This document shows positions 1-60,938 of a stretch of DNA of 60,938 bases, in pieces. The notes under the pieces were generated by a model, which worked only from the letters and a program-made list of their open reading frames with translations, was not told the origin of the DNA and made no database searches. The position numbers and the translations under genes are program-made. The number at the start of each line of letters is the position of its first letter. Position 1 is the stretch's first letter. This DNA is from an uncultured Bacteroidia bacterium (GTDB lineage Bacteria; Bacteroidota; Bacteroidia; Bacteroidales; UBA932), in the NCBI GenBank assembly GCA_902780935.1, contig CACZHP010000020.1:1-60938 (forward strand). The letters run 5' to 3'.

Positions 1-414
1 GGTGTCGAGATGTTCCGCAAGCTCCTCGACCAGGGTGAGGCTGGTGACAACGTAGGTCTCCTCCTCCGTGGTATCGACAAGAAGGAAGTCAAGAGAGGTG
101 AGGTCGTGGCCAAGCCCAAGTCCATCACTCCTCACACCGTGTTCAAGGCTCAGATCTACGTCCTGAAGAAGGACGAAGGCGGCCGCCACACTCCTTTCCA
201 CAACCACTATCGTCCGCAGTTCTTCATCCGTACGCTTGACGTCACCGGTGAGATCATGCTTCCCGAGGGTGTGGAGATGGTTATGCCTGGCGATAACGTC
301 GAGATCACCGTCACTCTTATCACCCCTGTCGCTATGAACGAGGGCCAGCAGTTCGCTATCCGCGAGGGCGGCCGTACCGTCGGCGCCGGCCAGGTGATCA
401 AGATTGTTGAGTAA
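1..414 (+). CDS. tuf: Elongation factor Tu, 3' end (partial)
   Basis: This is the last 137 codons of EF-Tu, the GTPase that delivers aminoacyl-tRNA to the ribosome. The reading frame is open from base 1, so the gene begins upstream of the window. The visible part covers domains 2 and 3, with [32 protein letters not shown] and the C-terminal [15 protein letters not shown], all standard for EF-Tu. The stop is TAA at 412-414. A tRNA-Trp gene and secE-nusG follow, the usual bacterial order. Identification is certain; only the start is unseen. Confidence 0.98.
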
Positions 415-430
415 TCTGACTGGAATCAAA

Positions 431-450
431 GTGGCGCTCTCGGGCGCCAC
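431..450 (+). other. Hairpin between tuf and tRNA-Trp
   Basis: GTGGCGC (431-437) pairs perfectly with GCGCCAC (444-450) across a 6-nt loop. No T-run follows, so it does not look like a complete intrinsic terminator. It may protect the tuf mRNA end or mark where the tuf-tRNA transcript is processed; that role is inferred. Confidence 0.55.
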
Positions 451-456
451 TGACAC

Positions 457-527
457 AGGGGAATAGAACAAGGGTAGTTCAGCGGTCTCCAAAACCGTCG
501 ATGTGGGTTCGAATCCTGCTTCCCCTG
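457..527 (+). tRNA. trnW: tRNA-Trp (anticodon CCA)
   Basis: The cloverleaf folds by eye. The acceptor AGGGGAA (457-463) pairs with TTCCCCT (520-526). The D stem is GAAC/GTTC, and the anticodon stem GCGGT/ACCGT encloses the loop CTCCAAA with anticodon CCA. The T loop is TTCGAAT. The discriminator base is G at 527 and the 3' CCA is not encoded. Lying between tuf and secE is typical for Bacteroidetes. Confidence 0.95.
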
Positions 528-611
528 CAAAAATATCAAAGGTTACGATTTGGTAATTGTTTAACAGATGTCGCACCCGCTTCCAAAACGCGGCATCCAT
601 TAAATGCAAAG

Positions 612-800
612 ATGAGAAAGTTCATTAACTATTGCAAAGAGTCCTACGTGGAACTCACCAAGAAGGTCACATGGCCGACATGGAACAAGCTTCAAAGCTC
701 CGCTCTCCTGGTCATGGTCGTGACTGTTCTTCTTGCTCTGGTTCTCTTCGTAATCGACTTCGCTTTCGAGCATCTCATGACAGCGATTTACACGTTGTAA
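612..800 (+). CDS. secE: Preprotein translocase subunit SecE
   Basis: A 62-residue protein starting MRKFINYCKESYVELT. SecE clamps the SecY channel in the inner membrane and supports protein export. It has the short amphipathic N-terminal stretch with the conserved KVTWPTW motif (residues 17-23), followed by one hydrophobic transmembrane helix. The length fits the single-span SecE of Bacteroidetes. The frame is open further upstream to 501, but that extension would run through the tRNA, so the ATG at 612 is chosen. nusG begins 12 bases after the stop. Confidence 0.95.
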   Translation: MRKFINYCKESYVELTKKVTWPTWNKLQSSALLVMVVTVLLALVLFVIDFAFEHLMTAIYTL

Positions 801-812
801 TTCTCGATTACC

Positions 813-1379
813 ATGGGTGACATGAAATGGTATGTCCTAAGGACAGCTGGAAGCAAAGAAAAGAAGGCCGCCACATATCTTGAGAAAGAGATTGAGCGGT
901 TCAACCTGAGGGATCAAGTGGCTCAGGTACTCGTTCCGGTCAAGCGCGAGATCGTGACTAAGAACGGCAAAAGGAAGGTGGTCGAAAGGCTGCTTTATCC
1001 TGGTTATGTTCTTATTCAGGCAGAGCTTAGCCCGGAGCTTGAGTTTATTATCCGCAACGACATCCCCGGGATGTCCGGCTTCCTGACTGAGAAGAGGACC
1101 ACCAAGAATAATCTCACCGAAAGGGTGCCTGTGCCGATTCGTGACGAAGAGGCCCAGTTCATCATTGGCAATCAGGACCAGAATGTTGACAATCCCGTCG
1201 AGACCGAGGTCAACTTCGAGATCGGCGAGTCCGTGAGAATCACCGACGGCCCGTTCAGCGGTTTCAGCGGAACGGTCGACGCCATCGAAGAGGATCGAAG
1301 CAAACTCAAGGTGATAGTTGTGATTTTCGGCCGGAAAACCCAGCTGGAACTCAGCTTTACTCAAGTAACAAAAGAATAA
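813..1379 (+). CDS. nusG: Transcription termination/antitermination factor NusG
   Basis: NusG binds the RNA polymerase clamp and links it to Rho or to ribosomal protein S10. The 188 residues show the NGN domain (WYVLRTAGSKEKKAATYLE, then LLYPGYVLIQ near residue 70) and a C-terminal KOW domain (VRITDGPFSGFSGTVDAI, about residues 140-158). The start could be ATG 813 (MGDMKWYV) or ATG 822 (MKWYV); 813 is given because it lies closer to secE. Co-transcription with secE and the L11 genes is expected from spacing. Confidence 0.97.
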   Translation: MGDMKWYVLRTAGSKEKKAATYLEKEIERFNLRDQVAQVLVPVKREIVTKNGKRKVVERLLYPGYVLIQAELSPELEFIIRNDIPGMSGFLTEKRTTKNNLTERVPVPIRDEEAQFIIGNQDQNVDNPVETEVNFEIGESVRITDGPFSGFSGTVDAIEEDRSKLKVIVVIFGRKTQLELSFTQVTKE

Positions 1380-1388
1380 CAGACAATC

Positions 1389-1832
1389 ATGGCAAAAGAA
1401 GTTACCGGATTTATCAAGCTCCAAATTAAAGCGGGAGCTGCGAATCCTGCACCTCCGGTAGGACCGGCGCTCGGTTCCAAAGGCTTGAACATCATGGACT
1501 TCTGCAAGCAGTTCAACGCCGCGACGCAGGGCGCCGCAGGTAAGATACTGCCTGTAGTTATCACCGTTTATTCGGACAAGTCCTTCTCGTTCGAAGTCAA
1601 GCAGCCGCCTGTGGCCATCTCCCTCAAGGAAGCCGCCAAGCTCCAGAAAGGTTCTGGCGAGCCGAACCGCAGGAAGGTCGCCACTATCACCTGGGATCAG
1701 GTGAGGGCCATCGCCGAAGGCAAGATGCCTGACCTTAACGCTTTCACTCTCGCTTCCGCGATGAAGATGGTCGCCGGAACAGCGAGGAGCATGGGTATCA
1801 AGGTCACCGGAGAATTTCCCGAGAACCTTTAA
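1389..1832 (+). CDS. rplK: 50S ribosomal protein L11
   Basis: A 147-residue L11, the protein of the GTPase-associated centre that binds 23S rRNA and contacts elongation factors. Hallmarks are the proline-rich [20 protein letters not shown] near residues 20-39 and the C-terminal RNA-binding domain ending [16 protein letters not shown]. It starts 9 bases after nusG and precedes rplA by 15 bases, forming the L11-L1 pair. Confidence 0.98.
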
Positions 1833-1847
1833 AATTTCACACGCGAC

Positions 1848-2555
1848 ATGGGTAGAATAACTAAAAATCAGAAGGCGGTCGCCCAGAAGTACGACTCCTC
1901 CAAACTTTACACTCTCGCCGAGGCATGTGAAATGCTGAAGGACATCACTTACACCAAATTCGACTCCACAGTCGAGATCACCACGAACCTCGGTGTCGAC
2001 CCTCGTAAGGCCAACCAGATGATCCGTGGCGTTGTCACCCTCCCTCACGGAACCGGTAAGGTGGTCAGGGTCCTTGTGCTCTGCACCCCCGACAAGGAGA
2101 ATGAGGCCAAAGAGGCTGGCGCCGACTATGTCGGACTCGATGAGTATGTCGAGAAGATCAAGGCCGGTTGGACGGATGTCGATGTCATCATCTGCACCCC
2201 TTCAGTCATGGCCAAGGTCGGTGCTCTCGGTCGTATCCTCGGTCCCCGCGGCCTTATGCCTAACCCCAAGACCGGTACGGTCACAATGGAGGTCGGCAAT
2301 GCCGTCAAGGATGTCAAGGCCGGTAAGATCGACTTCAAGGTCGACAAGACCGGTATCATCCACACCGGGATCGGCAAGGTCTCTTTCACCCCGCAGCAGA
2401 TCTGCGAGAACGCTACTGCGTTCCTGAACGAGGTCTTGAAACTCAAGCCCCAGACCCTCAAGGGCACTTACATGAAGGGTGCTACCCTTTGCACCACCAT
2501 GAGCCCCGCCCTTAAGATAGATGTTAAAGCATTCATTAGCGGCAGCGCTGAATAA
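1848..2555 (+). CDS. rplA: 50S ribosomal protein L1
   Basis: A 235-residue L1, the protein of the mobile stalk that assists release of deacylated tRNA, and in many bacteria a translational repressor of its own operon. Family signatures are [18 protein letters not shown] (about 50-67) and the L1 signature [19 protein letters not shown]. No obvious L1 repressor hairpin was seen in the 15 bases before the gene. Confidence 0.98.
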
Positions 2556-2569
2556 AAAGCTATCAAGTC

Positions 2570-3097
2570 ATGAAAAAAGAACTCAAATCTCAGATTATTG
2601 AAAGCATCTCAGCGCAGCTCCAGCAGTATCCTAACTTCTACCTCACCAACATTGAGGGACTGAATGCTGAGAACACCGTCAAACTCCGCCGCGCCTGCTT
2701 CGAGCAGGGCATCAAGCTCAATGTCGTGAAGAACACTCTGTTCGCTCACGTCATCAAGGGCATCGAGAACGAGGAGATGCAGAACATCCTCCCTATCCTC
2801 GAAGGCAACACGGCCGTCATGTTCAGCGAATCTCCTAACGCCCCCGCGAAGCTCATCAAGAAGCTCCAGAAGGAACTCGGCGAGAAGCCGGAGCTCAAGG
2901 GCGCTTACGTCCAGGAGTGCGCTTTCATCGGAGCTGACAAGCTCGAGGAACTCTGCGCTATCAAGTCCAAGGAAGAGCTCATCGGAGACATCATCTCCCT
3001 CCTCCAGGCTCCTATGCGCAACGTCATTTCCGCTCTCCAGAATGGCGGCGGACAGACGATCGCGGGTCTTGTCAAGACTCTCTCGGAAAAAGAATAA
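2570..3097 (+). CDS. rplJ: 50S ribosomal protein L10
   Basis: A 175-residue L10 that anchors L7/L12 dimers to the ribosome stalk. The N-terminal rRNA-binding domain includes KLRRACFEQGIKLNVVKNTL, and the C-terminal helix ending AGLVKTLSEKE is where L12 dimers attach. It sits 33 bases before rplL, the standard L10-L12 arrangement. Confidence 0.97.
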   Translation: MKKELKSQIIESISAQLQQYPNFYLTNIEGLNAENTVKLRRACFEQGIKLNVVKNTLFAHVIKGIENEEMQNILPILEGNTAVMFSESPNAPAKLIKKLQKELGEKPELKGAYVQECAFIGADKLEELCAIKSKEELIGDIISLLQAPMRNVISALQNGGGQTIAGLVKTLSEKE

Positions 3098-3130
3098 TAA
3101 TAACAATAAACAATTCAAAAATTATCAATT

Positions 3131-3505
3131 ATGGCAGATGTAAAAGCACTTGCGGAAGAGTTGGTTAACCTCTCCGTGAAAGACGTTCAGGAACTCGCTA
3201 AGGTTCTTAAGGAAGAGTATGGTATCGAGCCCGCGGCAGCCGCTGTCGCAGTCGCTGGTCCCGCCGTGGCCGCTGAGGCTGGCCCCGTCGAGCAGACCGA
3301 GTTTGACGTTGTCCTCACCTCCGCCGGTCAGGCTAAGCTCCAGGTCATCAAGGCCGTCAAGGAAGCTCTTGGTCTCGGACTTAAGGAAGCCAAGGATCTC
3401 GTCGATGGCGCTCCCGCTACTGTGAAGGAGAAGGTCTCCAAGGCGGAAGCTGAGCAACTGAAGGCTGCCCTCGAGGAGGCAGGCGCCGAAGTTGAGGTCA
3501 AATAA
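3131..3505 (+). CDS. rplL: 50S ribosomal protein L7/L12
   Basis: A 124-residue L7/L12, the multicopy stalk protein that recruits translational GTPases. It has the N-terminal dimerisation domain, an alanine/valine-rich hinge (residues 36-52), and the conserved C-terminal domain with [20 protein letters not shown] and [15 protein letters not shown] hairpin with T-run follows before rpoB. Confidence 0.98.
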
Positions 3506-3534
3506 ACAGCTTCCCGCTTGCGGGATTATCTTCA

Positions 3535-3566
3535 GGTTTAGAGCCTAGTGGGCTCTAAACCTTTTT
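3535..3566 (+). terminator. Hairpin plus T-run between rplL and rpoB
   Basis: GGTTTAGAGCC (3535-3545) pairs perfectly with GGCTCTAAACC (3551-3561) over a 5-nt loop and is followed by TTTTT. This is a good intrinsic terminator or attenuator 38 bases before rpoB. In other bacteria a partial terminator here lowers polymerase synthesis relative to L12; that role is inferred. Confidence 0.8.
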
Positions 3567-3604
3567 GTCGTATAAAGTTTTTCCCCATTTCCTAAAGGCA
3601 GAAC

Positions 3605-6600
3605 ATGTCAAAAAAGACTAACAACAAGCGAATAATGTTCGCTACATCCAAGATTCTGGAATATCCTGACCTTCTGGAAGTTCAGTTGAAATCTTTCAAG
3701 GATTTCTTCCAGCTGGAGACAACCCCTGAGAACAGGAAAGACGAGGGTCTTTTCCAGGTGTTCCAGGAGATATTCCCGATTGAGGACACGAGGAACAACT
3801 ACAAGCTCGAGTTTATCGACTACTTCATCGACCCTCCCCAGTACTCCATCGAAGAGTGCCTCGAGAGGGGACTCACCTACAATGTTCCTCTTAAGGCAAA
3901 ACTCCGCCTTTCGTGCACTGATCCGGAGCACGAGGACTTCGATACCAGGGTCCAGGATGTGTATCTCGGCAATATTCCCTACATGACCCCCGCCGGCACA
4001 TTCGTCATCAACGGATCGGAAAGGATAATCGTATCCCAGCTTCACCGCTCGCCGGGCGTGTTCTTCGACCAGAGCATGCACGCGAACGGCACCAAGCTGT
4101 ACTCTGCCAGGATCATCCCCTTCAAAGGCTCCTGGATTGAGTTCGCCACAGACATCAACAATGTCATGTACGCCTACATCGACCGCAAGAAGAAGCTGCC
4201 CGTCACGACACTTCTCAGAGCGATCGGATATAATTCGGACAAGGACATCATAGACATCTTCGGACTGGCCGACGAGGTCGAGGCCACTCCTGAGGTTCTC
4301 GAGCAGAACAAGGGCCGCAAGCTCGCCGCCAAGGTCCTGAAGACCTGGATGGAGGACTTCGAGGACGAGGACACCGGAGAAGTCATCCCCATCGAGAGGA
4401 CAGTGGCCATCGTCGAGAGAGGAGAGATCCTTGACGACGACACCATCGAGAAGATCGGTGACACTGACGTGAAGACCATCTTCCTCCAGAAAGACGAGGC
4501 CAACTCCAACGAGTACGCCATCATCTACAACACCCTCCAGAAAGATCCGACCAACACCGAGATCGAGGCTGTCAACTACATCTACAAACAGCTTCGCAAC
4601 TCAGAACCGCCGGATGAGGCTACCGCCAGGGATGTCATCGACAAGCTCTTCTTCTCCGAGAAGAGGTACGACCTTGGCATTGTCGGTAGGTTCCGCCTCA
4701 ACAAGAAGCTCGGGCTCTCCACCGATCCCGAGGTCAGGGTGCTCACCAACAACGACATAATCGAGATCATCAAGTATCTCATCCAGCTGATCAACTCCAA
4801 GGCCACGGTGGACGACATCGACCACCTGAGCAACAGGCGCGTCCGCACTGTCGGGGAGCAGCTGGCCAACCAGTTCAGCGTGGGTCTCTCCAGGATGGCC
4901 AGGACTATCAGGGAGAGGATGAATGTCCGCGACAGCGAGCAGTTCAACCCCATCGACCTGATCAACGCGAAGACCCTGTCTTCCGTCATCAACTCATTCT
5001 TCGGCACCAGCCAGCTGTCCCAGTTCATGGACCAGACCAACCCCCTGGCGGAGATCACCCACAAGAGGCGTCTTTCCGCTCTCGGTCCTGGAGGTCTTTC
5101 CAGGGACAGGGCGGGATTCGAGGTCCGAGACGTCCACTACACCCATTACGGCCGTCTCTGCCCTATCGAGTCGCCTGAAGGCCCGAACATCGGTCTTATC
5201 TCATCCCTGTGCGTCTATGCGAGGATCAACCAGCTCGGTTTCATCGAGACCCCGTACCGCGAGGTCCACGAGGGCAAGGTTGACCTGAGCGCCAAGGGCT
5301 GGCACTACATGTCCGCCGAGGAAGAGGAGAACAAATATGTCTCCCTCGCCAAGGTCAAGATGGACGATGACGGCCAGATCACGGACGACCGTATCCAGTG
5401 CCGCCTTGAGGCCGACTTCCCTGTGGTCTCCAAGGAAGAGGTGAACTACATGGACGTGGCCCCGAACCAGATGGCTTCTGTCGCAGCCTCCCTCATTCCT
5501 TTCCTCGAGCACGACGACGCCCACCGCGCCCTCATGGGAGCGAACATGATGCGTCAGGCCGTTCCTCTTATCTCCCCCGAGTCTCCCATCGTGGGTACCG
5601 GCCTGGAAGAGAGGGTCTGCCTCGACTCAAGGACCCAGTTCATCGCCGAGCGCAAGGGTGTCGTGACTTATGTCGACGCCAAGGAGATCAGGATCAAATA
5701 TTCCAGGACAGACGACGAGAAATTCGTCTCCTTCAGCCCGGAAGAGACAGTCTATACCCTTCCTATATATAGAAAGACCAACCAGAGCACGGTGGTCAAC
5801 CTCAAGCCTATCGTCCGCAAGGGCGACAAGGTCGAGGCCGGCCAGGTGCTGACAGAGGGTTATGCGACCCAGAACGGCGAGCTCGCCCTCGGTCGCAACC
5901 TCAAGGTCGCCTTCATGCCTTGGAAGGGCTATAACTACGAGGATGCCATTGTGCTTTCCGAAGAGATGGTCAAGTGGGACATCCTCACTTCTGTCCATGT
6001 CGATGAGTTCATCACGGAAGTACGTGATACAAAGCGTGGTATGGAAGAGTTGACATCCGATATCCCGAATGTCAGCGAGGATGCCACCAAGGATCTCGAC
6101 AAGCAGGGAATCATCCGTGTCGGTGCCCATGTCGAGCCCGGTGACATCATGGTTGGAAAGATCACCCCCAAGGGCGAGAGCGATCCTTCCCCTGAGGAGA
6201 AACTCCTCAAGGCCATCTTCGGCGACAAGGCCGGTGATGTTAAGGACGCTTCCCTCAAGGCCAATCCTTCCCTCAGCGGTACGGTCATCAAGACCGCCCT
6301 CTATGCCAAGGCTTCCAAGGAAGGCAACCGCAGGAACGCCAGGTCTGACCAGAAAGCCCGCCAGGAGGTTATCCAGGAGGACTTCGACAAGAAGGCCGCC
6401 AAGCTTTACGCTGATTTCCTGTCAAGGCTCGAGGTGCTTGTGAAAGGCAAGAAGAGCGCTGGCATCAGCGACCTCTACGGAGTCGAGATCATCCCCAAGG
6501 GGAAAGAGATCACCGTGGAGAAGCTCAAGGAGATGGACTTCCAGAACATAGGCTCCAGCAAGTGGACTTCCGACAAGAACACCAACGCCCTCATCCAGTC

Positions 6601-7423
6601 CCTCATCAACAACTACTGCATCACGTACAAAGTCTCCGAGGCCGAGTGCAAGAGGCAGATGGACAAGGTGAAGGTCGGTGATGAGCTTCCCAACGGCGTC
6701 ATGCAGCTCGCCAAGGTCTACATCGCCAAGAAGAGGAAGATCACTGTCGGTGACAAGATGGCCGGACGCCATGGTAACAAGGGTATCGTGGCGAAGATCG
6801 TCCGCCAGGAGGACATGCCGTTCCTTGAGGACGGAACCCCTGTGGACATCGTCCTGAACCCTCTGGGTGTGCCTTCGCGTATGAACCTGGGCCAGATCTA
6901 CGAGACCGTTCTCGGATGGGCCGGCTCAAGGCTCGGACTCAAGTTCAGCACCCCGATCTTCGACGGCGCCAGCATCGAGGATATCTGCAACTACACCGAC
7001 AAGGCCGGCGTGCCCAGATATGGCAAGACCCGCCTGCGCGACGGCGGCACCGGTGACTGGTTCGACCAGCCCGCCACTGTCGGCGTGATCTACATGATCA
7101 AGCTCGGTCATATGGTCGACGACAAGATGCACGCCCGTTCGATCGGTCCTTACTCGCTCATCACCCAGCAACCGCTCGGAGGAAAGGCGCAGTTCGGAGG
7201 ACAGAGGTTTGGAGAAATGGAGGTCTGGGCCCTCGAGGCTTTCGGAGCCGCCAACGCCCTCCAGGAGATCCTTACCGTCAAGTCCGACGACGTAACCGGA
7301 CGCTCGAAGACTTACGAGGCCATTGTCAAGGGAGACCCGATGCCGAACGCCGGCATCCCCGAATCCCTCAACGTGTTGCTCCACGAGCTCCGCGGACTCG
7401 GCCTCAAGGTCACTTTGGACTAA
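3605..7423 (+). CDS. rpoB: DNA-directed RNA polymerase subunit beta
   Basis: A 1272-residue beta subunit, half of the catalytic core of RNA polymerase, at the normal length for Bacteroidetes. The rifampicin-binding cluster is visible in translation around bases 5010-5110 ([20 protein letters not shown], then [20 protein letters not shown]) and carries the usual sensitive-type residues. [16 protein letters not shown] follows. The C-terminal part has [20 protein letters not shown] and [20 protein letters not shown]. rpoC starts 30 bases downstream. Confidence 0.99.
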
Positions 7424-7453
7424 TCTCAAGTTTAAGATAACATATCCAAGAAT

Positions 7454-10400
7454 ATGCCTACTTTCAATAATAAGGAAAACAAGGTAAAGAGCAATTTCTC
7501 CAGGATCAGCATCTCCCTGGCCTCCCCTGAGGACATCAGCGCGAGGTCTTGCGGAGAGGTCCTCAAGCCGGAGACCGTCAACTACAGGACATACAAGCCC
7601 GAGAGGGACGGTCTGTTCTGCGAGAAGATCTTCGGACCGACCAAGGACTACGAGTGCTACTGCGGGAAATACAAGAGGATCCGCTACCGCGGAATCGTCT
7701 GCGACAGGTGCGGCGTGGAGGTGACCGAGAAAAAGGTGCGCAGGGAGAGGATGGGACACATATCCCTGACTGTCCCCGTGGCCCATATCTGGTACTTCAA
7801 ATCCGCGCCCAACAAGATCTCCGCTCTTCTGGGTCTTCCCGCGAAGAAGCTCGAGTCCGTTATCTACTATGAGAAGTACATAGTCGTCAATCCCGGAGAC
7901 AGCGGCGTTGAGAAGATGGAGCTCCTCTCCGAGGACGAATATCTCGACGTGCTCGCCAGGCTCCCCGAGAACTCGAGCCTTCCTGACGGTGATCCCGCCA
8001 AGTTCGTGGCCAAGATGGGCGCTGAGGGCATCTATGACCTGCTCAAGGACATCGATGTCGTCCAACTGTCCAAGGAGCTCCGCCAGAGCATGTTCACCGA
8101 GACTTCCCAGCAGCGTAGGACTGAGATCCTTAAGAGGCTCAGCGTAGTGAAATGGTTCCTCGAGTCCAAGGACATCAACCGTCCGGAGTGGATGATCATG
8201 AAGGTCATCCCCGTGATTCCGCCGGATCTTCGTCCTTTGGTTCCGCTCGATGGAGGCCGTTTCGCCACCACCGACCTCAACGACCTTTACCGCAGGGTAA
8301 TAATCAGGAACAACCGTCTGAAGAAGCTCATCGAGATCAAGGCTCCCGAAGTCATTCTCCGCAACGAGAAGCGCATGCTCCAGGAAGCTGTCGACTCACT
8401 ATTCGACAACTCCAAGAAGTCCAGCGCCGTCAAGAGCGAGACCAACAGGGCCCTGAAGTCCCTGTCCGACTCCCTCAAGGGAAAGCAGGGCCGCTTCCGC
8501 CAGAACCTCCTCGGTAAGCGCGTCGACTATTCAGCCCGTTCCGTCATCGTCGTCGGACCGGAGCTGAACATGCACGAGTGCGGTCTGCCGAAATTCATGG
8601 CCGCTGAGCTTTACAAGCCGTTCATCATCCGCAAGCTCATCGAGCGCGGCATAGTCAAGACTGTCAAGTCCGCGAAGAAGATCGTTGACCGCAAGGATCC
8701 CGTCATTTGGGACATCCTCGAGAACGTCATGAAGGGACACCCGGTTCTCCTGAACCGAGCCCCTACCCTCCACAGGCTTGGTATCCAGGCTTTCCAGCCC
8801 AGGATGATCGAGGGTAAGGCCATCCAGCTCCACCCTCTGGCCTGTACGGCCTTCAACGCCGACTTCGATGGTGACCAGATGGCTGTCCACCTCCCGCTCG
8901 GCAACGCCGCCATCATGGAGGCGCAGCTGCTGATGCTCGGATCCCAGAACATCCTCAACCCCGCCAACGGTACCCCTATCACCGTTCCTTCCCAGGACAT
9001 GGTGCTCGGTCTGTACTACATCACGAAGATTCGTCCCGGCGCCAAGGGCGAGGGTATGAACTTCTACGGGCCTGAGGAGGTCATCGTAGCCTACAACGAG
9101 AAGGCGATTGACATGCATGCGAAGATCGGAGTCAGGCTTCCTGTGGACAAGCAGGATCCCTCCAAGGGCGAGCATATCGTCCAGACGACCGCCGGCCGCA
9201 TCATAGTCAACCAGTTTGTGCCTGAGGAAGTGCCTTACGTCAACGAGGTTCTCGGTAAGAAGCCCCTGCGTAAGATCATCACCGAGGTCATCAAGAACAC
9301 CGGCGTGACCCGCACGGCCCAGTTCCTTGACGACATCAAGAACCTCGGTTACGATCAGGCTTTCCGCGCCGGAATATCCTTCAACCTCGGAGATGTCATC
9401 ATCCCCAAGGAGAAGACCGACCTCATCGAGCAGGGATACAAGCAGGTCGAGGATGTCAAGAACAACTACGCGATGGGTTTCATCACCAACAACGAGCGTT
9501 ACAACAAGGTCATCGACCTCTGGACATCCATCGACAACAGGCTCACCGGAATCGTCGAGAAGCAGATCTCGGCGGACCAGCAGGGCTTCAACCCCGTCTA
9601 TATGATGCTGGATTCCGGAGCCCGCGGTTCCACACAGCAGATCAAGCAGCTCTGCGGAATGCGTGGCCTTATGGCTAAGCCGCAGAAGTCCGGAGCCGCC
9701 GGAGCTGAGATTATCGAGAACCCTATCATCTCCAACCTTAAGGAAGGAATGACGGTTTTGGAGTATTTCATCTCCACCCACGGTGCCCGTAAGGGTCTGG
9801 CTGACACCGCCCTCAAGACCGCTGACGCAGGTTACCTGACCCGTCGTCTCGTCGATGTCTCCCACGATGTGATCATCACCGAGGAAGACTGCGGCACCCT
9901 GAGGGGTCTTATCGCCACCGCGATCAAGAACAAGGACGAGATCGTCGAGTCCCTCGGTGAGCGCATCCTTGGACGCACATCAGTCCACGACATATTCAAC
10001 CCTCTGACAGGCGAGCTGATCATCAAGGCCGGCGAGGAGATCCGCGAGGACACCGCCAACCTGATCGACTCTCTGCCCATCGAGCAGGTCGAGATCCGTT
10101 CGGTCCTCACTTGCGAGTCCCGCAAGGGTGTCTGCGCCAAGTGCTACGGCCGTAACCTCGCCACCAGCAGGATGGTTGAGAAGGGAGAGGTTGTCGGCGT
10201 GATCGCCGCCCAGTCCATCGGTGAGCCTGGTACCCAGCTGACTCTGCGTACCTTCCACGTCGGTGGTACGGCGTCCAGCACCGCGGCCGATTCCTCCATC
10301 GAGTCCAAGTACGACGGAAAACTCGTGTTCGAGGAGCTCAGGACCATCCAGAAGGTCGGAGACGACGGCGAGATCCAGGACATTGTGGTCAGCCGTATGA

Positions 10401-11704
10401 CCGAGGTCAGCATCATAGATGAGAACACAGGAATCACCTATTCCCACTACGATGTGCCTTACGGCTCCAGGCTGTACTTCAAGGACGGTGACAAGATCAG
10501 CAAGGGCGACCTCCTCTGCGAGTGGGATCCCTACAACGCCACAACCATCGTCGAGACCGCCGGTAAGGTCCAGTTCGACAACCTCATCGAGGGTGTCACC
10601 TTCCGCGAGGAAGTCTCCGACGAGTTCGCGGTCAACAAGGACAAGGTCATCATCGAGGCCAAGGACAAGACCCGCAACCCGTCCATCATCATCCTCGACG
10701 AGGAAGGGAACCAGGTCAGGCAGTACAACCTGCCTGTCGGTGCCCACATCATTCCGAACAACGGCGACCAGGTCAATGTCGGTGACGTGATCATCAAGAT
10801 CCCCCGCGCGATCGGTAAGTCCAGCGATATCACCGGAGGTCTGCCTAGGGTCACCGAACTCTTCGAGGCCAGGACTCCTTCCGCTCCCGCCATCCTTTCC
10901 GAAATCAACGGAGAGGTTCTCATGGGCAAGGTCAAGAGGGGCAACCGCGAGATCATCGTCAAGAACAAGGCCGGCATCGAGAAGCACTACCTTGTGCCCA
11001 CCACCAAGCAGATCCTTGTTCAGGAGAATGACTACGTCAAGGCCGGCTCCAAGCTGTCTGACGGCGGCATCTCCCCGACCGACATCCTCAACATTCTCGG
11101 ACCGGTCAAGGCTCAGGACTATATCGTCAACGAGGTCCAGGCCGTTTACCGCCTTCAGGGTGTGAAGATCAACGACAAGCACTTCGAGATCATCGTCCGC
11201 CAGATGATGCGCAAGGTCCAGATCATGGATCCCGGCGACACCGAGTTCCTCCAGGAGGAGCTTGTGGACAAGTGGGATTTCATGGACACCAACGACAACA
11301 TCTTCGGCAAGTCCTTCATCCTTGACCCGGGCGACAGCCAGAGGTACATGCAGGGTGACATAGTTGACGCGCGTGACCTGAGGAACGAGAACGCCTCACT
11401 CGAGCGTCAGGGACTCAAGATGATGGCTGCCCGCGAGGCAAAGCCCGCCACCGCGAAGCTTGTGCTCCAGGGAATCACCAGGGCGGCTCTCCGCACCAAC
11501 AGCTTCATCTCGGCGGCTTCCTTCCAGGAGACCACCAAGGTGCTTAGCGAGGCTGCGATCAGGGGTCGTGTCGATTACCTCGAAGGCCTCAAGGAGAACG
11601 TCATCTGCGGTCACCTCATCCCGGCCGGTACCGGCCAGAAGGAGTTCCAGGACATCCTGGTCGGCCGCAAGGACGAGTACGAGGCTGAGATGAGCGAGCT
11701 GTAG
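7454..11704 (+). CDS. rpoC: DNA-directed RNA polymerase subunit beta'
   Basis: A 1416-residue beta' subunit. The N-terminal zinc ribbon (CYCGKY...CDRCGVEV) lies near residues 70-95, and the absolutely conserved [14 protein letters not shown] holds the catalytic Mg-binding aspartates. A second zinc site ([17 protein letters not shown]) follows further down, with [18 protein letters not shown] in the trigger-loop/bridge region. The gene closes the operon and is followed by a strong terminator. Confidence 0.99.
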
Positions 11705-11725
11705 GCTTTTTAGGAGCCCATTGAT

Positions 11726-11767
11726 AATAAATAAACGGCAAACCTCTTGATTTGCCGTTTATTTATT
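11726..11767 (+). terminator. Terminator after rpoC
   Basis: AATAAATAAACGGCAAA (11726-11742) pairs perfectly with TTTGCCGTTTATTTATT (11751-11767) over an 8-nt loop. The AT-rich outer stem can act in either direction. It separates the core operon from the glycan-related block. Confidence 0.85.
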
Positions 11768-11774
11768 ATATTTA
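11767..11774 (+). promoter_or_regulatory. Possible -7 box just before the 11,779 gene
   Basis: TATATTTA resembles the Bacteroidetes -7 element TAnnTTTG with a mismatch at the last base. It ends 4 bases before the ATG, so if used the transcript would be leaderless or nearly so. It overlaps the end of the rpoC terminator stem. Low confidence because of the mismatch. Confidence 0.3.
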
Positions 11775-11778
11775 CACT

Positions 11779-13248
11779 ATGAGAAACCTACGAATAACAC
11801 TATCCGGACTGGTGGCGCTTTACATAACTATCCTGGCCACCGCTTTATCATGTCTGACAGCATCTGCCGCGACGCCCTTCAAGAGCGGAGTTTACAGTTA
11901 TGAGGACATCGGTGAGACCGGCACGGTCAGCGTCGCTTTCAACGAGAAGGGAGAAATCTGGTTCCACGCCTTCGTGATCAACGAGGACGGCCACTCGGCC
12001 GAGCTCACCCCAGAAGGAGGCAAGTGGATCCCGATGAAGGGCAACACCTTCAGCTACAACATCAAGTCCGACCACTGGGACTACACCCTCACCGGCAAGT
12101 TCGACCCGGAATATGAGATGCTTGAGCTGTTCGACTCCTACAACGCCGGAGGCTCCCCCTTCGGAATGGGGATGGGACTCGCGGCCCAATACCGCCACGA
12201 GGGAGGCTCTTTCGCAGATAGCAAAGGCTACATGTTCAACTTCGTGGACGAGGCGACAGCCGTTGTCCTGGCAAAGGGCGGACGGTATTCAGGAATAATA
12301 GAAGTACCTGAGAGCGTGACTATTGACGGAGAGGATTATCCCGTGGTTGGGATCGGCGACAGCGCGTTCACCGGCAACTATGACGTAACGGAGGTCCGCC
12401 TCCCCTATAAGGACCAGTATATCACACCGGGAGCCTTCTGGGGCAGCGGCATCCCCTACGACTGGGAGAGCTTGAACAAACCCAGTTACGTCTATCCCGA
12501 CAAAGATCTCTTCGAGTTCGTCACCCCCAACGATCAGGAGACTGAATACGACTACTCAATGAATAACTGGCTGATATTCAAGCAGAATGTCGGCAGGCTT
12601 TTCTTCGTTAGGGACAACTCCAAGGATGAGGACGCCAAATGGGGCTGCTACCTTGCCGATCCCAGCCAGTCAAAGGGCATCCACTATGAGCTGCGCACCT
12701 ACGACGTGCTTCGAAAACAGATGTTCAGGGGATATGACAACTACGACGTCATCGCCCTCGCGGCCGACAGCCGGTTCGCTGCCTTCCATGAGTTCCCGTC
12801 CTTCAGCCGCTGGAAATACCCCGAGCCGGAGGTTCCGCTGGACTTGGTCTATGAGCAGGAACTTGAGAAGAAGTTCGGCCGGAAGGTAATGTATTCCAGA
12901 AGAGTAGCCCAGCTAAGGGAATCAAACAGGGCCTTCGGGATGGTCGAGTTTGAGCATAAAGGCAAAGAGGCAATGGTGGCGTTCGCGTGGATCGATTACG
13001 GCGAGATCACGGCGACATATTCCATAAAGGCTGAATTCGACCCCAATGAACCCTACAGCATCTGGAACGTTGATCTCGAGGAATATGGCACCCCCGAGGT
13101 GATCTCCATCGCCCTCGACCCGCAGGACAATCCTATCATCTGGTTCAACCATCCGGCTCCCGAAAGCAGGAACATGATGGGACTCCGCAAGGTTGGTAAC
13201 AAACTCGTCCCCTTCGGCGAAGATCATTGGTACGTCGCTGTCGACTAA
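11779..13248 (+). CDS. Secreted protein with one BspA-like leucine-rich repeat
   Basis: A 489-residue protein of unknown function. The ATG at 11779 gives a clear signal peptide (MRNLRITLSGLVALYITILA, then cleavage near ASAA). The ATG nine codons upstream falls inside the rpoC terminator stem and is rejected. About residues 165-205 (GGRYSGIIEVPESVTIDGED, then YPVVGIGDSAFTGNYDVTEV) match the pattern of a single LRR_5/BspA-like repeat, common on Bacteroidales surface proteins. The rest is rich in aromatic and acidic residues and has no recognised domain. It is probably exported to the periplasm or surface. Confidence 0.7.
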   Translation: MRNLRITLSGLVALYITILATALSCLTASAATPFKSGVYSYEDIGETGTVSVAFNEKGEIWFHAFVINEDGHSAELTPEGGKWIPMKGNTFSYNIKSDHWDYTLTGKFDPEYEMLELFDSYNAGGSPFGMGMGLAAQYRHEGGSFADSKGYMFNFVDEATAVVLAKGGRYSGIIEVPESVTIDGEDYPVVGIGDSAFTGNYDVTEVRLPYKDQYITPGAFWGSGIPYDWESLNKPSYVYPDKDLFEFVTPNDQETEYDYSMNNWLIFKQNVGRLFFVRDNSKDEDAKWGCYLADPSQSKGIHYELRTYDVLRKQMFRGYDNYDVIALAADSRFAAFHEFPSFSRWKYPEPEVPLDLVYEQELEKKFGRKVMYSRRVAQLRESNRAFGMVEFEHKGKEAMVAFAWIDYGEITATYSIKAEFDPNEPYSIWNVDLEEYGTPEVISIALDPQDNPIIWFNHPAPESRNMMGLRKVGNKLVPFGEDHWYVAVD

Positions 13249-13296
13249 TGCCCGATTTTTGCAATATGATTCTCAGACACTAAAAATCCTGATGAT

Positions 13297-13632
13297 ATGA
13301 AAAAGTTATTGATTACCCTGGTGCTGGCTCTGATCGGCGTGGCCGCTTCGGGCCAGACAGTCTATAGCTGCGACTACAAGAGCGAGGCTCAGGTCAAGGT
13401 CTATGTGACAAAGTACAAGAGCGAGGCCGACCTGGTCGTGTACAAAGCCGACTACAAGAGCGAGGCTGACGCCAACAAGGGTATCTGGTACTTCGTCAAG
13501 TACAAGAGCGAAGCCAAAAAGAAAATCTACTTCGTCGATTACAAGAGCGAGGCGGATCTCGTGATCTATTTCGCCGACTACAAGAGCGAGGCCGGCTGGA
13601 GGAACAACTCCAAAAAACACCTGATGTTCTGA
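13297..13632 (+). CDS. Small exported KSEA-repeat protein (DUF6150-like)
   Basis: A 111-residue protein with a signal peptide (MKKLLITLVLALIGVAASGQ). The mature part is almost wholly six copies of a short repeat centred on YKSEA: CDYKSEAQVKVY, TKYKSEADLVVY, ADYKSEADANKG, VKYKSEAKKKIY, VDYKSEADLVIY and ADYKSEAGWRNN. The pattern matches the Bacteroidetes family I know as DUF6150, whose function is unknown. Alternating hydrophobic residues suggest short beta strands. It is expected in the periplasm. Confidence 0.8.
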   Translation: MKKLLITLVLALIGVAASGQTVYSCDYKSEAQVKVYVTKYKSEADLVVYKADYKSEADANKGIWYFVKYKSEAKKKIYFVDYKSEADLVIYFADYKSEAGWRNNSKKHLMF

Positions 13633-13649
13633 CAAATAGAAATAGATTC

Positions 13650-16600
13650 ATGACAGCAAAATCATTTACCTGCCGCTGGAGCCTTTTGGCCCTGACGGCG
13701 GTTTTGTCGTTTATTTCCCCAAACTTTTCCTCGGCCCAGTCTGTCGGAATAGCTCCCGACGCCAAAACCCTCGGAGCCGCATTCAGTCCAGCGGATGAAG
13801 CGGCTTTCAAACAGCCTGAAAAGGTGTTTTATCCTGAGACATGGTTCCATTTCATCGGAGGAAATGTCTCAAAGGAAGGTATTGACGCCGACCTGAAGGC
13901 CATAGCCGACGCCAAGATCTCGGGAGTGCAGTGGTTCCACGGTTATTTCGGCGGCCCCTGGCCGGCAACTGGCCACCAGCTCACTACCCTGAGCCCCGAA
14001 TGGGAGGAAATGGTCGGTAATCTTGGCTCAAAGGCAAAGGAACTTGGCTTGAGGCTCACAGTTCAGACCTGCCCGGGATGGTCTATGGCAGGTGGTCCTT
14101 GGATCCAGCCGGAGAACGCGATGAGAAAGCTTGTGTGGTCGAGAACCGATATTCAGGCCGGACAGAAAGCCACCGCCGCCCTCCCGAAAGGCGACCCTTC
14201 GACCGAGACCTGGAAAGATTACCGCGACATCGCTGTCCTGGCTTTCCCGACCCCTCTGGGCGACACCGGACAAGCCCTTCTTCCCGAGAATATCAACGGG
14301 CCTGAAGAATGGAAAACCCTCCTCAGTGGCCTAGGCAGCAATGATATCCAGCTTAAACCCGGCACAACAACTACCGTGACCTTCACCCTGCCGAAGGGCC
14401 AGGTGATCCGCACATTGGAACTGCCTCCCGTAGGCGCTTTCAGCCATAGCTTCTGCTACGACCCAGGAGTCCATGTCAAACTGACCGGTAAAGTCGCGGG
14501 AGAGGATAAAGTCCTCATTGACGCTGACTTCCCGATGAGCAACTGGCAGGACGGAGGCGAGAACAACATGGTGTTCGCCTGCAACGAGGTGAAGGATGTC
14601 CAGGAATATACATTTACCCTGACCAATGCCCACCCGGCGAGCGTCAGGTTCATCCGTTTCTGGTCCGCCGCCATGAAGAACAGCTGGAGAGGTGAGGCTG
14701 GCTGGACTCTTATTGCCAAGGAACCCGACCAGCAGCACACTGAGCAGGATCCCCTCGCTTTTGTCAAGACCAAGGATATCATCGACATTTCTGACAAGAT
14801 GACCCCTGACGGCCGTTTGAATTGGACAGCGCCATCCGGAGACTACCCTCAAGGCACTTGGACAGTACTGAGGATCGGACATGTCAATGCCGGGAAGCGC
14901 AACTCCCCCGCCCCTCCCGAAGCGACCGGCTGGGAATGCAGCAAATTCGACCCCAAGGGAGCGGAGGTGCAGTTCGCCAACTATGTCGGCATGCTAAAGG
15001 ACGGCCCTCTCCATGACAGCGCCAACGGAATGCTGATGGACAGCTGGGAGTGCAACACCCAGACCTGGACCTACACCATGGAGGAGGATTTCAAGGAGAC
15101 GGCCGGATATTCACTTAAGGACAAGCTCCCAGCCCTTATGGGCTATGTGCTTGACAGCCAAGAGGCGACGAGCCAATTCCTGATAGATTGGAGAAGGACT
15201 GCCAACAAACTCTACTGCGAGAATTTCTTCAAGAAGATGACCGACCTGGCCCACGCCAAGGGCCTCGAGGTCCAATTCGAGACAGCGGGAAGCGATGTCG
15301 TCACCATGGACCCGATGGAGTATTTCAAATACGCCGATGTCCCAATGTGCGAGTTCTGGCAGCCATTCAGCGAGGGATATGTTGGAGACCTTGACTTCAA
15401 GCCCATCCATCCCACCGCCTCCGCCGCCCACATCTACGGAAAACCAAGGGTGGCTGCGGAGAGCTTCACAAGTTTCTCCCTGACATGGGACGAGCATTGG
15501 CAGATGCTGAAGGAAGTAGCCAACTTCAACATGGCTGAAGGCGTGACCCACAATGTGTTCCACACCTACACCCACAACCCCCAGATCGGTTTCCTGCCCC
15601 CGGGAACCAGTTTCGCAAACAACATCGGAACCCCGTTCCTGAGGGGACAGACTTGGTGGAAATACATGGACCACTTCACGACCTATCTCGCCCGCACAAG
15701 CTACCTGCTTGAGAGGGGTCGTCCGGTCCAGGACGTTCTCTGGTACCTAGGCGATGAGGTCGGTCACAAACCCTCACAATACACCAGGAGCGGAAAACGC
15801 CAGAGTGGAGAGATCCGTTTCCCCGAGGGATTCAAATATGACTACTGCAACCCGGACGCCCTGCTGACCCGCATGAGCGTCAAGGATGGGAAGATCGTCA
15901 CTCCGGAAGGTATTGAATATGAGGTGCTTTGGATTCCCGAAAATGAGAGGATGCTCCCCGGGACCGTCGAAAAGATCGGGGAACTGCTGAAGGCCGGAGC
16001 CAAAGTGATCGCTAATGCCCCCACCGGTGTCGCCACCCTCAAAGATGGCGAGGCTGATAAATTGGCCAAGGCTGTCGAGTCAGTCTGGAGCGGAACCTCC
16101 AAGGGTGTCAACAAGATTGGCAAGGGTCGTCTGGCTGTCGGAATGAGCCTCGACGAGGCCCTGAAGGCGTTCGGGCTGAAGCCCCACATTGAAGATGGCG
16201 GAGCCGAGATCATCTGGAACGAGAGAGAGGTCCAAGGAGCCCGCTGGTATTATATCGCCGCTCCTGTCGGAGAAGCCTTTGACGGGATTATCCGCCTTGA
16301 GGGCAAGGGGAAAGCCGAATGGTGGGATCCAGTCAGCGGAACCGTCAAGTCGTTGAAAGCCAAGGGCTGGGGCAGGATGAAAAAGATCCATCTGGATCTC
16401 GCGAAAGCCGAGAGCGGTTTCGTGGTATTCCGTAATGGATCCTCATCTCCGAGCGTCAAGGAGAGAGCCTTCGCCAAGGCAGCGCCTAAAGGCAGCGTCG
16501 CGGTCGAGAATTGGACGGTCAGATTCCCCGACGGTTGGGGCGCGCCTGCCGAGCCTGTTTCCCTGAAGGAGCTGAAACCGTGGAAAGACATGCCTCTCGG

Positions 16601-16964
16601 AGACGAGGGCAAATCCTTCTCCGGAACCGCCACTTACGAGACGACTTTCACCATCGGCAAGGACCAGTTGGGCAAAGAACTCACCCTTGATCTCGGAAAA
16701 GTCGATTTCATCGCCGACGTGAAGGTCAACGGGAAGAGCGCCGGAGTCCTCTGGACAGAGCCTTATATACTGAATATCAAGGATTTGGTACAAGAGGGAG
16801 AGAACAAACTCACCGTCGATGTGACCGGCACATGGTACAACCGCCTGGCCTATGACGCCTCGAAGCCCGAGGCCGAGAGGAAGACCTGGACGATAGCCGG
16901 TCCCGCCGCCGGAAGTGAGTTCCACGACTCTGGCCTCCTCGGACCGGTCAAGATTGAATACTAA
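13650..16964 (+). CDS. GH106-like glycoside hydrolase (alpha-L-rhamnosidase type)
   Basis: A 1104-residue exported enzyme; the signal peptide ends near SSAQ (about residue 30). The catalytic part begins with WFHFIGGNVSKEGIDADLKA and DAKISGVQWFHG, and continues with LRLTVQTCPGWSMAGGPWI, a pattern seen in the large GH106/PF17132-type family. The C-terminal 150 residues (ATYETTFTIGKDQLGKELTL, DVKVNGKSAGVLWTEPY, NKLTVDVTGTWYNRLAYDAS) form the galactose-binding-like beta-sandwich typical of this architecture. Family membership is by recognition. Rhamnosidase specificity is inferred, as many relatives are uncharacterised. GH51 follows 27 bases later. Confidence 0.7.
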   Translation: MTAKSFTCRWSLLALTAVLSFISPNFSSAQSVGIAPDAKTLGAAFSPADEAAFKQPEKVFYPETWFHFIGGNVSKEGIDADLKAIADAKISGVQWFHGYFGGPWPATGHQLTTLSPEWEEMVGNLGSKAKELGLRLTVQTCPGWSMAGGPWIQPENAMRKLVWSRTDIQAGQKATAALPKGDPSTETWKDYRDIAVLAFPTPLGDTGQALLPENINGPEEWKTLLSGLGSNDIQLKPGTTTTVTFTLPKGQVIRTLELPPVGAFSHSFCYDPGVHVKLTGKVAGEDKVLIDADFPMSNWQDGGENNMVFACNEVKDVQEYTFTLTNAHPASVRFIRFWSAAMKNSWRGEAGWTLIAKEPDQQHTEQDPLAFVKTKDIIDISDKMTPDGRLNWTAPSGDYPQGTWTVLRIGHVNAGKRNSPAPPEATGWECSKFDPKGAEVQFANYVGMLKDGPLHDSANGMLMDSWECNTQTWTYTMEEDFKETAGYSLKDKLPALMGYVLDSQEATSQFLIDWRRTANKLYCENFFKKMTDLAHAKGLEVQFETAGSDVVTMDPMEYFKYADVPMCEFWQPFSEGYVGDLDFKPIHPTASAAHIYGKPRVAAESFTSFSLTWDEHWQMLKEVANFNMAEGVTHNVFHTYTHNPQIGFLPPGTSFANNIGTPFLRGQTWWKYMDHFTTYLARTSYLLERGRPVQDVLWYLGDEVGHKPSQYTRSGKRQSGEIRFPEGFKYDYCNPDALLTRMSVKDGKIVTPEGIEYEVLWIPENERMLPGTVEKIGELLKAGAKVIANAPTGVATLKDGEADKLAKAVESVWSGTSKGVNKIGKGRLAVGMSLDEALKAFGLKPHIEDGGAEIIWNEREVQGARWYYIAAPVGEAFDGIIRLEGKGKAEWWDPVSGTVKSLKAKGWGRMKKIHLDLAKAESGFVVFRNGSSSPSVKERAFAKAAPKGSVAVENWTVRFPDGWGAPAEPVSLKELKPWKDMPLGDEGKSFSGTATYETTFTIGKDQLGKELTLDLGKVDFIADVKVNGKSAGVLWTEPYILNIKDLVQEGENKLTVDVTGTWYNRLAYDASKPEAERKTWTIAGPAAGSEFHDSGLLGPVKIEY

Positions 16965-16991
16965 TCCAGAAGTATTATAATAGATAATAGA

Positions 16992-18530
16992 ATGAGAACC
17001 AGCCACATAAAGATAGCATTACTCACGATAGCCTTGAGCGTGACAAGCCTTCACGCCCAGAACTCTTTCATGGTCAAGGCCTCGGAAGGGCGTTCGGAAT
17101 ATAACCCCATGATATTCGGAGCCTTCCTGGAGCATTTCGACAACCAGGTCTATGGCGGAGTCTTCTGCCCCGGGAGCCCTCTTGCTGACGAGGACGGGTT
17201 CCGCAAGGATGTGATCGAGGCTGTCAAGGAACTCAAGGTCCCGATCGTCAGGTGGCCGGGCGGTTGTTTCGTGTCAGCCTACCACTGGAAAGACGCGGTG
17301 GGGCCGAACCGTCAGGCCGTCTGGGACAAGGCATGGCAGGTCGAGGATCCGAACACCTTCGGAACCGACGAGTTCGTCAAATGGTGCCGCAAGGTAGGCT
17401 GCGAGCCTTTCATCTGCACCAACGCCGGAACCGGCACGATGGAAGAGATGAGCGACTGGGTGGAATATTGCAACCAGACCAAAGGAAAATTCGCCCGCCA
17501 GAGGGCTGAGAACGGCCATCCGGAGCCGTTCAACGTCAAATATTGGAGCATCGGCAACGAGAACTGGGGAATGCATGAGCTCGGCGAGAAAAGTATCGAC
17601 GAGTGGTGTCCGCTGGTGACCGAGAGCGCTAAACTGATGCTGAGCGCCGACAAGAATATTCATCTCTTCGCGGCTGCTACGACTAACCGGGAGTGGACCT
17701 CGCCCCTTCTAAAAAAAGCAGGTTATCTGCTTGATTATGTGTCAATCCACGGCTACTGGATCTGGCACGACATGAGCAAGGATCCCAACACCTACCTCCA
17801 GTGCATGATGAAGACAGACGATCCGGAAACGGGAATCAGCAAGACAATCAGCATCCTCGATGAGGCTGGTTACGGAGACAGAATCAAGATCGCTTTTGAC
17901 GAGTGGAACCTCCGCGGATGGTACCATCCCGGAATCGCTGACCTGAAGAAGGGATATGACTATGCCGCCCGCCGTGAGAACGACTTCGCCTACACCTACA
18001 CCATGGCGGACGCCATCTTCTCCGCTTGCTTCCTCAACACCTGTCTCCGCCATTCGGACTATGTGGACATCGCCTGCATCTCCCCTATCACCAACACCAG
18101 GGGACCGATATTCGTACATCCCGATGGAATCGTCCGCAGGACCCACTTCTACACGATGAAGATGTATTCCAACGACTTGCTTCCATATGTCGTCCCCACC
18201 GCCGACATAGTGGAGGATCTTTCGGATGGCGACAAATCGACCGGAGTCCTCGACATCCTTCTGACCTCTGACAAAGAAGGGAAGAAATATGTCTGCTCGG
18301 TCTCCAATAAGCACCCCGAGAAAGCCGTCCCTCTCACTCTTGACTTCAAGGGAATGGGAATAAAGGCCCCGAAGAAGGTCGCGGCGAGGATCCTCTCCGG
18401 TAATTCCGCCCTGGACTACAACGACATCGGAGACGAGCATGTCAAGCCCTACGACACCGCCCTTCCCGTAAGCAAGGACGGAACCGTCTCAATACCAGCC
18501 CATTCAGTCACTTTCCTATTCTTCGAATAA
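16992..18530 (+). CDS. GH51 alpha-L-arabinofuranosidase
   Basis: A 512-residue enzyme that releases terminal alpha-L-arabinofuranose from arabinan, arabinoxylan or arabinogalactan. The signal peptide (residues 1-22, ending SLHAQ) places it in the periplasm. GH51 hallmarks are FGAFLEHFDNQVYGG (about 42-56), VRWPGGCFVSAYHWKD, the acid/base glutamate in SIGNENWG (Glu190) and the nucleophile in FDEWN (Glu304). The C-terminal beta-sandwich ends VSIPAHSVTFLFFE. The next gene starts 3 bases after its stop, so they are almost certainly co-transcribed. Confidence 0.92.
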   Translation: MRTSHIKIALLTIALSVTSLHAQNSFMVKASEGRSEYNPMIFGAFLEHFDNQVYGGVFCPGSPLADEDGFRKDVIEAVKELKVPIVRWPGGCFVSAYHWKDAVGPNRQAVWDKAWQVEDPNTFGTDEFVKWCRKVGCEPFICTNAGTGTMEEMSDWVEYCNQTKGKFARQRAENGHPEPFNVKYWSIGNENWGMHELGEKSIDEWCPLVTESAKLMLSADKNIHLFAAATTNREWTSPLLKKAGYLLDYVSIHGYWIWHDMSKDPNTYLQCMMKTDDPETGISKTISILDEAGYGDRIKIAFDEWNLRGWYHPGIADLKKGYDYAARRENDFAYTYTMADAIFSACFLNTCLRHSDYVDIACISPITNTRGPIFVHPDGIVRRTHFYTMKMYSNDLLPYVVPTADIVEDLSDGDKSTGVLDILLTSDKEGKKYVCSVSNKHPEKAVPLTLDFKGMGIKAPKKVAARILSGNSALDYNDIGDEHVKPYDTALPVSKDGTVSIPAHSVTFLFFE

Positions 18531-18533
18531 GTC

Positions 18534-20549
18534 ATGTTCACAGCATTAACCAGCCTCTTGTTGGCACTCACGTTCCAGATCCTGCCCCAGCCCCAGTCCG
18601 TAGAGGTTCTTTCAGGCAAAGGGATCGACTATTCAGACTTGACCCATATTCAGTTGGCCGACGGTCTGGATAAAGAGACGCTGCCTGACCTGATTAGATC
18701 TCTGCCCCTGTCTTCCTCCAAAGGGAAGGGAATCATCCTGTCCTTGACAGAGACTGGAGTACCCGAGTCGGAGGAAGGCTACATCCTCGAGGTGAGGCGT
18801 GATGGAGTCCGGATCAGATCCCGGGACCTGAGCGGGCTGTTTTACGGATGCCAGACCCTCCAGCAACTGATGGAAGACAGCCGGGACAGCGGGACCCCGA
18901 TTCCACAGATGAGGATAAACGACTATCCGGCAATAGCTTACCGTGCCGTCCATTGGGACACGAAGCACCATCTTGACCGGATGGAATATTACTACAAAGA
19001 GATTGACAGGCTCGCCCGGTACAAGGTCAATGCTGTGATCTGGGAGATAGAGGACAAGTTGGGTTACACCCGGCGCCCTGAGATCGCCTCTCCCAACGCC
19101 ATCAGCAAACAGGAGATGAAGGCTCTGTGCCGGTACGCCAAAGACCGCCATGTCGAAATCTCTCCGCTGGTGCAGGGCCTCGGACACGCCTCGTTCATCC
19201 TGAAACACCACTGGGAACTGCGGGAGAACCCTGCCAGTGACTGGGAGTTCTGTCCCTCAAATCCAGAGACTTACGAGCTCCAGTTCGACCTCTACAAAGA
19301 TGCCCTGGAGGCGATGCCGTACGGGAAATATCTCCACATCGGAGGGGATGAGATCTCCGCGATCGGCATTGACGAGCGTTGCAAGGCCACCGGCAAGACC
19401 GCTTTCGAGCTGCAGATGTACTGGCTTGGGAAAGTCTGCGATTTCGCCAGGGAAAACGGGAGAATCCCTATCTTCTGGGACGACATGCCCCTGAAATACG
19501 GGGATGTGATGCGTTTTTCAAATGTCCAGTCTGAAGAAGAGGTCGCCCGGACATGGAATAGCGACAAATTGGACAAGAGCATCAACCTGTTCCCGAAAGA
19601 CTGCGTCTATATGCGCTGGCTCTACGGAGACGCCACGGTCGCTGGCCACAGGCGTATTCTCCAATGGTACAGGGACTCCGGCCTGACCGTGATGGGAGCC
19701 ACAGCGGCCTCATACGGAGCCTCCCCTTACCTGCCGCGAAACGACACGAACGCCGGGATCATCCAGGGTTTCAGCCAGTTAGTCGCTGAGAACAATCTTG
19801 CCGGCATCCTCGCTACGGCATGGGACGACGGTTCTCCCCACCTGGAGACCGTCTGGAGAGGCTATATCGCCCAGGCTGAGTTCGGATGGAACCCGACCGG
19901 CAGGAGCATCGAGGAATTCAAGAAGGCTCATGCCCAGCGTGAGTTCGGTTTCCCGTCCGAGGACAACACGATCGAATTCATCAACGAGATGGAGCGGCTG
20001 GCATTCTTCTTCGACGGTGCCTTGGTCTCTTCCGGAAGGAGGAATCCCGCCTGGGGCACGAGCGACTTCAAGCTTATCTCACTCCCGGATCCAGAGAAAC
20101 CCGGGGAATGGAGCGAGACCTACAAGGAGAAGATCGCTAAAGCCAAGGAAGCGGACCAGCTTTACCAAGACATCCGCGTTAAAATAGAAAAAGCTCATCA
20201 GATCGCCCTGCGGGGGTATTATACCCTTGAGGTTTACGACGTTCTGAATGATCTGCTTCACTTCCCGGCGATGGTTCTGCTATCTCTAAATGAATATGAC
20301 CAAGCCTCCGGTCCGGCCGGCCGGGAACAGGCCATGAAGGGTATTGAGGAGGTTTGCTCATATTTCGAGACCATGCGCTCCCGACTGCTTGAGACTTACT
20401 CCAAGACCAGGTTCATGGAACAGCCGGAAGGCTACCTGCCCGACCAGAACCGCCATAATCACCTGTCCGCCAAGACCATGAGCAGCGACTGGATCTTCTA
20501 TTATGAGCTTCCAATGGTGAAGGCTCTTCGGAAATGGCAAGGACAATAG
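18534..20549 (+). CDS. GH20-type beta-N-acetylhexosaminidase
   Basis: A 671-residue enzyme with an N-terminal GH20b-like domain (LPQPQSVEVLSGKG through RSRDLSGLFYGCQTLQQL) and a TIM barrel carrying HIGGDE (catalytic Asp272-Glu273). VHWDTKHHLDRMEYYYKEID opens the barrel. A long helical C-terminal region of about 200 residues follows and has no assigned role. The N-terminus MFTALTSLLLALTFQ is short but hydrophobic, so export is likely. It removes terminal beta-GlcNAc/GalNAc. Variants of this family cleave altered substrates, so exact specificity is open. Confidence 0.85.
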   Translation: MFTALTSLLLALTFQILPQPQSVEVLSGKGIDYSDLTHIQLADGLDKETLPDLIRSLPLSSSKGKGIILSLTETGVPESEEGYILEVRRDGVRIRSRDLSGLFYGCQTLQQLMEDSRDSGTPIPQMRINDYPAIAYRAVHWDTKHHLDRMEYYYKEIDRLARYKVNAVIWEIEDKLGYTRRPEIASPNAISKQEMKALCRYAKDRHVEISPLVQGLGHASFILKHHWELRENPASDWEFCPSNPETYELQFDLYKDALEAMPYGKYLHIGGDEISAIGIDERCKATGKTAFELQMYWLGKVCDFARENGRIPIFWDDMPLKYGDVMRFSNVQSEEEVARTWNSDKLDKSINLFPKDCVYMRWLYGDATVAGHRRILQWYRDSGLTVMGATAASYGASPYLPRNDTNAGIIQGFSQLVAENNLAGILATAWDDGSPHLETVWRGYIAQAEFGWNPTGRSIEEFKKAHAQREFGFPSEDNTIEFINEMERLAFFFDGALVSSGRRNPAWGTSDFKLISLPDPEKPGEWSETYKEKIAKAKEADQLYQDIRVKIEKAHQIALRGYYTLEVYDVLNDLLHFPAMVLLSLNEYDQASGPAGREQAMKGIEEVCSYFETMRSRLLETYSKTRFMEQPEGYLPDQNRHNHLSAKTMSSDWIFYYELPMVKALRKWQGQ

Positions 20550-20572
20550 AACTCGCGAAATAATTCAATAAT

Positions 20573-21526
20573 ATGGACAGAAGAGATTTTATGAAGAAGA
20601 GCATGGCCGGGGCGGGCGCCCTGATAGCCACCTCGGCTCTTCCCGCGTTCGCTGACGATAAACAGCTTGTATTCCAAGGCAGGGGACGCTTCGAGCGGAT
20701 GTCCTTGAGCTACGCGACGGTAAACATCGGACTGGAAAAACCCTTCTCGGTCCTTCACCTCTCCGACAGCCATCTCACCTCCACCTACGAGGATGAGAAC
20801 GAGTGGCGCAAAGGCCAAAGTCTTTCCCGAACACGGACTTTTGGAGGACTGCAAGAAGACGCCCTGGTCTGCGCGTTGGATTGGGCCAAAAAACACGTTG
20901 ATTATATCGTCCATACCGGGGACCTCATAGACTACCAGAGCGAGGCGAACTTCGAATTGGTCAAGAAGTATTTCGGAGACAAGATGTTCGGCTCTCTCGG
21001 AAACCACGAGTTCATCCACAAGAAATGGGATAACTCGCATGCCAACGAGGGATACAAGGATGAGACCAGGAAGCGGCTTGAGGAGGTGTATCCTTTCGAT
21101 CTGGAGCTATATTCACAAGTGGTGAACGGAGTCAACTTCGTCACTTTGGACGACGTGTTCGGCTATGTGACCAAAAAACAAGTGAAGCGCTTCAAAAAAG
21201 AGGTGAAGAAGGGCCTCCCGATCGTCCTGTGCATGCATGTGCCTTTCTTCACGGAGAATATATGGAGGGCGACCCACCGGTTCTGGTACACAGACGGTCC
21301 CATGACAGACTCCGCCCTACCCGCCCTTAGAGGAGATTTCCTGACTCAGAAAGAAGATCCGACCACGCGGGAATTTATCGAATATCTCAAAAAAGAGCCT
21401 CTCCTAAAGTGCATCCTCGCCGGCCATGAGCACATCACCGTGGAGGACCAGTTCTCCCCGACATGCCGGGAATACATGGTCTCCGGAGGCTTCCTCTTCC
21501 ACGGCCGCGAGGTGATGTTTGTGTAA
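20573..21526 (+). CDS. Tat-exported calcineurin-like metallophosphoesterase
   Basis: A 317-residue phosphoesterase. The start MDRRDFMKKSMAGAGALIAT carries a Tat-like twin-arginine signal (RRDFMKK), so it is probably exported folded with metals bound. Metal-binding motifs in order are LSDSH (Asp65, His67), HTGDLID (116-120), GNHE (143-146), a histidine in VLCMHVP, and GHEH near the C-terminus. The substrate is unknown; in glycan loci such enzymes may remove phosphate from glycans or oligosaccharides (inference). It starts 23 bases after the GH20 gene and ends the first enzyme run. Confidence 0.85.
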   Translation: MDRRDFMKKSMAGAGALIATSALPAFADDKQLVFQGRGRFERMSLSYATVNIGLEKPFSVLHLSDSHLTSTYEDENEWRKGQSLSRTRTFGGLQEDALVCALDWAKKHVDYIVHTGDLIDYQSEANFELVKKYFGDKMFGSLGNHEFIHKKWDNSHANEGYKDETRKRLEEVYPFDLELYSQVVNGVNFVTLDDVFGYVTKKQVKRFKKEVKKGLPIVLCMHVPFFTENIWRATHRFWYTDGPMTDSALPALRGDFLTQKEDPTTREFIEYLKKEPLLKCILAGHEHITVEDQFSPTCREYMVSGGFLFHGREVMFV

Positions 21527-21532
21527 TATTAG

Positions 21533-21578
21533 TAACTATTTTTCTGTTCTATCGTTGGATATAATAGAAAAATAGTTA
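21533..21578 (+). promoter_or_regulatory. Inverted repeat overlapping the hicA promoter
   Basis: TAACTATTTTTCT (21533-21545) and AGAAAAATAGTTA (21566-21578) are perfect 13-bp inverted arms 20 bp apart. The right arm runs into the -7 box at 21577. The arrangement fits an operator for HicB, whose family represses its own operon; the assignment is inferred. Confidence 0.6.
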
Positions 21579-21584
21579 TTTTTG
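21555..21584 (+). promoter_or_regulatory. Bacteroidetes-type promoter of hicAB
   Basis: A -33 TTG at 21555-21557 and a consensus -7 TATTTTTG at 21577-21584 are spaced 19 bp apart, matching the Bacteroidetes TTG-N19-TAnnTTTG pattern. The start codon of hicA is 17 bases downstream. Confidence 0.6.
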
Positions 21585-21601
21585 TAACTGATACTTTTAC
21601 T

Positions 21602-21793
21602 ATGAAAAAGAAGGTTAAAGAGATTATAGAGCTTTTAGAGGCTGATGGATGGCGCTATTTAAGCACCAAAGGGGATCATCATAAGTTTTATAAAGAAGGA
21701 GCGAGGCGTCCGATAATTGTCGCCGATAAAAGAAACGACGATCTGGCGGAAGGCACATTAAATTCGATACTGAGAGAGGCGGGGCTAAAATGA
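21602..21793 (+). CDS. hicA: HicA-type mRNA interferase toxin
   Basis: A 63-residue HicA toxin with a double-stranded RNA-binding-like fold that cleaves mRNA. The family pattern is clear: KEIIELLEADGWRYLSTKGD, the catalytic histidine in GDHHKFYKEG, a strand with RRPIIVADK, and the C-terminal LNSILREAGLK. The base composition is more AT-rich than the flanking enzyme genes. The partner gene starts 16 bases after the stop. Confidence 0.92.
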   Translation: MKKKVKEIIELLEADGWRYLSTKGDHHKFYKEGARRPIIVADKRNDDLAEGTLNSILREAGLK

Positions 21794-21809
21794 ACAATAA
21801 AACAATAAT

Positions 21810-22214
21810 ATGAGGACTATTACAGCTACAATTGAGAGTCTAGAGAATAATTATTCAGCTTATATCAATGAGTTGGATGGCATTGTCGCGACTGGTAACA
21901 CAATTGAAGAAATAAAGAATAACCTGCAAGAGACCCTGAACGACTACGTCGAAACATGCAAAGAACTTGGTTGTACAGTTCCGGAGCAGTTACAAGGGGA
22001 TTATGCGATTGCGTTTAAAATGGATGTTAAAAGTCTCCTGACCCTATACCAAGGAATATTCTCTAAAGCCGGACTGGAAAGATTGACAGGAATAAACCAA
22101 AAGCAGCTTTGGCACTACGCTAAAGGTAAATCCTCCCCACGTAGAGCTCAGATCAACAAAATTGAAGCTGCTCTCCACCGACTCGGCAACGACTTGATAG
22201 CCTTGCATTTATAA
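21810..22214 (+). CDS. hicB: HicB-type antitoxin with C-terminal HTH
   Basis: A 134-residue antitoxin that neutralises HicA and usually represses its own promoter. The N-terminal HicB fold (ATIESLENNYSAYINELDGI, VATGNTIEEIKNNLQETLND) degrades into a C-terminal helix-turn-helix: LTGINQKQLWHYAKGKSSPR and INKIEAALHRLG. The HTH supports binding at the upstream inverted repeat. The unrelated glycan gene at 22228 begins 13 bases later, showing that the pair sits as an insert within the locus. Confidence 0.9.
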   Translation: MRTITATIESLENNYSAYINELDGIVATGNTIEEIKNNLQETLNDYVETCKELGCTVPEQLQGDYAIAFKMDVKSLLTLYQGIFSKAGLERLTGINQKQLWHYAKGKSSPRRAQINKIEAALHRLGNDLIALHL

Positions 22215-22227
22215 CAATCCCAAGAGA

Positions 22228-24114
22228 ATGTTCAGGAAGGTTTTTATATTCGCCGCGTTGTTGCTACCGCTCATTGTCAACAACCCTTTGAGACCGGGGA
22301 TGGTGAACAACCCTAAGGATCCGGCGTTTGACTGCTACAGATCCTTCCACAAGCAGTTGGAGATGACCGGGATATTCGCGAAGGATCTCGGAATCACCAC
22401 GAGGTGCGTCTTCGCCGCCAACACGATCAACTCTCTTGGGGAATACTACTGCCAATACCCTCCCATCTGGACAGGCATAGGGCAATATGCCTGGGAAAAC
22501 CTTGACGCCCAGATAGATGACATTCTTAAAGTGAGTCCTGAAGCCCGTATCGTGTGCATGATAGACCTTAACACACCATACTGGGCCACAAGAAGATTTT
22601 CCGGAGACAGCTATGATTTCATCTCCAGCTTCGCCTGCGACGGCAAGTGGTTCGAGGAGACTGAGAGATGGCTGGAAGACTTCGTCGCTTACGCCGAGAG
22701 CAAATATGGTGACAAGATCTTCGCCTACGTTATCTCCGGCGGGTGCACCTCTGAATGGTATGAATACAAGAGAGGGTACTCCAGTCCATTGAAAGACAAG
22801 ACATTCGGTGAATGGCTCATGGCTCGGGGAAAACAACCGGCGGAATCGGCGCCAACTCTCCGAGATCTCCATAAGGCGGCATTCGAGAATATAGTCTATG
22901 ATCCTGCTACCGAGAGGGACAAGATAGACTACTGGACATTCCACGCTGATGTGATCGCCGACGCCGTGCTGCGCTACGCGGCCAAGGCGAGATCTGTCAT
23001 CCCCGCTGGAAAACAGATCGGAGCGTTTTTCGGCTACTACCTTGTCAGCGACCGCCATACGGTGAGTTTCGGCCATATGGGATATGAGAAGGTACTGTCA
23101 AGCAAGGACTTGGACTTCTTCATCGCGCCAGCGTCATATTCGAGCAGGGCTATGGGAGATGGCAGCGGGTCGCAGACTCTTTTCGGCACCGCCATGCTCA
23201 ATGGGAAGAGACTCTTCCATGAGATCGACCACCGGCCACACGGGTATTTCATGGGTGGTTCCGCATATCATGATTCCACAGAGGACATAGCCGGCAATCT
23301 ACGGGAAGCCTGCTTCGCCATCATCAACCATGCCGACATGTGGTGGTTCGACATGTGGGAACATTTTTACGATGACCCTTCGCTCCGGGAGGCGATAGGA
23401 AAGGCCCATGAGGTTTTCGAGCGCTTCGAGAATGACAATTCCGCTTCCGTGTCCGAGGTCTTGTTCCTGGCCGATCCTGAAAGCATGAATGGGATGAATG
23501 ACGAGACGCCCTTCCCTTGGTCACTCTGCGAGCCGTTCAGGAACGCTCTCGGCAAGATGGGAATGCCGATCGACTGCTATTCCCTGTCCGACGTTCCGGT
23601 ACTGGACTTGTCTCAATACAAAGTGATAGCGCTCCCGGCTACCATGACCATCACCAAGGAGAAAGAGTCTTTACTGAAAGAATATATCTGCAAAGACGAC
23701 AGGACGGTCATCTGGTGCTATGCCCCAGGACTGAGTGACGGGAAGTCTCTGGATATCAACAGAGTAAAGAAATGGGCAGGCGTACAGTTCGGATCCCCTG
23801 GAGTGAGTGTCACGAAAATGGGGAATTGGACGGCGGTGTATGCCAAGGATCCTTCGGAGTACTCAAGTGAAGTCTTAAGGAAACTCTGCCTGGAGGCCGG
23901 TGCCCACGAGTATATTGAAGACACAATCCCGGTATTCGCCAATGAGAGACTCATTTGCGTACATTGCAAAGATGGAGGAAAGAAAACAGTTCACCTTAGA
24001 GGCAAGGCAAAAAGGGTTGTGGATCTGTTCTCAGGCAAGACAGTAGCCAAAAACACCTCGAAATTCACACTCGAGTTCAATTCCCCTGACACCAAGTTAT
24101 TCTGTATTGAATAA
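22228..24114 (+). CDS. Exported GH42-like (clan GH-A) glycoside hydrolase
   Basis: A 628-residue protein with a hydrophobic start (MFRKVFIFAALLLPLIV). The layout recalls GH42-type enzymes: a TIM-barrel-like first part (FAKDLGITTRCVFAANTINS, RIVCMIDLNTPYWATRR, VISGGCTSEWYEYKRGY), a conserved FHEIDHRPHG around residue 335, and a trimerisation-like second domain (VLDLSQYKVIALPATMTITK). Glu in CTSEWYE and Glu in FHEID are the candidate catalytic pair, by analogy only. I cannot assign a CAZy family firmly. It could process beta-galactosides or a related sugar. Confidence 0.55.
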   Translation: MFRKVFIFAALLLPLIVNNPLRPGMVNNPKDPAFDCYRSFHKQLEMTGIFAKDLGITTRCVFAANTINSLGEYYCQYPPIWTGIGQYAWENLDAQIDDILKVSPEARIVCMIDLNTPYWATRRFSGDSYDFISSFACDGKWFEETERWLEDFVAYAESKYGDKIFAYVISGGCTSEWYEYKRGYSSPLKDKTFGEWLMARGKQPAESAPTLRDLHKAAFENIVYDPATERDKIDYWTFHADVIADAVLRYAAKARSVIPAGKQIGAFFGYYLVSDRHTVSFGHMGYEKVLSSKDLDFFIAPASYSSRAMGDGSGSQTLFGTAMLNGKRLFHEIDHRPHGYFMGGSAYHDSTEDIAGNLREACFAIINHADMWWFDMWEHFYDDPSLREAIGKAHEVFERFENDNSASVSEVLFLADPESMNGMNDETPFPWSLCEPFRNALGKMGMPIDCYSLSDVPVLDLSQYKVIALPATMTITKEKESLLKEYICKDDRTVIWCYAPGLSDGKSLDINRVKKWAGVQFGSPGVSVTKMGNWTAVYAKDPSEYSSEVLRKLCLEAGAHEYIEDTIPVFANERLICVHCKDGGKKTVHLRGKAKRVVDLFSGKTVAKNTSKFTLEFNSPDTKLFCIE

Positions 24115-24272
24115 CCTATTCTTTTGGTAGATTGTTTTTCAATAAGGATTAATCACCCTAAACTCGCGGTTGCAAATCCCGAAAATCTTTACTAACTTGC
24201 GAAAGATAATCGGCGCAATTGAGTCAGTCCTATCATAACGTATCTTCCTACCAAGGCTATTATCCTCTCGAT

Positions 24273-24280
24273 GGGGGGGG
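24273..24280 (+). repeat. Homopolymer of eight G
   Basis: A run of eight G at 24273-24280 lies in the intergenic region, 102 bases before the start of the 24,383 gene. Such tracts can change length by slippage. It is outside any recognised gene and away from a clear promoter, so any role is speculative. Confidence 0.4.
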
Positions 24281-24314
24281 TATAACTTATTGCATATCAA
24301 CATATTACATAACA

Positions 24315-24358
24315 AATGAGCCAAAAAGACCCACTTTTTAGGCTCATTCGTGTTTTTT
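24315..24358 (+). terminator. Hairpin and T-run ahead of the DUF6067-like gene
   Basis: AATGAGCCAAAAAG (24315-24328) pairs with CTTTTTAGGCTCATT (24334-24348) over ACCCA with one bulged A, and TTTTTT follows at 24353-24358. It looks like the terminator of the 22,228 gene, but it ends only 24 bases before the next start. A transcript that begins upstream would therefore carry it as a leader hairpin. The 268-base gap (24115-24382) holds this hairpin, the G8 tract and no visible gene. Confidence 0.65.
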
Positions 24359-24382
24359 GGGAAAAACCACAACACATAACTA

Positions 24383-27300
24383 ATGAAACCACATTTCTCT
24401 TTATCATTAATCATCGCGATTTGCGCTAGCGTAGTCTCCTGTTCCGGGACTAAAAACATCCCTGACGGAGATAGCCGCTACCAAAGTTTCGCTCCCGACG
24501 GGATTCCGTTCAAAGTCGCCGACACCCAATGGAAGGTGGACAAGAGAGGTCATCACCGCGCGGTCGTGACAGTCAGTGACGTCAACGCTGACGGCGTGAT
24601 CGTCCATCTGCCATGGAGGCGCCCTGACCTCAGGATCGACACAAAGAAAATCATTGTCACCGACGCTGATGACAACGAGATCAAGGATGTGCTCGTCACC
24701 AAGATGACCTCGGAGGAGGGCGAGATAATCTTCAAGCCTTCCGCTGGTGCCGGCACATACTACATCTATTATTTGCCTTATAAATGGCGTCCGGGAAGCG
24801 GAGACGCCAGATATGGCAAACCTTGGAACGATTATCTTCCACCAGAATACGATACGGACAAGGCCTGGTCCGAAAAAATGGTTGGTGTGAAAAATGAACT
24901 TCCAAAAGCGACCGTTAATTGCTTTGAGAGTGTTTCCCGGTTCAACTTCTGGAGCCCTATGGGTTTGATTGCCACGGCGGACGAGATGGACGCTGTAAAG
25001 AACGCCGTGGGTAAAGAGATGGTTATTTTTCCTGAGGACCGGGCCTTTCCTATCCAGTTGACTTACCAGATTCCCGCGAGATGGGCCAAAGGACCGAAGA
25101 CGGTTTTCAAAGGCGCGGCCGACAAGAATGAGTATTACGCATGGCAATTCGGTGTCTGGGCGGCGAAGAAGGAACTCAAGAATGTCAAAGTCGCTTTCTC
25201 AGAACTCAAGAACGGCAGTGCCACGATCGGGACGGATGCCATGACATGCTTCAACCAGGAGGGAACAAACTGGGATGGCAAGCATCTGGATTTCACCATC
25301 AACGTGCCCAAAGATAAGGTGCAGGCTCTCTGGTGCGGAGTCCAGATTCCTGAGGACGCCAAGTCTGGGACCTATAAGGGACAGGCGGTTATCTCAGCAG
25401 AAGGCGTTGAGCCTCAGGCAATACCGATTGAGATTAAAGTGTCGTCCAAGGTCCTGGCGGACAAGGGGGACTCAGAGACCTGGAGACACGCCAGACTACG
25501 CTGGCTCAACTCAACCATAGCGTTGGACAATGAGCCTGTCGCCCCGTTCAAGGAAATGACTGTGGACGGGAATAAAGTCGAGGCGACAGGCAAGGTCATC
25601 GAGGTCGGTGCCAACGGAATGGTCAACAAGATTGAGGTCAACGGGAAGAATGTGTTCGAGAAGCCTCAGACCTTGGTTGTGTCCACGAACAGTGGCGACG
25701 TGGTCTTCAACGCCGACAACGTGAAGATCACCAAGGACGCGGCAGGACTCGTCACCTGGAAAGCGTCCTCGGAGCAGAAAGGGATCAAGTTCGACCTCGC
25801 CGCCAACATGGAGTTCGACGGCCACATGCACTTCGACATCAACGTCTCCTCAGACAGCGAGATGGAAGTCAAGGACGTGAGACTTGTCTCCACCTACTCT
25901 GCCTACTCTTCAGAGTATCTTCTCGGCATAGGTTTCAACGGCTACAAAGAGGGTGGCTACCGCCCAGCCAGCTACACCTACAAATGGGATAAGTACTACG
26001 ACAGCTACTGGATCGGCGGCCCTAAGGCTGGCCTGCACACCGAGTTCAGGGGTGGGACCTACCACGGACCGCTCATCTGGGACTATAAACCTGAGCCGAC
26101 ACCTGTCTGGAGCAACAACCATCTTGGATCCATCACCGTGAGTGGAGCCAAGGGCAAGCCCGCTACCGTTGTCGCCTCCACCGGCAAGAGAACGATCGGC
26201 AAGGAACCCACGAACTATGAGTTCAACCTCCTGATCACCCCGGTCAAGGATCTTAATCCTTCCAAGCACTTCTCTGAAAAGTATTATCACTCAAATCCCT
26301 CCGGTTTTGACAAGGCGGCTGAGGACGGGGCCAACATATCCAACATCCACCACGCCACCAACCTCAACCCGTACATCAATTATCCCTACATAATCAGGGA
26401 CTCCCTGATCATGCACATCAAGCACCAGCATGAGAACGGCAGGAAAGTCAAGCTGTACTACACCATCCGCGAACTAACAACCCATTGCGATGAGGTCTAC
26501 GCGTTCCACAGCCTCAACCATGAGATATTCCTTGAGGGCGTAGGATACGGCCTGCCTTGGGATTGCGAGCACCTGATCGACGATTACAAGCCGGCATGGT
26601 ACACCTCTCTCGACCATTTCAGGCCTAATGATTCTGACGCGGCCCTCGTCCTTACACCTAACTCAAGGTTTATCAACTACTTCCTGGAAGGGCTCCGTTG
26701 GATGGAGGAAAACTACGACCTGGACGGCATCTACATGGACGATGTCTCCTTCGACAGGACCACGGTCAAACGTATCAGGAAGATCCTGGACAGGTACCAT
26801 GAGGGAGCCCTCATCGACCTCCACTCCAACACAGGGTACTCTCACGGCCCCGCCAACCAGTACACCGAGTTCTTCCCTTACGTGGACAGGCTCTGGTTCG
26901 GCGAGAGCTACAGGTACGATGAGATGACCCCGGACCAGTGGCTTGTCACCTTCTCCGGAATCCCGTTCGGTGTCATGGCGGAGATGCTTCAGGGAGGCGG
27001 TAACAGGTTCCTCGGTATGGTCTATGGAGCGACAGCCCGCCATTCCTGGACTGACACCAAAGACGCCAAATCCCCCGTGCCGGTCTGGAAGTTCTGGGAT
27101 CAGTTCGGCATAAAGGACGCCAAGATGCTGGGCTATTGGGATCCTGATTGTCCCGTCTCCACTTCTGATCCGGAGGTCAAGGCGACAGCTTATGTCAAGG
27201 ATGGCAAGACCCTTGTCTCGATCGGAAACTTCTCAGGAAAGGACAAGACGATAAAGATGACAGTAAACTGGAAAGCTATCGGGATAGATCCCGCTAAGGC

Positions 27301-27412
27301 CAAGATTACCGCCCCGGAGATCATGAACTTCCAGGATGAGACTTCCTTCAAGGCGGGTCAACCTATCCCGGTCAAGAGCAAGGAAGGTTGGCTGATCGTA
27401 ATCTCACAATAA
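24383..27412 (+). CDS. Large lipoprotein glycoside hydrolase-like protein (DUF6067-like)
   Basis: A 1009-residue protein with a lipoprotein signal (lipobox ending SVVSC, Cys20), so it is probably membrane anchored. The N-terminal 120 residues (DGDSRYQSFAPDGIPFKVAD, HRAVVTVS, VHLPWRRPDL) form a sandwich domain that reappears in the chimeric gene at 36,565. A middle GH123-like sandwich region precedes a TIM-barrel-like part with EENYDLDGIYMDDVSFDR. Large exported Bacteroidetes proteins of this layout are annotated DUF6067/glycoside hydrolase domain. It precedes susC by 38 bases and is probably part of the same transcription unit. The substrate is unknown. Confidence 0.6.
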   Translation: MKPHFSLSLIIAICASVVSCSGTKNIPDGDSRYQSFAPDGIPFKVADTQWKVDKRGHHRAVVTVSDVNADGVIVHLPWRRPDLRIDTKKIIVTDADDNEIKDVLVTKMTSEEGEIIFKPSAGAGTYYIYYLPYKWRPGSGDARYGKPWNDYLPPEYDTDKAWSEKMVGVKNELPKATVNCFESVSRFNFWSPMGLIATADEMDAVKNAVGKEMVIFPEDRAFPIQLTYQIPARWAKGPKTVFKGAADKNEYYAWQFGVWAAKKELKNVKVAFSELKNGSATIGTDAMTCFNQEGTNWDGKHLDFTINVPKDKVQALWCGVQIPEDAKSGTYKGQAVISAEGVEPQAIPIEIKVSSKVLADKGDSETWRHARLRWLNSTIALDNEPVAPFKEMTVDGNKVEATGKVIEVGANGMVNKIEVNGKNVFEKPQTLVVSTNSGDVVFNADNVKITKDAAGLVTWKASSEQKGIKFDLAANMEFDGHMHFDINVSSDSEMEVKDVRLVSTYSAYSSEYLLGIGFNGYKEGGYRPASYTYKWDKYYDSYWIGGPKAGLHTEFRGGTYHGPLIWDYKPEPTPVWSNNHLGSITVSGAKGKPATVVASTGKRTIGKEPTNYEFNLLITPVKDLNPSKHFSEKYYHSNPSGFDKAAEDGANISNIHHATNLNPYINYPYIIRDSLIMHIKHQHENGRKVKLYYTIRELTTHCDEVYAFHSLNHEIFLEGVGYGLPWDCEHLIDDYKPAWYTSLDHFRPNDSDAALVLTPNSRFINYFLEGLRWMEENYDLDGIYMDDVSFDRTTVKRIRKILDRYHEGALIDLHSNTGYSHGPANQYTEFFPYVDRLWFGESYRYDEMTPDQWLVTFSGIPFGVMAEMLQGGGNRFLGMVYGATARHSWTDTKDAKSPVPVWKFWDQFGIKDAKMLGYWDPDCPVSTSDPEVKATAYVKDGKTLVSIGNFSGKDKTIKMTVNWKAIGIDPAKAKITAPEIMNFQDETSFKAGQPIPVKSKEGWLIVISQ

Positions 27413-27450
27413 CATATACTCACCATTTATCAACTATTAATCAATCACTT

Positions 27451-30400
27451 ATGTTAAAATCGCCTAGTTTGAGAAGTATCGCGGTAGCGATCTTCCTATG
27501 TCTGGTGCAGATAGCATTCGCACAGACAAAGGTGACCGTTAACGGTACCGTGAAAGATGCCAAAGGACAACCCGTTGTGGGAGCGTTTGTCCTTGAGAAA
27601 GGCACCTTGAACGGAGCCGTTACAGACGCTGACGGAAAGTGGTCATTATCAGTTCCCGCTGGCGCCGTGGTCACAATCGAGAACCTCGGCTACACCACTG
27701 TTGAGTTCAAGGCGGACAAGGCCGGAACGCACGACCTCACGATGGAAGAGGATGTGCTAGCGCTCGACGATGTCTTGGTCGTGGGTTATTCATCAGCGAC
27801 TAAGAGAGACCTTATCTCCTCGGTCTCTACGGTTAAAACCCAGCAGATTTCCAACCTCCCGGTTGTGAACATCTCGCAAGGTCTCGCCGGCCGTTCCCCT
27901 GGACTTATCGTCCAGCAGAGCGGTGGTGGTATCAACGTCAACCCTTCAATCAGTATCCGTGGTGGAGGTGAGCCGTTGTACGTTATAGATGGAGCCATCC
28001 GTTCCAAGAGCGACTTCGTCAGCCTCTCTCCTGAGGACATCGAGCAGATGAACATCCTGAAGGACGCTTCGGCGACCGCCGTCTACGGTTCCCGAGCCGC
28101 TAATGGTATCATCCAGATTGTCACAAGAAAAGGCTCTCAGGGCAAGGTCGCCGTCGACTACGACTTCAACCAGTCATTCGCCCAACCCGCTTTCTGGCCC
28201 GATGTCGAGCCGACATGGCAGCGTTATGAGTTCGCTAACCAAGGTTACAAGAACGATGGCCTAGAGCCGGCTTATTCCCAGGAGGTTATAAACCTGGCGA
28301 AAGATGGCTATGATTCCCAGAAGCGCCCCATGAACTCCCAGCGCAAGGAGATCCTCAGGAAATGGACACCTCAGACAAAGCACACTGTCAGGATGTCCGG
28401 CGGAAACGACGTGATGCGCACCTACGCATCCTTCTCCAACACCGACCAGAAGTCTATGTTGAAGAACGCTGACCACCGTTTCTACCGCTCCACAATACGT
28501 CTGGCCGAGACAATTAACCTCAAGAAGTTCGGTGTACAGATCAACGCCACTGTCGATGGTTACACCCAGTCTATCCATGAACCGAGAGGAACCCAGTTCG
28601 ATGGCATGTGGAGCGCTTTCTCCGCTTTGGCAAGAGGCGACCAGGGTGTTATCTTCAACGCTCACGGACTTCCTTTCTGGAATGGTAACTACAACCTTTA
28701 CGCCCAGACAACTATGGGAGCCGGTTACACAAAATCCAGCTCCAACGTTATAAATGCGAAGGGAGAGATTGTCTGGAGCGTGCCGTGGGTCAAGGGACTT
28801 AAGGCCCGCGTCTCCTCGAACTACCGCTACTATTTCTACAACAACAAGACTTGGAGAAAGAACGCCGCTGAGTACGAGTGGGATTCCACACAACCCATCT
28901 ATGCCGGACAGCCTTACATCTCGATCACTAATGACAAGAATATAGGTTACACCAACCAGGCGTTCCTGGAGTATGCCAACCAATTTGGCAAACACTCAGT
29001 CTCAGTGGTCGGTGGTTACGAGCAATACTACGAGAGAGGTTTTGATTACTACATGGGAAGGGAGAAATACGAGTTCCAGGTTGACCAGATCAGCGTAGGA
29101 CCCGCGGACACCCAGACCAATGGTGGTAGCGAGGCCGAGCTAGGACGTGCCGCTTGGATTGGCCAGGCCCGTTACAACTACGCCAACAAGTACTACCTTG
29201 AGGGCAGTATGCGTTATGACGGCTCCGACTACTTCGCCCCTGGCAAGAGATGGGGTCTGTTCGTCGGAGGATCTGCCGGTTGGGTCGTGACAGCGGAGCC
29301 TTGGATGAAAGGCCTTGTTGACAACAACGTCCTCAACATGTTGAAACTGCGCGCCTCCTACGGACAGACCGGTCTGGATTCCAGCGCCGGAAGATTCGCA
29401 TACATGCAGTCCTACACATTGAGCGCGACTTCCTATGTCGTGGACGGAGGCTTCGCTTCCGGTTTCAGCGAGGGTGCCCTACCTTCACCCGACCTTACTT
29501 GGTACACCACCAACCAGACCGACATCGGTTTTGACTTCGCATCCTTATCCAACAGGCTCTACGGCTCATTCGACTACTTCTTCTACAAGACCTTCGGCTA
29601 CCTTATGGCTCCTACAGGACAGAGCTATCTGAACCAGGTCATGGGTATCTCCATGCCGAAAGTCAAGTCCGAGTCCGAGTTCCGCCGCGAGGGTATTGAG
29701 ATCCAGCTCGGCTGGAGGGACAATGTCGGCGATTTCAGCTATGACATCGCCGCCAACATGACCTATTTCGACCAGCTCTGGGCATATAACCAGAGTGAGG
29801 CAGAGTCATCTTATATGAATCCATATACCAGGACTCAGCAACAGAAGGGCTACTACGGCAACCGTTACCACTCCCTCGGTTTCTACACCGATCAGAATGA
29901 CGTGTTCAACAGTGTCGCTTATCTCGCCTCAATGAACACGGGCAACCTCGCTCCCGGTGACCTCAAGTACGAGGATACCAACGGTGACGGACAGATCACT
30001 TCCGCCGACTACCGCAGGCTTGGCAAGACCAGTGTTCCTCGCGCACAGTATGGTGTCAACATCACACTCGGATGGAAGGGATTCTATTTCAGCACATTGA
30101 TCCAAGGTGCTACCAACTACAACCTGGGACTGAACGGAACAAACTCTACCAATTCCATGCAGACCAGCCAGGTCGGTGACCTTTCCGTCATCTTCCCTTA
30201 CCAAGAGAACACCTGGACTCCTTCGAACACCAACGCCGCATATCCGAGGCTCACTTCCAACACGAACCTCAACGCCAACAACAACTTCCTCGACAGTGAC
30301 TTCTGGCTTATTGACTGCGCGTATATCCGTATGAAGGACTTCCAGATCGGATATGACTTCAAGTATTCCGCACTCAAGAAATATGACTGGCTCTCAAGGA

Positions 30401-30543
30401 TGAGGGTCGGTATTTCCGGTCAGAACGTGCTCACATGGTCCAATTCCAGGATTTACGGACTCGACCCCGAGGCCGGTTCTTCCCAGAACTACAACTACCC
30501 GGTCGACAGGACTCTTGCTTTAACTGTTAACATTGGATTCTAA
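27451..30543 (+). CDS. SusC-family TonB-dependent outer-membrane glycan transporter
   Basis: A 1030-residue SusC-like barrel that imports oligosaccharides with its SusD lid, powered by TonB. The ATG at 27451 gives a signal peptide ending AFAQ. The carboxypeptidase-like domain (VTVNGTVKDAKGQPVVGAFV) is followed by a TonB-box region (DDVLVVGYSSATKRDL) and the plug (NISQGLAGRSPGLIV, SIRGGGEPLYVIDGAI, ILKDASATAVYGSRAANGII). The barrel ends in NIGF with the terminal phenylalanine. A longer frame to 27388 would overlap the previous gene and lose the signal peptide. The susD partner follows 7 bases later. Confidence 0.96.
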   Translation: MLKSPSLRSIAVAIFLCLVQIAFAQTKVTVNGTVKDAKGQPVVGAFVLEKGTLNGAVTDADGKWSLSVPAGAVVTIENLGYTTVEFKADKAGTHDLTMEEDVLALDDVLVVGYSSATKRDLISSVSTVKTQQISNLPVVNISQGLAGRSPGLIVQQSGGGINVNPSISIRGGGEPLYVIDGAIRSKSDFVSLSPEDIEQMNILKDASATAVYGSRAANGIIQIVTRKGSQGKVAVDYDFNQSFAQPAFWPDVEPTWQRYEFANQGYKNDGLEPAYSQEVINLAKDGYDSQKRPMNSQRKEILRKWTPQTKHTVRMSGGNDVMRTYASFSNTDQKSMLKNADHRFYRSTIRLAETINLKKFGVQINATVDGYTQSIHEPRGTQFDGMWSAFSALARGDQGVIFNAHGLPFWNGNYNLYAQTTMGAGYTKSSSNVINAKGEIVWSVPWVKGLKARVSSNYRYYFYNNKTWRKNAAEYEWDSTQPIYAGQPYISITNDKNIGYTNQAFLEYANQFGKHSVSVVGGYEQYYERGFDYYMGREKYEFQVDQISVGPADTQTNGGSEAELGRAAWIGQARYNYANKYYLEGSMRYDGSDYFAPGKRWGLFVGGSAGWVVTAEPWMKGLVDNNVLNMLKLRASYGQTGLDSSAGRFAYMQSYTLSATSYVVDGGFASGFSEGALPSPDLTWYTTNQTDIGFDFASLSNRLYGSFDYFFYKTFGYLMAPTGQSYLNQVMGISMPKVKSESEFRREGIEIQLGWRDNVGDFSYDIAANMTYFDQLWAYNQSEAESSYMNPYTRTQQQKGYYGNRYHSLGFYTDQNDVFNSVAYLASMNTGNLAPGDLKYEDTNGDGQITSADYRRLGKTSVPRAQYGVNITLGWKGFYFSTLIQGATNYNLGLNGTNSTNSMQTSQVGDLSVIFPYQENTWTPSNTNAAYPRLTSNTNLNANNNFLDSDFWLIDCAYIRMKDFQIGYDFKYSALKKYDWLSRMRVGISGQNVLTWSNSRIYGLDPEAGSSQNYNYPVDRTLALTVNIGF

Positions 30544-30550
30544 AAGCGAC

Positions 30551-32503
30551 ATGAATATGAAAAAGAATATATTATTCAGTTTGTTGGGACTCGGACTCCT
30601 GATCCTAGCTCCCTCGTGCCGCGACACTCTTGACACTCATCCGACAGACTTCTTTGACGAGGAGACCGTCTGGAGTTCATATAGTACCGCAAACGCGTTC
30701 ATCAACGCTACCTACGCCTCAGTGCTCAATGGATTGTGGGCAGGCTCAGGAACAGCTGTGACGTGGGAAGCCAGAACCCCGAATACCGTTGAGGCCGACC
30801 AGGTCACAAGACCTTCGGACCGTTGGGCACTGGAAATCTTTAACAGATCCCAGGACTTGGGCGCCAACCAGGCCTCGAGGCTCCGTAGGTGTAATCTTAT
30901 TATCGAAAAGGCGACAGCCTCTGAGAACCTCTCCGCAGAGGAAAAGACAGTGGTTGTGGCTGAGGGCAAGTTCCTCCGTGCCATGGTGTTTTTCTACCAG
31001 GCCCGTACGATGGGTCGTTTCCTCCCGATCAAACAGGTTTTCTCCCAGGAGGACACCACGGTCGTTAAGGATCTCCACATGACCTCCTCTGTCAAGGAAA
31101 GCTACGATATAGTCATAGCCGACTTTGAAGACGCAATTGCCGGCCTGCCCAAGACATCTTCCACCGGAAGGGCAAACAAGTACGCCGCCGAGGTGCTGCT
31201 CAGCTCAGCTTGCCTCCAGGCTTATGCTTACACCGGGGACCAGGCATACCTCAACAAGTGTATCACCGCCGCCAAGGATGTTGTCGACAACAAGCAGCTA
31301 TCCGCTAACTACGCCGGCATGTTCAACGAGACTGACCAGTACAACCCTGAGATTCTTCTCGGCTACTATCGTCTCGCCCAGAACAGCCAGATGTCAAGCT
31401 TCTATGAGACTCAGCTGACCGCTCCCAACATCACTCCCAGCCAGCAGCAGAACTCGCAGTGCCCTGTCGAGTGGACCAACAAGGACGGCCAGACTTTCTG
31501 CGCCTGGGGCGTGTACTGGCCGACTCAAGACCTTGTGGACCAGTACCTTGTGATTGATGACAAGACTAAGGAAGCTCTGCCTTGGTGGGAGACTTCACAG
31601 TGGAAGGAAAATGTCGATGAGCTCGACCCTTCCACCGTCACTGAACCTGGCCAGGTTGACCAGTACAACCAGTTGAACGGCAACCCCAGGAGGATCCCTT
31701 CACCGAACGACTTGAGCAACGTGAACGAGAACACTCCGACCTTCACCCGTTACTCGGTCCTGAAGGCTGACCGTACGGACGAGAGGAACATCTCTGAGCT
31801 AATGTACCAGAACAGGGATGCCCGTTTCCACGCATCTGTCATCGCTGACGGCGATGTCTTCGTGGGAGAGCCCTTCCATACCAACCTTGACGGCAACGCC
31901 GGAATCGGTGTCCGTGACAAGGAGGATGGCGCATGGTACAACACAGCCACCGGGTATTATTGGAGAAAGAACACTATCGAGAACCCGCAGAACACCTACT
32001 ATGCGAGTGTCAAGATCGACATGCATTACGTGATCGCCCGTGTAGGTGAGGCCTACATGAACCTTGCCGAGGCTTATCTGCTCCAGAACAACGTGACCGA
32101 GGCTGTCAAGGCTCTCAACGCCACCCGTGTCACTCACGGAAAGCTTCCTGAGTCAAAAGCAAGCACCCTTGAGGAGGCCTGGGAAGACTACATGAGGGAG
32201 CGCAACTGCGAGATGACCAACGAGCATGCCGACATGTACTTCACCTACCTGAGGTGGGGTAAATACGGTGGCTACTCGAATCACGGCAGGAATCCCGGCG
32301 ACATCATCTACGATCTCGACCGCGCGACCTACAAGATGAGCATCAACCGCGCCCGCGACGCCATACTTGTCGGACAGGTGACAATCACCGGTGCCGCTAA
32401 GAGGCAGTTCACCACGAAGAGGTATCTCTTCCCGATCGCCCAGGGATTCCTCGACACCCGCGAGGCCTATGGTCTTGACCATCAGCAAAATGAAGGTTGG
32501 TAA
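30551..32503 (+). CDS. SusD-family surface glycan-binding lipoprotein
   Basis: A 650-residue SusD/RagB-like lipoprotein, the lid that captures glycans for the SusC barrel. The lipoprotein signal ends ILAPSC. N-terminal SusD features are FFDEETVWSSYSTANAFINA, RRCNLIIEKA and GKFLRAMVFFYQARTMGRF. The C-terminal part has YVIARVGEAYMNLAEAYLLQ and RYLFPIAQG with the characteristic LFPI. The ATG at 30551 fits the position after susC; an alternative start is 30557 (MKKNILF). Confidence 0.95.
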   Translation: MNMKKNILFSLLGLGLLILAPSCRDTLDTHPTDFFDEETVWSSYSTANAFINATYASVLNGLWAGSGTAVTWEARTPNTVEADQVTRPSDRWALEIFNRSQDLGANQASRLRRCNLIIEKATASENLSAEEKTVVVAEGKFLRAMVFFYQARTMGRFLPIKQVFSQEDTTVVKDLHMTSSVKESYDIVIADFEDAIAGLPKTSSTGRANKYAAEVLLSSACLQAYAYTGDQAYLNKCITAAKDVVDNKQLSANYAGMFNETDQYNPEILLGYYRLAQNSQMSSFYETQLTAPNITPSQQQNSQCPVEWTNKDGQTFCAWGVYWPTQDLVDQYLVIDDKTKEALPWWETSQWKENVDELDPSTVTEPGQVDQYNQLNGNPRRIPSPNDLSNVNENTPTFTRYSVLKADRTDERNISELMYQNRDARFHASVIADGDVFVGEPFHTNLDGNAGIGVRDKEDGAWYNTATGYYWRKNTIENPQNTYYASVKIDMHYVIARVGEAYMNLAEAYLLQNNVTEAVKALNATRVTHGKLPESKASTLEEAWEDYMRERNCEMTNEHADMYFTYLRWGKYGGYSNHGRNPGDIIYDLDRATYKMSINRARDAILVGQVTITGAAKRQFTTKRYLFPIAQGFLDTREAYGLDHQQNEGW

Positions 32504-32521
32504 TAGATAAACGGAATAATC

Positions 32522-32986
32522 ATGAAATCAATCAAATACATCATCATTGCGGCAGTCATGGCCTTGGCTTGCTCCTCCTGCCTTGAGTACAACCTCAAGA
32601 CGCTGGATGTGTATGACGGAGCGGACATCACCTCCGCCTATGTGTACTACCGCTACGTTGACAACTCCAAGACATTCCCTCTCAGCGGAGCCAACGCCGT
32701 CAAGCAGTCGACCTTGTCGGTCAAGAACAGCATTGACGCCGGATCCAAGACTTGCAATATCACCGCATCTCTTCCTTCCAACTTCCCGGAGGCTGAGAAG
32801 AGCAAGATAAGTGCGAGCCAGCTGGTGGTCGCTGTCCAGATTTCCACAGCGGCGGTCATCACCCCGACAGGCGGTTCTCCCGCTCTCGGAACACCTGCCG
32901 ACTGGTCGTCTCCCCACAAATACATCGTGGAGGCAGCCGACGGCACTCAGAAGGAGTGGACAATTTCTGTTACCCTGAACAAGTAA
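32522..32986 (+). CDS. Small surface lipoprotein downstream of SusCD
   Basis: A 154-residue lipoprotein (lipobox ALACSSC) with a beta-rich body and one recognisable C-terminal strand set, YIVEAADGTQKEWTISVTLN, as in DUF5018/Ig-like surface proteins. Its position 18 bases after susD is where PULs encode surface glycan-binding proteins, so that role is inferred. It is short for a SusE/SusF type and contains a single domain. The strong terminator at 33011 follows. Confidence 0.6.
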   Translation: MKSIKYIIIAAVMALACSSCLEYNLKTLDVYDGADITSAYVYYRYVDNSKTFPLSGANAVKQSTLSVKNSIDAGSKTCNITASLPSNFPEAEKSKISASQLVVAVQISTAAVITPTGGSPALGTPADWSSPHKYIVEAADGTQKEWTISVTLNK

Positions 32987-33010
32987 CATTTACTCATAGC
33001 ACTTTTGTAT

Positions 33011-33042
33011 CGGGGGCGGAGTCGCCGCCCCCGGTATTTTTT
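33011..33042 (+). terminator. Terminator after the SusCD unit
   Basis: CGGGGGCGG (33011-33019) pairs perfectly with CCGCCCCCG (33025-33033) over AGTCG, followed closely by a T-run (33037-33042). This is a strong intrinsic terminator that ends the SusCD transcription unit. Confidence 0.92.
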
Positions 33043-33075
33043 ATAAAATCCCTTTTACAGTCAACCATTTATTAG

Positions 33076-33083
33076 TATATTTG
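33076..33083 (+). promoter_or_regulatory. -7 box of the DUF6057/GH89 unit
   Basis: TATATTTG matches the Bacteroidetes -7 consensus TAnnTTTG and lies 11 bases before the GTG start at 33095. With the terminator just upstream it marks a new transcription unit with a very short leader. No clear -33 TTG is seen. Confidence 0.55.
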
Positions 33084-33094
33084 AGTTATCACAA

Positions 33095-34297
33095 GTGAAA
33101 AGGGAAAAGATATTCAGGTATTGCGTCTGGGGACTGGTTCTCGCTGGTTGCTTCATCTTTCTGCAAGCGGCCAATAGATTCAATTTCCTATACTCCGGAC
33201 AGAAACACCTGACCTCTTTGTGGAGCATCCCCTATGCCGGGGCTTTGAGCGTGGCCTTATTAGTGACGCTCGTTGTAGTCTTGGCTGGCTTTCTCCTCCG
33301 GAAACTGATCCGCGGCTCGAAAGGCCGAATCGCGCTCACATCCGGCCTGGCCGTCGCCGCTCTCGCCACCGTCTTCTTCTCATATAAGTCATCCCTCGGG
33401 GAAAAAGATCTCTACAAGGAACTGGACTGGTACATGTACCAAGATCGTCCTGATGACATAATCCGGGTCCTATCAAAGACAAACGATAACAACTACGTCT
33501 ATCAAAACTTTCTCAATTGGGCCCTGGCCAGGAAAGGAATCCTCGGAGACGAGATGTTCAAATATTCCCAGACAGACCCCTACAGCCTCATCCTGGAGTG
33601 GCGCGAGATCGAATACACTTCGTTGCTGTTGAGCAACATCTATTATGAGATGGGACATATCGCCCTCGCGCAAAGGATGGCGTTCGAGGCCAACGTGATT
33701 TTCGACAATTCCAATCCCCGCATGCTCCAGAGGCTTGTCCAGACCAACCTTATCTTCGGGCAATACGATGTGGCGGAAAAATATATTGCGAGGCTTGAGA
33801 AATCCTGTCTCTATCGAAAGTGGGCGACATCTCAGCGGAAGTTCCTAAGGAACAGGGAGATGATCCTGAACGACCCGGAACTCGGCCCCAAAGCGCGTTG
33901 TGTTCCGAAAGACAATAATCTGGCTCTCTCAAAGAACGACCTTGGGTGGGACCTTGAGGAAATCTTGAGGGCGAATCCAGACCACTCCCCCACCCGGGAA
34001 TATGCCGGAGCCCACTTCCTTCTAGCGAAGAACCTACAGGGTTTCAATGACTTCCTGAATGAATTCATGACAGGTCATCCTCTTCCGAAATCCCACAAAG
34101 AAGCGGTCATGATCCTCTCCGAAAAAGAACCGGACCTCATCAGGAAATGGAATATCGATCCTGAAACCATAAAAAGATACTCTGACTTCAAGGAGTTCTA
34201 TTCAAAAAACAGCCGGAGGAGCGACCTGCGGCAGCGACTCCGCTCCAAATTCGGAGACACTTATTGGCTCTACTACCTTTACAACCAAAACAAATGA
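33095..34297 (+). CDS. DUF6057-type membrane protein
   Basis: A 400-residue protein starting at GTG. Three hydrophobic spans (about residues 8-25, 43-66 and 78-95) precede a soluble, helical, TPR-like C-terminal region (SLLLSNIYYEMGHIALAQRM, LIFGQYDVAEKYIARLEKSC). It fits the Bacteroidetes family I know as DUF6057, which has no known function and often sits with glycan enzymes. Its stop overlaps the GH89 start in ATGA, implying translational coupling. Its last 141 codons are repeated almost identically in the chimeric gene at 36,565. Confidence 0.65.
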   Translation: MKREKIFRYCVWGLVLAGCFIFLQAANRFNFLYSGQKHLTSLWSIPYAGALSVALLVTLVVVLAGFLLRKLIRGSKGRIALTSGLAVAALATVFFSYKSSLGEKDLYKELDWYMYQDRPDDIIRVLSKTNDNNYVYQNFLNWALARKGILGDEMFKYSQTDPYSLILEWREIEYTSLLLSNIYYEMGHIALAQRMAFEANVIFDNSNPRMLQRLVQTNLIFGQYDVAEKYIARLEKSCLYRKWATSQRKFLRNREMILNDPELGPKARCVPKDNNLALSKNDLGWDLEEILRANPDHSPTREYAGAHFLLAKNLQGFNDFLNEFMTGHPLPKSHKEAVMILSEKEPDLIRKWNIDPETIKRYSDFKEFYSKNSRRSDLRQRLRSKFGDTYWLYYLYNQNK

Positions 34298-34872
34298 GAA
34301 GTTTTGCCTCCATTATTATCACCCTTTTTTCTTCCGCTTTGCTCCTGTTGGCTGGCTGCCAGGACAAGACAGCTCCAGCCAAGGACGTAATCCAACGATT
34401 TGCCGGAGAAGGAGTTCCAATGGAACTCTCCCTGTCTATGGACAAGGAGAATGGATGTGACCGGTTCTCCTATAAGGTCGAAAACGGAGTCTTGAAGCTT
34501 GAAGGAAGCAGCAACATGGCTCTATGCCGGGCCTTTTACGAATATGTCCGGAATATGGAAGCCGGCATCAACTCCTGGTCGGGTAACCGCCTCGAGCTTC
34601 CCTCAACGCTTCCTGACGCCCCTTCGGTAGAGAAAGTCTCTCCTTTCAAGCACCACTATTATTTCAACGTGGTCACGTACGGCTACACATTGTGCTACTG
34701 GGACTGGGAGCGTTGGGAACAGGAAATCGATTGGATGGCTTTGCACGGGATAGATATGCCCTTGGCCCTTGTGGCGAATGAGGCCATCACCGCCCGCGTC
34801 TTGAAAAAGCTGGGACTCACTGACGAGGAGATCTACAACTACTTCGTAGGACCCGCCCATCTGCCCTGGATG
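33875..34872 (+). repeat. Direct repeat copy A (about 1 kb)
   Basis: This segment covers the 3' third of the DUF6057 gene and the first ~193 codons of the first GH89. It recurs at 36922-37919 with the same spacing throughout (offset 3047 bp) and near identity, except for a more diverged patch around 34550-34645. Beyond 34872 the two GH89 genes fall to the divergence of ordinary paralogues. Confidence 0.85.
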
Positions 34873-36462
34873 CGGCTGGGGAATCTCAGCGGAATCGACT
34901 CTCCATTGCCCGAGAGCTGGCATGAAGACCAGATAGCCCTTCAGCACAGGATCCTGGACCGGATGAGGTCCCTGGGCATGAAACCCGTCTGTCCCGCCTT
35001 TGCCGGCTTCCTTCCCAAGGATATACTGCGCATCTATCCCGATGCCAAACTTGTCGAGACCACATGGTCCGGTGGTTTCCACAACTGGATACTCCTGACG
35101 GAAGATCCCCTCTTCCCGAGAATCGGGAAGATGTTCATAGAGGAGTGGGAGAATGAGTTCGGCAAAGGCAAGTACTACCTTGCCGACCCCTTCAACGAAA
35201 TGGCCATAGTCCTCCCCCCTCATGGAAGCCGGGAGCGTTACGATATGCTCGCCCAGTTCGGACAGACGGTCCACGAGAGCATCAGCCAGGCCAACCCGGA
35301 TGCGGTTTGGGTCAAGAACGGCTGGATGTTGGGCTATTCACGCCATGTTTGGGACTATGACAGCTTTTCCGCACTGTACAGCAAAGTTCCCGATGACAAG
35401 GCCCTCATCATCGACATGGCCGAGGACTATAACTACATTCATTGGAAGAACCAGGCCAACTGGGAGTTCTTCAAGGGCTTCGACAACAAGCAGTGGATCT
35501 ATTCCACGATTCCCAACATGGGAGGCAAGTCCGCCATGACCGGAATCCTGGAGTTCTATGCGAACGGAGGAAGGCTGGACGCACTCTCATCGCCCAACAA
35601 GGGCAACCTCGTCGGCTTCGGAACTGCTCCGGAGGGCATAGAGAACAACGAAGTCATCTATGAACTGATCAGCGATGCCGGATGGACCGCTGACAGCCTG
35701 AACCTGAAGGAATGGCTCGACAATTACACACTTTGCCGTTACGGAAAGAATGACGGCCATCTCGAGGATTACTGGAACGGGATTACACGATCCGTGTACG
35801 GCCATTTCACGGACCATCCCCGCTATGTATGGCAGTTCCGCCCCGGTGTTTCGAAGAAAGGTTCCTACCAGATCGACTCCCTTTTCTTCGACTCGATAGA
35901 GCAGTTCGCAAAGGCGGCTCCGGAAATGAAGGACAATCCTCTGTACATCACCGACCTCTCCTACCTGGCGGCACAGTATGCAGGAGGAAAGATGGAGCTC
36001 CTGATGCGGCAGGCCTATGCCGACGCCGCGCGGGGAGACAGGGACAAGGCCGTTTCAGTGAAAGCCACCGTGAACGAACTCGCCTTGAAGACCGACCGGA
36101 TCCTCAGCACCCATCCCAACCACAACCTGCAGCGATGGATCGACCTGGCCAGGTCACACGCCACCTCTCCCGAAGAGGCTGCCTATTACGAGCGCAATGC
36201 AAAGCGCATAGTGACGATCTGGGGACCTCCGGTGGACGACTATTCAGCCCGAATATGGTCAGGACTGATCAGGGACTACTATCTCCCGCGACTGAACGCC
36301 TGGTTCGACAGCATCGAGACCGGACAGCCCTTCGACTATCCTGCCTGGGAAAGGGACTGGGTGGAGAATTCCGCAGGACTGAGTCCCGTCTCCGAACCAT
36401 CCGACAGGATGAAGGAAGCCTTGGACTTGATCGCACTTGCCAGACAGACCGATATTTTGTAA
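34294..36462 (+). CDS. GH89 alpha-N-acetylglucosaminidase, copy 1
   Basis: A 722-residue lipoprotein (lipobox LLLAGC, Cys22) of the NAGLU family, which releases terminal alpha-linked GlcNAc from mucin-type glycans or heparan-like chains. It has the small N-terminal domain and the catalytic barrel. YGYTLCYWDWERWEQEIDWM, the acid/base in ADPFNEM (Glu302) and the nucleophile in APEGIENNEV (Glu447) match the GH89 pattern. The all-helical C-terminal domain ends with DLIALARQTDIL. The start MRSFAS overlaps the DUF6057 stop by ATGA. The N-terminal part shares the 1-kb repeat with copy 2. Confidence 0.93.
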   Translation: MRSFASIIITLFSSALLLLAGCQDKTAPAKDVIQRFAGEGVPMELSLSMDKENGCDRFSYKVENGVLKLEGSSNMALCRAFYEYVRNMEAGINSWSGNRLELPSTLPDAPSVEKVSPFKHHYYFNVVTYGYTLCYWDWERWEQEIDWMALHGIDMPLALVANEAITARVLKKLGLTDEEIYNYFVGPAHLPWMRLGNLSGIDSPLPESWHEDQIALQHRILDRMRSLGMKPVCPAFAGFLPKDILRIYPDAKLVETTWSGGFHNWILLTEDPLFPRIGKMFIEEWENEFGKGKYYLADPFNEMAIVLPPHGSRERYDMLAQFGQTVHESISQANPDAVWVKNGWMLGYSRHVWDYDSFSALYSKVPDDKALIIDMAEDYNYIHWKNQANWEFFKGFDNKQWIYSTIPNMGGKSAMTGILEFYANGGRLDALSSPNKGNLVGFGTAPEGIENNEVIYELISDAGWTADSLNLKEWLDNYTLCRYGKNDGHLEDYWNGITRSVYGHFTDHPRYVWQFRPGVSKKGSYQIDSLFFDSIEQFAKAAPEMKDNPLYITDLSYLAAQYAGGKMELLMRQAYADAARGDRDKAVSVKATVNELALKTDRILSTHPNHNLQRWIDLARSHATSPEEAAYYERNAKRIVTIWGPPVDDYSARIWSGLIRDYYLPRLNAWFDSIETGQPFDYPAWERDWVENSAGLSPVSEPSDRMKEALDLIALARQTDIL

Positions 36463-36501
36463 TTTTGTTTAAACCATCATTTTCAACCACATGGTCAACT
36501 C

Positions 36502-36549
36502 CAGGCCCTCGACCTGATTGAATTTGCCAAGACAGTACCAGTCAACTAA
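36502..36549 (+). pseudogene. Scar of a further GH89 3' end
   Basis: Between the two GH89 regions one frame reads QALDLIEFAKTVPVN then stop. It closely resembles the last residues of copy 1 (EALDLIALARQTDIL, stop) but has no upstream gene. It looks like the residual C-terminus of another GH89 copy lost in rearrangement. Only 16 codons, so the call rests on the similarity and position. Confidence 0.5.
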
Positions 36550-36564
36550 TCATATTATCAGATC

Positions 36565-37344
36565 ATGAAAAGAATCCTCATCCTTCTTGCCGTCTCATTG
36601 CCGGGACTGATCCTCATGGCAGGATGCTCCGGGGCAGGCAGTTACCCTGACGGGGACAGCCGGTACGAGGCTTTCGCCCCGGACGGGATCCCCTTCGTGG
36701 TGGCTGACTCTACCTGGGCGATTGACCAGAGAGGCAATCACAGGGCGGTTGTGACCGTCGCTGAGAATTCCGGAGAGGGTGTCTTGGTGGAGCTTCCATG
36801 GAGGAGGCCTGACCTTAACCCAGAGACCAAGAAGATTCTTGTCACTGATGCGGAAGACAAGGAGATAAAAGATGTTGTGGTCACCAAATTGACTCCTGAG
36901 GAAGGTGAGATCATATTCAAGCCGGAGCTCGGCCCCAAAGCGCGTTGCGTTCCGAAAGACAATAATCTGGCTCTCTCAAAGAACGACCTTGGGTGGGATC
37001 TTGAGGAAATCTTGAGAGCGAATCCAAACCACTTCCCCACCCGCGAATATGCCGGAGCCCACTTCCTTCTCGCGAAAAACCTACAGGGTTTCAATGACTT
37101 CCTGAATGAATTCATGACAGGTCGTCCTCTTCCGAAGTCCCACAAAGAAGCGGTCATGATCCTCTCCGAAAAAGAACCGGACCTCATCGGGAAATGGAAT
37201 ATTGACCCTGAAACCATAAAAAGATACTCTGACTTCAAGGAGTTCTATTCAAAAAACAGCCGGAGGAGCGACCTGCGGCAGCGACTCCGCTCCAAATTCG
37301 GGGACACCTACTGGCTCTACTACCTTTACAACCAAAACAAATGA
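36565..37344 (+). CDS. Chimeric lipoprotein: DUF6067-like N-terminus fused to DUF6057 C-terminus
   Basis: A 259-residue in-frame fusion. Residues 1-120 are a lipoprotein signal (lipobox LMAGC, Cys21) plus the same sandwich domain as the N-terminus of the 24,383 gene (DGDSRY.AFAPDGIPF, HRAVVTV, LPWRRPDL, EEGEIIFKP). From residue 121 (ELGPKARCVPKDNNLALSKN) to the end it is almost identical to the last 141 residues of the DUF6057 protein at 33,095. The join is at about base 36925. The product lacks the catalytic barrel of one parent and the membrane spans of the other. It may be non-functional, or simply a carrier that keeps the downstream GH89 translationally coupled through ATGA. Confidence 0.85.
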   Translation: MKRILILLAVSLPGLILMAGCSGAGSYPDGDSRYEAFAPDGIPFVVADSTWAIDQRGNHRAVVTVAENSGEGVLVELPWRRPDLNPETKKILVTDAEDKEIKDVVVTKLTPEEGEIIFKPELGPKARCVPKDNNLALSKNDLGWDLEEILRANPNHFPTREYAGAHFLLAKNLQGFNDFLNEFMTGRPLPKSHKEAVMILSEKEPDLIGKWNIDPETIKRYSDFKEFYSKNSRRSDLRQRLRSKFGDTYWLYYLYNQNK

Positions 37345-37919
37345 GAAGTTTCGCCTCCATTATTATCACCCTTTTTTCTTCCGCTTTGCTCCTGTTGGCT
37401 GGTTGCCAGGACAAGACAGCTCCAGCTAAGGACGTAATCCAACGATTTGCTGGAGAAGAAGTTCCAATAAGACTCTCCCTGTCTATGGACAAGGAGAATG
37501 GCTGTGACCGGTTCTCCTATAAGGTCGAAAACGGAGTCTTGAAGCTTGAAGGAAGCAGCAATATGGCTCTATGCCGGGCCTTTTACGAATATGTCCGGAA
37601 CTCTGAAGCCGGCATCAACTCATGGTCCGGGAACCGCCTGGAGCTTCCCGCCATTCTTCCTGACATCCCCATAACGGAGAAGGTCTCCCCTTTCAAGCAT
37701 CACTACTATTTCAACGTCGTGACATACGGCTACACCATGTGCTACTGGGACTGGGAGCGTTGGGAACAGGAAATCGATTGGATGGCATTGCACGGGATAG
37801 ACATGCCCCTGGCCCTGGTGGCGAATGAGGCCATCACCGCCCGCGTCTTGAAAAATCTGGGACTCACTGACGAGGAGATCTACAACTACTTCGTAGGACC
37901 CGCCCATCTTCCATGGATG
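36922..37919 (+). repeat. Direct repeat copy B (about 1 kb)
   Basis: Second copy of the segment at 33875-34872. It begins exactly at the fusion point of the chimeric gene and ends near GPAHLPWM in the second GH89. Confidence 0.85.
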
Positions 37920-39425
37920 AGAATGGGTGAGATAAGCGGACTGGACAGTCCGATGCCAACCGAATGGAATGAGGGCCAAATCGCCCTGCAGCACAAAATA
38001 CTCGATAGGATGCGCGAGCTTGGGATGTCTCCCATCTGCCCTGGCTTCGCCGGTTTCGTTCCTAAAGAGATGACCCGGTTGTATCCGGACCTGGAGCTTA
38101 TTGAGACATCATGGTGCAGTGGGGCGTTCCACAACTGGATGATCTCACCCCAGAACCCCTTGTTCAGCGAGATCGGCCGCATGTTCATTGAGGAATGGGA
38201 AAAGGAATTCGGCAAATGCGACTATTACATCGTTGACAGTTTCAACGAGATGGAAATCCCGTTCCCTCCGAAGGGGGACCCTGAGAGGTACACACTTGTG
38301 GCTGATTATGGCGAGAAGGTCTATAACTCCATCCGCTCCGGAGACCCCGACGCTACCTGGGTTATGCAGGGATGGATGTTCGGATATCAGCGGTACATCT
38401 GGGATCAGGAAACCCTCGCCGCCCTCCTGAGCAAGGTTCCGGACGACAAGATGCTGCTTCTGGATCTCGCCGCTGACTACAACAAATGCTTCTGGAAGAG
38501 CGAGTATAACTGGGAGTTCTACAAAGGTTTCCTCGGCAAGAGATGGGTTTACAGCGTGATCCCGAACATGGGTGGCAAAACCGCCATGACAGGATACCTG
38601 GATTTTTATGCCAATGGAAGACTGGACGCCACCTTATCTCCAAACAGGGGCAATCTTGAAGCCTTCGGTTTCGCTCCGGAAGGTCTTGAGAATAATGAGG
38701 TTATCTACGAGCTTCTCTCCGATGCCGGCTGGACCGCCGACTCCCTTGACCTAAGGGAATGGCTCCGCAACTACACCATCTGCCGCTACGGATCGTATCC
38801 CGAGAGTATGGATCGCTACTGGGACGGGATGCTGGGCTCGGTCTATGGCAGTTTCACCGACCATCCAAAGTTCAACTGGCAGTCCCGTCCCGGCTTGTCA
38901 TTCAAAGGGAGCGTCAACATCAACGACGCCTTCCGGGAAGGTGTCAAGGCCTTTGAGGAAGCTTCCCCGGAGCTTTTCGGCTCACCGCTTTACAAGGCGG
39001 ATCTCGCGGATCTTCAGGTGATGGTGAAGGGTGCCCGGATGGAAGAGATCACACGAGAGTTGACAGAAGCCTACGAGAAAAACCGATACCCGGCCGAATT
39101 GGAGCTCGAGTTCATCAACCTAGCCAAGGAGGCCGACAACCTTCTCAAAGATCATCCCACCCACACCCTCGACCGCTGGCTGGGATACGCCAGGAAATGG
39201 GGCAAGACACCGGAAATGGCTGATTATTACGAAAGTAACGCCAGGCGCCTGATCACAGTCTGGGGGCCGCCGGTGGACGATTACGCCGCCAGGCTCTGGT
39301 CCGGACTCATCGGCGGTTATTACCTGCCTCGCTGGGAGCATTGGTTCGAGAGCATGCGGTCCGGAGAACCCTTCGACTTCGCCGCTTGGGAAAAAGACTG
39401 GGTATACGGCAAGAACGTGAAATAA
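37341..39425 (+). CDS. GH89 alpha-N-acetylglucosaminidase, copy 2
   Basis: A 694-residue GH89 lipoprotein, paralogue of copy 1. The first ~193 residues are nearly identical to copy 1; after GPAHLPWM the two differ throughout. The catalytic region is kept: VDSFNEMEIP (acid/base Glu) and APEGLENNEVIYEL (nucleophile Glu). It ends at WVYGKNVK, about 27 residues shorter than copy 1, lacking the DLIALA tail. Having two diverged GH89 enzymes suggests different linkages or chain contexts. The start overlaps the chimeric gene's stop (ATGA). Confidence 0.92.
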   Translation: MRSFASIIITLFSSALLLLAGCQDKTAPAKDVIQRFAGEEVPIRLSLSMDKENGCDRFSYKVENGVLKLEGSSNMALCRAFYEYVRNSEAGINSWSGNRLELPAILPDIPITEKVSPFKHHYYFNVVTYGYTMCYWDWERWEQEIDWMALHGIDMPLALVANEAITARVLKNLGLTDEEIYNYFVGPAHLPWMRMGEISGLDSPMPTEWNEGQIALQHKILDRMRELGMSPICPGFAGFVPKEMTRLYPDLELIETSWCSGAFHNWMISPQNPLFSEIGRMFIEEWEKEFGKCDYYIVDSFNEMEIPFPPKGDPERYTLVADYGEKVYNSIRSGDPDATWVMQGWMFGYQRYIWDQETLAALLSKVPDDKMLLLDLAADYNKCFWKSEYNWEFYKGFLGKRWVYSVIPNMGGKTAMTGYLDFYANGRLDATLSPNRGNLEAFGFAPEGLENNEVIYELLSDAGWTADSLDLREWLRNYTICRYGSYPESMDRYWDGMLGSVYGSFTDHPKFNWQSRPGLSFKGSVNINDAFREGVKAFEEASPELFGSPLYKADLADLQVMVKGARMEEITRELTEAYEKNRYPAELELEFINLAKEADNLLKDHPTHTLDRWLGYARKWGKTPEMADYYESNARRLITVWGPPVDDYAARLWSGLIGGYYLPRWEHWFESMRSGEPFDFAAWEKDWVYGKNVK

Positions 39426-39442
39426 CACATAAACCAATAAAT

Positions 39443-41692
39443 ATGAGATATTTCCTTATCATAACCACATTGCTTGCGACGGCCGTTTCCGCTCATGCCC
39501 AGCAAGTCGATCCGTACCACACCGCCACCGGGGGCTTCGGTTACCCCGTCGCCTCGTCCCCTGATGCCACTCTCTGGTGGGCCGAGGGAACGTACAAGAT
39601 CATGCAGGATATGCCCGCCCCGAAGGGTAAGGCGCGGCCGGTCAACGTGGCCGCCGCGAAGAATGAGTGGGAGTCGTTCCAGATTGTCGTGCGCCCTGAA
39701 CGGGAACTCTCCAAAGTGGAAGTGACATTAAGCGACTTGAGGTCCGGAAAGGGGACCATCCCATCTACGGCCTTCACTGTCAGGAAAGTGGAATATGTCC
39801 TGGTCAAGCATCCGACCGACAGTTACGGGAAAGAGGGACTGTGGCCCGATCCCCTCCCGACCTACCGTACGGCCGAAGACCTCTGTACCGGTCGGAACCA
39901 CCCGTTCTGGATCACAGTCAAAGTGCCGAAGGATGCCGTTTCCGGCACATACAAGGGAACCCTCACCCTGTCCTCTAAAGACGGCTGGAACGAGAATGTC
40001 CCTGTGTCCCTTGAAGTCTGGAACTTCGAGCTTCCCGACAGCCCGACCATGCGCTCCGGTTTCGGCTTTTCCATCGAGAGAGCCTCCTTGTACGACAATC
40101 TGACCACTCCTGAGCAGATCCGGAAGGAGTTTGACATCTACATGAAAGCGTTCTCCGACCACAAGATATCCCCTTATGACCCATTCGTCCTTACCCCTAT
40201 CAAGGAGACTGTCTCGGGAATCCCATGGGAAGGAGGAGTTTACGATCCTGAAAAGCCCCACGGTGGAAGATATTCTTACAAGATTATTGACGCCTCCTTC
40301 ACTTCCACCACAGAAGGGTCTCCAATACGGAAAGTCAAGGTGGAAGGAGGAAAGCCCCACACCCTCAAATGGTGGAGCCGCGCGGAAAAAGACAACCAGA
40401 CATTTGTCGTGGGTGTTCAATGCTACAAAGCTGACGGTGAACTGCTTCCGTTTGAGAATAGGTACAACGGATTCACCTGCGGCAAGGATTGGAAAGAATT
40501 CTCCTACAGCCTTGGGACTCTGCCTTCCGAAGCCGCCCAGGTAAGCGTCCATCTCTATCCTTCTAACAGGCTGTCGTCTGGAAACGACCTTGGCACCATG
40601 TGGTTCGACGACCTCGCTCTGAACCAGGATGGTCAAGGGAAGAATCTCCTCCCGGAAGGAAACTTCGAAGTGGATCCTGACAAGATCGATATCACCCTCG
40701 ACTTCTCTGACTTCATCCCTGCCGCAAAGAAGTATTTCGGGGAATATGGATTCACCGGATACAGGATGAGGACCAAAGGCCTTGGCAGCGGAACCTTCTA
40801 CAGCCGCCAGAAAGGAGAGTTCGCCAGTTTCGTCCAAGGGACGGAAGAGTACGGCCGCCTTATGAGACGCTATCTGAAGCAGTTGCAGGACGGTCTGGAG
40901 CAAGCGGGCATCCTCGGCAAGGAGTATATCTACTGGTTCGACGAGCCTGGCGACAACGATTATGACTTCGTCCGGGAGACTAACAGCATGATCAAGGAAT
41001 ATGCGCCCAAACTCACGACCTTCCTCACCGAGCACATCTCCGGTCACGACATCTCAGATGTCACCGACATCACCTGCTCCATCTGGCACAAGATCGACCA
41101 CGAGAAGGCGAAAAAGGTCCATGAGCGTGGGGATGAATACTGGACCTACCTTTGCACCGGACCCAAATCCCCATGGATCACACTGTTCACTGACCACGAT
41201 GCGATCAACATGAGAATGTGGTCTTGGGGCTCTTATGTCCACCACCTCAACGGACTCTTAATCTGGGAGACCACGTATTGGAACTCCTCGGAGGCGACTC
41301 CCGACGGAATGCTTCAGAACCCTTGGGAAGAGGCGATGTCCTGGACCACCGGATACGGCACGATCAAGGGCAAACAAGCTCCTTGGGGCAACGGGGACGG
41401 ACGTCTGTTCTATCCTGACAACCGCCACGTCGGAATCGACAAGACCCCTCACTTGGGAGAAGCCGTGCCTTCTTTCAGGGTAGAGCTTCTGCGTGACGGA
41501 ATCGAGGATTATGAGTATCTCACCATTCTCGAGCGCCTTGCTAAAGAGAAGCCCTCCAAGGCCGCCTCAGCCCGCCGCCTGCTCCAGATTCCGACGAGCA
41601 TCTACACTGATGAGCAGCACTATTCCAAAGATCCCCAAAGCATACTCCAGTACAGGCGCCGCATAGCCGCCGCAATACAGAAAATACAGTAA
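39443..41692 (+). CDS. GH123-like enzyme with inserted carbohydrate-binding module (DUF4091)
   Basis: A 749-residue exported protein (signal peptide ending VSAHAQ). The N-terminal sandwich (AAKNEWESFQIVVRPERELS, FWITVKVPKDAVSGTYKGTL) is typical of GH123/DUF4091 proteins. About residues 265-410 are a CBM4/9-like beta-sandwich insert (GRYSYKIIDASFTSTTEGSP, TMWFDDLALNQDG). The barrel has YWFDEPGDNDY with the Asp-Glu pair used by GH123, and the C-terminus has FRVELLRDGIEDYEYLTIL, the DUF4091 signature. beta-N-acetylgalactosaminidase activity is inferred. The frame extends upstream into the GH89 gene, but the ATG at 39443 gives the signal peptide. Confidence 0.78.
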   Translation: MRYFLIITTLLATAVSAHAQQVDPYHTATGGFGYPVASSPDATLWWAEGTYKIMQDMPAPKGKARPVNVAAAKNEWESFQIVVRPERELSKVEVTLSDLRSGKGTIPSTAFTVRKVEYVLVKHPTDSYGKEGLWPDPLPTYRTAEDLCTGRNHPFWITVKVPKDAVSGTYKGTLTLSSKDGWNENVPVSLEVWNFELPDSPTMRSGFGFSIERASLYDNLTTPEQIRKEFDIYMKAFSDHKISPYDPFVLTPIKETVSGIPWEGGVYDPEKPHGGRYSYKIIDASFTSTTEGSPIRKVKVEGGKPHTLKWWSRAEKDNQTFVVGVQCYKADGELLPFENRYNGFTCGKDWKEFSYSLGTLPSEAAQVSVHLYPSNRLSSGNDLGTMWFDDLALNQDGQGKNLLPEGNFEVDPDKIDITLDFSDFIPAAKKYFGEYGFTGYRMRTKGLGSGTFYSRQKGEFASFVQGTEEYGRLMRRYLKQLQDGLEQAGILGKEYIYWFDEPGDNDYDFVRETNSMIKEYAPKLTTFLTEHISGHDISDVTDITCSIWHKIDHEKAKKVHERGDEYWTYLCTGPKSPWITLFTDHDAINMRMWSWGSYVHHLNGLLIWETTYWNSSEATPDGMLQNPWEEAMSWTTGYGTIKGKQAPWGNGDGRLFYPDNRHVGIDKTPHLGEAVPSFRVELLRDGIEDYEYLTILERLAKEKPSKAASARRLLQIPTSIYTDEQHYSKDPQSILQYRRRIAAAIQKIQ

Positions 41693-41717
41693 ACCAGAAA
41701 CTTAAATTTATTCAACC

Positions 41718-44549
41718 ATGATAAAAAGAATAACTCTATCATTGATTCTGGCCTGTTTGACGGCCAGTTTCCTGGGCGCTGCTCCGGGAAAGGCGGTCCT
41801 GACCGAGGGCAAGACCTCGATGCTGACCTACGATTTCTCGGATCCGAACCCGGTAGCCAATCCTGATCTCCTTCAGTACCCTTATTTCAGATTCGACGCC
41901 TATGAGTCCGTCGGGAAACAGAAGGAATGGAAAACCGTCGTTATGGAAAACGACTGGATCAGCGTCACAGTGTTCCCGGAAGTGGGAGGAAAGGTCTGGG
42001 GAGCTATTGACAAGACCAGAGGCCTGGAATTCGTGTATTACAACCATGTCGTCAAATTCCGCGACATCGCGATGAGAGGAGCCTGGACATCAGGAGGAAT
42101 CGAGTTCAACTTCGGCATCATCGGCCATATTCCCTCAACAGCCACACCGGTTGATTACGTCACGAGGGAAAACGAGGACGGGAGCGTCAGCTGCATTATC
42201 GCGTCCTTCGAGCTTCTGACCAGGACCTGGTGGACTGTCGAGATCAATGTCCCCGCCGACAAGGCTTGTTTCACCACAACAGCCAAATACATCAACACCA
42301 GCTCTTTGGAACAGCCTTACTACAACTGGTCCAACGCAGCTTTCAAGGCCGGTGGCAACCTTCAGATCCAGATGCCCGGAGACAGGTATATAGGTCACCC
42401 GGGTGATGCCCACGCTTTCCCCATCGATCCTCAAGGGAGGGACCTCTCCTGGTTCTCACAGAACGCTTTCGAAGGATCTAAGTCCTACCACATTATAGGA
42501 GGATATGACGGTTATTTCGGAGCCTACTGGCATGATGATGATTTCGGCTACGTCCATTATTCCAGGCCTGACGAGAAACTCGGCCGGAAGTTCTTCTGTT
42601 GGAGCCAGTCCAGGGAAGGAGAGATCTGGAAAGACCTGCTGACCGACACTGACGGCCAATATGTCGAGCTTCAGGCAGGAAGGATGTTCAACCAACCCTC
42701 CCAGATCGAGAGCATCGACACCCCTTTCAAAAACCATTCATTCGCCCCTAAATCCGATGACTGCTGGACAGAGTACTGGTATCCTGTCGAGAACATCGGC
42801 AGTTTCCAGCAGGCCAGCCCGTTCGGAGCGATGAGCTTCAAGCGGGAGGATGGCGGGAAAGCGACCGTCAAGCTTTCCCCTATCTGCAGCGGAAACAAAA
42901 GAGTGACAATCTCTTGCGGAGACAAGACTCTCTTCTCGGACAATGTGGCATTCACCCCGCTCAAACCTTGGTCGAAGAGTGTGAGTGGAGTTACGGGCGA
43001 TTACATCAAAGTCACTGTCGGGGACAATGAGCTGATCTACAACGAGGATCCCGCCTACAGGCTGTCTGAGAGACCGGACACCATGCCCGAGGACTTCAAC
43101 TGGAAAGGAGTTTACGGACATTGCCTGAGGGGCGACCAGCTGATGAACGTCCGCCACTACGACGAGGCTCGGGACGAGTACTTGGCCAGCCTCGCCATCG
43201 ACAAGTGGTACGCTCCGGCACTTAGGGGAATGGCTTCGTTCAGTCTCCATTGCGGAATGTATGAGGACGCTTTCGAATATGCGAGGAAAGCCTTGACTAT
43301 CAACACTTATGACGGCGAGGCCAACTATCTTTACGGCTTGGCCGCGAAAGCCATCGGCAAGACCACACAGGCAAAGGATGGATTCTCGCTGGCCACTTAC
43401 ACGGCCGCTTACAGGGATGCCGCCTACGCCGAACTCGCGAAACTGGCCATGGCCGACAAGGATTGGAACCTCGCGCTTACCTATGCCCAAAAGAGCGGAA
43501 GAATCGAAGGCAAATGGGCTGAGGTTGTAGCCTCCAGATATCTTGGAAACAAGAAGGCTGCAGGGAGCATCCTCCAGACCGAGGCTTCCGAGCTTCCTCT
43601 ATTCCCGTACTTTAATTTCGAGCGTTGCCTGGCCAACGGCGATCCGGCGTCATTCACAAAGACCTTGAAGTGCGAGCTGCCTCAGGAGACCATCCTCGAG
43701 ACAGCCCTGCTCTACCTCGAAAGCGGGCTTCTTGAAGAGGCCTCGGATCTCTGCGAGATGACCAGCTATCCGTCCGCCAAATACCTCGGGGCATATATCG
43801 CCTGCCTTAAAGGCGACAGCTCCAAGGCCAACGCCCTCCTGAAGGAGGCCAATTCCGCCTCTCCGGAGTTCGTGTTCCCCTTCAGGCCGGAGATGATCAA
43901 AGTGTTCGACTGGGCCGCCGGCAACGAGCCGAACTGGAAGCTCAACTACTACAAAGCGTTGATCCTCTGGCGCCACGCCGGAAAGGACAAGGCAAAGGAA
44001 CTGATGGAAGCTTGCGGGAACCAGCCCGACTACAATCCGTTCTATCTCACAAGGGCCATCCTTCGCTCCGGTACGGAAAGACTGGAAGACCTGAAGAAAG
44101 CCGAGTCGCTTTCACAGGACTGGCGCACCGGAAAGGCGTTGGTGGACTACTACAGGAATAACTCAGAGTGGAAAGAGGCTCTTGACGCCGGTGAGAGGTA
44201 CTTCAAGAAATATCCGGACAAATTCGAGTTCGGACTCGCCTATGCCGACGCTCTCTGCGGAGCCAAGCAGTACACGAAGTCTCTCAAAGTCCTGTCCAAA
44301 CTCAAGGTCATGCCGATGGAAGGCGCCAGAAGAGGCCATGAGATCTACCGCAAGGCCTGCCTGGGCAAAGCAAAGGATGAGCTCAGGGCCGGTAAATTCG
44401 CCGCTTGCATCAAATCCGTGGAAGCCTCCAACATCTGGGACGAGAACCTCGGAGTGGGCAAGCCTTACGACAACATGATCGACCTTACCGAGGAGAATGC
44501 CATAATAAAGGCTGCGAAGGAGAAGAACAGGAACGCTTTCAACAACTAG
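41718..44549 (+). CDS. Exported DUF5107 protein with TPR repeats
   Basis: A 943-residue protein with a signal peptide (ending FLGAA). The N-terminal ~330 residues (ENDWISVTVFPEVGGKVWGA, HVVKFRDIAMRGAWTSGGIE, FNFGIIGHIPSTATPVDY) are the DUF5107 domain, which resembles the aldose-epimerase/galactose-mutarotase-like sandwich. From about residue 460 the chain is TPR-like (ALRGMASFSLHCGMYEDAFE, YARKALTINTYDGEANYLYG). Its role in glycan loci is unknown; sugar binding plus scaffolding is a guess. It ends 4 bases into the convergent gene on the other strand. Confidence 0.78.
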   Translation: MIKRITLSLILACLTASFLGAAPGKAVLTEGKTSMLTYDFSDPNPVANPDLLQYPYFRFDAYESVGKQKEWKTVVMENDWISVTVFPEVGGKVWGAIDKTRGLEFVYYNHVVKFRDIAMRGAWTSGGIEFNFGIIGHIPSTATPVDYVTRENEDGSVSCIIASFELLTRTWWTVEINVPADKACFTTTAKYINTSSLEQPYYNWSNAAFKAGGNLQIQMPGDRYIGHPGDAHAFPIDPQGRDLSWFSQNAFEGSKSYHIIGGYDGYFGAYWHDDDFGYVHYSRPDEKLGRKFFCWSQSREGEIWKDLLTDTDGQYVELQAGRMFNQPSQIESIDTPFKNHSFAPKSDDCWTEYWYPVENIGSFQQASPFGAMSFKREDGGKATVKLSPICSGNKRVTISCGDKTLFSDNVAFTPLKPWSKSVSGVTGDYIKVTVGDNELIYNEDPAYRLSERPDTMPEDFNWKGVYGHCLRGDQLMNVRHYDEARDEYLASLAIDKWYAPALRGMASFSLHCGMYEDAFEYARKALTINTYDGEANYLYGLAAKAIGKTTQAKDGFSLATYTAAYRDAAYAELAKLAMADKDWNLALTYAQKSGRIEGKWAEVVASRYLGNKKAAGSILQTEASELPLFPYFNFERCLANGDPASFTKTLKCELPQETILETALLYLESGLLEEASDLCEMTSYPSAKYLGAYIACLKGDSSKANALLKEANSASPEFVFPFRPEMIKVFDWAAGNEPNWKLNYYKALILWRHAGKDKAKELMEACGNQPDYNPFYLTRAILRSGTERLEDLKKAESLSQDWRTGKALVDYYRNNSEWKEALDAGERYFKKYPDKFEFGLAYADALCGAKQYTKSLKVLSKLKVMPMEGARRGHEIYRKACLGKAKDELRAGKFAACIKSVEASNIWDENLGVGKPYDNMIDLTEENAIIKAAKEKNRNAFNN

Positions 44550-46000
44550 GAAGAGACATCTATCCCTTTGTCATTCTTAGCCTTAAGGGCGATATCGCGG
44601 GCCGGGTAACTAACCGGTCCGCTTATCGTTTCAGGGATATTGTAGCTCTTCATGAATTCCCCGTAGAAATCGGGATCCTTCTGGGGAAGGACAAAGGGCT
44701 TGGAGGGATTGCCGTCCTTGTCGATATGGGTGAAATACAAACGGGTGTACAATCCGTCGTCCCGACGGCTGCTGAACACTGCCCAACGGCTGTTTCCGCT
44801 CCAGGAATGGTAACTCTCAGTCCTGTGGCTGTTGGCTTTGTCCAGAGGTTTGACCGACCCATCTTTAAGGTCGATGATAAAGAGGTCAGCATCCTGATGC
44901 CATATCGAGAAGTTCCCATATTCAGAGAGGGTCATCATCAGGAAACGACCGTCAGGAGAAACCCTCGGGAACGAGACACTCTTCCCCTTGTAAAGCGTGT
45001 CCACCTGGCTCCCCACCGAACCGTCGGTCCCGTTGAAGGAGACTGAGCATAGGGCATACTTAAGATCTGAGAAACGACTTGGCATCCCAAGCGAATCAGC
45101 GGTACAGAAGAATAAGGTTCCACCGTCGGGAGAGAATGACGGGAAAGTCTCGAAAGAACTCCCTAAAGCCAGCGTCGGAGAAATGAGAACCTTGTGATTA
45201 TCAACATCATAGACGACGACATCCGACTTAAAGTCAAAGACCTCTACCCTATTGGTGTCGGTTGTGTGGAATGCCTGCTTGGTGTCATTGACGGAAAAAG
45301 CGACATATTTTCCGGACGGGTGCCAATAAGGATAGACCAACGCTGAGATCGTCTTGTCGGTCTTGGTGTTCAGTTTCTCGAGTTCACCATCCTTGATCAG
45401 CATGGTTCCGGGGTTGACAGCCCTCATATGGAAGAGCATTGTCCCGGGATCCCTCGCGAGGAAAGAGTGGCAGTTCATGCAGTTGCCGTCCGTCATCTTA
45501 TTCTCGATGATGGCTGTCTCCTCGAAGTCCTCCACATGGCGTTGGTAGAGGCCCATGTGGTTCCAGATCTCCTGGGCCGGTTCTATCAGCCTGTACGCCA
45601 AATACGGATCCACACGATCTTCCGAGACGAATATCTCAAAAGGCTTGTAACCCTTCCATCCATCTTCGCCCCTGACCGCCACGCTGACCTTGATAGCGTC
45701 ACCTGAAGCATTGTCCGTCAATCGCTTCCATGTATTCAACGGGATTTGTACAATGCCTTTCCCGGATGTGGTTCTGAATACTTTATCTCCGGCGGAGAAA
45801 GTCACTGAGACTTTCTGGCCGGACAAGTCGCCCGTCAGTTTGAAATTGAGCGGAGCGATATTGACCGGTATCGTCACCCCGACATAATCGGGATAGATTG
45901 GAGGTGTCTCCTCGAGTGTGGCCACAGGCACGATGGTCCTCGCACAAGCGACGAGGACCATCGATAATATGGCCGATAATACCGATCTGCTAAAAGACAT
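44546..46000 (-). CDS. TolB-like propeller lipoprotein with a c-type haem motif
   Basis: A 484-residue lipoprotein (lipobox MVLVAC, Cys19). After a sandwich-like N-terminal part comes GNCMNCHSF (residues 172-180), a CxxCH motif that would attach c-type haem, followed by WD40/PD40-like blades (YPYWHPSGKYVAFSVN, TFPSFSPDGGTLFF, SFPRVSPDGRFLMM, YHSWSGNSRWAVFSSRR). Proteins of this layout occur in Bacteroidetes glycan loci with DUF5107 and DUF6057 genes. A single CxxCH needs the cytochrome c maturation system to be occupied. The function is unknown. It overlaps the convergent + strand gene by 4 bases. Confidence 0.7.
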   Translation of the reverse strand: MSFSRSVLSAILSMVLVACARTIVPVATLEETPPIYPDYVGVTIPVNIAPLNFKLTGDLSGQKVSVTFSAGDKVFRTTSGKGIVQIPLNTWKRLTDNASGDAIKVSVAVRGEDGWKGYKPFEIFVSEDRVDPYLAYRLIEPAQEIWNHMGLYQRHVEDFEETAIIENKMTDGNCMNCHSFLARDPGTMLFHMRAVNPGTMLIKDGELEKLNTKTDKTISALVYPYWHPSGKYVAFSVNDTKQAFHTTDTNRVEVFDFKSDVVVYDVDNHKVLISPTLALGSSFETFPSFSPDGGTLFFCTADSLGMPSRFSDLKYALCSVSFNGTDGSVGSQVDTLYKGKSVSFPRVSPDGRFLMMTLSEYGNFSIWHQDADLFIIDLKDGSVKPLDKANSHRTESYHSWSGNSRWAVFSSRRDDGLYTRLYFTHIDKDGNPSKPFVLPQKDPDFYGEFMKSYNIPETISGPVSYPARDIALKAKNDKGIDVSS

Positions 46001-46006
46001 CCTATT

Positions 46007-47710
46007 CTATTCGAAAGACTTGAGCAGGGCTTTCCCATCGTTGATGACCTTCGCGGCCTCGGCGTCGGTGGATTTCTCCCAGTCGATGTCGGCGATCTTC
46101 TGGAGCTGGGCGTCAAGAAGGGCGGCCTTCTTGGCGTCGAGTCCTTCACGGAGTATGCGGATCTTCTCGCAATCCTGGATGCCCTCGATAAGCCTTTGGG
46201 AGCAGATGCTGGGACCGTCAGGATAGACAAGGTAGCAGTCTCCAGCTCTCCAGGTGCGGAAACGGGAGTCCTCGCAAGGGTTCTTGACCCAGCTGTTGTA
46301 GGCCCAGCGGAGATAGCCGTTGTAGCCAGTGGCGGCGGCGTACCAGCCAAGGTAAGCGGACTCTGCGGGAGCGGAATCAGTGAAGGTGTTGGGGCGCTGG
46401 GGGCTGCAGCAGGTGTAGAAGGTGACCTTCTTGCCATTGGCGTGATGGCTAGCGACCTCCTCCGGTTTCATCTGGACAGGAAGGCCCGGACGAAGGGCGA
46501 AACTGATGTCGTACATCCTCTCAGCCACCTCAGGGCCGAAATAGTTGATGGCTCCCTCGATCTTGAAGTTCTTGTCCGCCTTGTGGACAATGGCATAGGC
46601 GTGCTCAAGAAGCTCTTTCGGGCGCTCGTCCATCGCGAGGCAGGTCCTGTCGAACCAGCCTTTGGCCTTCAGGTGTTTGGCGAAATCCTTAAGGAACGGG
46701 AGGAGATAGTCCTCATATTCCTTTGAACCGGGCTCCATCCTCTTGGCCACGGAGAAATTGGTGGCGCAGTCGAAATATTCGAAGGTCAGGTGCCAAGGAA
46801 GGATGGAATAGCAGTCGATCTGGCGATCGATGCCGCAGCTCATCATGAACTCCACCCACTTGTCGAATACTGAATAGTCGTACTTCCAGGAGCCGTCAAC
46901 GCCCTTGAACTTGCCGACCATGCTCTCGAAGGGATCCTCGGTCTGCTTGTTCCAGGGATATTGGAAGATGCTGGCGGTGATCACCTTCTGACCGGCGGAG
47001 GCGAGATATTCCATAATCGGGCGCATCGCATCGAAGTGTTCCTTGCTCCAGAGCGGCACGTCGAAGACCCTCGCCACGGCGTAAGGGTTCTGCCAGAGGT
47101 CGAGGTGGAAATTCCAGTCCTTCGGCTCGGGAAGGACCCTCTTGCTGACCTCGAGGGTGTATGGGATGGTGAAGGTCTTGCCGTCAGCCTTGGCGGAAAG
47201 GGTGCCCTTGTACTTGCCGGGAGCGGCGTCTCTGGGAATATTCACCGTCACCCAGACAGGACGAACCGTCTTGGCCTCAACGGCCATCTTGCCGGCCCTG
47301 ACCAGACGGTCGGCAGCAAGGACAGAGTCGCCTTTGAATATTACCTCTCCCATCACATAGGTGGCGAAATATTTGTCGATCGCCGAGGAAGGGATCACGC
47401 TCTTGCCGCATTTGAGGTCGCTGGAGGAGACCTCGAAGGATCCCACGGCCTCAGGAGCCACGAGAACCGCCTGGGCATTCACTCTCTCCCCTCTCCAACC
47501 GTTTAGAGAAAGGGTTTTGCCAAGAGTCGGGACGGCGTCCTTCTTGTAACGGACATCTATTGAGCCCCAGCCGAAACCGGTGGTTTTCACGTTGTTCCAA
47601 ACTTCAGGGGAAGTCGGGTGAGGGTCTTTCATCTCGACCACGGGAGCCTGGGCGAAAGCCATCACTCCGGCGGCGAGGAGACCGACTGTTACTGCTAAAA
47701 ATGATCTCAT
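46007..47710 (-). CDS. GH123 beta-N-acetylgalactosaminidase
   Basis: A 567-residue exported enzyme (signal peptide ending AFAQ). Bacteroidetes GH123 enzymes remove GalNAc from glycosphingolipids and related glycans by a substrate-assisted mechanism with an adjacent Asp-Glu pair, here LAMDERP (Asp361-Glu362). An N-terminal sandwich (RGERVNAQAVLVAPEAVGSF) precedes the barrel, and SILPWHLTFEYFD and LRWAYNSWVKNP line the likely active site. The start is set at MRSFLAV because upstream ATGs (47746, 47776) would bury the signal peptide. It lies 6 bases upstream of the propeller lipoprotein gene, so the two are co-transcribed. Confidence 0.85.
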   Translation of the reverse strand: MRSFLAVTVGLLAAGVMAFAQAPVVEMKDPHPTSPEVWNNVKTTGFGWGSIDVRYKKDAVPTLGKTLSLNGWRGERVNAQAVLVAPEAVGSFEVSSSDLKCGKSVIPSSAIDKYFATYVMGEVIFKGDSVLAADRLVRAGKMAVEAKTVRPVWVTVNIPRDAAPGKYKGTLSAKADGKTFTIPYTLEVSKRVLPEPKDWNFHLDLWQNPYAVARVFDVPLWSKEHFDAMRPIMEYLASAGQKVITASIFQYPWNKQTEDPFESMVGKFKGVDGSWKYDYSVFDKWVEFMMSCGIDRQIDCYSILPWHLTFEYFDCATNFSVAKRMEPGSKEYEDYLLPFLKDFAKHLKAKGWFDRTCLAMDERPKELLEHAYAIVHKADKNFKIEGAINYFGPEVAERMYDISFALRPGLPVQMKPEEVASHHANGKKVTFYTCCSPQRPNTFTDSAPAESAYLGWYAAATGYNGYLRWAYNSWVKNPCEDSRFRTWRAGDCYLVYPDGPSICSQRLIEGIQDCEKIRILREGLDAKKAALLDAQLQKIADIDWEKSTDAEAAKVINDGKALLKSFE

Positions 47711-47713
47711 ATT

Positions 47714-47752
47714 GGTTATATGGTTTATCTCGTTAAAGTTAGCCATATAACC
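47714..47752 (-). promoter_or_regulatory. Inverted repeat around the GH123 promoter
   Basis: GGTTATATGG (47714-47723) and CCATATAACC (47743-47752) are perfect 10-bp inverted arms. Between them on the minus strand lies TAACTTTA (47734-47741), close to the -7 consensus. The layout fits an operator for a repressor or activator of the GH123 unit. The regulator is not identified. Confidence 0.5.
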
Positions 47753-47817
47753 GGACTTTTCAAAACCCTTTGGCACAGAAATTGGTCTGCATCCTTTAGC
47801 TTATTTTTTTTAATCAA

Positions 47818-48369
47818 ATGGAAAAACTCAATCACCCCGCTATCCTTGTCGTTGACATGCTCAACGACTTCGTGACCGGCTCGCTCGCTTGCGACCGTGG
47901 TAAGGCTATCGTTCCCGCTACCGCAAGGCTTCTCAAAGCCGCGCGTGAGAAGGGAGTACCCGTGGTATTCTGCAATGACGCCCACCTTCCGGGCATTGAC
48001 CGGGAGCTGAAGATCTGGGGCGACCACGCCATCGTCGGGACCCCTGGCGCCGAGGTCATCCCTGAGCTCGAGCTCTGCGACAAGGACTTTGTGGTTCCCA
48101 AGCGCCGCTATAGCGGTTTCTTCCAGACAGACCTTGACATCCTGCTCAAGGAACTGGGAGTAAAGACCGTGATCATGACCGGCCTGCACGCCCACATGTG
48201 CGTTCGCCACACCTCGGCTGACGCTTTCTGCCTTGGCTACGATGTCGTGGTCGCGAAAGAGGCGACTGACTCCTTCACCGAGGAAGACTATCTCAACGGC
48301 CTCGCCTACCTTAAGACCTGCTACGGCGCCGACGCGTACTCAAACGACGAGCTGATCGCCGCCATGTAG
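47818..48369 (+). CDS. Isochorismatase-family hydrolase (nicotinamidase-like)
   Basis: A 183-residue cysteine hydrolase. The catalytic triad is visible: Asp in ILVVDMLNDF, Lys in VPKRRYSGF and Cys in HAHMCVRHTSADA, with the cis-peptide region before it (VIMTGLHAHMC). The size matches PncA/isochorismatase-like enzymes. Nicotinamidase action in NAD salvage is likely but not certain, since relatives hydrolyse other amides. It is divergent from the GH123 unit and followed 16 bases later by a NUDIX gene. Confidence 0.8.
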   Translation: MEKLNHPAILVVDMLNDFVTGSLACDRGKAIVPATARLLKAAREKGVPVVFCNDAHLPGIDRELKIWGDHAIVGTPGAEVIPELELCDKDFVVPKRRYSGFFQTDLDILLKELGVKTVIMTGLHAHMCVRHTSADAFCLGYDVVVAKEATDSFTEEDYLNGLAYLKTCYGADAYSNDELIAAM

Positions 48370-48385
48370 CCTGATCCTGAATGGT

Positions 48386-48772
48386 TTGGAAAACATTAAA
48401 CATATAGAGGTTGTCGCCGCGGTCATTCGCCGCGGCGACTGCGTTTTCGCCACGCAGAGAGGTTACGGGGACTTCAAGGACTGGTGGGAATTCCCGGGCG
48501 GGAAAATCGAGCCGGGAGAGGCTCCCCAGGAGGCCTTGAAGCGCGAGATCCGGGAGGAACTCTCCGCTGAGATCACCGTCGGGAAACTGCTGAAAACGGT
48601 GGAATGGGACTACCCCGCCTTCCATCTCACTCTCCACTGCTACCTTTGCTCCCTCGCCAGCGAGGGGATGAGCCTCAACGAGCATGAGGCGGCCCGCTGG
48701 CTTGACGCCGGGAGCATATATTCAGTCAAATGGCTTCCCGCCGACAATGACATTCTGCCGCTGGTGTTCTAA
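48386..48772 (+). CDS. NUDIX hydrolase (MutT-like)
   Basis: A 128-residue NUDIX protein. The Nudix box reads GGKIEPGEAPQEALKREIRE then EL, with all catalytic glutamates. Flanking features (VVAAVIRRGDCVFATQRGYG, then DWWEFPGG) are typical of MutT-type 8-oxo-dGTP diphosphatases or CTP pyrophosphohydrolases. The only in-frame start near the family start is TTG at 48386; an ATG at 48381 is in another frame. It is the last gene before the island. Confidence 0.85.
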   Translation: MENIKHIEVVAAVIRRGDCVFATQRGYGDFKDWWEFPGGKIEPGEAPQEALKREIREELSAEITVGKLLKTVEWDYPAFHLTLHCYLCSLASEGMSLNEHEAARWLDAGSIYSVKWLPADNDILPLVF

Positions 48773-48776
48773 GAGA

Positions 48777-48988
48777 GTGACTGATGAGGCGATGAACCGC
48801 GACATCAAGGAGCTGTGTAAACTCGCTGGTATCAATGAGGAGATCCGCCCAACATTGTGATGAAATGGACCGGCCACTCCGACTACAAGGCCATGAAACC
48901 ATATATCGACATCGTGGATTCCATCAAAGCTAGCTCGATGACGAAGTTTGACGGGCTAATAAAAAAAGTGGAATCCTTTTTATTTTAA
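48777..48988 (+). pseudogene. Remnant of a phage-type tyrosine integrase
   Basis: Two frames carry pieces of one integrase C-terminus: VTDEAMNRDIKELCKLAGIN...EIRPTL (48777-48860) and, in a shifted frame, VMKWTGHSDYKAMKPYIDIV followed by DSIKASSMTKFDG (48857-48988). The TGHSDYKAMKPY block is the catalytic His/Tyr end of Bacteroidetes phage integrases. The stretch with the HxxR motif that should lie between them is missing, so it is decayed. It marks the left edge of the island. Confidence 0.7.
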
Positions 48989-48999
48989 TAAATTATCAT

Positions 49000-49041
49000 T
49001 ACTTTTGCTACGTTTTCATGTTGTGTGAAAATGTAGCAAAA
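49000..49041 (+). promoter_or_regulatory. Operator-like inverted repeat on a TAnnTTTG promoter
   Basis: TTTTGCTACGTTTTCA (49003-49018) and TGAAAATGTAGCAAAA (49026-49041) are inverted arms with one mismatch and a 7-nt spacer. The left arm overlaps TACTTTTG (49000-49007), a perfect -7 box. The right arm ends 3 bases before the ATG of the next gene. The overlap suggests repression, probably by the downstream winged-helix protein. Confidence 0.65.
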
Positions 49042-49044
49042 TAG

Positions 49045-49971
49045 ATGAAAATGCGAGTTGACATTGATGGTAATATCTTGGATCTGAGCCCGGTAGAAAA
49101 GACCAGGTTAAAAGGGCTATGGGCTGAAGCAAAATGGACATTTGATTACTATGAATGCTCGTTTGGCGGAAGAGATTTTATCGTCCCTTCTTTGAAACAG
49201 GAGAAGGAAGTCACTCCTTTACAATTGGAGCATTATTCCTATCGCCTGGAATCATTCTTCTCCAAGCCGATAGTGTTTCTTCTTCCCGAGACTCCCCGTT
49301 ACCAAAGGGTACGTTACGCCGAAAGAGGGCTTTTCTATTTAATGCCGGACAAAGGGTATGCGAGACTCCCTTTTTTGTACGCCGGGAAAAAGATGTCGGA
49401 TAGGACCCGGGCAAAGAGGCTGACCCCTGCAGCGCAATATCTGCTTCTTTCCCATCTTCAGTTTGAGAGCCTGGACGGGAAAAACCTCTCCGAGATCAAC
49501 TCTTTGGTCCCGCAATCCTATCTCACCGTATCTCGAGCCGTCACTACATTGGAAGAGGTCGGGCTGGGTTTTTCCGATAGATTCGGGAAAACGAAGGTGT
49601 TTCATTTTAAGTTTATTGGAAAGGATCTTTGGGAAAAGGCGCAGCCTTATTTAGTGTCTCCTATTCTGACAGTACGTTATTATGATGCCTTCGATGGTTC
49701 TGGAATTATCGGCGGGATCAATGCGCTGGCGCATTACTCACACTTAAATCCAGAGGAGATGCAGACATTGGTCTTGGACCGGAATCTAGTTCCAGAGGAT
49801 AACGGCCTTGAAGACGGAAGATATAGGATCGAGGTATGGAAGTATCCTCCCATCGGGGGAGGCCCGTGGGTGGATAGATTGTCCCTCGCTCTGTCCCTTC
49901 AAGAGAATAAGGACGAGCGTGTCCAAAAAGAAATCGAAATAATGATAAATGCAATATGGTCTACGGAGTAG
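49045..49971 (+). CDS. Uncharacterised protein with a probable MarR-like winged helix
   Basis: A 308-residue protein of no assigned family. About residues 125-190 (RLTPAAQYLLLSHLQFESLD, SLVPQSYLTVSRAVTTLEEV, GKTKVFHFKFIGKDLWEKA) look like a winged helix-turn-helix that reads a DNA element, and a C-terminal part (GIIGGINALAHYSHLNPEEM, YRIEVWKYPPIGGGPWVDRL) resembles antitoxin-like proteins paired with nucleotidyltransferase toxins (AbiE-type). No such toxin gene follows, so it would be an orphan. The promoter with the inverted repeat directly upstream supports self-regulation. The resemblance is by eye only. Confidence 0.5.
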   Translation: MKMRVDIDGNILDLSPVEKTRLKGLWAEAKWTFDYYECSFGGRDFIVPSLKQEKEVTPLQLEHYSYRLESFFSKPIVFLLPETPRYQRVRYAERGLFYLMPDKGYARLPFLYAGKKMSDRTRAKRLTPAAQYLLLSHLQFESLDGKNLSEINSLVPQSYLTVSRAVTTLEEVGLGFSDRFGKTKVFHFKFIGKDLWEKAQPYLVSPILTVRYYDAFDGSGIIGGINALAHYSHLNPEEMQTLVLDRNLVPEDNGLEDGRYRIEVWKYPPIGGGPWVDRLSLALSLQENKDERVQKEIEIMINAIWSTE

Positions 49972-50159
49972 AGATACTTCGTAGGGAAGCAGAAAGTCAA
50001 ACATAAACTGTAATAAAAACAAAGATAACCGTAGTATTTGTGCTTAAGCCATAATTAATTATAGGTTATAGCCTTAGTATAGGAACCCAAATGCCCAGAG
50101 AGGAAAGTCTTATCTACTATTCAAACAGAGCCGTCCTTGTGTTTCTGCGCATTTATCAG

Positions 50160-50167
50160 TAAATTTG
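50160..50167 (+). promoter_or_regulatory. -7 box of the Fic gene
   Basis: TAAATTTG matches the Bacteroidetes -7 consensus, 11 bases before the Fic ATG. The rest of the 207-base gap (49972-50178) is AT-rich with a short palindrome ATAATTAATTAT and no gene. Confidence 0.55.
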
Positions 50168-50178
50168 TATGTTAAGAG

Positions 50179-51243
50179 ATGTCGGCTAAATCTTTTATGA
50201 GCGATTTCGACAAATACATCAAACAAGGGGAACCAGGGCAGGCTGAGAAGGCCCGTATCTGGCAGACCGCTATCGGCCTGCAAGATGTGGACGGACTCAA
50301 AACCTCGGAGTACCTGAAGGAAACCGCGCAAAGACACATCGAAGGGGATATTTCCATTGAGGATGTCCGTAACTTGTTAGACAGTTACTATGAGTCCAAG
50401 ACCAAGCGTGAGCGGGTGGAAGAAAGGACCGAGGAAGCGGACAAGGTCTCGGCGGCGATTACGTCCATCCTGTCAGAGAACACATTTACTTTTTCTCCGG
50501 ACTACTTCATCAGTATCCATCGGCGGCTTTTCACCGGCATCTACCCATTTGCAGGACAAGTCCGCGATTACAATATCAGCAAGAAAGAATGGGTGTTGGA
50601 CGGCGCTTCGGTACTCTATTCAGACTCCTACATGATTCGCCAGACACTGGAATATGACTTTGCCCAGGAGCGAGCCTTTTCATATGTTGGCTTAAGTCCG
50701 GCAGACGCCGTGAAACATATTGCCGGTTTCATTTCAGGGATCTGGCAGATTCATGCTTTCGGCGAGGGCAATACCCGGACAACCGCTGTCTTTGCTATCA
50801 AGTATCTGCGAAGTTTTGGCTTCGACATCGATAATGACCTCTTCGAAAAACACTCCTGGTACTTCCGCAACGCTCTTGTGCGGGCGAACTATCATAATCT
50901 TTCCAAGGGAATTACGGCCACGGACCAGTATCTGGTGCGTTTCTTCCGAAACCTGATTTTGGGAGAGGAAAGCACTCTTTCCAATCGGGAAATGCACGTG
51001 TCCGTCCAAAGTATCACCCCGGATGTTTCAAAGTCTCAATTTGATACTTTGAATTGCTCTTTGGAAGAATTGGCCGTCCTCAAAGCTGTCGGAGAGAACC
51101 CCTACATCACGCAAGAGGCCTTGAAGAAGACTATCGGAAAGTCCATCTCCACGGTAAAAAGACTCACCATCAACCTTCAGAAGAAAGGCCTCCTTGTACG
51201 CAAAAATGGCAAACGTGACGGCTACTGGGAGGTTCTGGCTTAA
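50179..51243 (+). CDS. Fic-domain protein with C-terminal winged helix
   Basis: A 354-residue Fic protein; such enzymes usually transfer AMP to target proteins. The Fic core motif is HAFGEGNTRT (residues 192-201), a variant of HPFxxGNGR, with the upstream flap region IYPFAGQVRDYNISKKEWVL (121-140). The N-terminal helices (GLQDVDGLKTSEYLKETAQR, HIEGDISIEDVRNLLDSYY) may be an internal inhibitory helix as in VbhA-type antitoxins, although the strict [S/T]xxxE[G/N] pattern is not met. Residues 290-354 form a winged helix (ITQEALKKTIGKSISTVKRL), suggesting DNA binding and autoregulation. It may act in toxin-antitoxin or defence roles (inference). Confidence 0.82.
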   Translation: MSAKSFMSDFDKYIKQGEPGQAEKARIWQTAIGLQDVDGLKTSEYLKETAQRHIEGDISIEDVRNLLDSYYESKTKRERVEERTEEADKVSAAITSILSENTFTFSPDYFISIHRRLFTGIYPFAGQVRDYNISKKEWVLDGASVLYSDSYMIRQTLEYDFAQERAFSYVGLSPADAVKHIAGFISGIWQIHAFGEGNTRTTAVFAIKYLRSFGFDIDNDLFEKHSWYFRNALVRANYHNLSKGITATDQYLVRFFRNLILGEESTLSNREMHVSVQSITPDVSKSQFDTLNCSLEELAVLKAVGENPYITQEALKKTIGKSISTVKRLTINLQKKGLLVRKNGKRDGYWEVLA

Positions 51244-51319
51244 CTCTAGATTCCCTTCCCTTCATTCGCCTGTGGGCACTTTGGTTTAACTATTATTCTG
51301 TTTCAAAAATGGTATATTT

Positions 51320-51572
51320 GTGTGTGATAAATACCTTGAAGAGCTCCCGCCGAGCAAGGAGGGGGAGAGCGTCTGGCTCTCCTTCAAGGCCTGGGTATGG
51401 GCGGTTAATACAGAAATCCGAAAAGCCAGAGAGGAATCTTGTTACCGCGACCGAACTCGACACAGTCAATAGCCAGGAAGCTGTTCTCGACATCCTTGAT
51501 CTGATTGAAACTCTTTTTGGGACCGCCCACCTCGAACAGATACTGGCCATCTACAAGGAAATCATGCTTTAA
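51320..51572 (+). pseudogene. Small gene broken by a probable frameshift
   Basis: Two frames each look coding in turn. The first reads DKYLEELPPSKEGESVWLSF, KAWVWAVNTEIRKAREE from about 51326; the second reads ERNLVTATELDTVNSQEAVL, DILDLIETLFGTAHLEQILA, ending IYKEIML at 51572. A one-base shift near 51430-51440 would join them into one helical protein of about 83 residues. TATATTTG at 51313-51320 is a good -7 box just upstream. No family is recognised. The alternative is two tiny unrelated frames. Confidence 0.4.
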
Positions 51573-51652
51573 CGTCGAAGCAAATACACAAAACAATCTT
51601 GAAAGATTGAAATTTTGTTGAAAAACAATCTCGGGAGATTGTTACAACAAAC

Positions 51653-51844
51653 CTACTTTTCGACCCGCAGTGAACCATCGTCTTCCAGGACGATGGTGTC
51701 GCCCTCGTTCACGGTCACGAACCCATCGCCCGTGTCAATGGACAGCATCGAGAATCCCATGCAGAAATATGGCGCCAAGACCCTGTCACCGCAAAGACGC
51801 TTGACTTCGTCATAGTTGGTGCCGGTGTATGTGAGTTTTTTCAT
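51653..51844 (-). CDS. Small conserved protein of unknown function
   Basis: A 63-residue protein, MKKLTYTGTNYDEVKRLCGD to the end IVLEDDGSLRVEK. It resembles short conserved proteins of Bacteroidetes phages and mobile elements, but no function is known to me. ATG codons at 51850 and 51856 are alternative starts. It lies just downstream of the XRE regulator on the same strand (11 bases apart) and may be co-transcribed with it. Confidence 0.65.
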   Translation of the reverse strand: MKKLTYTGTNYDEVKRLCGDRVLAPYFCMGFSMLSIDTGDGFVTVNEGDTIVLEDDGSLRVEK

Positions 51845-51867
51845 GGCCATTACCATTTCTTACCTTT

Positions 51868-52401
51868 TTAAGAAATGGACTCGATGAACTGCTTATATTT
51901 CTTTAAACCTGCGGAATACATCGAATGACCGATCACATCAAAGTCGCTGGCGGAAACTTTTTCGATAATATTCTCAAGAACACGAAGGTCTGTGACACGA
52001 TACATATTCGAAGTCGAGCCTGTCACGGATTTAATAATCGCCTGAACCGAAGGACAATTGGGAGTGTCGATGCTGTATTTCCTGATTGTTCGCTCGGAAA
52101 GAAGTCTCTCTTTCATATAACGCGCAAAGCTCTGCTCAAGAGTTAAGGCAGGAATAGTGGATATAGCCTGCGCCGGAGCTTCCTTTACCGCTTCCACAAG
52201 TGAGAAAAAGGAACTTAAAGAGAGATTGAAAAAAGAAGCCATGCGCTCGACAACCTCAACGCTGACATTCCTTTGGCCGCTCTCGATATTGCTGAGATAA
52301 TGCTGGTCAATGCCGCACTGGGAGCTAAGTTGCTCTTGTGAAAGATGGCGCTCCTGCCTAAGCCTTTTAACAACCTGACCTATCTTTTCTTGTGTGTTCA
52401 T
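51868..52401 (-). CDS. XRE-family regulator divergent from hsdM
   Basis: A 177-residue regulator. Residues 5-62 form a Cro/C1-type HTH (KIGQVVKRLRQERHLSQEQL, SSQCGIDQHYLSNIESGQRN). The C-terminal half (NCPSVQAIIKSVTGSTSNMY, DFDVIGHSMYSAGLKKYKQF) is not a family I can name. Divergence from the type I system and a palindrome at 52611-52636 suggest that it controls hsdM expression, like restriction-system C proteins. That role is inferred. A possible -7 (TATTTTTA, minus strand, 52420-52427) lies 19 bases before its start. Confidence 0.82.
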   Translation of the reverse strand: MNTQEKIGQVVKRLRQERHLSQEQLSSQCGIDQHYLSNIESGQRNVSVEVVERMASFFNLSLSSFFSLVEAVKEAPAQAISTIPALTLEQSFARYMKERLLSERTIRKYSIDTPNCPSVQAIIKSVTGSTSNMYRVTDLRVLENIIEKVSASDFDVIGHSMYSAGLKKYKQFIESIS

Positions 52402-52610
52402 AGCCCTTGGATCTTTTGGTAAAAATAGGGGTAATGGCTTGTAAGAAAAATGGACGATAGGACATAAAAATGGCGAGTCTACAAATCTGAAAGTAAGACA
52501 TCCTACCGCAATCCTGTGGGCAGTAGTCCACAGGAGATGGCTGGGGGTTGACCTCTATAGAATAAACAGACTTAAGTATTTTCTAATGATATGAAACTAT
52601 ACGAGATGAT

Positions 52611-52636
52611 TACCGAATTCTAATAAGAATTCAGTA
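52611..52636 (+). promoter_or_regulatory. Palindrome upstream of hsdM
   Basis: TACCGAATTCT (52611-52621) and AGAATTCAGTA (52626-52636) are inverted arms with one mismatch over AATA. The right arm meets the -7 box at 52635. This is the most likely operator for the XRE regulator. The 284-base gap also holds two AAAAATGG direct copies 20 bp apart (52446-52453, 52466-52473) and nothing else obvious. Confidence 0.5.
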
Positions 52637-52642
52637 AATTTG
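52635..52642 (+). promoter_or_regulatory. -7 box of the hsdM operon
   Basis: TAAATTTG is a consensus Bacteroidetes -7 element 43 bases before the hsdM ATG. It overlaps the right arm of the palindrome, so the operator could block polymerase. Confidence 0.6.
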
Positions 52643-52685
52643 TAGAAGCAAGAGAACACGAGCATTTATCTTAAGAGCATTAATC

Positions 52686-54089
52686 ATGGCTAAAACCAAC
52701 ACGGCCGACGTGGGATTTGAGAAACAAATCTGGTCGGCAGCTGACAAGTTAAGGGGTAGTATGGATGCCTCTGAGTATAAGCATGTGGTACTTGGACTTA
52801 TTTTCCTCAAGTACATTTCAGACAGATTCGAGCAGCGTTACCAGGAGTTGGTAGCCGAGGGTTACGGAATGGAGGAAGATAAAGATGAGTACACAAGCCA
52901 GGGAATATTCTGGGTCCCGCAAGATGCACGTTGGGAAGCGATAGCATCCAATGCACATACTCCGGAAGTAGGCATCAAGATTGATGAGGCCATGCGTCTT
53001 ATCGAGAAAGAGAACAACCGCTTGAAGGGTATCCTTCCCAAGAACTTCGCCCGACCGGAAATGGATAAACAGCGTCTTGGTGATGTTGTTGATCTGTTCA
53101 CAAACATCAACATGAAAGAGCATGGTGACAGCAAGGATATTCTTGGCAGGACATACGAGTATTGCCTATCGATGTTCGCATCTTCCGAAGGCAAGAATGC
53201 TGGAGAATTCTATACTCCTGCTTGCATTGTCCGCACTCTCGTTGAAGTGCTCAAGCCGTATCATGGCCGTGTATTTGACCCGGCTTGTGGGTCCGGTGGA
53301 ATGTTCGTGCAGTCAGCTAAATTCATAGAGCGCCATCAGGGGCGCATCAATGACATTTCCGTATTCGGCCAGGAAAGCAATCCTACAACGTGGAAGATGG
53401 CCCAGATGAATTTGGCTATCCGTGGGATTGAGGCTAATCTTGGAGAAGCCAATGCAGATTCCTTCCTTAAAGATCAGCATGCCACTCTCAAGGCCGACTT
53501 TGTCATGGCGAATCCTCCTTTCAATATGAGTGATTGGGGTGCAGACAAACTTCAGGACGATGTCCGCTGGAAATACGGCATCCCTCCGGCAGGAAATGCC
53601 AACTTCGCCTGGCTTCAGCACATGATACACCACCTCTCCCCTGTCGGAAAGATCGGTATGGTGTTGGCCAACGGATCTCTTTCTTCCCAAAGCGGAGGAG
53701 AAGGAACCATACGCGAAAATATCCTTAAAGCAGATCTCGTTGAATGTATCGTAGCCCTCCCGAGTCAGCTTTTCTATTCCACCGGTATTCCTGTATCTCT
53801 TTGGTTCCTGAATAGGGCAAAGAAACAGCCTGGCAAGACACTCTTTATTGACGCTCGCAACTTGGGGACGATGGTCACACGCAGGCTTCGCGAACTCACT
53901 GAGGAGGACATCATGAAGATTGCAGGGACATACGATAAGTACGTCTCTGGAGAACTGGAGGACGAGAAAGGATTCTGCGCCGTGGCAACTTTGGAAGACA
54001 TCGCCAAGCAAGACTACATACTGACTCCCGGCCGGTATGTTGGGATCGCCGAAACAGAGGATGACGGCGAGCCACGGCGAGCCCTTTGA
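52686..54089 (+). CDS. hsdM: Type I restriction-modification methyltransferase subunit HsdM, C-terminally frameshifted
   Basis: A 467-residue HsdM that adds methyl groups to adenine with HsdS supplying specificity. The N-terminal helical domain ([20 protein letters not shown]) precedes the SAM-binding motif [11 protein letters not shown] (197-207) and the catalytic NPPF (276-279). After [15 protein letters not shown] the frame is broken by a 10-bp tandem duplication and stops at 54089. Skipping one copy restores the normal family end: [39 protein letters not shown], stop at 54199-54201. The lost ~37 residues form the C-terminal helix that normally packs against HsdS, so activity may be reduced or off in this state. 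Confidence 0.93.
54064..54083 (+). repeat. 10-bp tandem duplication in hsdM
   Basis: ACGGCGAGCC occurs twice in perfect tandem (54064-54073, 54074-54083). Ten bases is not a multiple of three, so it shifts the frame. One copy would leave hsdM intact to 54201. Confidence 0.95.
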
Positions 54090-54210
54090 GGAGAAGATGG
54101 CCAGGCTCACCGGCGAGCTCTCCGAAATGTTCAAAGAGTCCCATCGGCTGGAAGAAGAAATCCGTAAGCAACTGGCCTCTATCGGCTTTGAACTAAAATA
54201 GGAGATCTTT

Positions 54211-54253
54211 TCCTTACTGCTCGATTATCAATTGTTTAACGAATCAGTAAGGA
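54211..54253 (+). promoter_or_regulatory. Hairpin covering the recombinase ribosome-binding region
   Basis: TCCTTACTG (54211-54219) pairs perfectly with CAGTAAGGA (54245-54253) over a 25-nt loop. The right arm contains AAGGA and ends one base before the recombinase ATG. Folding in the mRNA could limit translation of the recombinase. It is not followed by a T-run. Confidence 0.55.
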
Positions 54254-54254
54254 T

Positions 54255-55247
54255 ATGAAAGAAGCATTTATCACCCAGATTACAGAGGCAATGTCCGGAA
54301 CATTGACAGTAGATCAGATGACACAGCTCAGCAGCGTCTTATTGCAGACGCTGAGCAGCTACACGCTCATCGATGAAGGTGGCAAGGTCCAGGAAGATAT
54401 TGTCACCAACAACCGTCTACTTGAGATATTCCTTTCCGCCAAACTCGTTGAAGGTTGCTCCGCGAAGACGATCAAGTATTACGAGACAACCATCAAGCAG
54501 TTGTTCCGGTACATGCCTAAGGCTGTTAAGGATTATACGACAGATGACCTCCGGGCATATTTGGCGGTATTCCAGAAGAAGCACAAATCAAGCAAAGTCA
54601 CTATCGACAACATTCGCAGGATCTTTTCTTCCTTCTTCTCATGGCTGGAGGACGAGGATTTCATATTGAAGAGCCCCGTCCGTAGAATTCACAAAGTGAA
54701 AACCGGAGAGCAGGTGAAGGAAACCATCTCGGACGAGAACATGGAGATTCTCCGGGACAACTGCAAGAACATCCGGGATTTGGCCATGATTGATTTGCTC
54801 TCATCCACAGGAATGCGTGTCGGGGAGCTGGTGAAGCTAAATCGCTCTGATGTGAACTTCAATGAACGTGAATGTATCGTTTTCGGAAAAGGAAACAAGG
54901 AAAGAATCGTGTATTTCAATGCCCGAACGAAAATTCATCTGCAGCAATATCTCAAATCCCGAAAGGATAAGAATCCGGCTCTCTTCGTTTCGCTAAACAA
55001 GCCGCACGAGAGACTCCAGATTTCGGGCGTTGAAGTTCGACTCCGTCAACTTGGTCGTGGACTGAAGATACCCAGGATCCATCCTCATAAGTTCCGTAGG
55101 ACGCTCGCCACAATGGCCATCGATAAAGGGATGCCAGTGGAACAAGTCCAGAAGCTTCTTGGTCATGTGAAGATTGATACCACCATGCGTTACGCTATGG
55201 TGAATCAGACGAATGTCAAACTCTCTCATCGTAAGTTTATAGCCTGA
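54255..55247 (+). CDS. Tyrosine recombinase of the hsdS array
   Basis: A 330-residue XerD-like site-specific recombinase. It has an N-terminal SAM-like core-binding domain (NNRLLEIFLSAKLVEGCSAK through IRRIFSSFFSWLEDE) and the catalytic residues Arg188 (TGMRVGEL), Lys212 (GKGNKER), His278/Arg281 (HPHKFRRT), His304 (LLGH) and Tyr313 (TTMRYAMV), so it should be active. Recombinases next to hsdS genes in many bacteria shuffle recognition domains. Its place between hsdM and the hsdS pieces and the palindromic cores in those pieces point to that job. The stop overlaps the next frame (TGATG). Confidence 0.93.
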   Translation: MKEAFITQITEAMSGTLTVDQMTQLSSVLLQTLSSYTLIDEGGKVQEDIVTNNRLLEIFLSAKLVEGCSAKTIKYYETTIKQLFRYMPKAVKDYTTDDLRAYLAVFQKKHKSSKVTIDNIRRIFSSFFSWLEDEDFILKSPVRRIHKVKTGEQVKETISDENMEILRDNCKNIRDLAMIDLLSSTGMRVGELVKLNRSDVNFNERECIVFGKGNKERIVYFNARTKIHLQQYLKSRKDKNPALFVSLNKPHERLQISGVEVRLRQLGRGLKIPRIHPHKFRRTLATMAIDKGMPVEQVQKLLGHVKIDTTMRYAMVNQTNVKLSHRKFIA

Positions 55248-55963
55248 TGTATGCCATGTCTACATATGGCCGTCGCAGGCTTCGTTCCTTGACCCCAAGA
55301 AGGCCAAGAAATCATAATTTAGAGGAGCAAGCACAGGCGCTGTATAAGTCTTGGTTTGTTGATTTTGAACCGTTTAAGGACGGCGAGTTTATTAATTCTG
55401 AACTTGGATCAATTCCCAAAGGATGGCATGTAGGAGTTCTTTCTGAAATTGCCACAATTACGATGGGTCAATCTCCATCTGGATCCTCATTCAACGAAGA
55501 TGGGAAGGGTATTCTTTTCTATCAGGGAAGGACTGAATTCGGGTTCCGTTTTCCAACGATTAGGCTATATACAACGGAACCCAGCCGCTTTTCGGAGCCC
55601 GGAAGCATCTTAATTAGTGTTCGCGCTCCTGTTGGCGATATTAATATTTCAAAGACCCGTTGTTGTATTGGCCGGGGTCTTGCAGCTATTAAGCCAAATA
55701 CAGAATCATACTCTTTCGCTCTCTACACAATAATGAACAACAAAGATGAACTGGATTTGTATAATGGAGAGGGGACTGTTTTTGGTTCAATTAATCGTAA
55801 AGAGCTCGAAGGACTACCCCTTCTTGTGCCTTCTTATGATGCCATAGAGTCCTTTAACGAAATCGTAGCTCCTATAGATAAGATGGTCGAGACGCTGAGC
55901 GACGAAGTTATCAATCTGCAAAATGAGCGTGATTCTCTTTTACCCTTTCTTATGGGCAAATAA
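55247..55963 (+). pseudogene. HsdS second-half fragment (TRD2 type)
   Basis: Homology to HsdS begins abruptly at base 55309 with NHNLEEQAQALYKSWFVDFE and continues through one target-recognition domain (INSELGSIPKGWHVGVLSEI, SPSGSSFNEDGKGILFYQGR) to the C-terminal helix LLPFLMGK. The ~20 residues before the break (MYAMSTYGRRRLRSLTPRRP) are unrelated, so it is a half-gene opened at its central site. The frame could be translated through coupling with the recombinase stop. Half-HsdS proteins can dimerise in some systems, so function cannot be excluded. Confidence 0.85.
55306..55322 (+). repeat. hsdS central core site 1 (left array edge)
   Basis: The sequence here matches 15 of 17 bases of the central site CATAAATCATAATTTAG; hsdS homology holds only to the right of AAATCATAATTT (55309-55320). 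AAAT and ATTT are inverted arms around CATA, like a tyrosine recombinase core. Confidence 0.7.
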
Positions 55964-55967
55964 CCTG

Positions 55968-55984
55968 CTAAATTCTCATTTATG
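55968..55984 (+). repeat. hsdS start-site repeat 1
   Basis: CTAAATTCTCATTTATG directly after the stop of the TRD2 fragment, its ATG being the start of the small membrane protein gene. Same 17-mer at 57403-57419 and, with a final C, at 58631-58647. Confidence 0.75.
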
Positions 55985-56212
55985 GAAATGCTTAATATTA
56001 TTCTTTCTGCTATTGCGGCGTGCGCCTCGGTTATATCTGTTATTCTGATGTTAAAAAGTAATCGAGAGAATAAACAGCATCAACGTCATCGTCTAGAGTC
56101 GTTAGACGAAGAGTACAATGGGCCTTTAGGGCATTATGTTGATCCAACAGGAAGAGATATAGTTCGAGTGGAAATGAAGACCTTGAAGAAAGATTTGAAG
56201 ATTAAGAACTAA
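55982..56212 (+). CDS. Small single-span membrane protein inside the hsdS array
   Basis: A 76-residue protein with one N-terminal transmembrane helix (MLNIILSAIAACASVISVIL) and a charged tail (RENKQHQRHRLESLDEEYNG, GRDIVRVEMKTLKKDLKIKN). No family recognised. It starts in the start-site repeat that elsewhere carries an hsdS start codon, and hsdS copy 1 begins 6 bases after its stop. It therefore looks inserted between a start site and an hsdS gene, or carried as cargo of the cassette. Confidence 0.6.
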   Translation: MEMLNIILSAIAACASVISVILMLKSNRENKQHQRHRLESLDEEYNGPLGHYVDPTGRDIVRVEMKTLKKDLKIKN

Positions 56213-56218
56213 CTCCTT

Positions 56219-57406
56219 ATGATTGAGTGGAAATCCTATAAGCTTGGCGATTTAGCACAGATTAAGGGAGGCAAGCGCCTTCCCAAAGGTGCCACCTTAT
56301 CTTCTGTTGCGAATTCGCATCCATATATAAGGATTCGGGACCTTGGGTCCACAAGAATACTTGAGCTAAATAAGACATATGAATATGTAGATGACTATAC
56401 ACAGAAAGCAATTTCACGGTACATTGTTAACCGCGGTGACATTCTACTATCCATTGTAGGGACCATCGGTTTAACTGGTATTGTAGGGGATAGTTTAGAC
56501 AATGCAAATCTTACGGAGAATTGTGTTAAAATAGTTGGCCTTCAAGGACTGAACCCAATGTTTCTTTATTATTTTCTCATGTCGAAGACTGGACAGAAAG
56601 AAATTCAAAAAGGTATTGTCGGTGCAGTCCAACCCAAACTACCAATCAAAAACATCCAAGACATAACAATAACTCTTCCTTCGCTTATAGAGCAAGAGAG
56701 AATAGCTGAAATTCTATCATCATTTGACGACAAGATTGAACTCAACAATCGCATAAATCATAATTTAGAGGAACTAGTTCAATATCGTTTTGACCAATTG
56801 TTGTTAGCTAATGATGCCAAGGGTTATTGTCAAGTTGCTGACTATATTGACATTAATCCTAAACGCGAGCTCAAAAAAGGGCAATTTGCCAGATCAATAG
56901 AAATGAGCTTTCTTTCCACATCAGGTTCTTTTCCCTCCGGGTGGGATTTCAAGGAGTACAACGGTGGGATGAAGTTTGTGAACGGCGATACGATTATGGC
57001 TCGAATTACTCCCTGTCTTGAGAATGGGAAAGTGGCGTACGTTGATTTCCTTGACGAGAAAGAGACTGCTTTTGGCTCTACGGAATATATTGTACTTCGA
57101 TCAAAACCTGGAATTCCCTCGGCGTTCACATACTTTTTGGCCCGTAATAATGATTTCGTTGACTATGCTACAAAGAATATGAATGGAAGTAGTGGCCGCC
57201 AACGAGTCTCTGGGGATGTGATAGGGCGTTATAGTATTCCCATCCTTAATGATCAAGACCTATCTCTCTTTGCAGAGGTATCGAAGGCTGCAATGAATGT
57301 CATTAGGATTAATAGCATTGAAAATATAAAGCTTGCATCAACCAGAGACACATTGTTGCCGTTATTATTGTCGGGTGAGAATCCTTTTAATCATGTGACC
57401 TGCTAA
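56219..57406 (+). CDS. hsdS: HsdS specificity subunit, copy 1
   Basis: A 395-residue specificity protein with two target-recognition domains. TRD1 runs from WKSYKLGDLAQIKGGKRLPK to about residue 165; the central helix is LIEQERIAEILSSFDDKIEL, NNRINHNLEELVQYRFDQLL; TRD2 runs from DYIDINPKRELKKGQFARSI to about residue 360; and the C-terminal helix follows. The central core site is at 56752-56768. Unlike the other pieces, the residues after the core (LVQYRFDQLLLAND) differ from the EQAQALYKSWFVDF type, so TRD2 belongs to a different sequence class. The gene ends in a start-site repeat. Confidence 0.9.
   Translation: MIEWKSYKLGDLAQIKGGKRLPKGATLSSVANSHPYIRIRDLGSTRILELNKTYEYVDDYTQKAISRYIVNRGDILLSIVGTIGLTGIVGDSLDNANLTENCVKIVGLQGLNPMFLYYFLMSKTGQKEIQKGIVGAVQPKLPIKNIQDITITLPSLIEQERIAEILSSFDDKIELNNRINHNLEELVQYRFDQLLLANDAKGYCQVADYIDINPKRELKKGQFARSIEMSFLSTSGSFPSGWDFKEYNGGMKFVNGDTIMARITPCLENGKVAYVDFLDEKETAFGSTEYIVLRSKPGIPSAFTYFLARNNDFVDYATKNMNGSSGRQRVSGDVIGRYSIPILNDQDLSLFAEVSKAAMNVIRINSIENIKLASTRDTLLPLLLSGENPFNHVTC
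56752..56768 (+). repeat. hsdS central core site 2
   Basis: CATAAATCATAATTTAG between the recognition domains of hsdS copy 1; identical to site 3. Confidence 0.8.
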
Positions 57407-57419
57407 ATTCTCATTTATG
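57403..57419 (+). repeat. hsdS start-site repeat 2
   Basis: CTAAATTCTCATTTATG spans the stop of hsdS copy 1 (TAA, 57404-57406) and the ATG of copy 2 (57417). Confidence 0.8.
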
Positions 57420-58634
57420 GAAGAGTGGAAATCATATAAATTATCCGAAGTGTCAAGTTTCAGAACAGGGAAACTTGATTCCAACGCTTCTTGCATAAAT
57501 GGGAAGTATCCTTTTTTTACTTGCTCTCCTGAGACTCTCCGTATAGACGAATTTGCTTTTGAGCAGAAAGCAGTTTTACTCGCAGGCAATAATGCCGAGG
57601 GCAATTTTTCGGTAAAATATTACGATGGGAAATTTAATGCATATCAACGGACATATGTTTTCACCGCAAAAGAGGCTCTTGTTGACCCATATTTCTTATA
57701 TTATGCGTTAAAAATCTGCTTGCACGATTTTAAGCAAATGTCCCAGGGAACATCAACAAAGTTCTTGACAGCTAAGATTTTGAACTCATTTGAGGTTCAA
57801 CTTCCTTCTCTTAAAGTCCAAAAACATATTGTTAACATCCTTAAGTCTATTGATGATAGAATTGAACTCAACAATCGCATAAATCATAATTTAGAGGAGC
57901 AGGCACGGGCTCTGTATAAGTCTTGGTTTGTTGATTTTGAACCGTTTAGAGATGGTAAATTCATCGATTCGGAATTTGGCTTAATCCCTGACGGATGGCA
58001 TATTGGGAATATCTCAGAAATGATTTCTGACACATATAATGGCGACTGGGGAAAAGAGGAATCCACAGGTGCATTTACAAAACGTGTGTTCTGTATTCGT
58101 GGTGCTGATATTCCTTCTATTCGTGTTGGGAGTTCCGGAAAAATGCCGACACGATTTATACAAGAGAAGCATTTCCTGTCTAAGTATCTGAAGAATGATG
58201 ATCTTGTTATAGAAATATCTGGAGGTTCTCCGACTCAGTCTACTGGGCGATTCTGTCGAATAACAAGTGATCTAATCGAGCGCTATGACCACTCTTTAAT
58301 CTGTACAAATTTCTGCAAAGCTATAAGGCCCATTGAAGGTTGTTCTTTATTCCTTTCATACCTCTGGAATGACCTATATGAAAAAGGGACAATGTTTTCA
58401 TATGAAAACGGGACTACAGGGATAAAGAATCTAGATTTGAGTGGCTTAATAATGGGAGAGCCTGTTATTATTCCGGATAAACGCTCAATGCAGTTATTCT
58501 CCTACGCAGTATCAGCTCTCAATAAACAGATCCTTTTCAATGGTCATGAGAATGAGAAACTCGGAGAACAAAGAGATTTGATGTTGCCGAAACTCATGTC
58601 TGGGGAGATGATTTCTAACAATGACGTTTGCTAA
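57417..58634 (+). CDS. hsdS: HsdS specificity subunit, copy 2
   Basis: A 405-residue two-domain specificity protein. TRD1 begins MEEWKSYKLSEVSSFRTGKL, the same opening pattern as copy 1. The central region VQKHIVNILKSIDDRIELNN, RINHNLEEQARALYKSWFVD is nearly identical in DNA to the left-edge fragment for about 67 bases from the core (57881). TRD2 runs from FRDGKFIDSEFGLIPDGWHI, and the C-terminal helix ends GEQRDLMLPKLMSGEM. Complete and probably functional if expressed. The start codon lies in the start-site repeat and the stop is in the next one. Confidence 0.92.
   Translation: MEEWKSYKLSEVSSFRTGKLDSNASCINGKYPFFTCSPETLRIDEFAFEQKAVLLAGNNAEGNFSVKYYDGKFNAYQRTYVFTAKEALVDPYFLYYALKICLHDFKQMSQGTSTKFLTAKILNSFEVQLPSLKVQKHIVNILKSIDDRIELNNRINHNLEEQARALYKSWFVDFEPFRDGKFIDSEFGLIPDGWHIGNISEMISDTYNGDWGKEESTGAFTKRVFCIRGADIPSIRVGSSGKMPTRFIQEKHFLSKYLKNDDLVIEISGGSPTQSTGRFCRITSDLIERYDHSLICTNFCKAIRPIEGCSLFLSYLWNDLYEKGTMFSYENGTTGIKNLDLSGLIMGEPVIIPDKRSMQLFSYAVSALNKQILFNGHENEKLGEQRDLMLPKLMSGEMISNNDVC
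57878..57894 (+). repeat. hsdS central core site 3
   Basis: CATAAATCATAATTTAG between the recognition domains of hsdS copy 2. Confidence 0.8.
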
Positions 58635-58647
58635 ATTCTCATTTATC
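58631..58647 (+). repeat. hsdS start-site repeat 3
   Basis: CTAAATTCTCATTTATC spans the stop of hsdS copy 2 (TAA, 58632-58634). The last base change removes the ATG, and the next hsdS starts 2 bases later at 58650. Confidence 0.75.
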
Positions 58648-58649
58648 GA

Positions 58650-59177
58650 ATGAAACTTATTGATGTTTGTGAATTAATTGTTGACTGTCCGCACTCAACT
58701 GCTAAAGACGAGGGCCATGGGATTCCATTGGTCCGAACTCCGAACATTGGTAAGGGACGGTTAGATTTATCTGGTGCTCATCGAGTAAGCGAGGTCGTTT
58801 ATAATCAGCGAATTGAGAGGGCTGTTCCCAAGGCCGGCGATTTAATTCTTGCGAGAGAGGCTCCGGTCGGAAATGTTGCATTGATAATGCCTGGGCAAAA
58901 GGTATGCCTAGGTCAAAGAGTAGTTCTCATTAGACCAGATAAAACAAAGGCAGATGCGGCATATCTGACATATTACCTTTTATCTGACGAAGTTCAGCAT
59001 CGTCTAAAAAACAATGCAAATGGGGCTGTAGTTGCTCATTTGAATATGAATGAGATTCGGAATCTTGTGATAGATTTACCGGAGATTTCTATCCAAAAAC
59101 GAATTGCTACTGTCCTTTCTTCACTTGACGACAAAATTGCCCTCAACAATCGCATAAATCATAATTTGGCAGCATAG
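58650..59177 (+). pseudogene. HsdS first-half fragment (TRD1 type)
   Basis: A 175-residue protein holding one target-recognition domain (DVCELIVDCPHSTAKDEGHG, GDLILAREAPVGNVALIMPG, NANGAVVAHLNMNEIRNLVI) and the central helix up to DDKIALNNRINHNL. It ends with AA and a stop just after the core AAATCATAATTT (59156-59167). It is the exact complement of the left-edge fragment: joining the two at the core would give one full hsdS. It may be translated as a half-subunit. Confidence 0.85.
59153..59169 (+). repeat. hsdS central core site 4 (right array edge)
   Basis: CATAAATCATAATTTGG, one base different from sites 2 and 3. hsdS homology holds only to the left of the end of AAATCATAATTT, the mirror image of site 1. 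Confidence 0.75.
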
Positions 59178-59225
59178 GCTAAAACCGAGCATGCACTATA
59201 ACATTGATAAACAAAACCTTATCAT

Positions 59226-60938
59226 ATGAGCATTTTTAACGAGGAAAGTTACGAGAACGCGGTTCTCTACCTGCTTGAGAATCTGGGCTATGAGCATATC
59301 TATGGCCCGGATGTTGAGCGGGATTACAGAGTGCCGTTCTATGAGGCGCAGCTTGCACATAGTCTCATGCTGGCGAATCCCAACAAACCAGCCGTAGCCA
59401 TCGAAGAAGCCATCCGCAGGGTACGGGACATTGACACCGGAACACTCGTCCAGAAGAATGAGAAGTTCATGGACTTTCTCCAGAACGGTGTAGAGGTGAC
59501 GTATGCCGTCAAGGGAGAAACCATCCACGACATCGTTTACCTCATTGATTTCCAGCATCCGGACAGGAATACCTTCCAAGCCATCAACCAGTGGACTTTC
59601 GTGGAGTATTCCGAGAAGCGGGCCGACATCATGATTTTTGTCAACGGACTCCCACTGGTGCTGGTTGAGCTCAAATCTCCGTCCCGCGAAGAGACCGATG
59701 CCTCGGCAGCATATCGGCAAATCCGGAATTACATCCAAGAAATCCCGTCCCTGTTCATCTATAACGTCTTCTGCGTAATGAGCGACATGACTCTCTCCAA
59801 GGCTGGTACCATCACCAGCAAGGAAGACCGCTTCATGGAATGGAAAACCAAGGACGGCCTTGAGGAGACGAAGGATTTCGTGGATTACGATACCTTCTTC
59901 GTGGGGATGTTCAAGCGTGACCGCTTCCTCGACCTCATCAAGAACTTTACCTGTTTCAGTGTGGATGAGGCTGGCTCAGCCAAGATTATGGCCGGGTACC
60001 ATCAATACTTCGCAGTCAAGAAGGCTGTTGACCGTACTGTCAGGGCTACAAACACCGATGGCAAGATTGGTGTATTCTGGCACACACAGGGAAGCGGGAA
60101 ATCCCTGTCTATGGTGTTCTATGCTCATCTGATTCAAACAGTCCTCAACAAGCCTACCATCGTTGTCATTACAGACCGCAACGACCTTGACGACCAGCTA
60201 TACACGCAGTTCTCCAAGTGTCAGAGCTTCCTGCGCCAAAAGCCCGTTCAGGCATCAAGTAGGGAGCATCTGAAAGAACTCCTGCTCGGCCGGGAAGCCA
60301 ATGGCATCATCTTCACCACCATGCAGAAATTCGAGGAATCGAATGAGCCGCTTTCCGAGCGCCGGAACATTGTGGTGATGACCGACGAGGCGCATCGAGG
60401 ACAGTACGGATTCGAAGAGAAAATCAATGCACATGGCAAAATCAGTGTGGGTATGGCCCGCATTATCCATGATTCACTGCCCAATGCATCGTTCATCGGT
60501 TTTACCGGAACTCCCATCTCGGACAAAGACCGCGATACACAGGAGGTCTTCGGTAATTACATCGATATCTACGATATGACGCAGGCCGTCAAGGACGGTG
60601 CTACCTGCCCAGTATTCTACGAGTCCCGCGTTGTGAATCTGAAACTCGATGACGCTACCATCCAGAAAATTGATGCCGAATACGAGAAACTCTCCGATGA
60701 GGGAGCCACAGCGCAGCAAATCGAGGAGAGCATGCACGAGATGTCCCATCTGGAGGAGATTCTCGGTGCTCCGGAAACCATCGACTCCCTGGTACGCGAT
60801 ATCCTCAAGCACTACGAGGAGAACAGGCAGTTTGAACTGACCGGAAAGGCCATGATCGTTGCCTTCTCTCGTCCTATTGCCATACGTATTTACAAGAGGA
60901 TCCTGGAGCTAAGACCCGATTGGACAGAGAAGGTCAAG
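59226..60938 (+). CDS. hsdR: Type I restriction endonuclease subunit HsdR (partial)
   Basis: The first 571 codons of HsdR, which translocates and cuts unmethylated DNA; the frame is open to the window edge. The N-terminal PD-(D/E)xK nuclease is visible (RADIMIFVNGLPLVLVELKS, with Asp134, Glu148 and Lys150). The helicase core has Walker A (HTQGSGKS, 286-293) and the DEAH box (TDEAHR, 386-391), followed by FIGFTGTPI. The start MSIFNEESYENAVLYLLENL is typical. It is the last visible gene of the hsdM-recombinase-hsdS-hsdR operon. Confidence 0.95.
   Translation, partial: MSIFNEESYENAVLYLLENLGYEHIYGPDVERDYRVPFYEAQLAHSLMLANPNKPAVAIEEAIRRVRDIDTGTLVQKNEKFMDFLQNGVEVTYAVKGETIHDIVYLIDFQHPDRNTFQAINQWTFVEYSEKRADIMIFVNGLPLVLVELKSPSREETDASAAYRQIRNYIQEIPSLFIYNVFCVMSDMTLSKAGTITSKEDRFMEWKTKDGLEETKDFVDYDTFFVGMFKRDRFLDLIKNFTCFSVDEAGSAKIMAGYHQYFAVKKAVDRTVRATNTDGKIGVFWHTQGSGKSLSMVFYAHLIQTVLNKPTIVVITDRNDLDDQLYTQFSKCQSFLRQKPVQASSREHLKELLLGREANGIIFTTMQKFEESNEPLSERRNIVVMTDEAHRGQYGFEEKINAHGKISVGMARIIHDSLPNASFIGFTGTPISDKDRDTQEVFGNYIDIYDMTQAVKDGATCPVFYESRVVNLKLDDATIQKIDAEYEKLSDEGATAQQIEESMHEMSHLEEILGAPETIDSLVRDILKHYEENRQFELTGKAMIVAFSRPIAIRIYKRILELRPDWTEKVK

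Follow-up and report, generated by a model that had tools for sequence, protein, structure and literature searches.

Direct core repeats divide the hsdS genes of a Bacteroidales type I restriction-modification locus into units beside a fixed tyrosine recombinase

How a type I locus comes to carry two complete hsdS genes between two half genes, next to a tyrosine recombinase, is the question raised by a 60,938-nucleotide stretch of DNA from an uncultured Bacteroidia bacterium (the window). The source is a relative of Bacteroides, and the mode of specificity change considered here has rarely been described. Pfam and PADLOC matches place hsdR, hsdM and hsdS together, as in type I restriction-modification systems, with the recombinase between hsdM and hsdR and all hsd genes and core repeats on the + strand (Table 1). 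The array order given in the initial annotation (TRD2 half, small ORF, two full hsdS genes, TRD1 half, on one strand) agrees with the ORFs and the Methylase_S matches. Four cores bound three units, each composed of TRD2-(small gene)-TRD1, with a leader before the first and a tail after the last. A profile search of the small ORF gave no Pfam match; its relative in locus L034 occupies another slot, between sites 2 and 3 of that locus. The TRD1 of the terminal half gene is 96% identical in amino acids to a TRD1 inside a full gene in L040.

Table 1. Features of the locus in the window
Feature	Coordinates	Strand	Basis
hsdM, type I methyltransferase subunit	52686..54089	+	Pfam N6_Mtase 5e-109, HsdM_N 4e-30; PADLOC MTase_I
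Tyrosine recombinase, fixed, outside units	54255..55247	+	Pfam Phage_integrase 2e-35; NCBIfam recomb_XerA_Arch
Fixed leader, 21 codons, in frame with core 1	55247..55308	+	open frame in relatives
Leader + TRD2 half-hsdS ORF	55247..55963	+	Pfam Methylase_S 1e-6
Core site 1, leader side	55309..55320	+	exact core match
Unit 1 (TRD2 half, then box and small ORF, then the first full gene's TRD1), 1446 bp from core to core	55309..56754	+	core positions
Box 1 (AAATTCTCATTT), putative site of a second class	55970..55981	+	direct repeat
Small ORF, 76 aa, cargo of unit 1; N-terminus hydrophobic by eye	55982..56212	+	
Full hsdS joining TRD1 of unit 1 to TRD2 of unit 2	56219..57406	+	Pfam 4e-31; PADLOC Specificity_I
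Core site 2	56755..56766	+	exact core match
Unit 2, 1126 bp	56755..57880	+	core positions
Box 2 (AAATTCTCATTT)	57405..57416	+	direct repeat
Full hsdS joining TRD1 of unit 2 to TRD2 of unit 3	57417..58634	+	Pfam 3e-26; PADLOC Specificity_I
Core site 3	57881..57892	+	exact core match
Unit 3, 1275 bp	57881..59155	+	core positions
Box 3 (AAATTCTCATTT)	58633..58644	+	direct repeat
TRD1 half-hsdS, ended by fixed tail	58650..59177	+	Pfam 2e-17
Core site 4, tail side	59156..59167	+	exact core match
Fixed tail, early stop, before hsdR	59168..59225	+	frame ends after two codons
hsdR, continues beyond window end	59226..60938	+	Pfam HSDR_N 7e-40, SWI2_SNF2 3e-78

The outer limits of hsdS homology, placed by the initial annotation at 55309 and 59167, were found there. 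To the left lies no hsdS sequence but an open leader, the ATG of which overlaps the recombinase stop codon; to the right the frame ends after two more codons. The same core is present, exactly, inside both full genes (56755 and 57881), as had been claimed. Among the 43 loci having a first core (38 distinct sequences), every one has an open, in-frame leader, and such conservation suggests that the leader is translated together with the TRD2 half. The earlier account was right on the cores, but it lacked this conserved in-frame leader and a second repeat class, AAATTCTCATTT.

The recombinase matched NF040815 (recomb_XerA_Arch) at 246.7 bits, above the cut-off of 220, and the integron-integrase model TIGR02249 at 66.5 bits vs. 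a cut-off of 265. In addition to the Phage_integrase profile, the R, K, HxxR, H and Y motifs, which are the catalytic residues of tyrosine recombinases, were found by eye. The gene lies upstream of site 1 in all 40 loci in which a first core was found, the window included. Separately, one genome (G053) has a truncated recombinase match (69%, 83 residues). A tree of 96 of the 100 recombinases (L161 and L168 start beyond the locus, and L171 and L172 are partial) contains a 100/100 branch that splits the clade of the window's recombinase (the direct clade, 59 loci) from a sister clade (36 loci). The loci are the 80 top-ranked of 451 candidates, plus later additions, and so represent a sample of each clade. 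Genus, order and family searches returned, by coordinates, mostly known records; the new ones were L154, L155 and three weaker matches (61-63%). L156 came from viral contigs, and L138 and L139 are pieces of the same contig.

The initial annotation described the core repeats as direct. Indeed, the four exact copies of AAATCATAATTT are all on the + strand, and no exact inverted copy is present in the window. Allowing up to two mismatches, 19 matches were counted on both strands of the window, vs. 4.1 expected and a maximum of 9 in 100 shuffles. A longer pattern, CAATCGCATAAATCATAATTT, gave three matches with up to three mismatches in the 3.05-Mb genome, all in this array (site 1 cannot match because its left flank differs), and none in inverted orientation in the same genome at the same tolerance. 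Homology at the sites exceeds the 12-bp core: upstream sequence is common to sites 2-4 and downstream sequence to sites 1-3, the one-sided sharing at sites 1 and 4 being expected since these outer sites adjoin fixed DNA. When sites with one of the four centres known across the direct clade were sought, each of the 33 loci with at least two cores proved to have a single centre throughout, and the 12-mers were identical in 32 of the 33.

Core orientation follows the recombinase clades. All recognised cores are on one strand in 38 of 38 direct-clade loci with at least two, and no inverted core, the site of an inverting shufflon, was found inside these arrays; both orientations are present in 21 of 21 sister-clade loci with at least two recognised cores (L090 was also left out of this count; orientation labels on the tree are automatic, and 20 of its 96 rows are without a recognised core). 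L052 has only + cores under a stricter core list. In L048 one inverted core match lies 2.2 kb upstream of the recombinase. The sister clade looks to be an inverting kind of type I locus, judging from its core orientations. In two Lactobacillales plasmid homologues, too, cores or pieces of hsdS face both ways, and inversion may therefore be ancestral. Of the other two among the four plasmid regions examined, the one from Methanosphaera has no hsd gene listed near the homologue, and the one from Fusobacterium carries no annotation. Could the window hold a frozen or degenerate inversion shufflon, a static array of duplicates that has lost its inverted copies? The sister clade and the Lactobacillales homologues would fit such a history, as would L055, where outer bases of the first and last cores are altered. 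However, the uniform direct orientation, the identical 12-mers, the leader frame open in every locus with a first core and the near-identical units in different slots described below all argue against it, and we regard this explanation as very unlikely.

Loci from different genomes differ in the way that movement of units predicts. A stretch of L065 (3594-5963) is 99.6% identical over 2370 bp to one of L070 (1059-3424), but fills slot 2 of one locus and slot 1 of the other; each copy begins with the first base of one core and stops one base beyond another. The two loci represent two species with recombinase regions 96% identical, and since their remaining units have different TRD1 sequences, they must be more than one event apart. 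L154 and L067 share 633 bp at 99.7% identity, and this block stops one base past a core that adjoins the tail in one locus but lies inside a full gene in the other. Empty arrays, with a single core flanked by leader on the left and tail on the right, were found in two Prevotella genomes (L061 and L068); hsdM, recombinase and hsdR frames are open in both. A search for the excised cassettes by Methylase_S matches (L115, L118 and L120 in the L068 genome, L116 in the L061 genome) gave no core-like match in an hsdS linker. Every rearrangement reported here is a comparison between species-level genomes. The moved unit, the empty arrays and the single core orientation fit the proposal of the initial annotation that circles carrying TRD2-TRD1 are excised and reinserted.

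We consider it highly likely that a fixed recombinase excises and reinserts TRD2-TRD1 units at direct cores and changes hsdS specificity. The neighbouring enzyme would be the agent, joining any two direct cores in the inter-TRD linker of hsdS and releasing a circle, which could be reinserted at any core while the recombinase stays in place. Leader, core and tail would form the fixed frame, in which the first unit gives a leader-capped TRD2 half, the last unit a TRD1 half that soon reaches a stop codon, and one full hsdS arises wherever two units adjoin. A changed unit order would give a different TRD1/TRD2 pairing: three units could provide six possible TRD1-TRD2 pairs, two at once, and two units two pairs, while one unit or none would leave no full hsdS. 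Arrays of 0-3 units were observed, among them empty or one-unit arrays in Prevotella ihumii, P. micans, L036 and L089, and intact arrays in cultured strains such as Phocaeicola faecium Sa1YUN3 and Bacteroides acidifaciens DSM 15896. By this mechanism the strain sampled here may be switching at present.

Related TRDs could also be exchanged if RecA acted on conserved stretches of hsdS, in which case the recombinase would be a bystander or a decayed gene. Domain movement of this kind in Helicobacter pylori is reportedly described without a dedicated recombinase locus. As in the H. pylori process (PMC3077401), related TRDs occupy both N and C positions in our loci (mixed clusters at 50% identity). 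Among TRD pairs at least 75% identical between loci, the partner across the core was kept in 5 of 35, a reassortment that also speaks for unit movement, and linker similarity reaches roughly 100 bp past the core; homologous recombination in the conserved linker and gene-start DNA could contribute. Yet the outer sites share only the core on one side and the high-identity blocks stop there within a base, the leader-core-tail frame recurs in the clade, both empty arrays join exactly at the core, and the recombinase frame is open from end to end in each of the 56 direct-clade loci inspected for it (hsdM lies just upstream in 55). RecA-dependent exchange as the main explanation is thus unlikely.

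The partner across the gene-start repeat AAATTCTCATTT (the box) was kept in 4 of 32, as low as across the core and as the RecA explanation would also have it, so the core-to-core unit is not the sole moving piece. The initial annotation expected breakpoints in relatives to fall at cores; several do, within a base, but others fall at the box, and the core is therefore not the sole exchange point. The box is conserved in relatives, usually immediately 5' of the next start codon. Compared with the interior core (TAAAT-SATA-ATTTA), the box (TAAAT-TCTC-ATTTA) has equal outer arms and a different centre. It is probably a second site that recombines with its own kind only, letting TRD1 and TRD2 modules separate. 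The exact box is absent from 19 of 59 direct-clade loci: nine run off the contig before any box is seen, two are the empty arrays, six Prevotella-type loci carry TAAATTCCCATTTAT in its place, one (L076) shows different near matches, and in L071 none is present. This breakdown strengthens rather than weakens the case for the box as a site. The long-form box pattern gave no match in viral contigs.

The closest precedent is the pneumococcal tvr (SpnIV) locus, in which excision and reintegration through circles was shown by PCR, two kinds of direct repeat with a common short core lie at the hsdS midpoint and the gene end, and the recombinase and a phd-doc pair lie between TRD segments and are carried on the circle (PMC6265443, PMC4263131). 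Specificity switching by excision, called unusual in the initial annotation, is indeed unusual, but with the tvr precedent (PMC6265443) the mechanism is not new in kind. In layout, both systems have one-strand hsd genes between hsdM and hsdR, a tyrosine recombinase, and half and full hsdS genes; the core and the box, a putative site, share outer arms here and may correspond to the two pneumococcal repeat types. Neither recombinase nor phd-doc was found between TRD segments here. What is new relative to tvr is the taxon, a recombinase fixed upstream and outside the units, units of TRD2-(cargo)-TRD1 only, the coding leader and tail with their half genes, arrays of 0-3 units, and cargo genes. SpnIII/ivr and the Bacteroides fragilis hsdS shufflon (PMC3090145) also have a tyrosine recombinase by hsdS and midpoint sites, whereas direct-clade arrays are without inverted cores, and recombination between direct sites would excise the intervening DNA rather than invert it. 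A REBASE survey of phase-variable type I systems (PMC7394358) looked for inverted repeats, and 'direct repeat' and 'excision' are absent from its main text; with inverted repeats as its target, such a survey would miss direct arrays.

If the mechanism is correct, many Bacteroidales can change or lose restriction and methylation specificity via cassette movement, and TRD choice could be deduced from the order of cassettes. Titles of the recombinase-locus records include rumen and gut metagenomes and named strains of Bacteroides, Phocaeicola, Prevotella and Dysgonomonas. It would then be possible to study one recombinase family in both its inverting and its excising forms, and the two arm-sharing site classes, if confirmed, would be useful as orthogonal recombination sites.

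As a working analogy, integrons also have a fixed recombinase and a fixed site, with cassette arrays of variable number (including none) between direct sites; they differ in that the sites here are within coding sequence, the cassettes are circularly permuted hsdS genes, and the integrase model score is far below its cut-off. A wider reading, which taken whole falls somewhat short of probable and is offered tentatively, would see a Bacteroidales half-gene cassette system of integron-like logic: a fixed recombinase, a coding leader site and a tail would enclose an open-ended row of TRD2-cargo-TRD1 cassettes, each of them circular, with exchange via two site classes of equal arms and different centres. 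Cassettes might be gained from outside with accessory genes (Fic, YhcG, RhuM), the system might have originated from an inverting hsdS recombinase turned to direct sites, and a third offshoot (L074-L084) might toggle which of two hsdS genes has an in-frame hydrophobic insert.

Relatives' contigs tend to end at these sites: 6 of 21 contig ends lie at most 14 bp past a core or box (1.1 expected, P 3e-4), and the L037 and L051 contigs end exactly 55 bp from the core start, 55 being a common assembly k-mer length. Such breaks speak for recombination at the sites, but repeats within one array can cause them as well. They also raise the possibility that the assembler built the array by collapsing or chaining short-read repeats. 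But the leader-units-tail layout is found again on contigs 1.3 to 5.2 Mb long (L062, L065, L089, L154 and L155), and TRD sequences differ within each array, so that an assembly artefact is extremely unlikely. Single loci depart from the direct-array scheme in other ways. L039 and L071 have no recognisable first core, and L067 has an early stop within the TRD2 half. Long tail frames are present in L035, L036 and L083, running 16, 28 and 47 codons from the core, respectively.

The initial annotation had described half and full hsdS genes on one strand, with a short direct repeat (the core) between the two target recognition domains, TRD1 and TRD2. This anatomy was accurate, as the ORFs and four exact cores were recovered. 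No inverted exact copy of the core was found in the window, and near matches to it were far more numerous than in shuffled sequence. In the coding frame the core supplies codons of the inter-TRD linker (NHNL). The three units between cores are 1446, 1126 and 1275 bp long, each with TRD2 first and TRD1 last. Left of core 1 stands a fixed leader with an ATG that overlaps the stop codon of the recombinase gene; right of core 4 a stop follows after two more codons. The extended core was restricted to this locus in a search of the 3.05-Mb genome, and neither it nor the extended form of the second repeat (the box) was found on contigs C11, C44 and C56, which carry the further Methylase_S genes. A 54-codon ORF without family match overlaps the hsdM end and precedes the recombinase. 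The helix-turn-helix protein encoded divergently from hsdM is a possible regulator of the locus.

Features of the hsd locus in the window
Feature	Position	Strand or setting
Fic-domain gene	50179-51243	
helix-turn-helix protein, 177 aa	51868-52401	-
hsdM	52686-54089	+
54-codon ORF	54037-54201	
tyrosine recombinase	54255-55247	+
TRD2 half-hsdS	55247-55963	+
76-codon ORF	55982-56212	+
full hsdS, first	56219-57406	+
full hsdS, second	57417-58634	+
TRD1 half-hsdS	58650-59177	+
hsdR	from 59226	+
core AAATCATAATTT, exact copies	55309, 56755, 57881, 59156	one orientation
second direct repeat (box) AAATTCTCATTT	55970, 57405, 58633	near start of next ORF

Relatives (L-numbers) came from scanning a single genome for each species; the best 80 recombinase matches were retained, each with flanks of up to 10 kb. 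When their hsd genes and cores were annotated, two main architectures emerged. Where the recombinase is at least ∼69% identical, hsdM, recombinase, array and hsdR stand in line and the recognised array cores lie on one strand; at ∼62-67% identity, the cores around the recombinase point both ways. In a tree of 96 recombinases, 20 of them without a recognised core, the midpoint root (100/100) separates 60 rows from 36 along the lines of the architectures; the two groups are here called the direct and sister clades. With one core definition applied throughout, 59 direct-clade loci were examined, of which 38 have at least two cores, with a single orientation in all 38; of 36 sister-clade loci, 21 have at least two, with both orientations in all 21. 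L048 has one inverted core match that lies not in the array but 2.2 kb upstream of its recombinase gene, and direct-clade loci L039 and L071 lack a recognisable first core and differ in 5' array structure. Of the four plasmid homologues examined, those of Lactococcus and Ligilactobacillus carry hsdS pieces on both strands, and the other two yielded no hsd annotation. Inversion is plausibly the older state, although the tree is rooted only at its midpoint.

Between Phocaeicola faecium (L065) and Bacteroides sp. ET71 (L070), the stretch that starts at hsdM and runs slightly beyond the first core is 95.8% identical. A unit shared at 99.6% identity is second in L065 (3594-5963) and first in L070 (1059-3424), and in both its left end coincides with the opening base of a core and its right end lies one base beyond a core. 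The other unit is also displaced (L065 1059-3066 vs. L070 3412-5419, 99.1%), with TRD1 differing thereafter. A TRD1 stretch common to L154 and Prevotella histicola (L067), 99.7% identical over 633 bp, ends one base beyond a core and stands at the tail in one and within a full gene in the other. The window's last TRD1 matches one within a full gene of L040 (91% over 363 bp of DNA) up to the last base of the core. Several breakpoints fall within a base of a core, and others lie near the box. In several cases TRD2 homology begins at the core start and extends 6-28 bp beyond the box, and L155 and L156 are alike until 6 bp beyond a box and different after. Among TRDs that share 75% identity or more between loci, the partner was kept across the core in 5/35 pairs and across the box in 4/32 (pairs not mutually independent); the core is therefore not the sole exchange point.

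The direct-clade arrays contain 74 exact boxes in 59 loci (at least one in 40), all on the + strand. An ATG follows immediately in 65 of them. The exact box is absent from 450 kb of upstream DNA within these loci and from 530 kb of the 36 sister-clade loci. Among the 19 direct-clade loci without it, the contig ends too early in nine, two have an empty array, six of Prevotella type have TAAATTCCCATTTAT in its place, L076 has different near matches and L071 lacks any. Interior cores and boxes have TAAAT....ATTTA in common and differ in their centres. In a comparison covering the sites with the clade's four core centres, recognised cores had identical central four bases within each of 33 loci; most loci have TCTC as box centre, and the Prevotella group has TCCC. 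Such a pattern would be expected, from sequence, of a crossover region that has to be the same in both partners; the box may alternatively serve in translation start.

The first core was found in 40 of 45 loci, where its left flank is leader, not hsdS. A uniform rule was applied with three loci added, 47 in total. In all 43 that have a first core (38 distinct leaders), the ATG nearest downstream of the recombinase stop opens a frame that runs uninterrupted into the core, which argues that the TRD2 half would be translated as a leader fusion. Leaders are 8 or 19-22 codons long with 29% K/R/H. In arrays reaching hsdR, a stop occurs within 10 codons after the last core, except in L035 (16), L036 (28) and L083 (47). 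Hand counting by recognised cores in the 29 arrays with first core and hsdR on the contig gave no unit in two, one in two, two in 21 and three in four, including the window. In the empty arrays of Prevotella ihumii (L068) and P. micans (L061), a lone core is flanked by the relatives' leader at left and tail at right, and the hsdM, recombinase and hsdR frames are open. This is the product expected from recombination between first and last core. Other Methylase_S matches in these two genomes have no core in the hsdS linker. The one-unit arrays, L036 (cores at 1054 and 2279 from the recombinase start) and L089 (1048 and 6174), have a leader-TRD2 half and a TRD1-tail half without a full hsdS, and may be either off states or working half-subunits. 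The L089 array has an additional ORF that resembles an IS66-type transposase.

Thirty-one of 55 loci checked are cut downstream, 21 of them inside the array. In six of these 21, the contig breaks off no more than 14 bp beyond a core or box, against 1.1 expected (P = 3e-4); in two of the six the break coincides exactly with the last base of a core. Mixed arrangements would give assembly branching after unique sequence; because within-array repeats can also break contigs, these ends are only suggestive of current activity.

Excision and reinsertion at direct repeats, as first inferred, stands on the empty arrays, the moved units and the uniform core orientation, with the pneumococcal tvr locus as precedent. 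Croucher et al. (2014; PMC4263131), who named tvr, suggested that it works by excision and re-integration; Kwun et al. (2018; PMC6265443) demonstrated this, with circular intermediates, and described two direct-repeat types with a common core. A REBASE survey (PMC7394358) looked for inverted repeats, and reports on B. fragilis (PMC3090145) and P. intermedia (PMC5608340) describe inversions. No report of direct-repeat hsdS arrays in Bacteroidales was found among the titles and abstract openings listed from the open-access literature, with subscription journals mostly outside. The logic is like that of tvr; what differs is that the recombinase stays in place, the array is framed by a coding leader and a tail, the cassettes lack the recombinase, and there is a sister clade that apparently inverts.

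Units of other loci (L038, L040-L043, L056, L059, L062-L067, L072, L073, L089, L154 and L155) carry cargo genes of four types, with Fic, Bro-N/Fic, YhcG or RhuM domains by a scan of one representative per type; the YhcG representative is a YhcG nuclease. The window's Fic-domain gene, upstream of hsdM, resembles these cargo Fic genes, and its best PADLOC match is the candidate PDC-S72 (3e-133). Doc proteins adopt a Fic fold. In pneumococcus, phd-doc travels on the tvr circle (PMC6265443).

Six loci with recombinases ∼70% identical (L074, L076, L077, L081, L082 and L084) each have one hsdS with two cores 63 or 66 bp apart, the segment between them being an in-frame hydrophobic stretch of ∼18 residues. 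Recombination could toggle which hsdS carries this insert. Five of the loci have a further single core: L084 carries the insert in its first hsdS, and L074, L076, L077 and L081 carry it in a later one. L082 shows the insert-bearing gene only.
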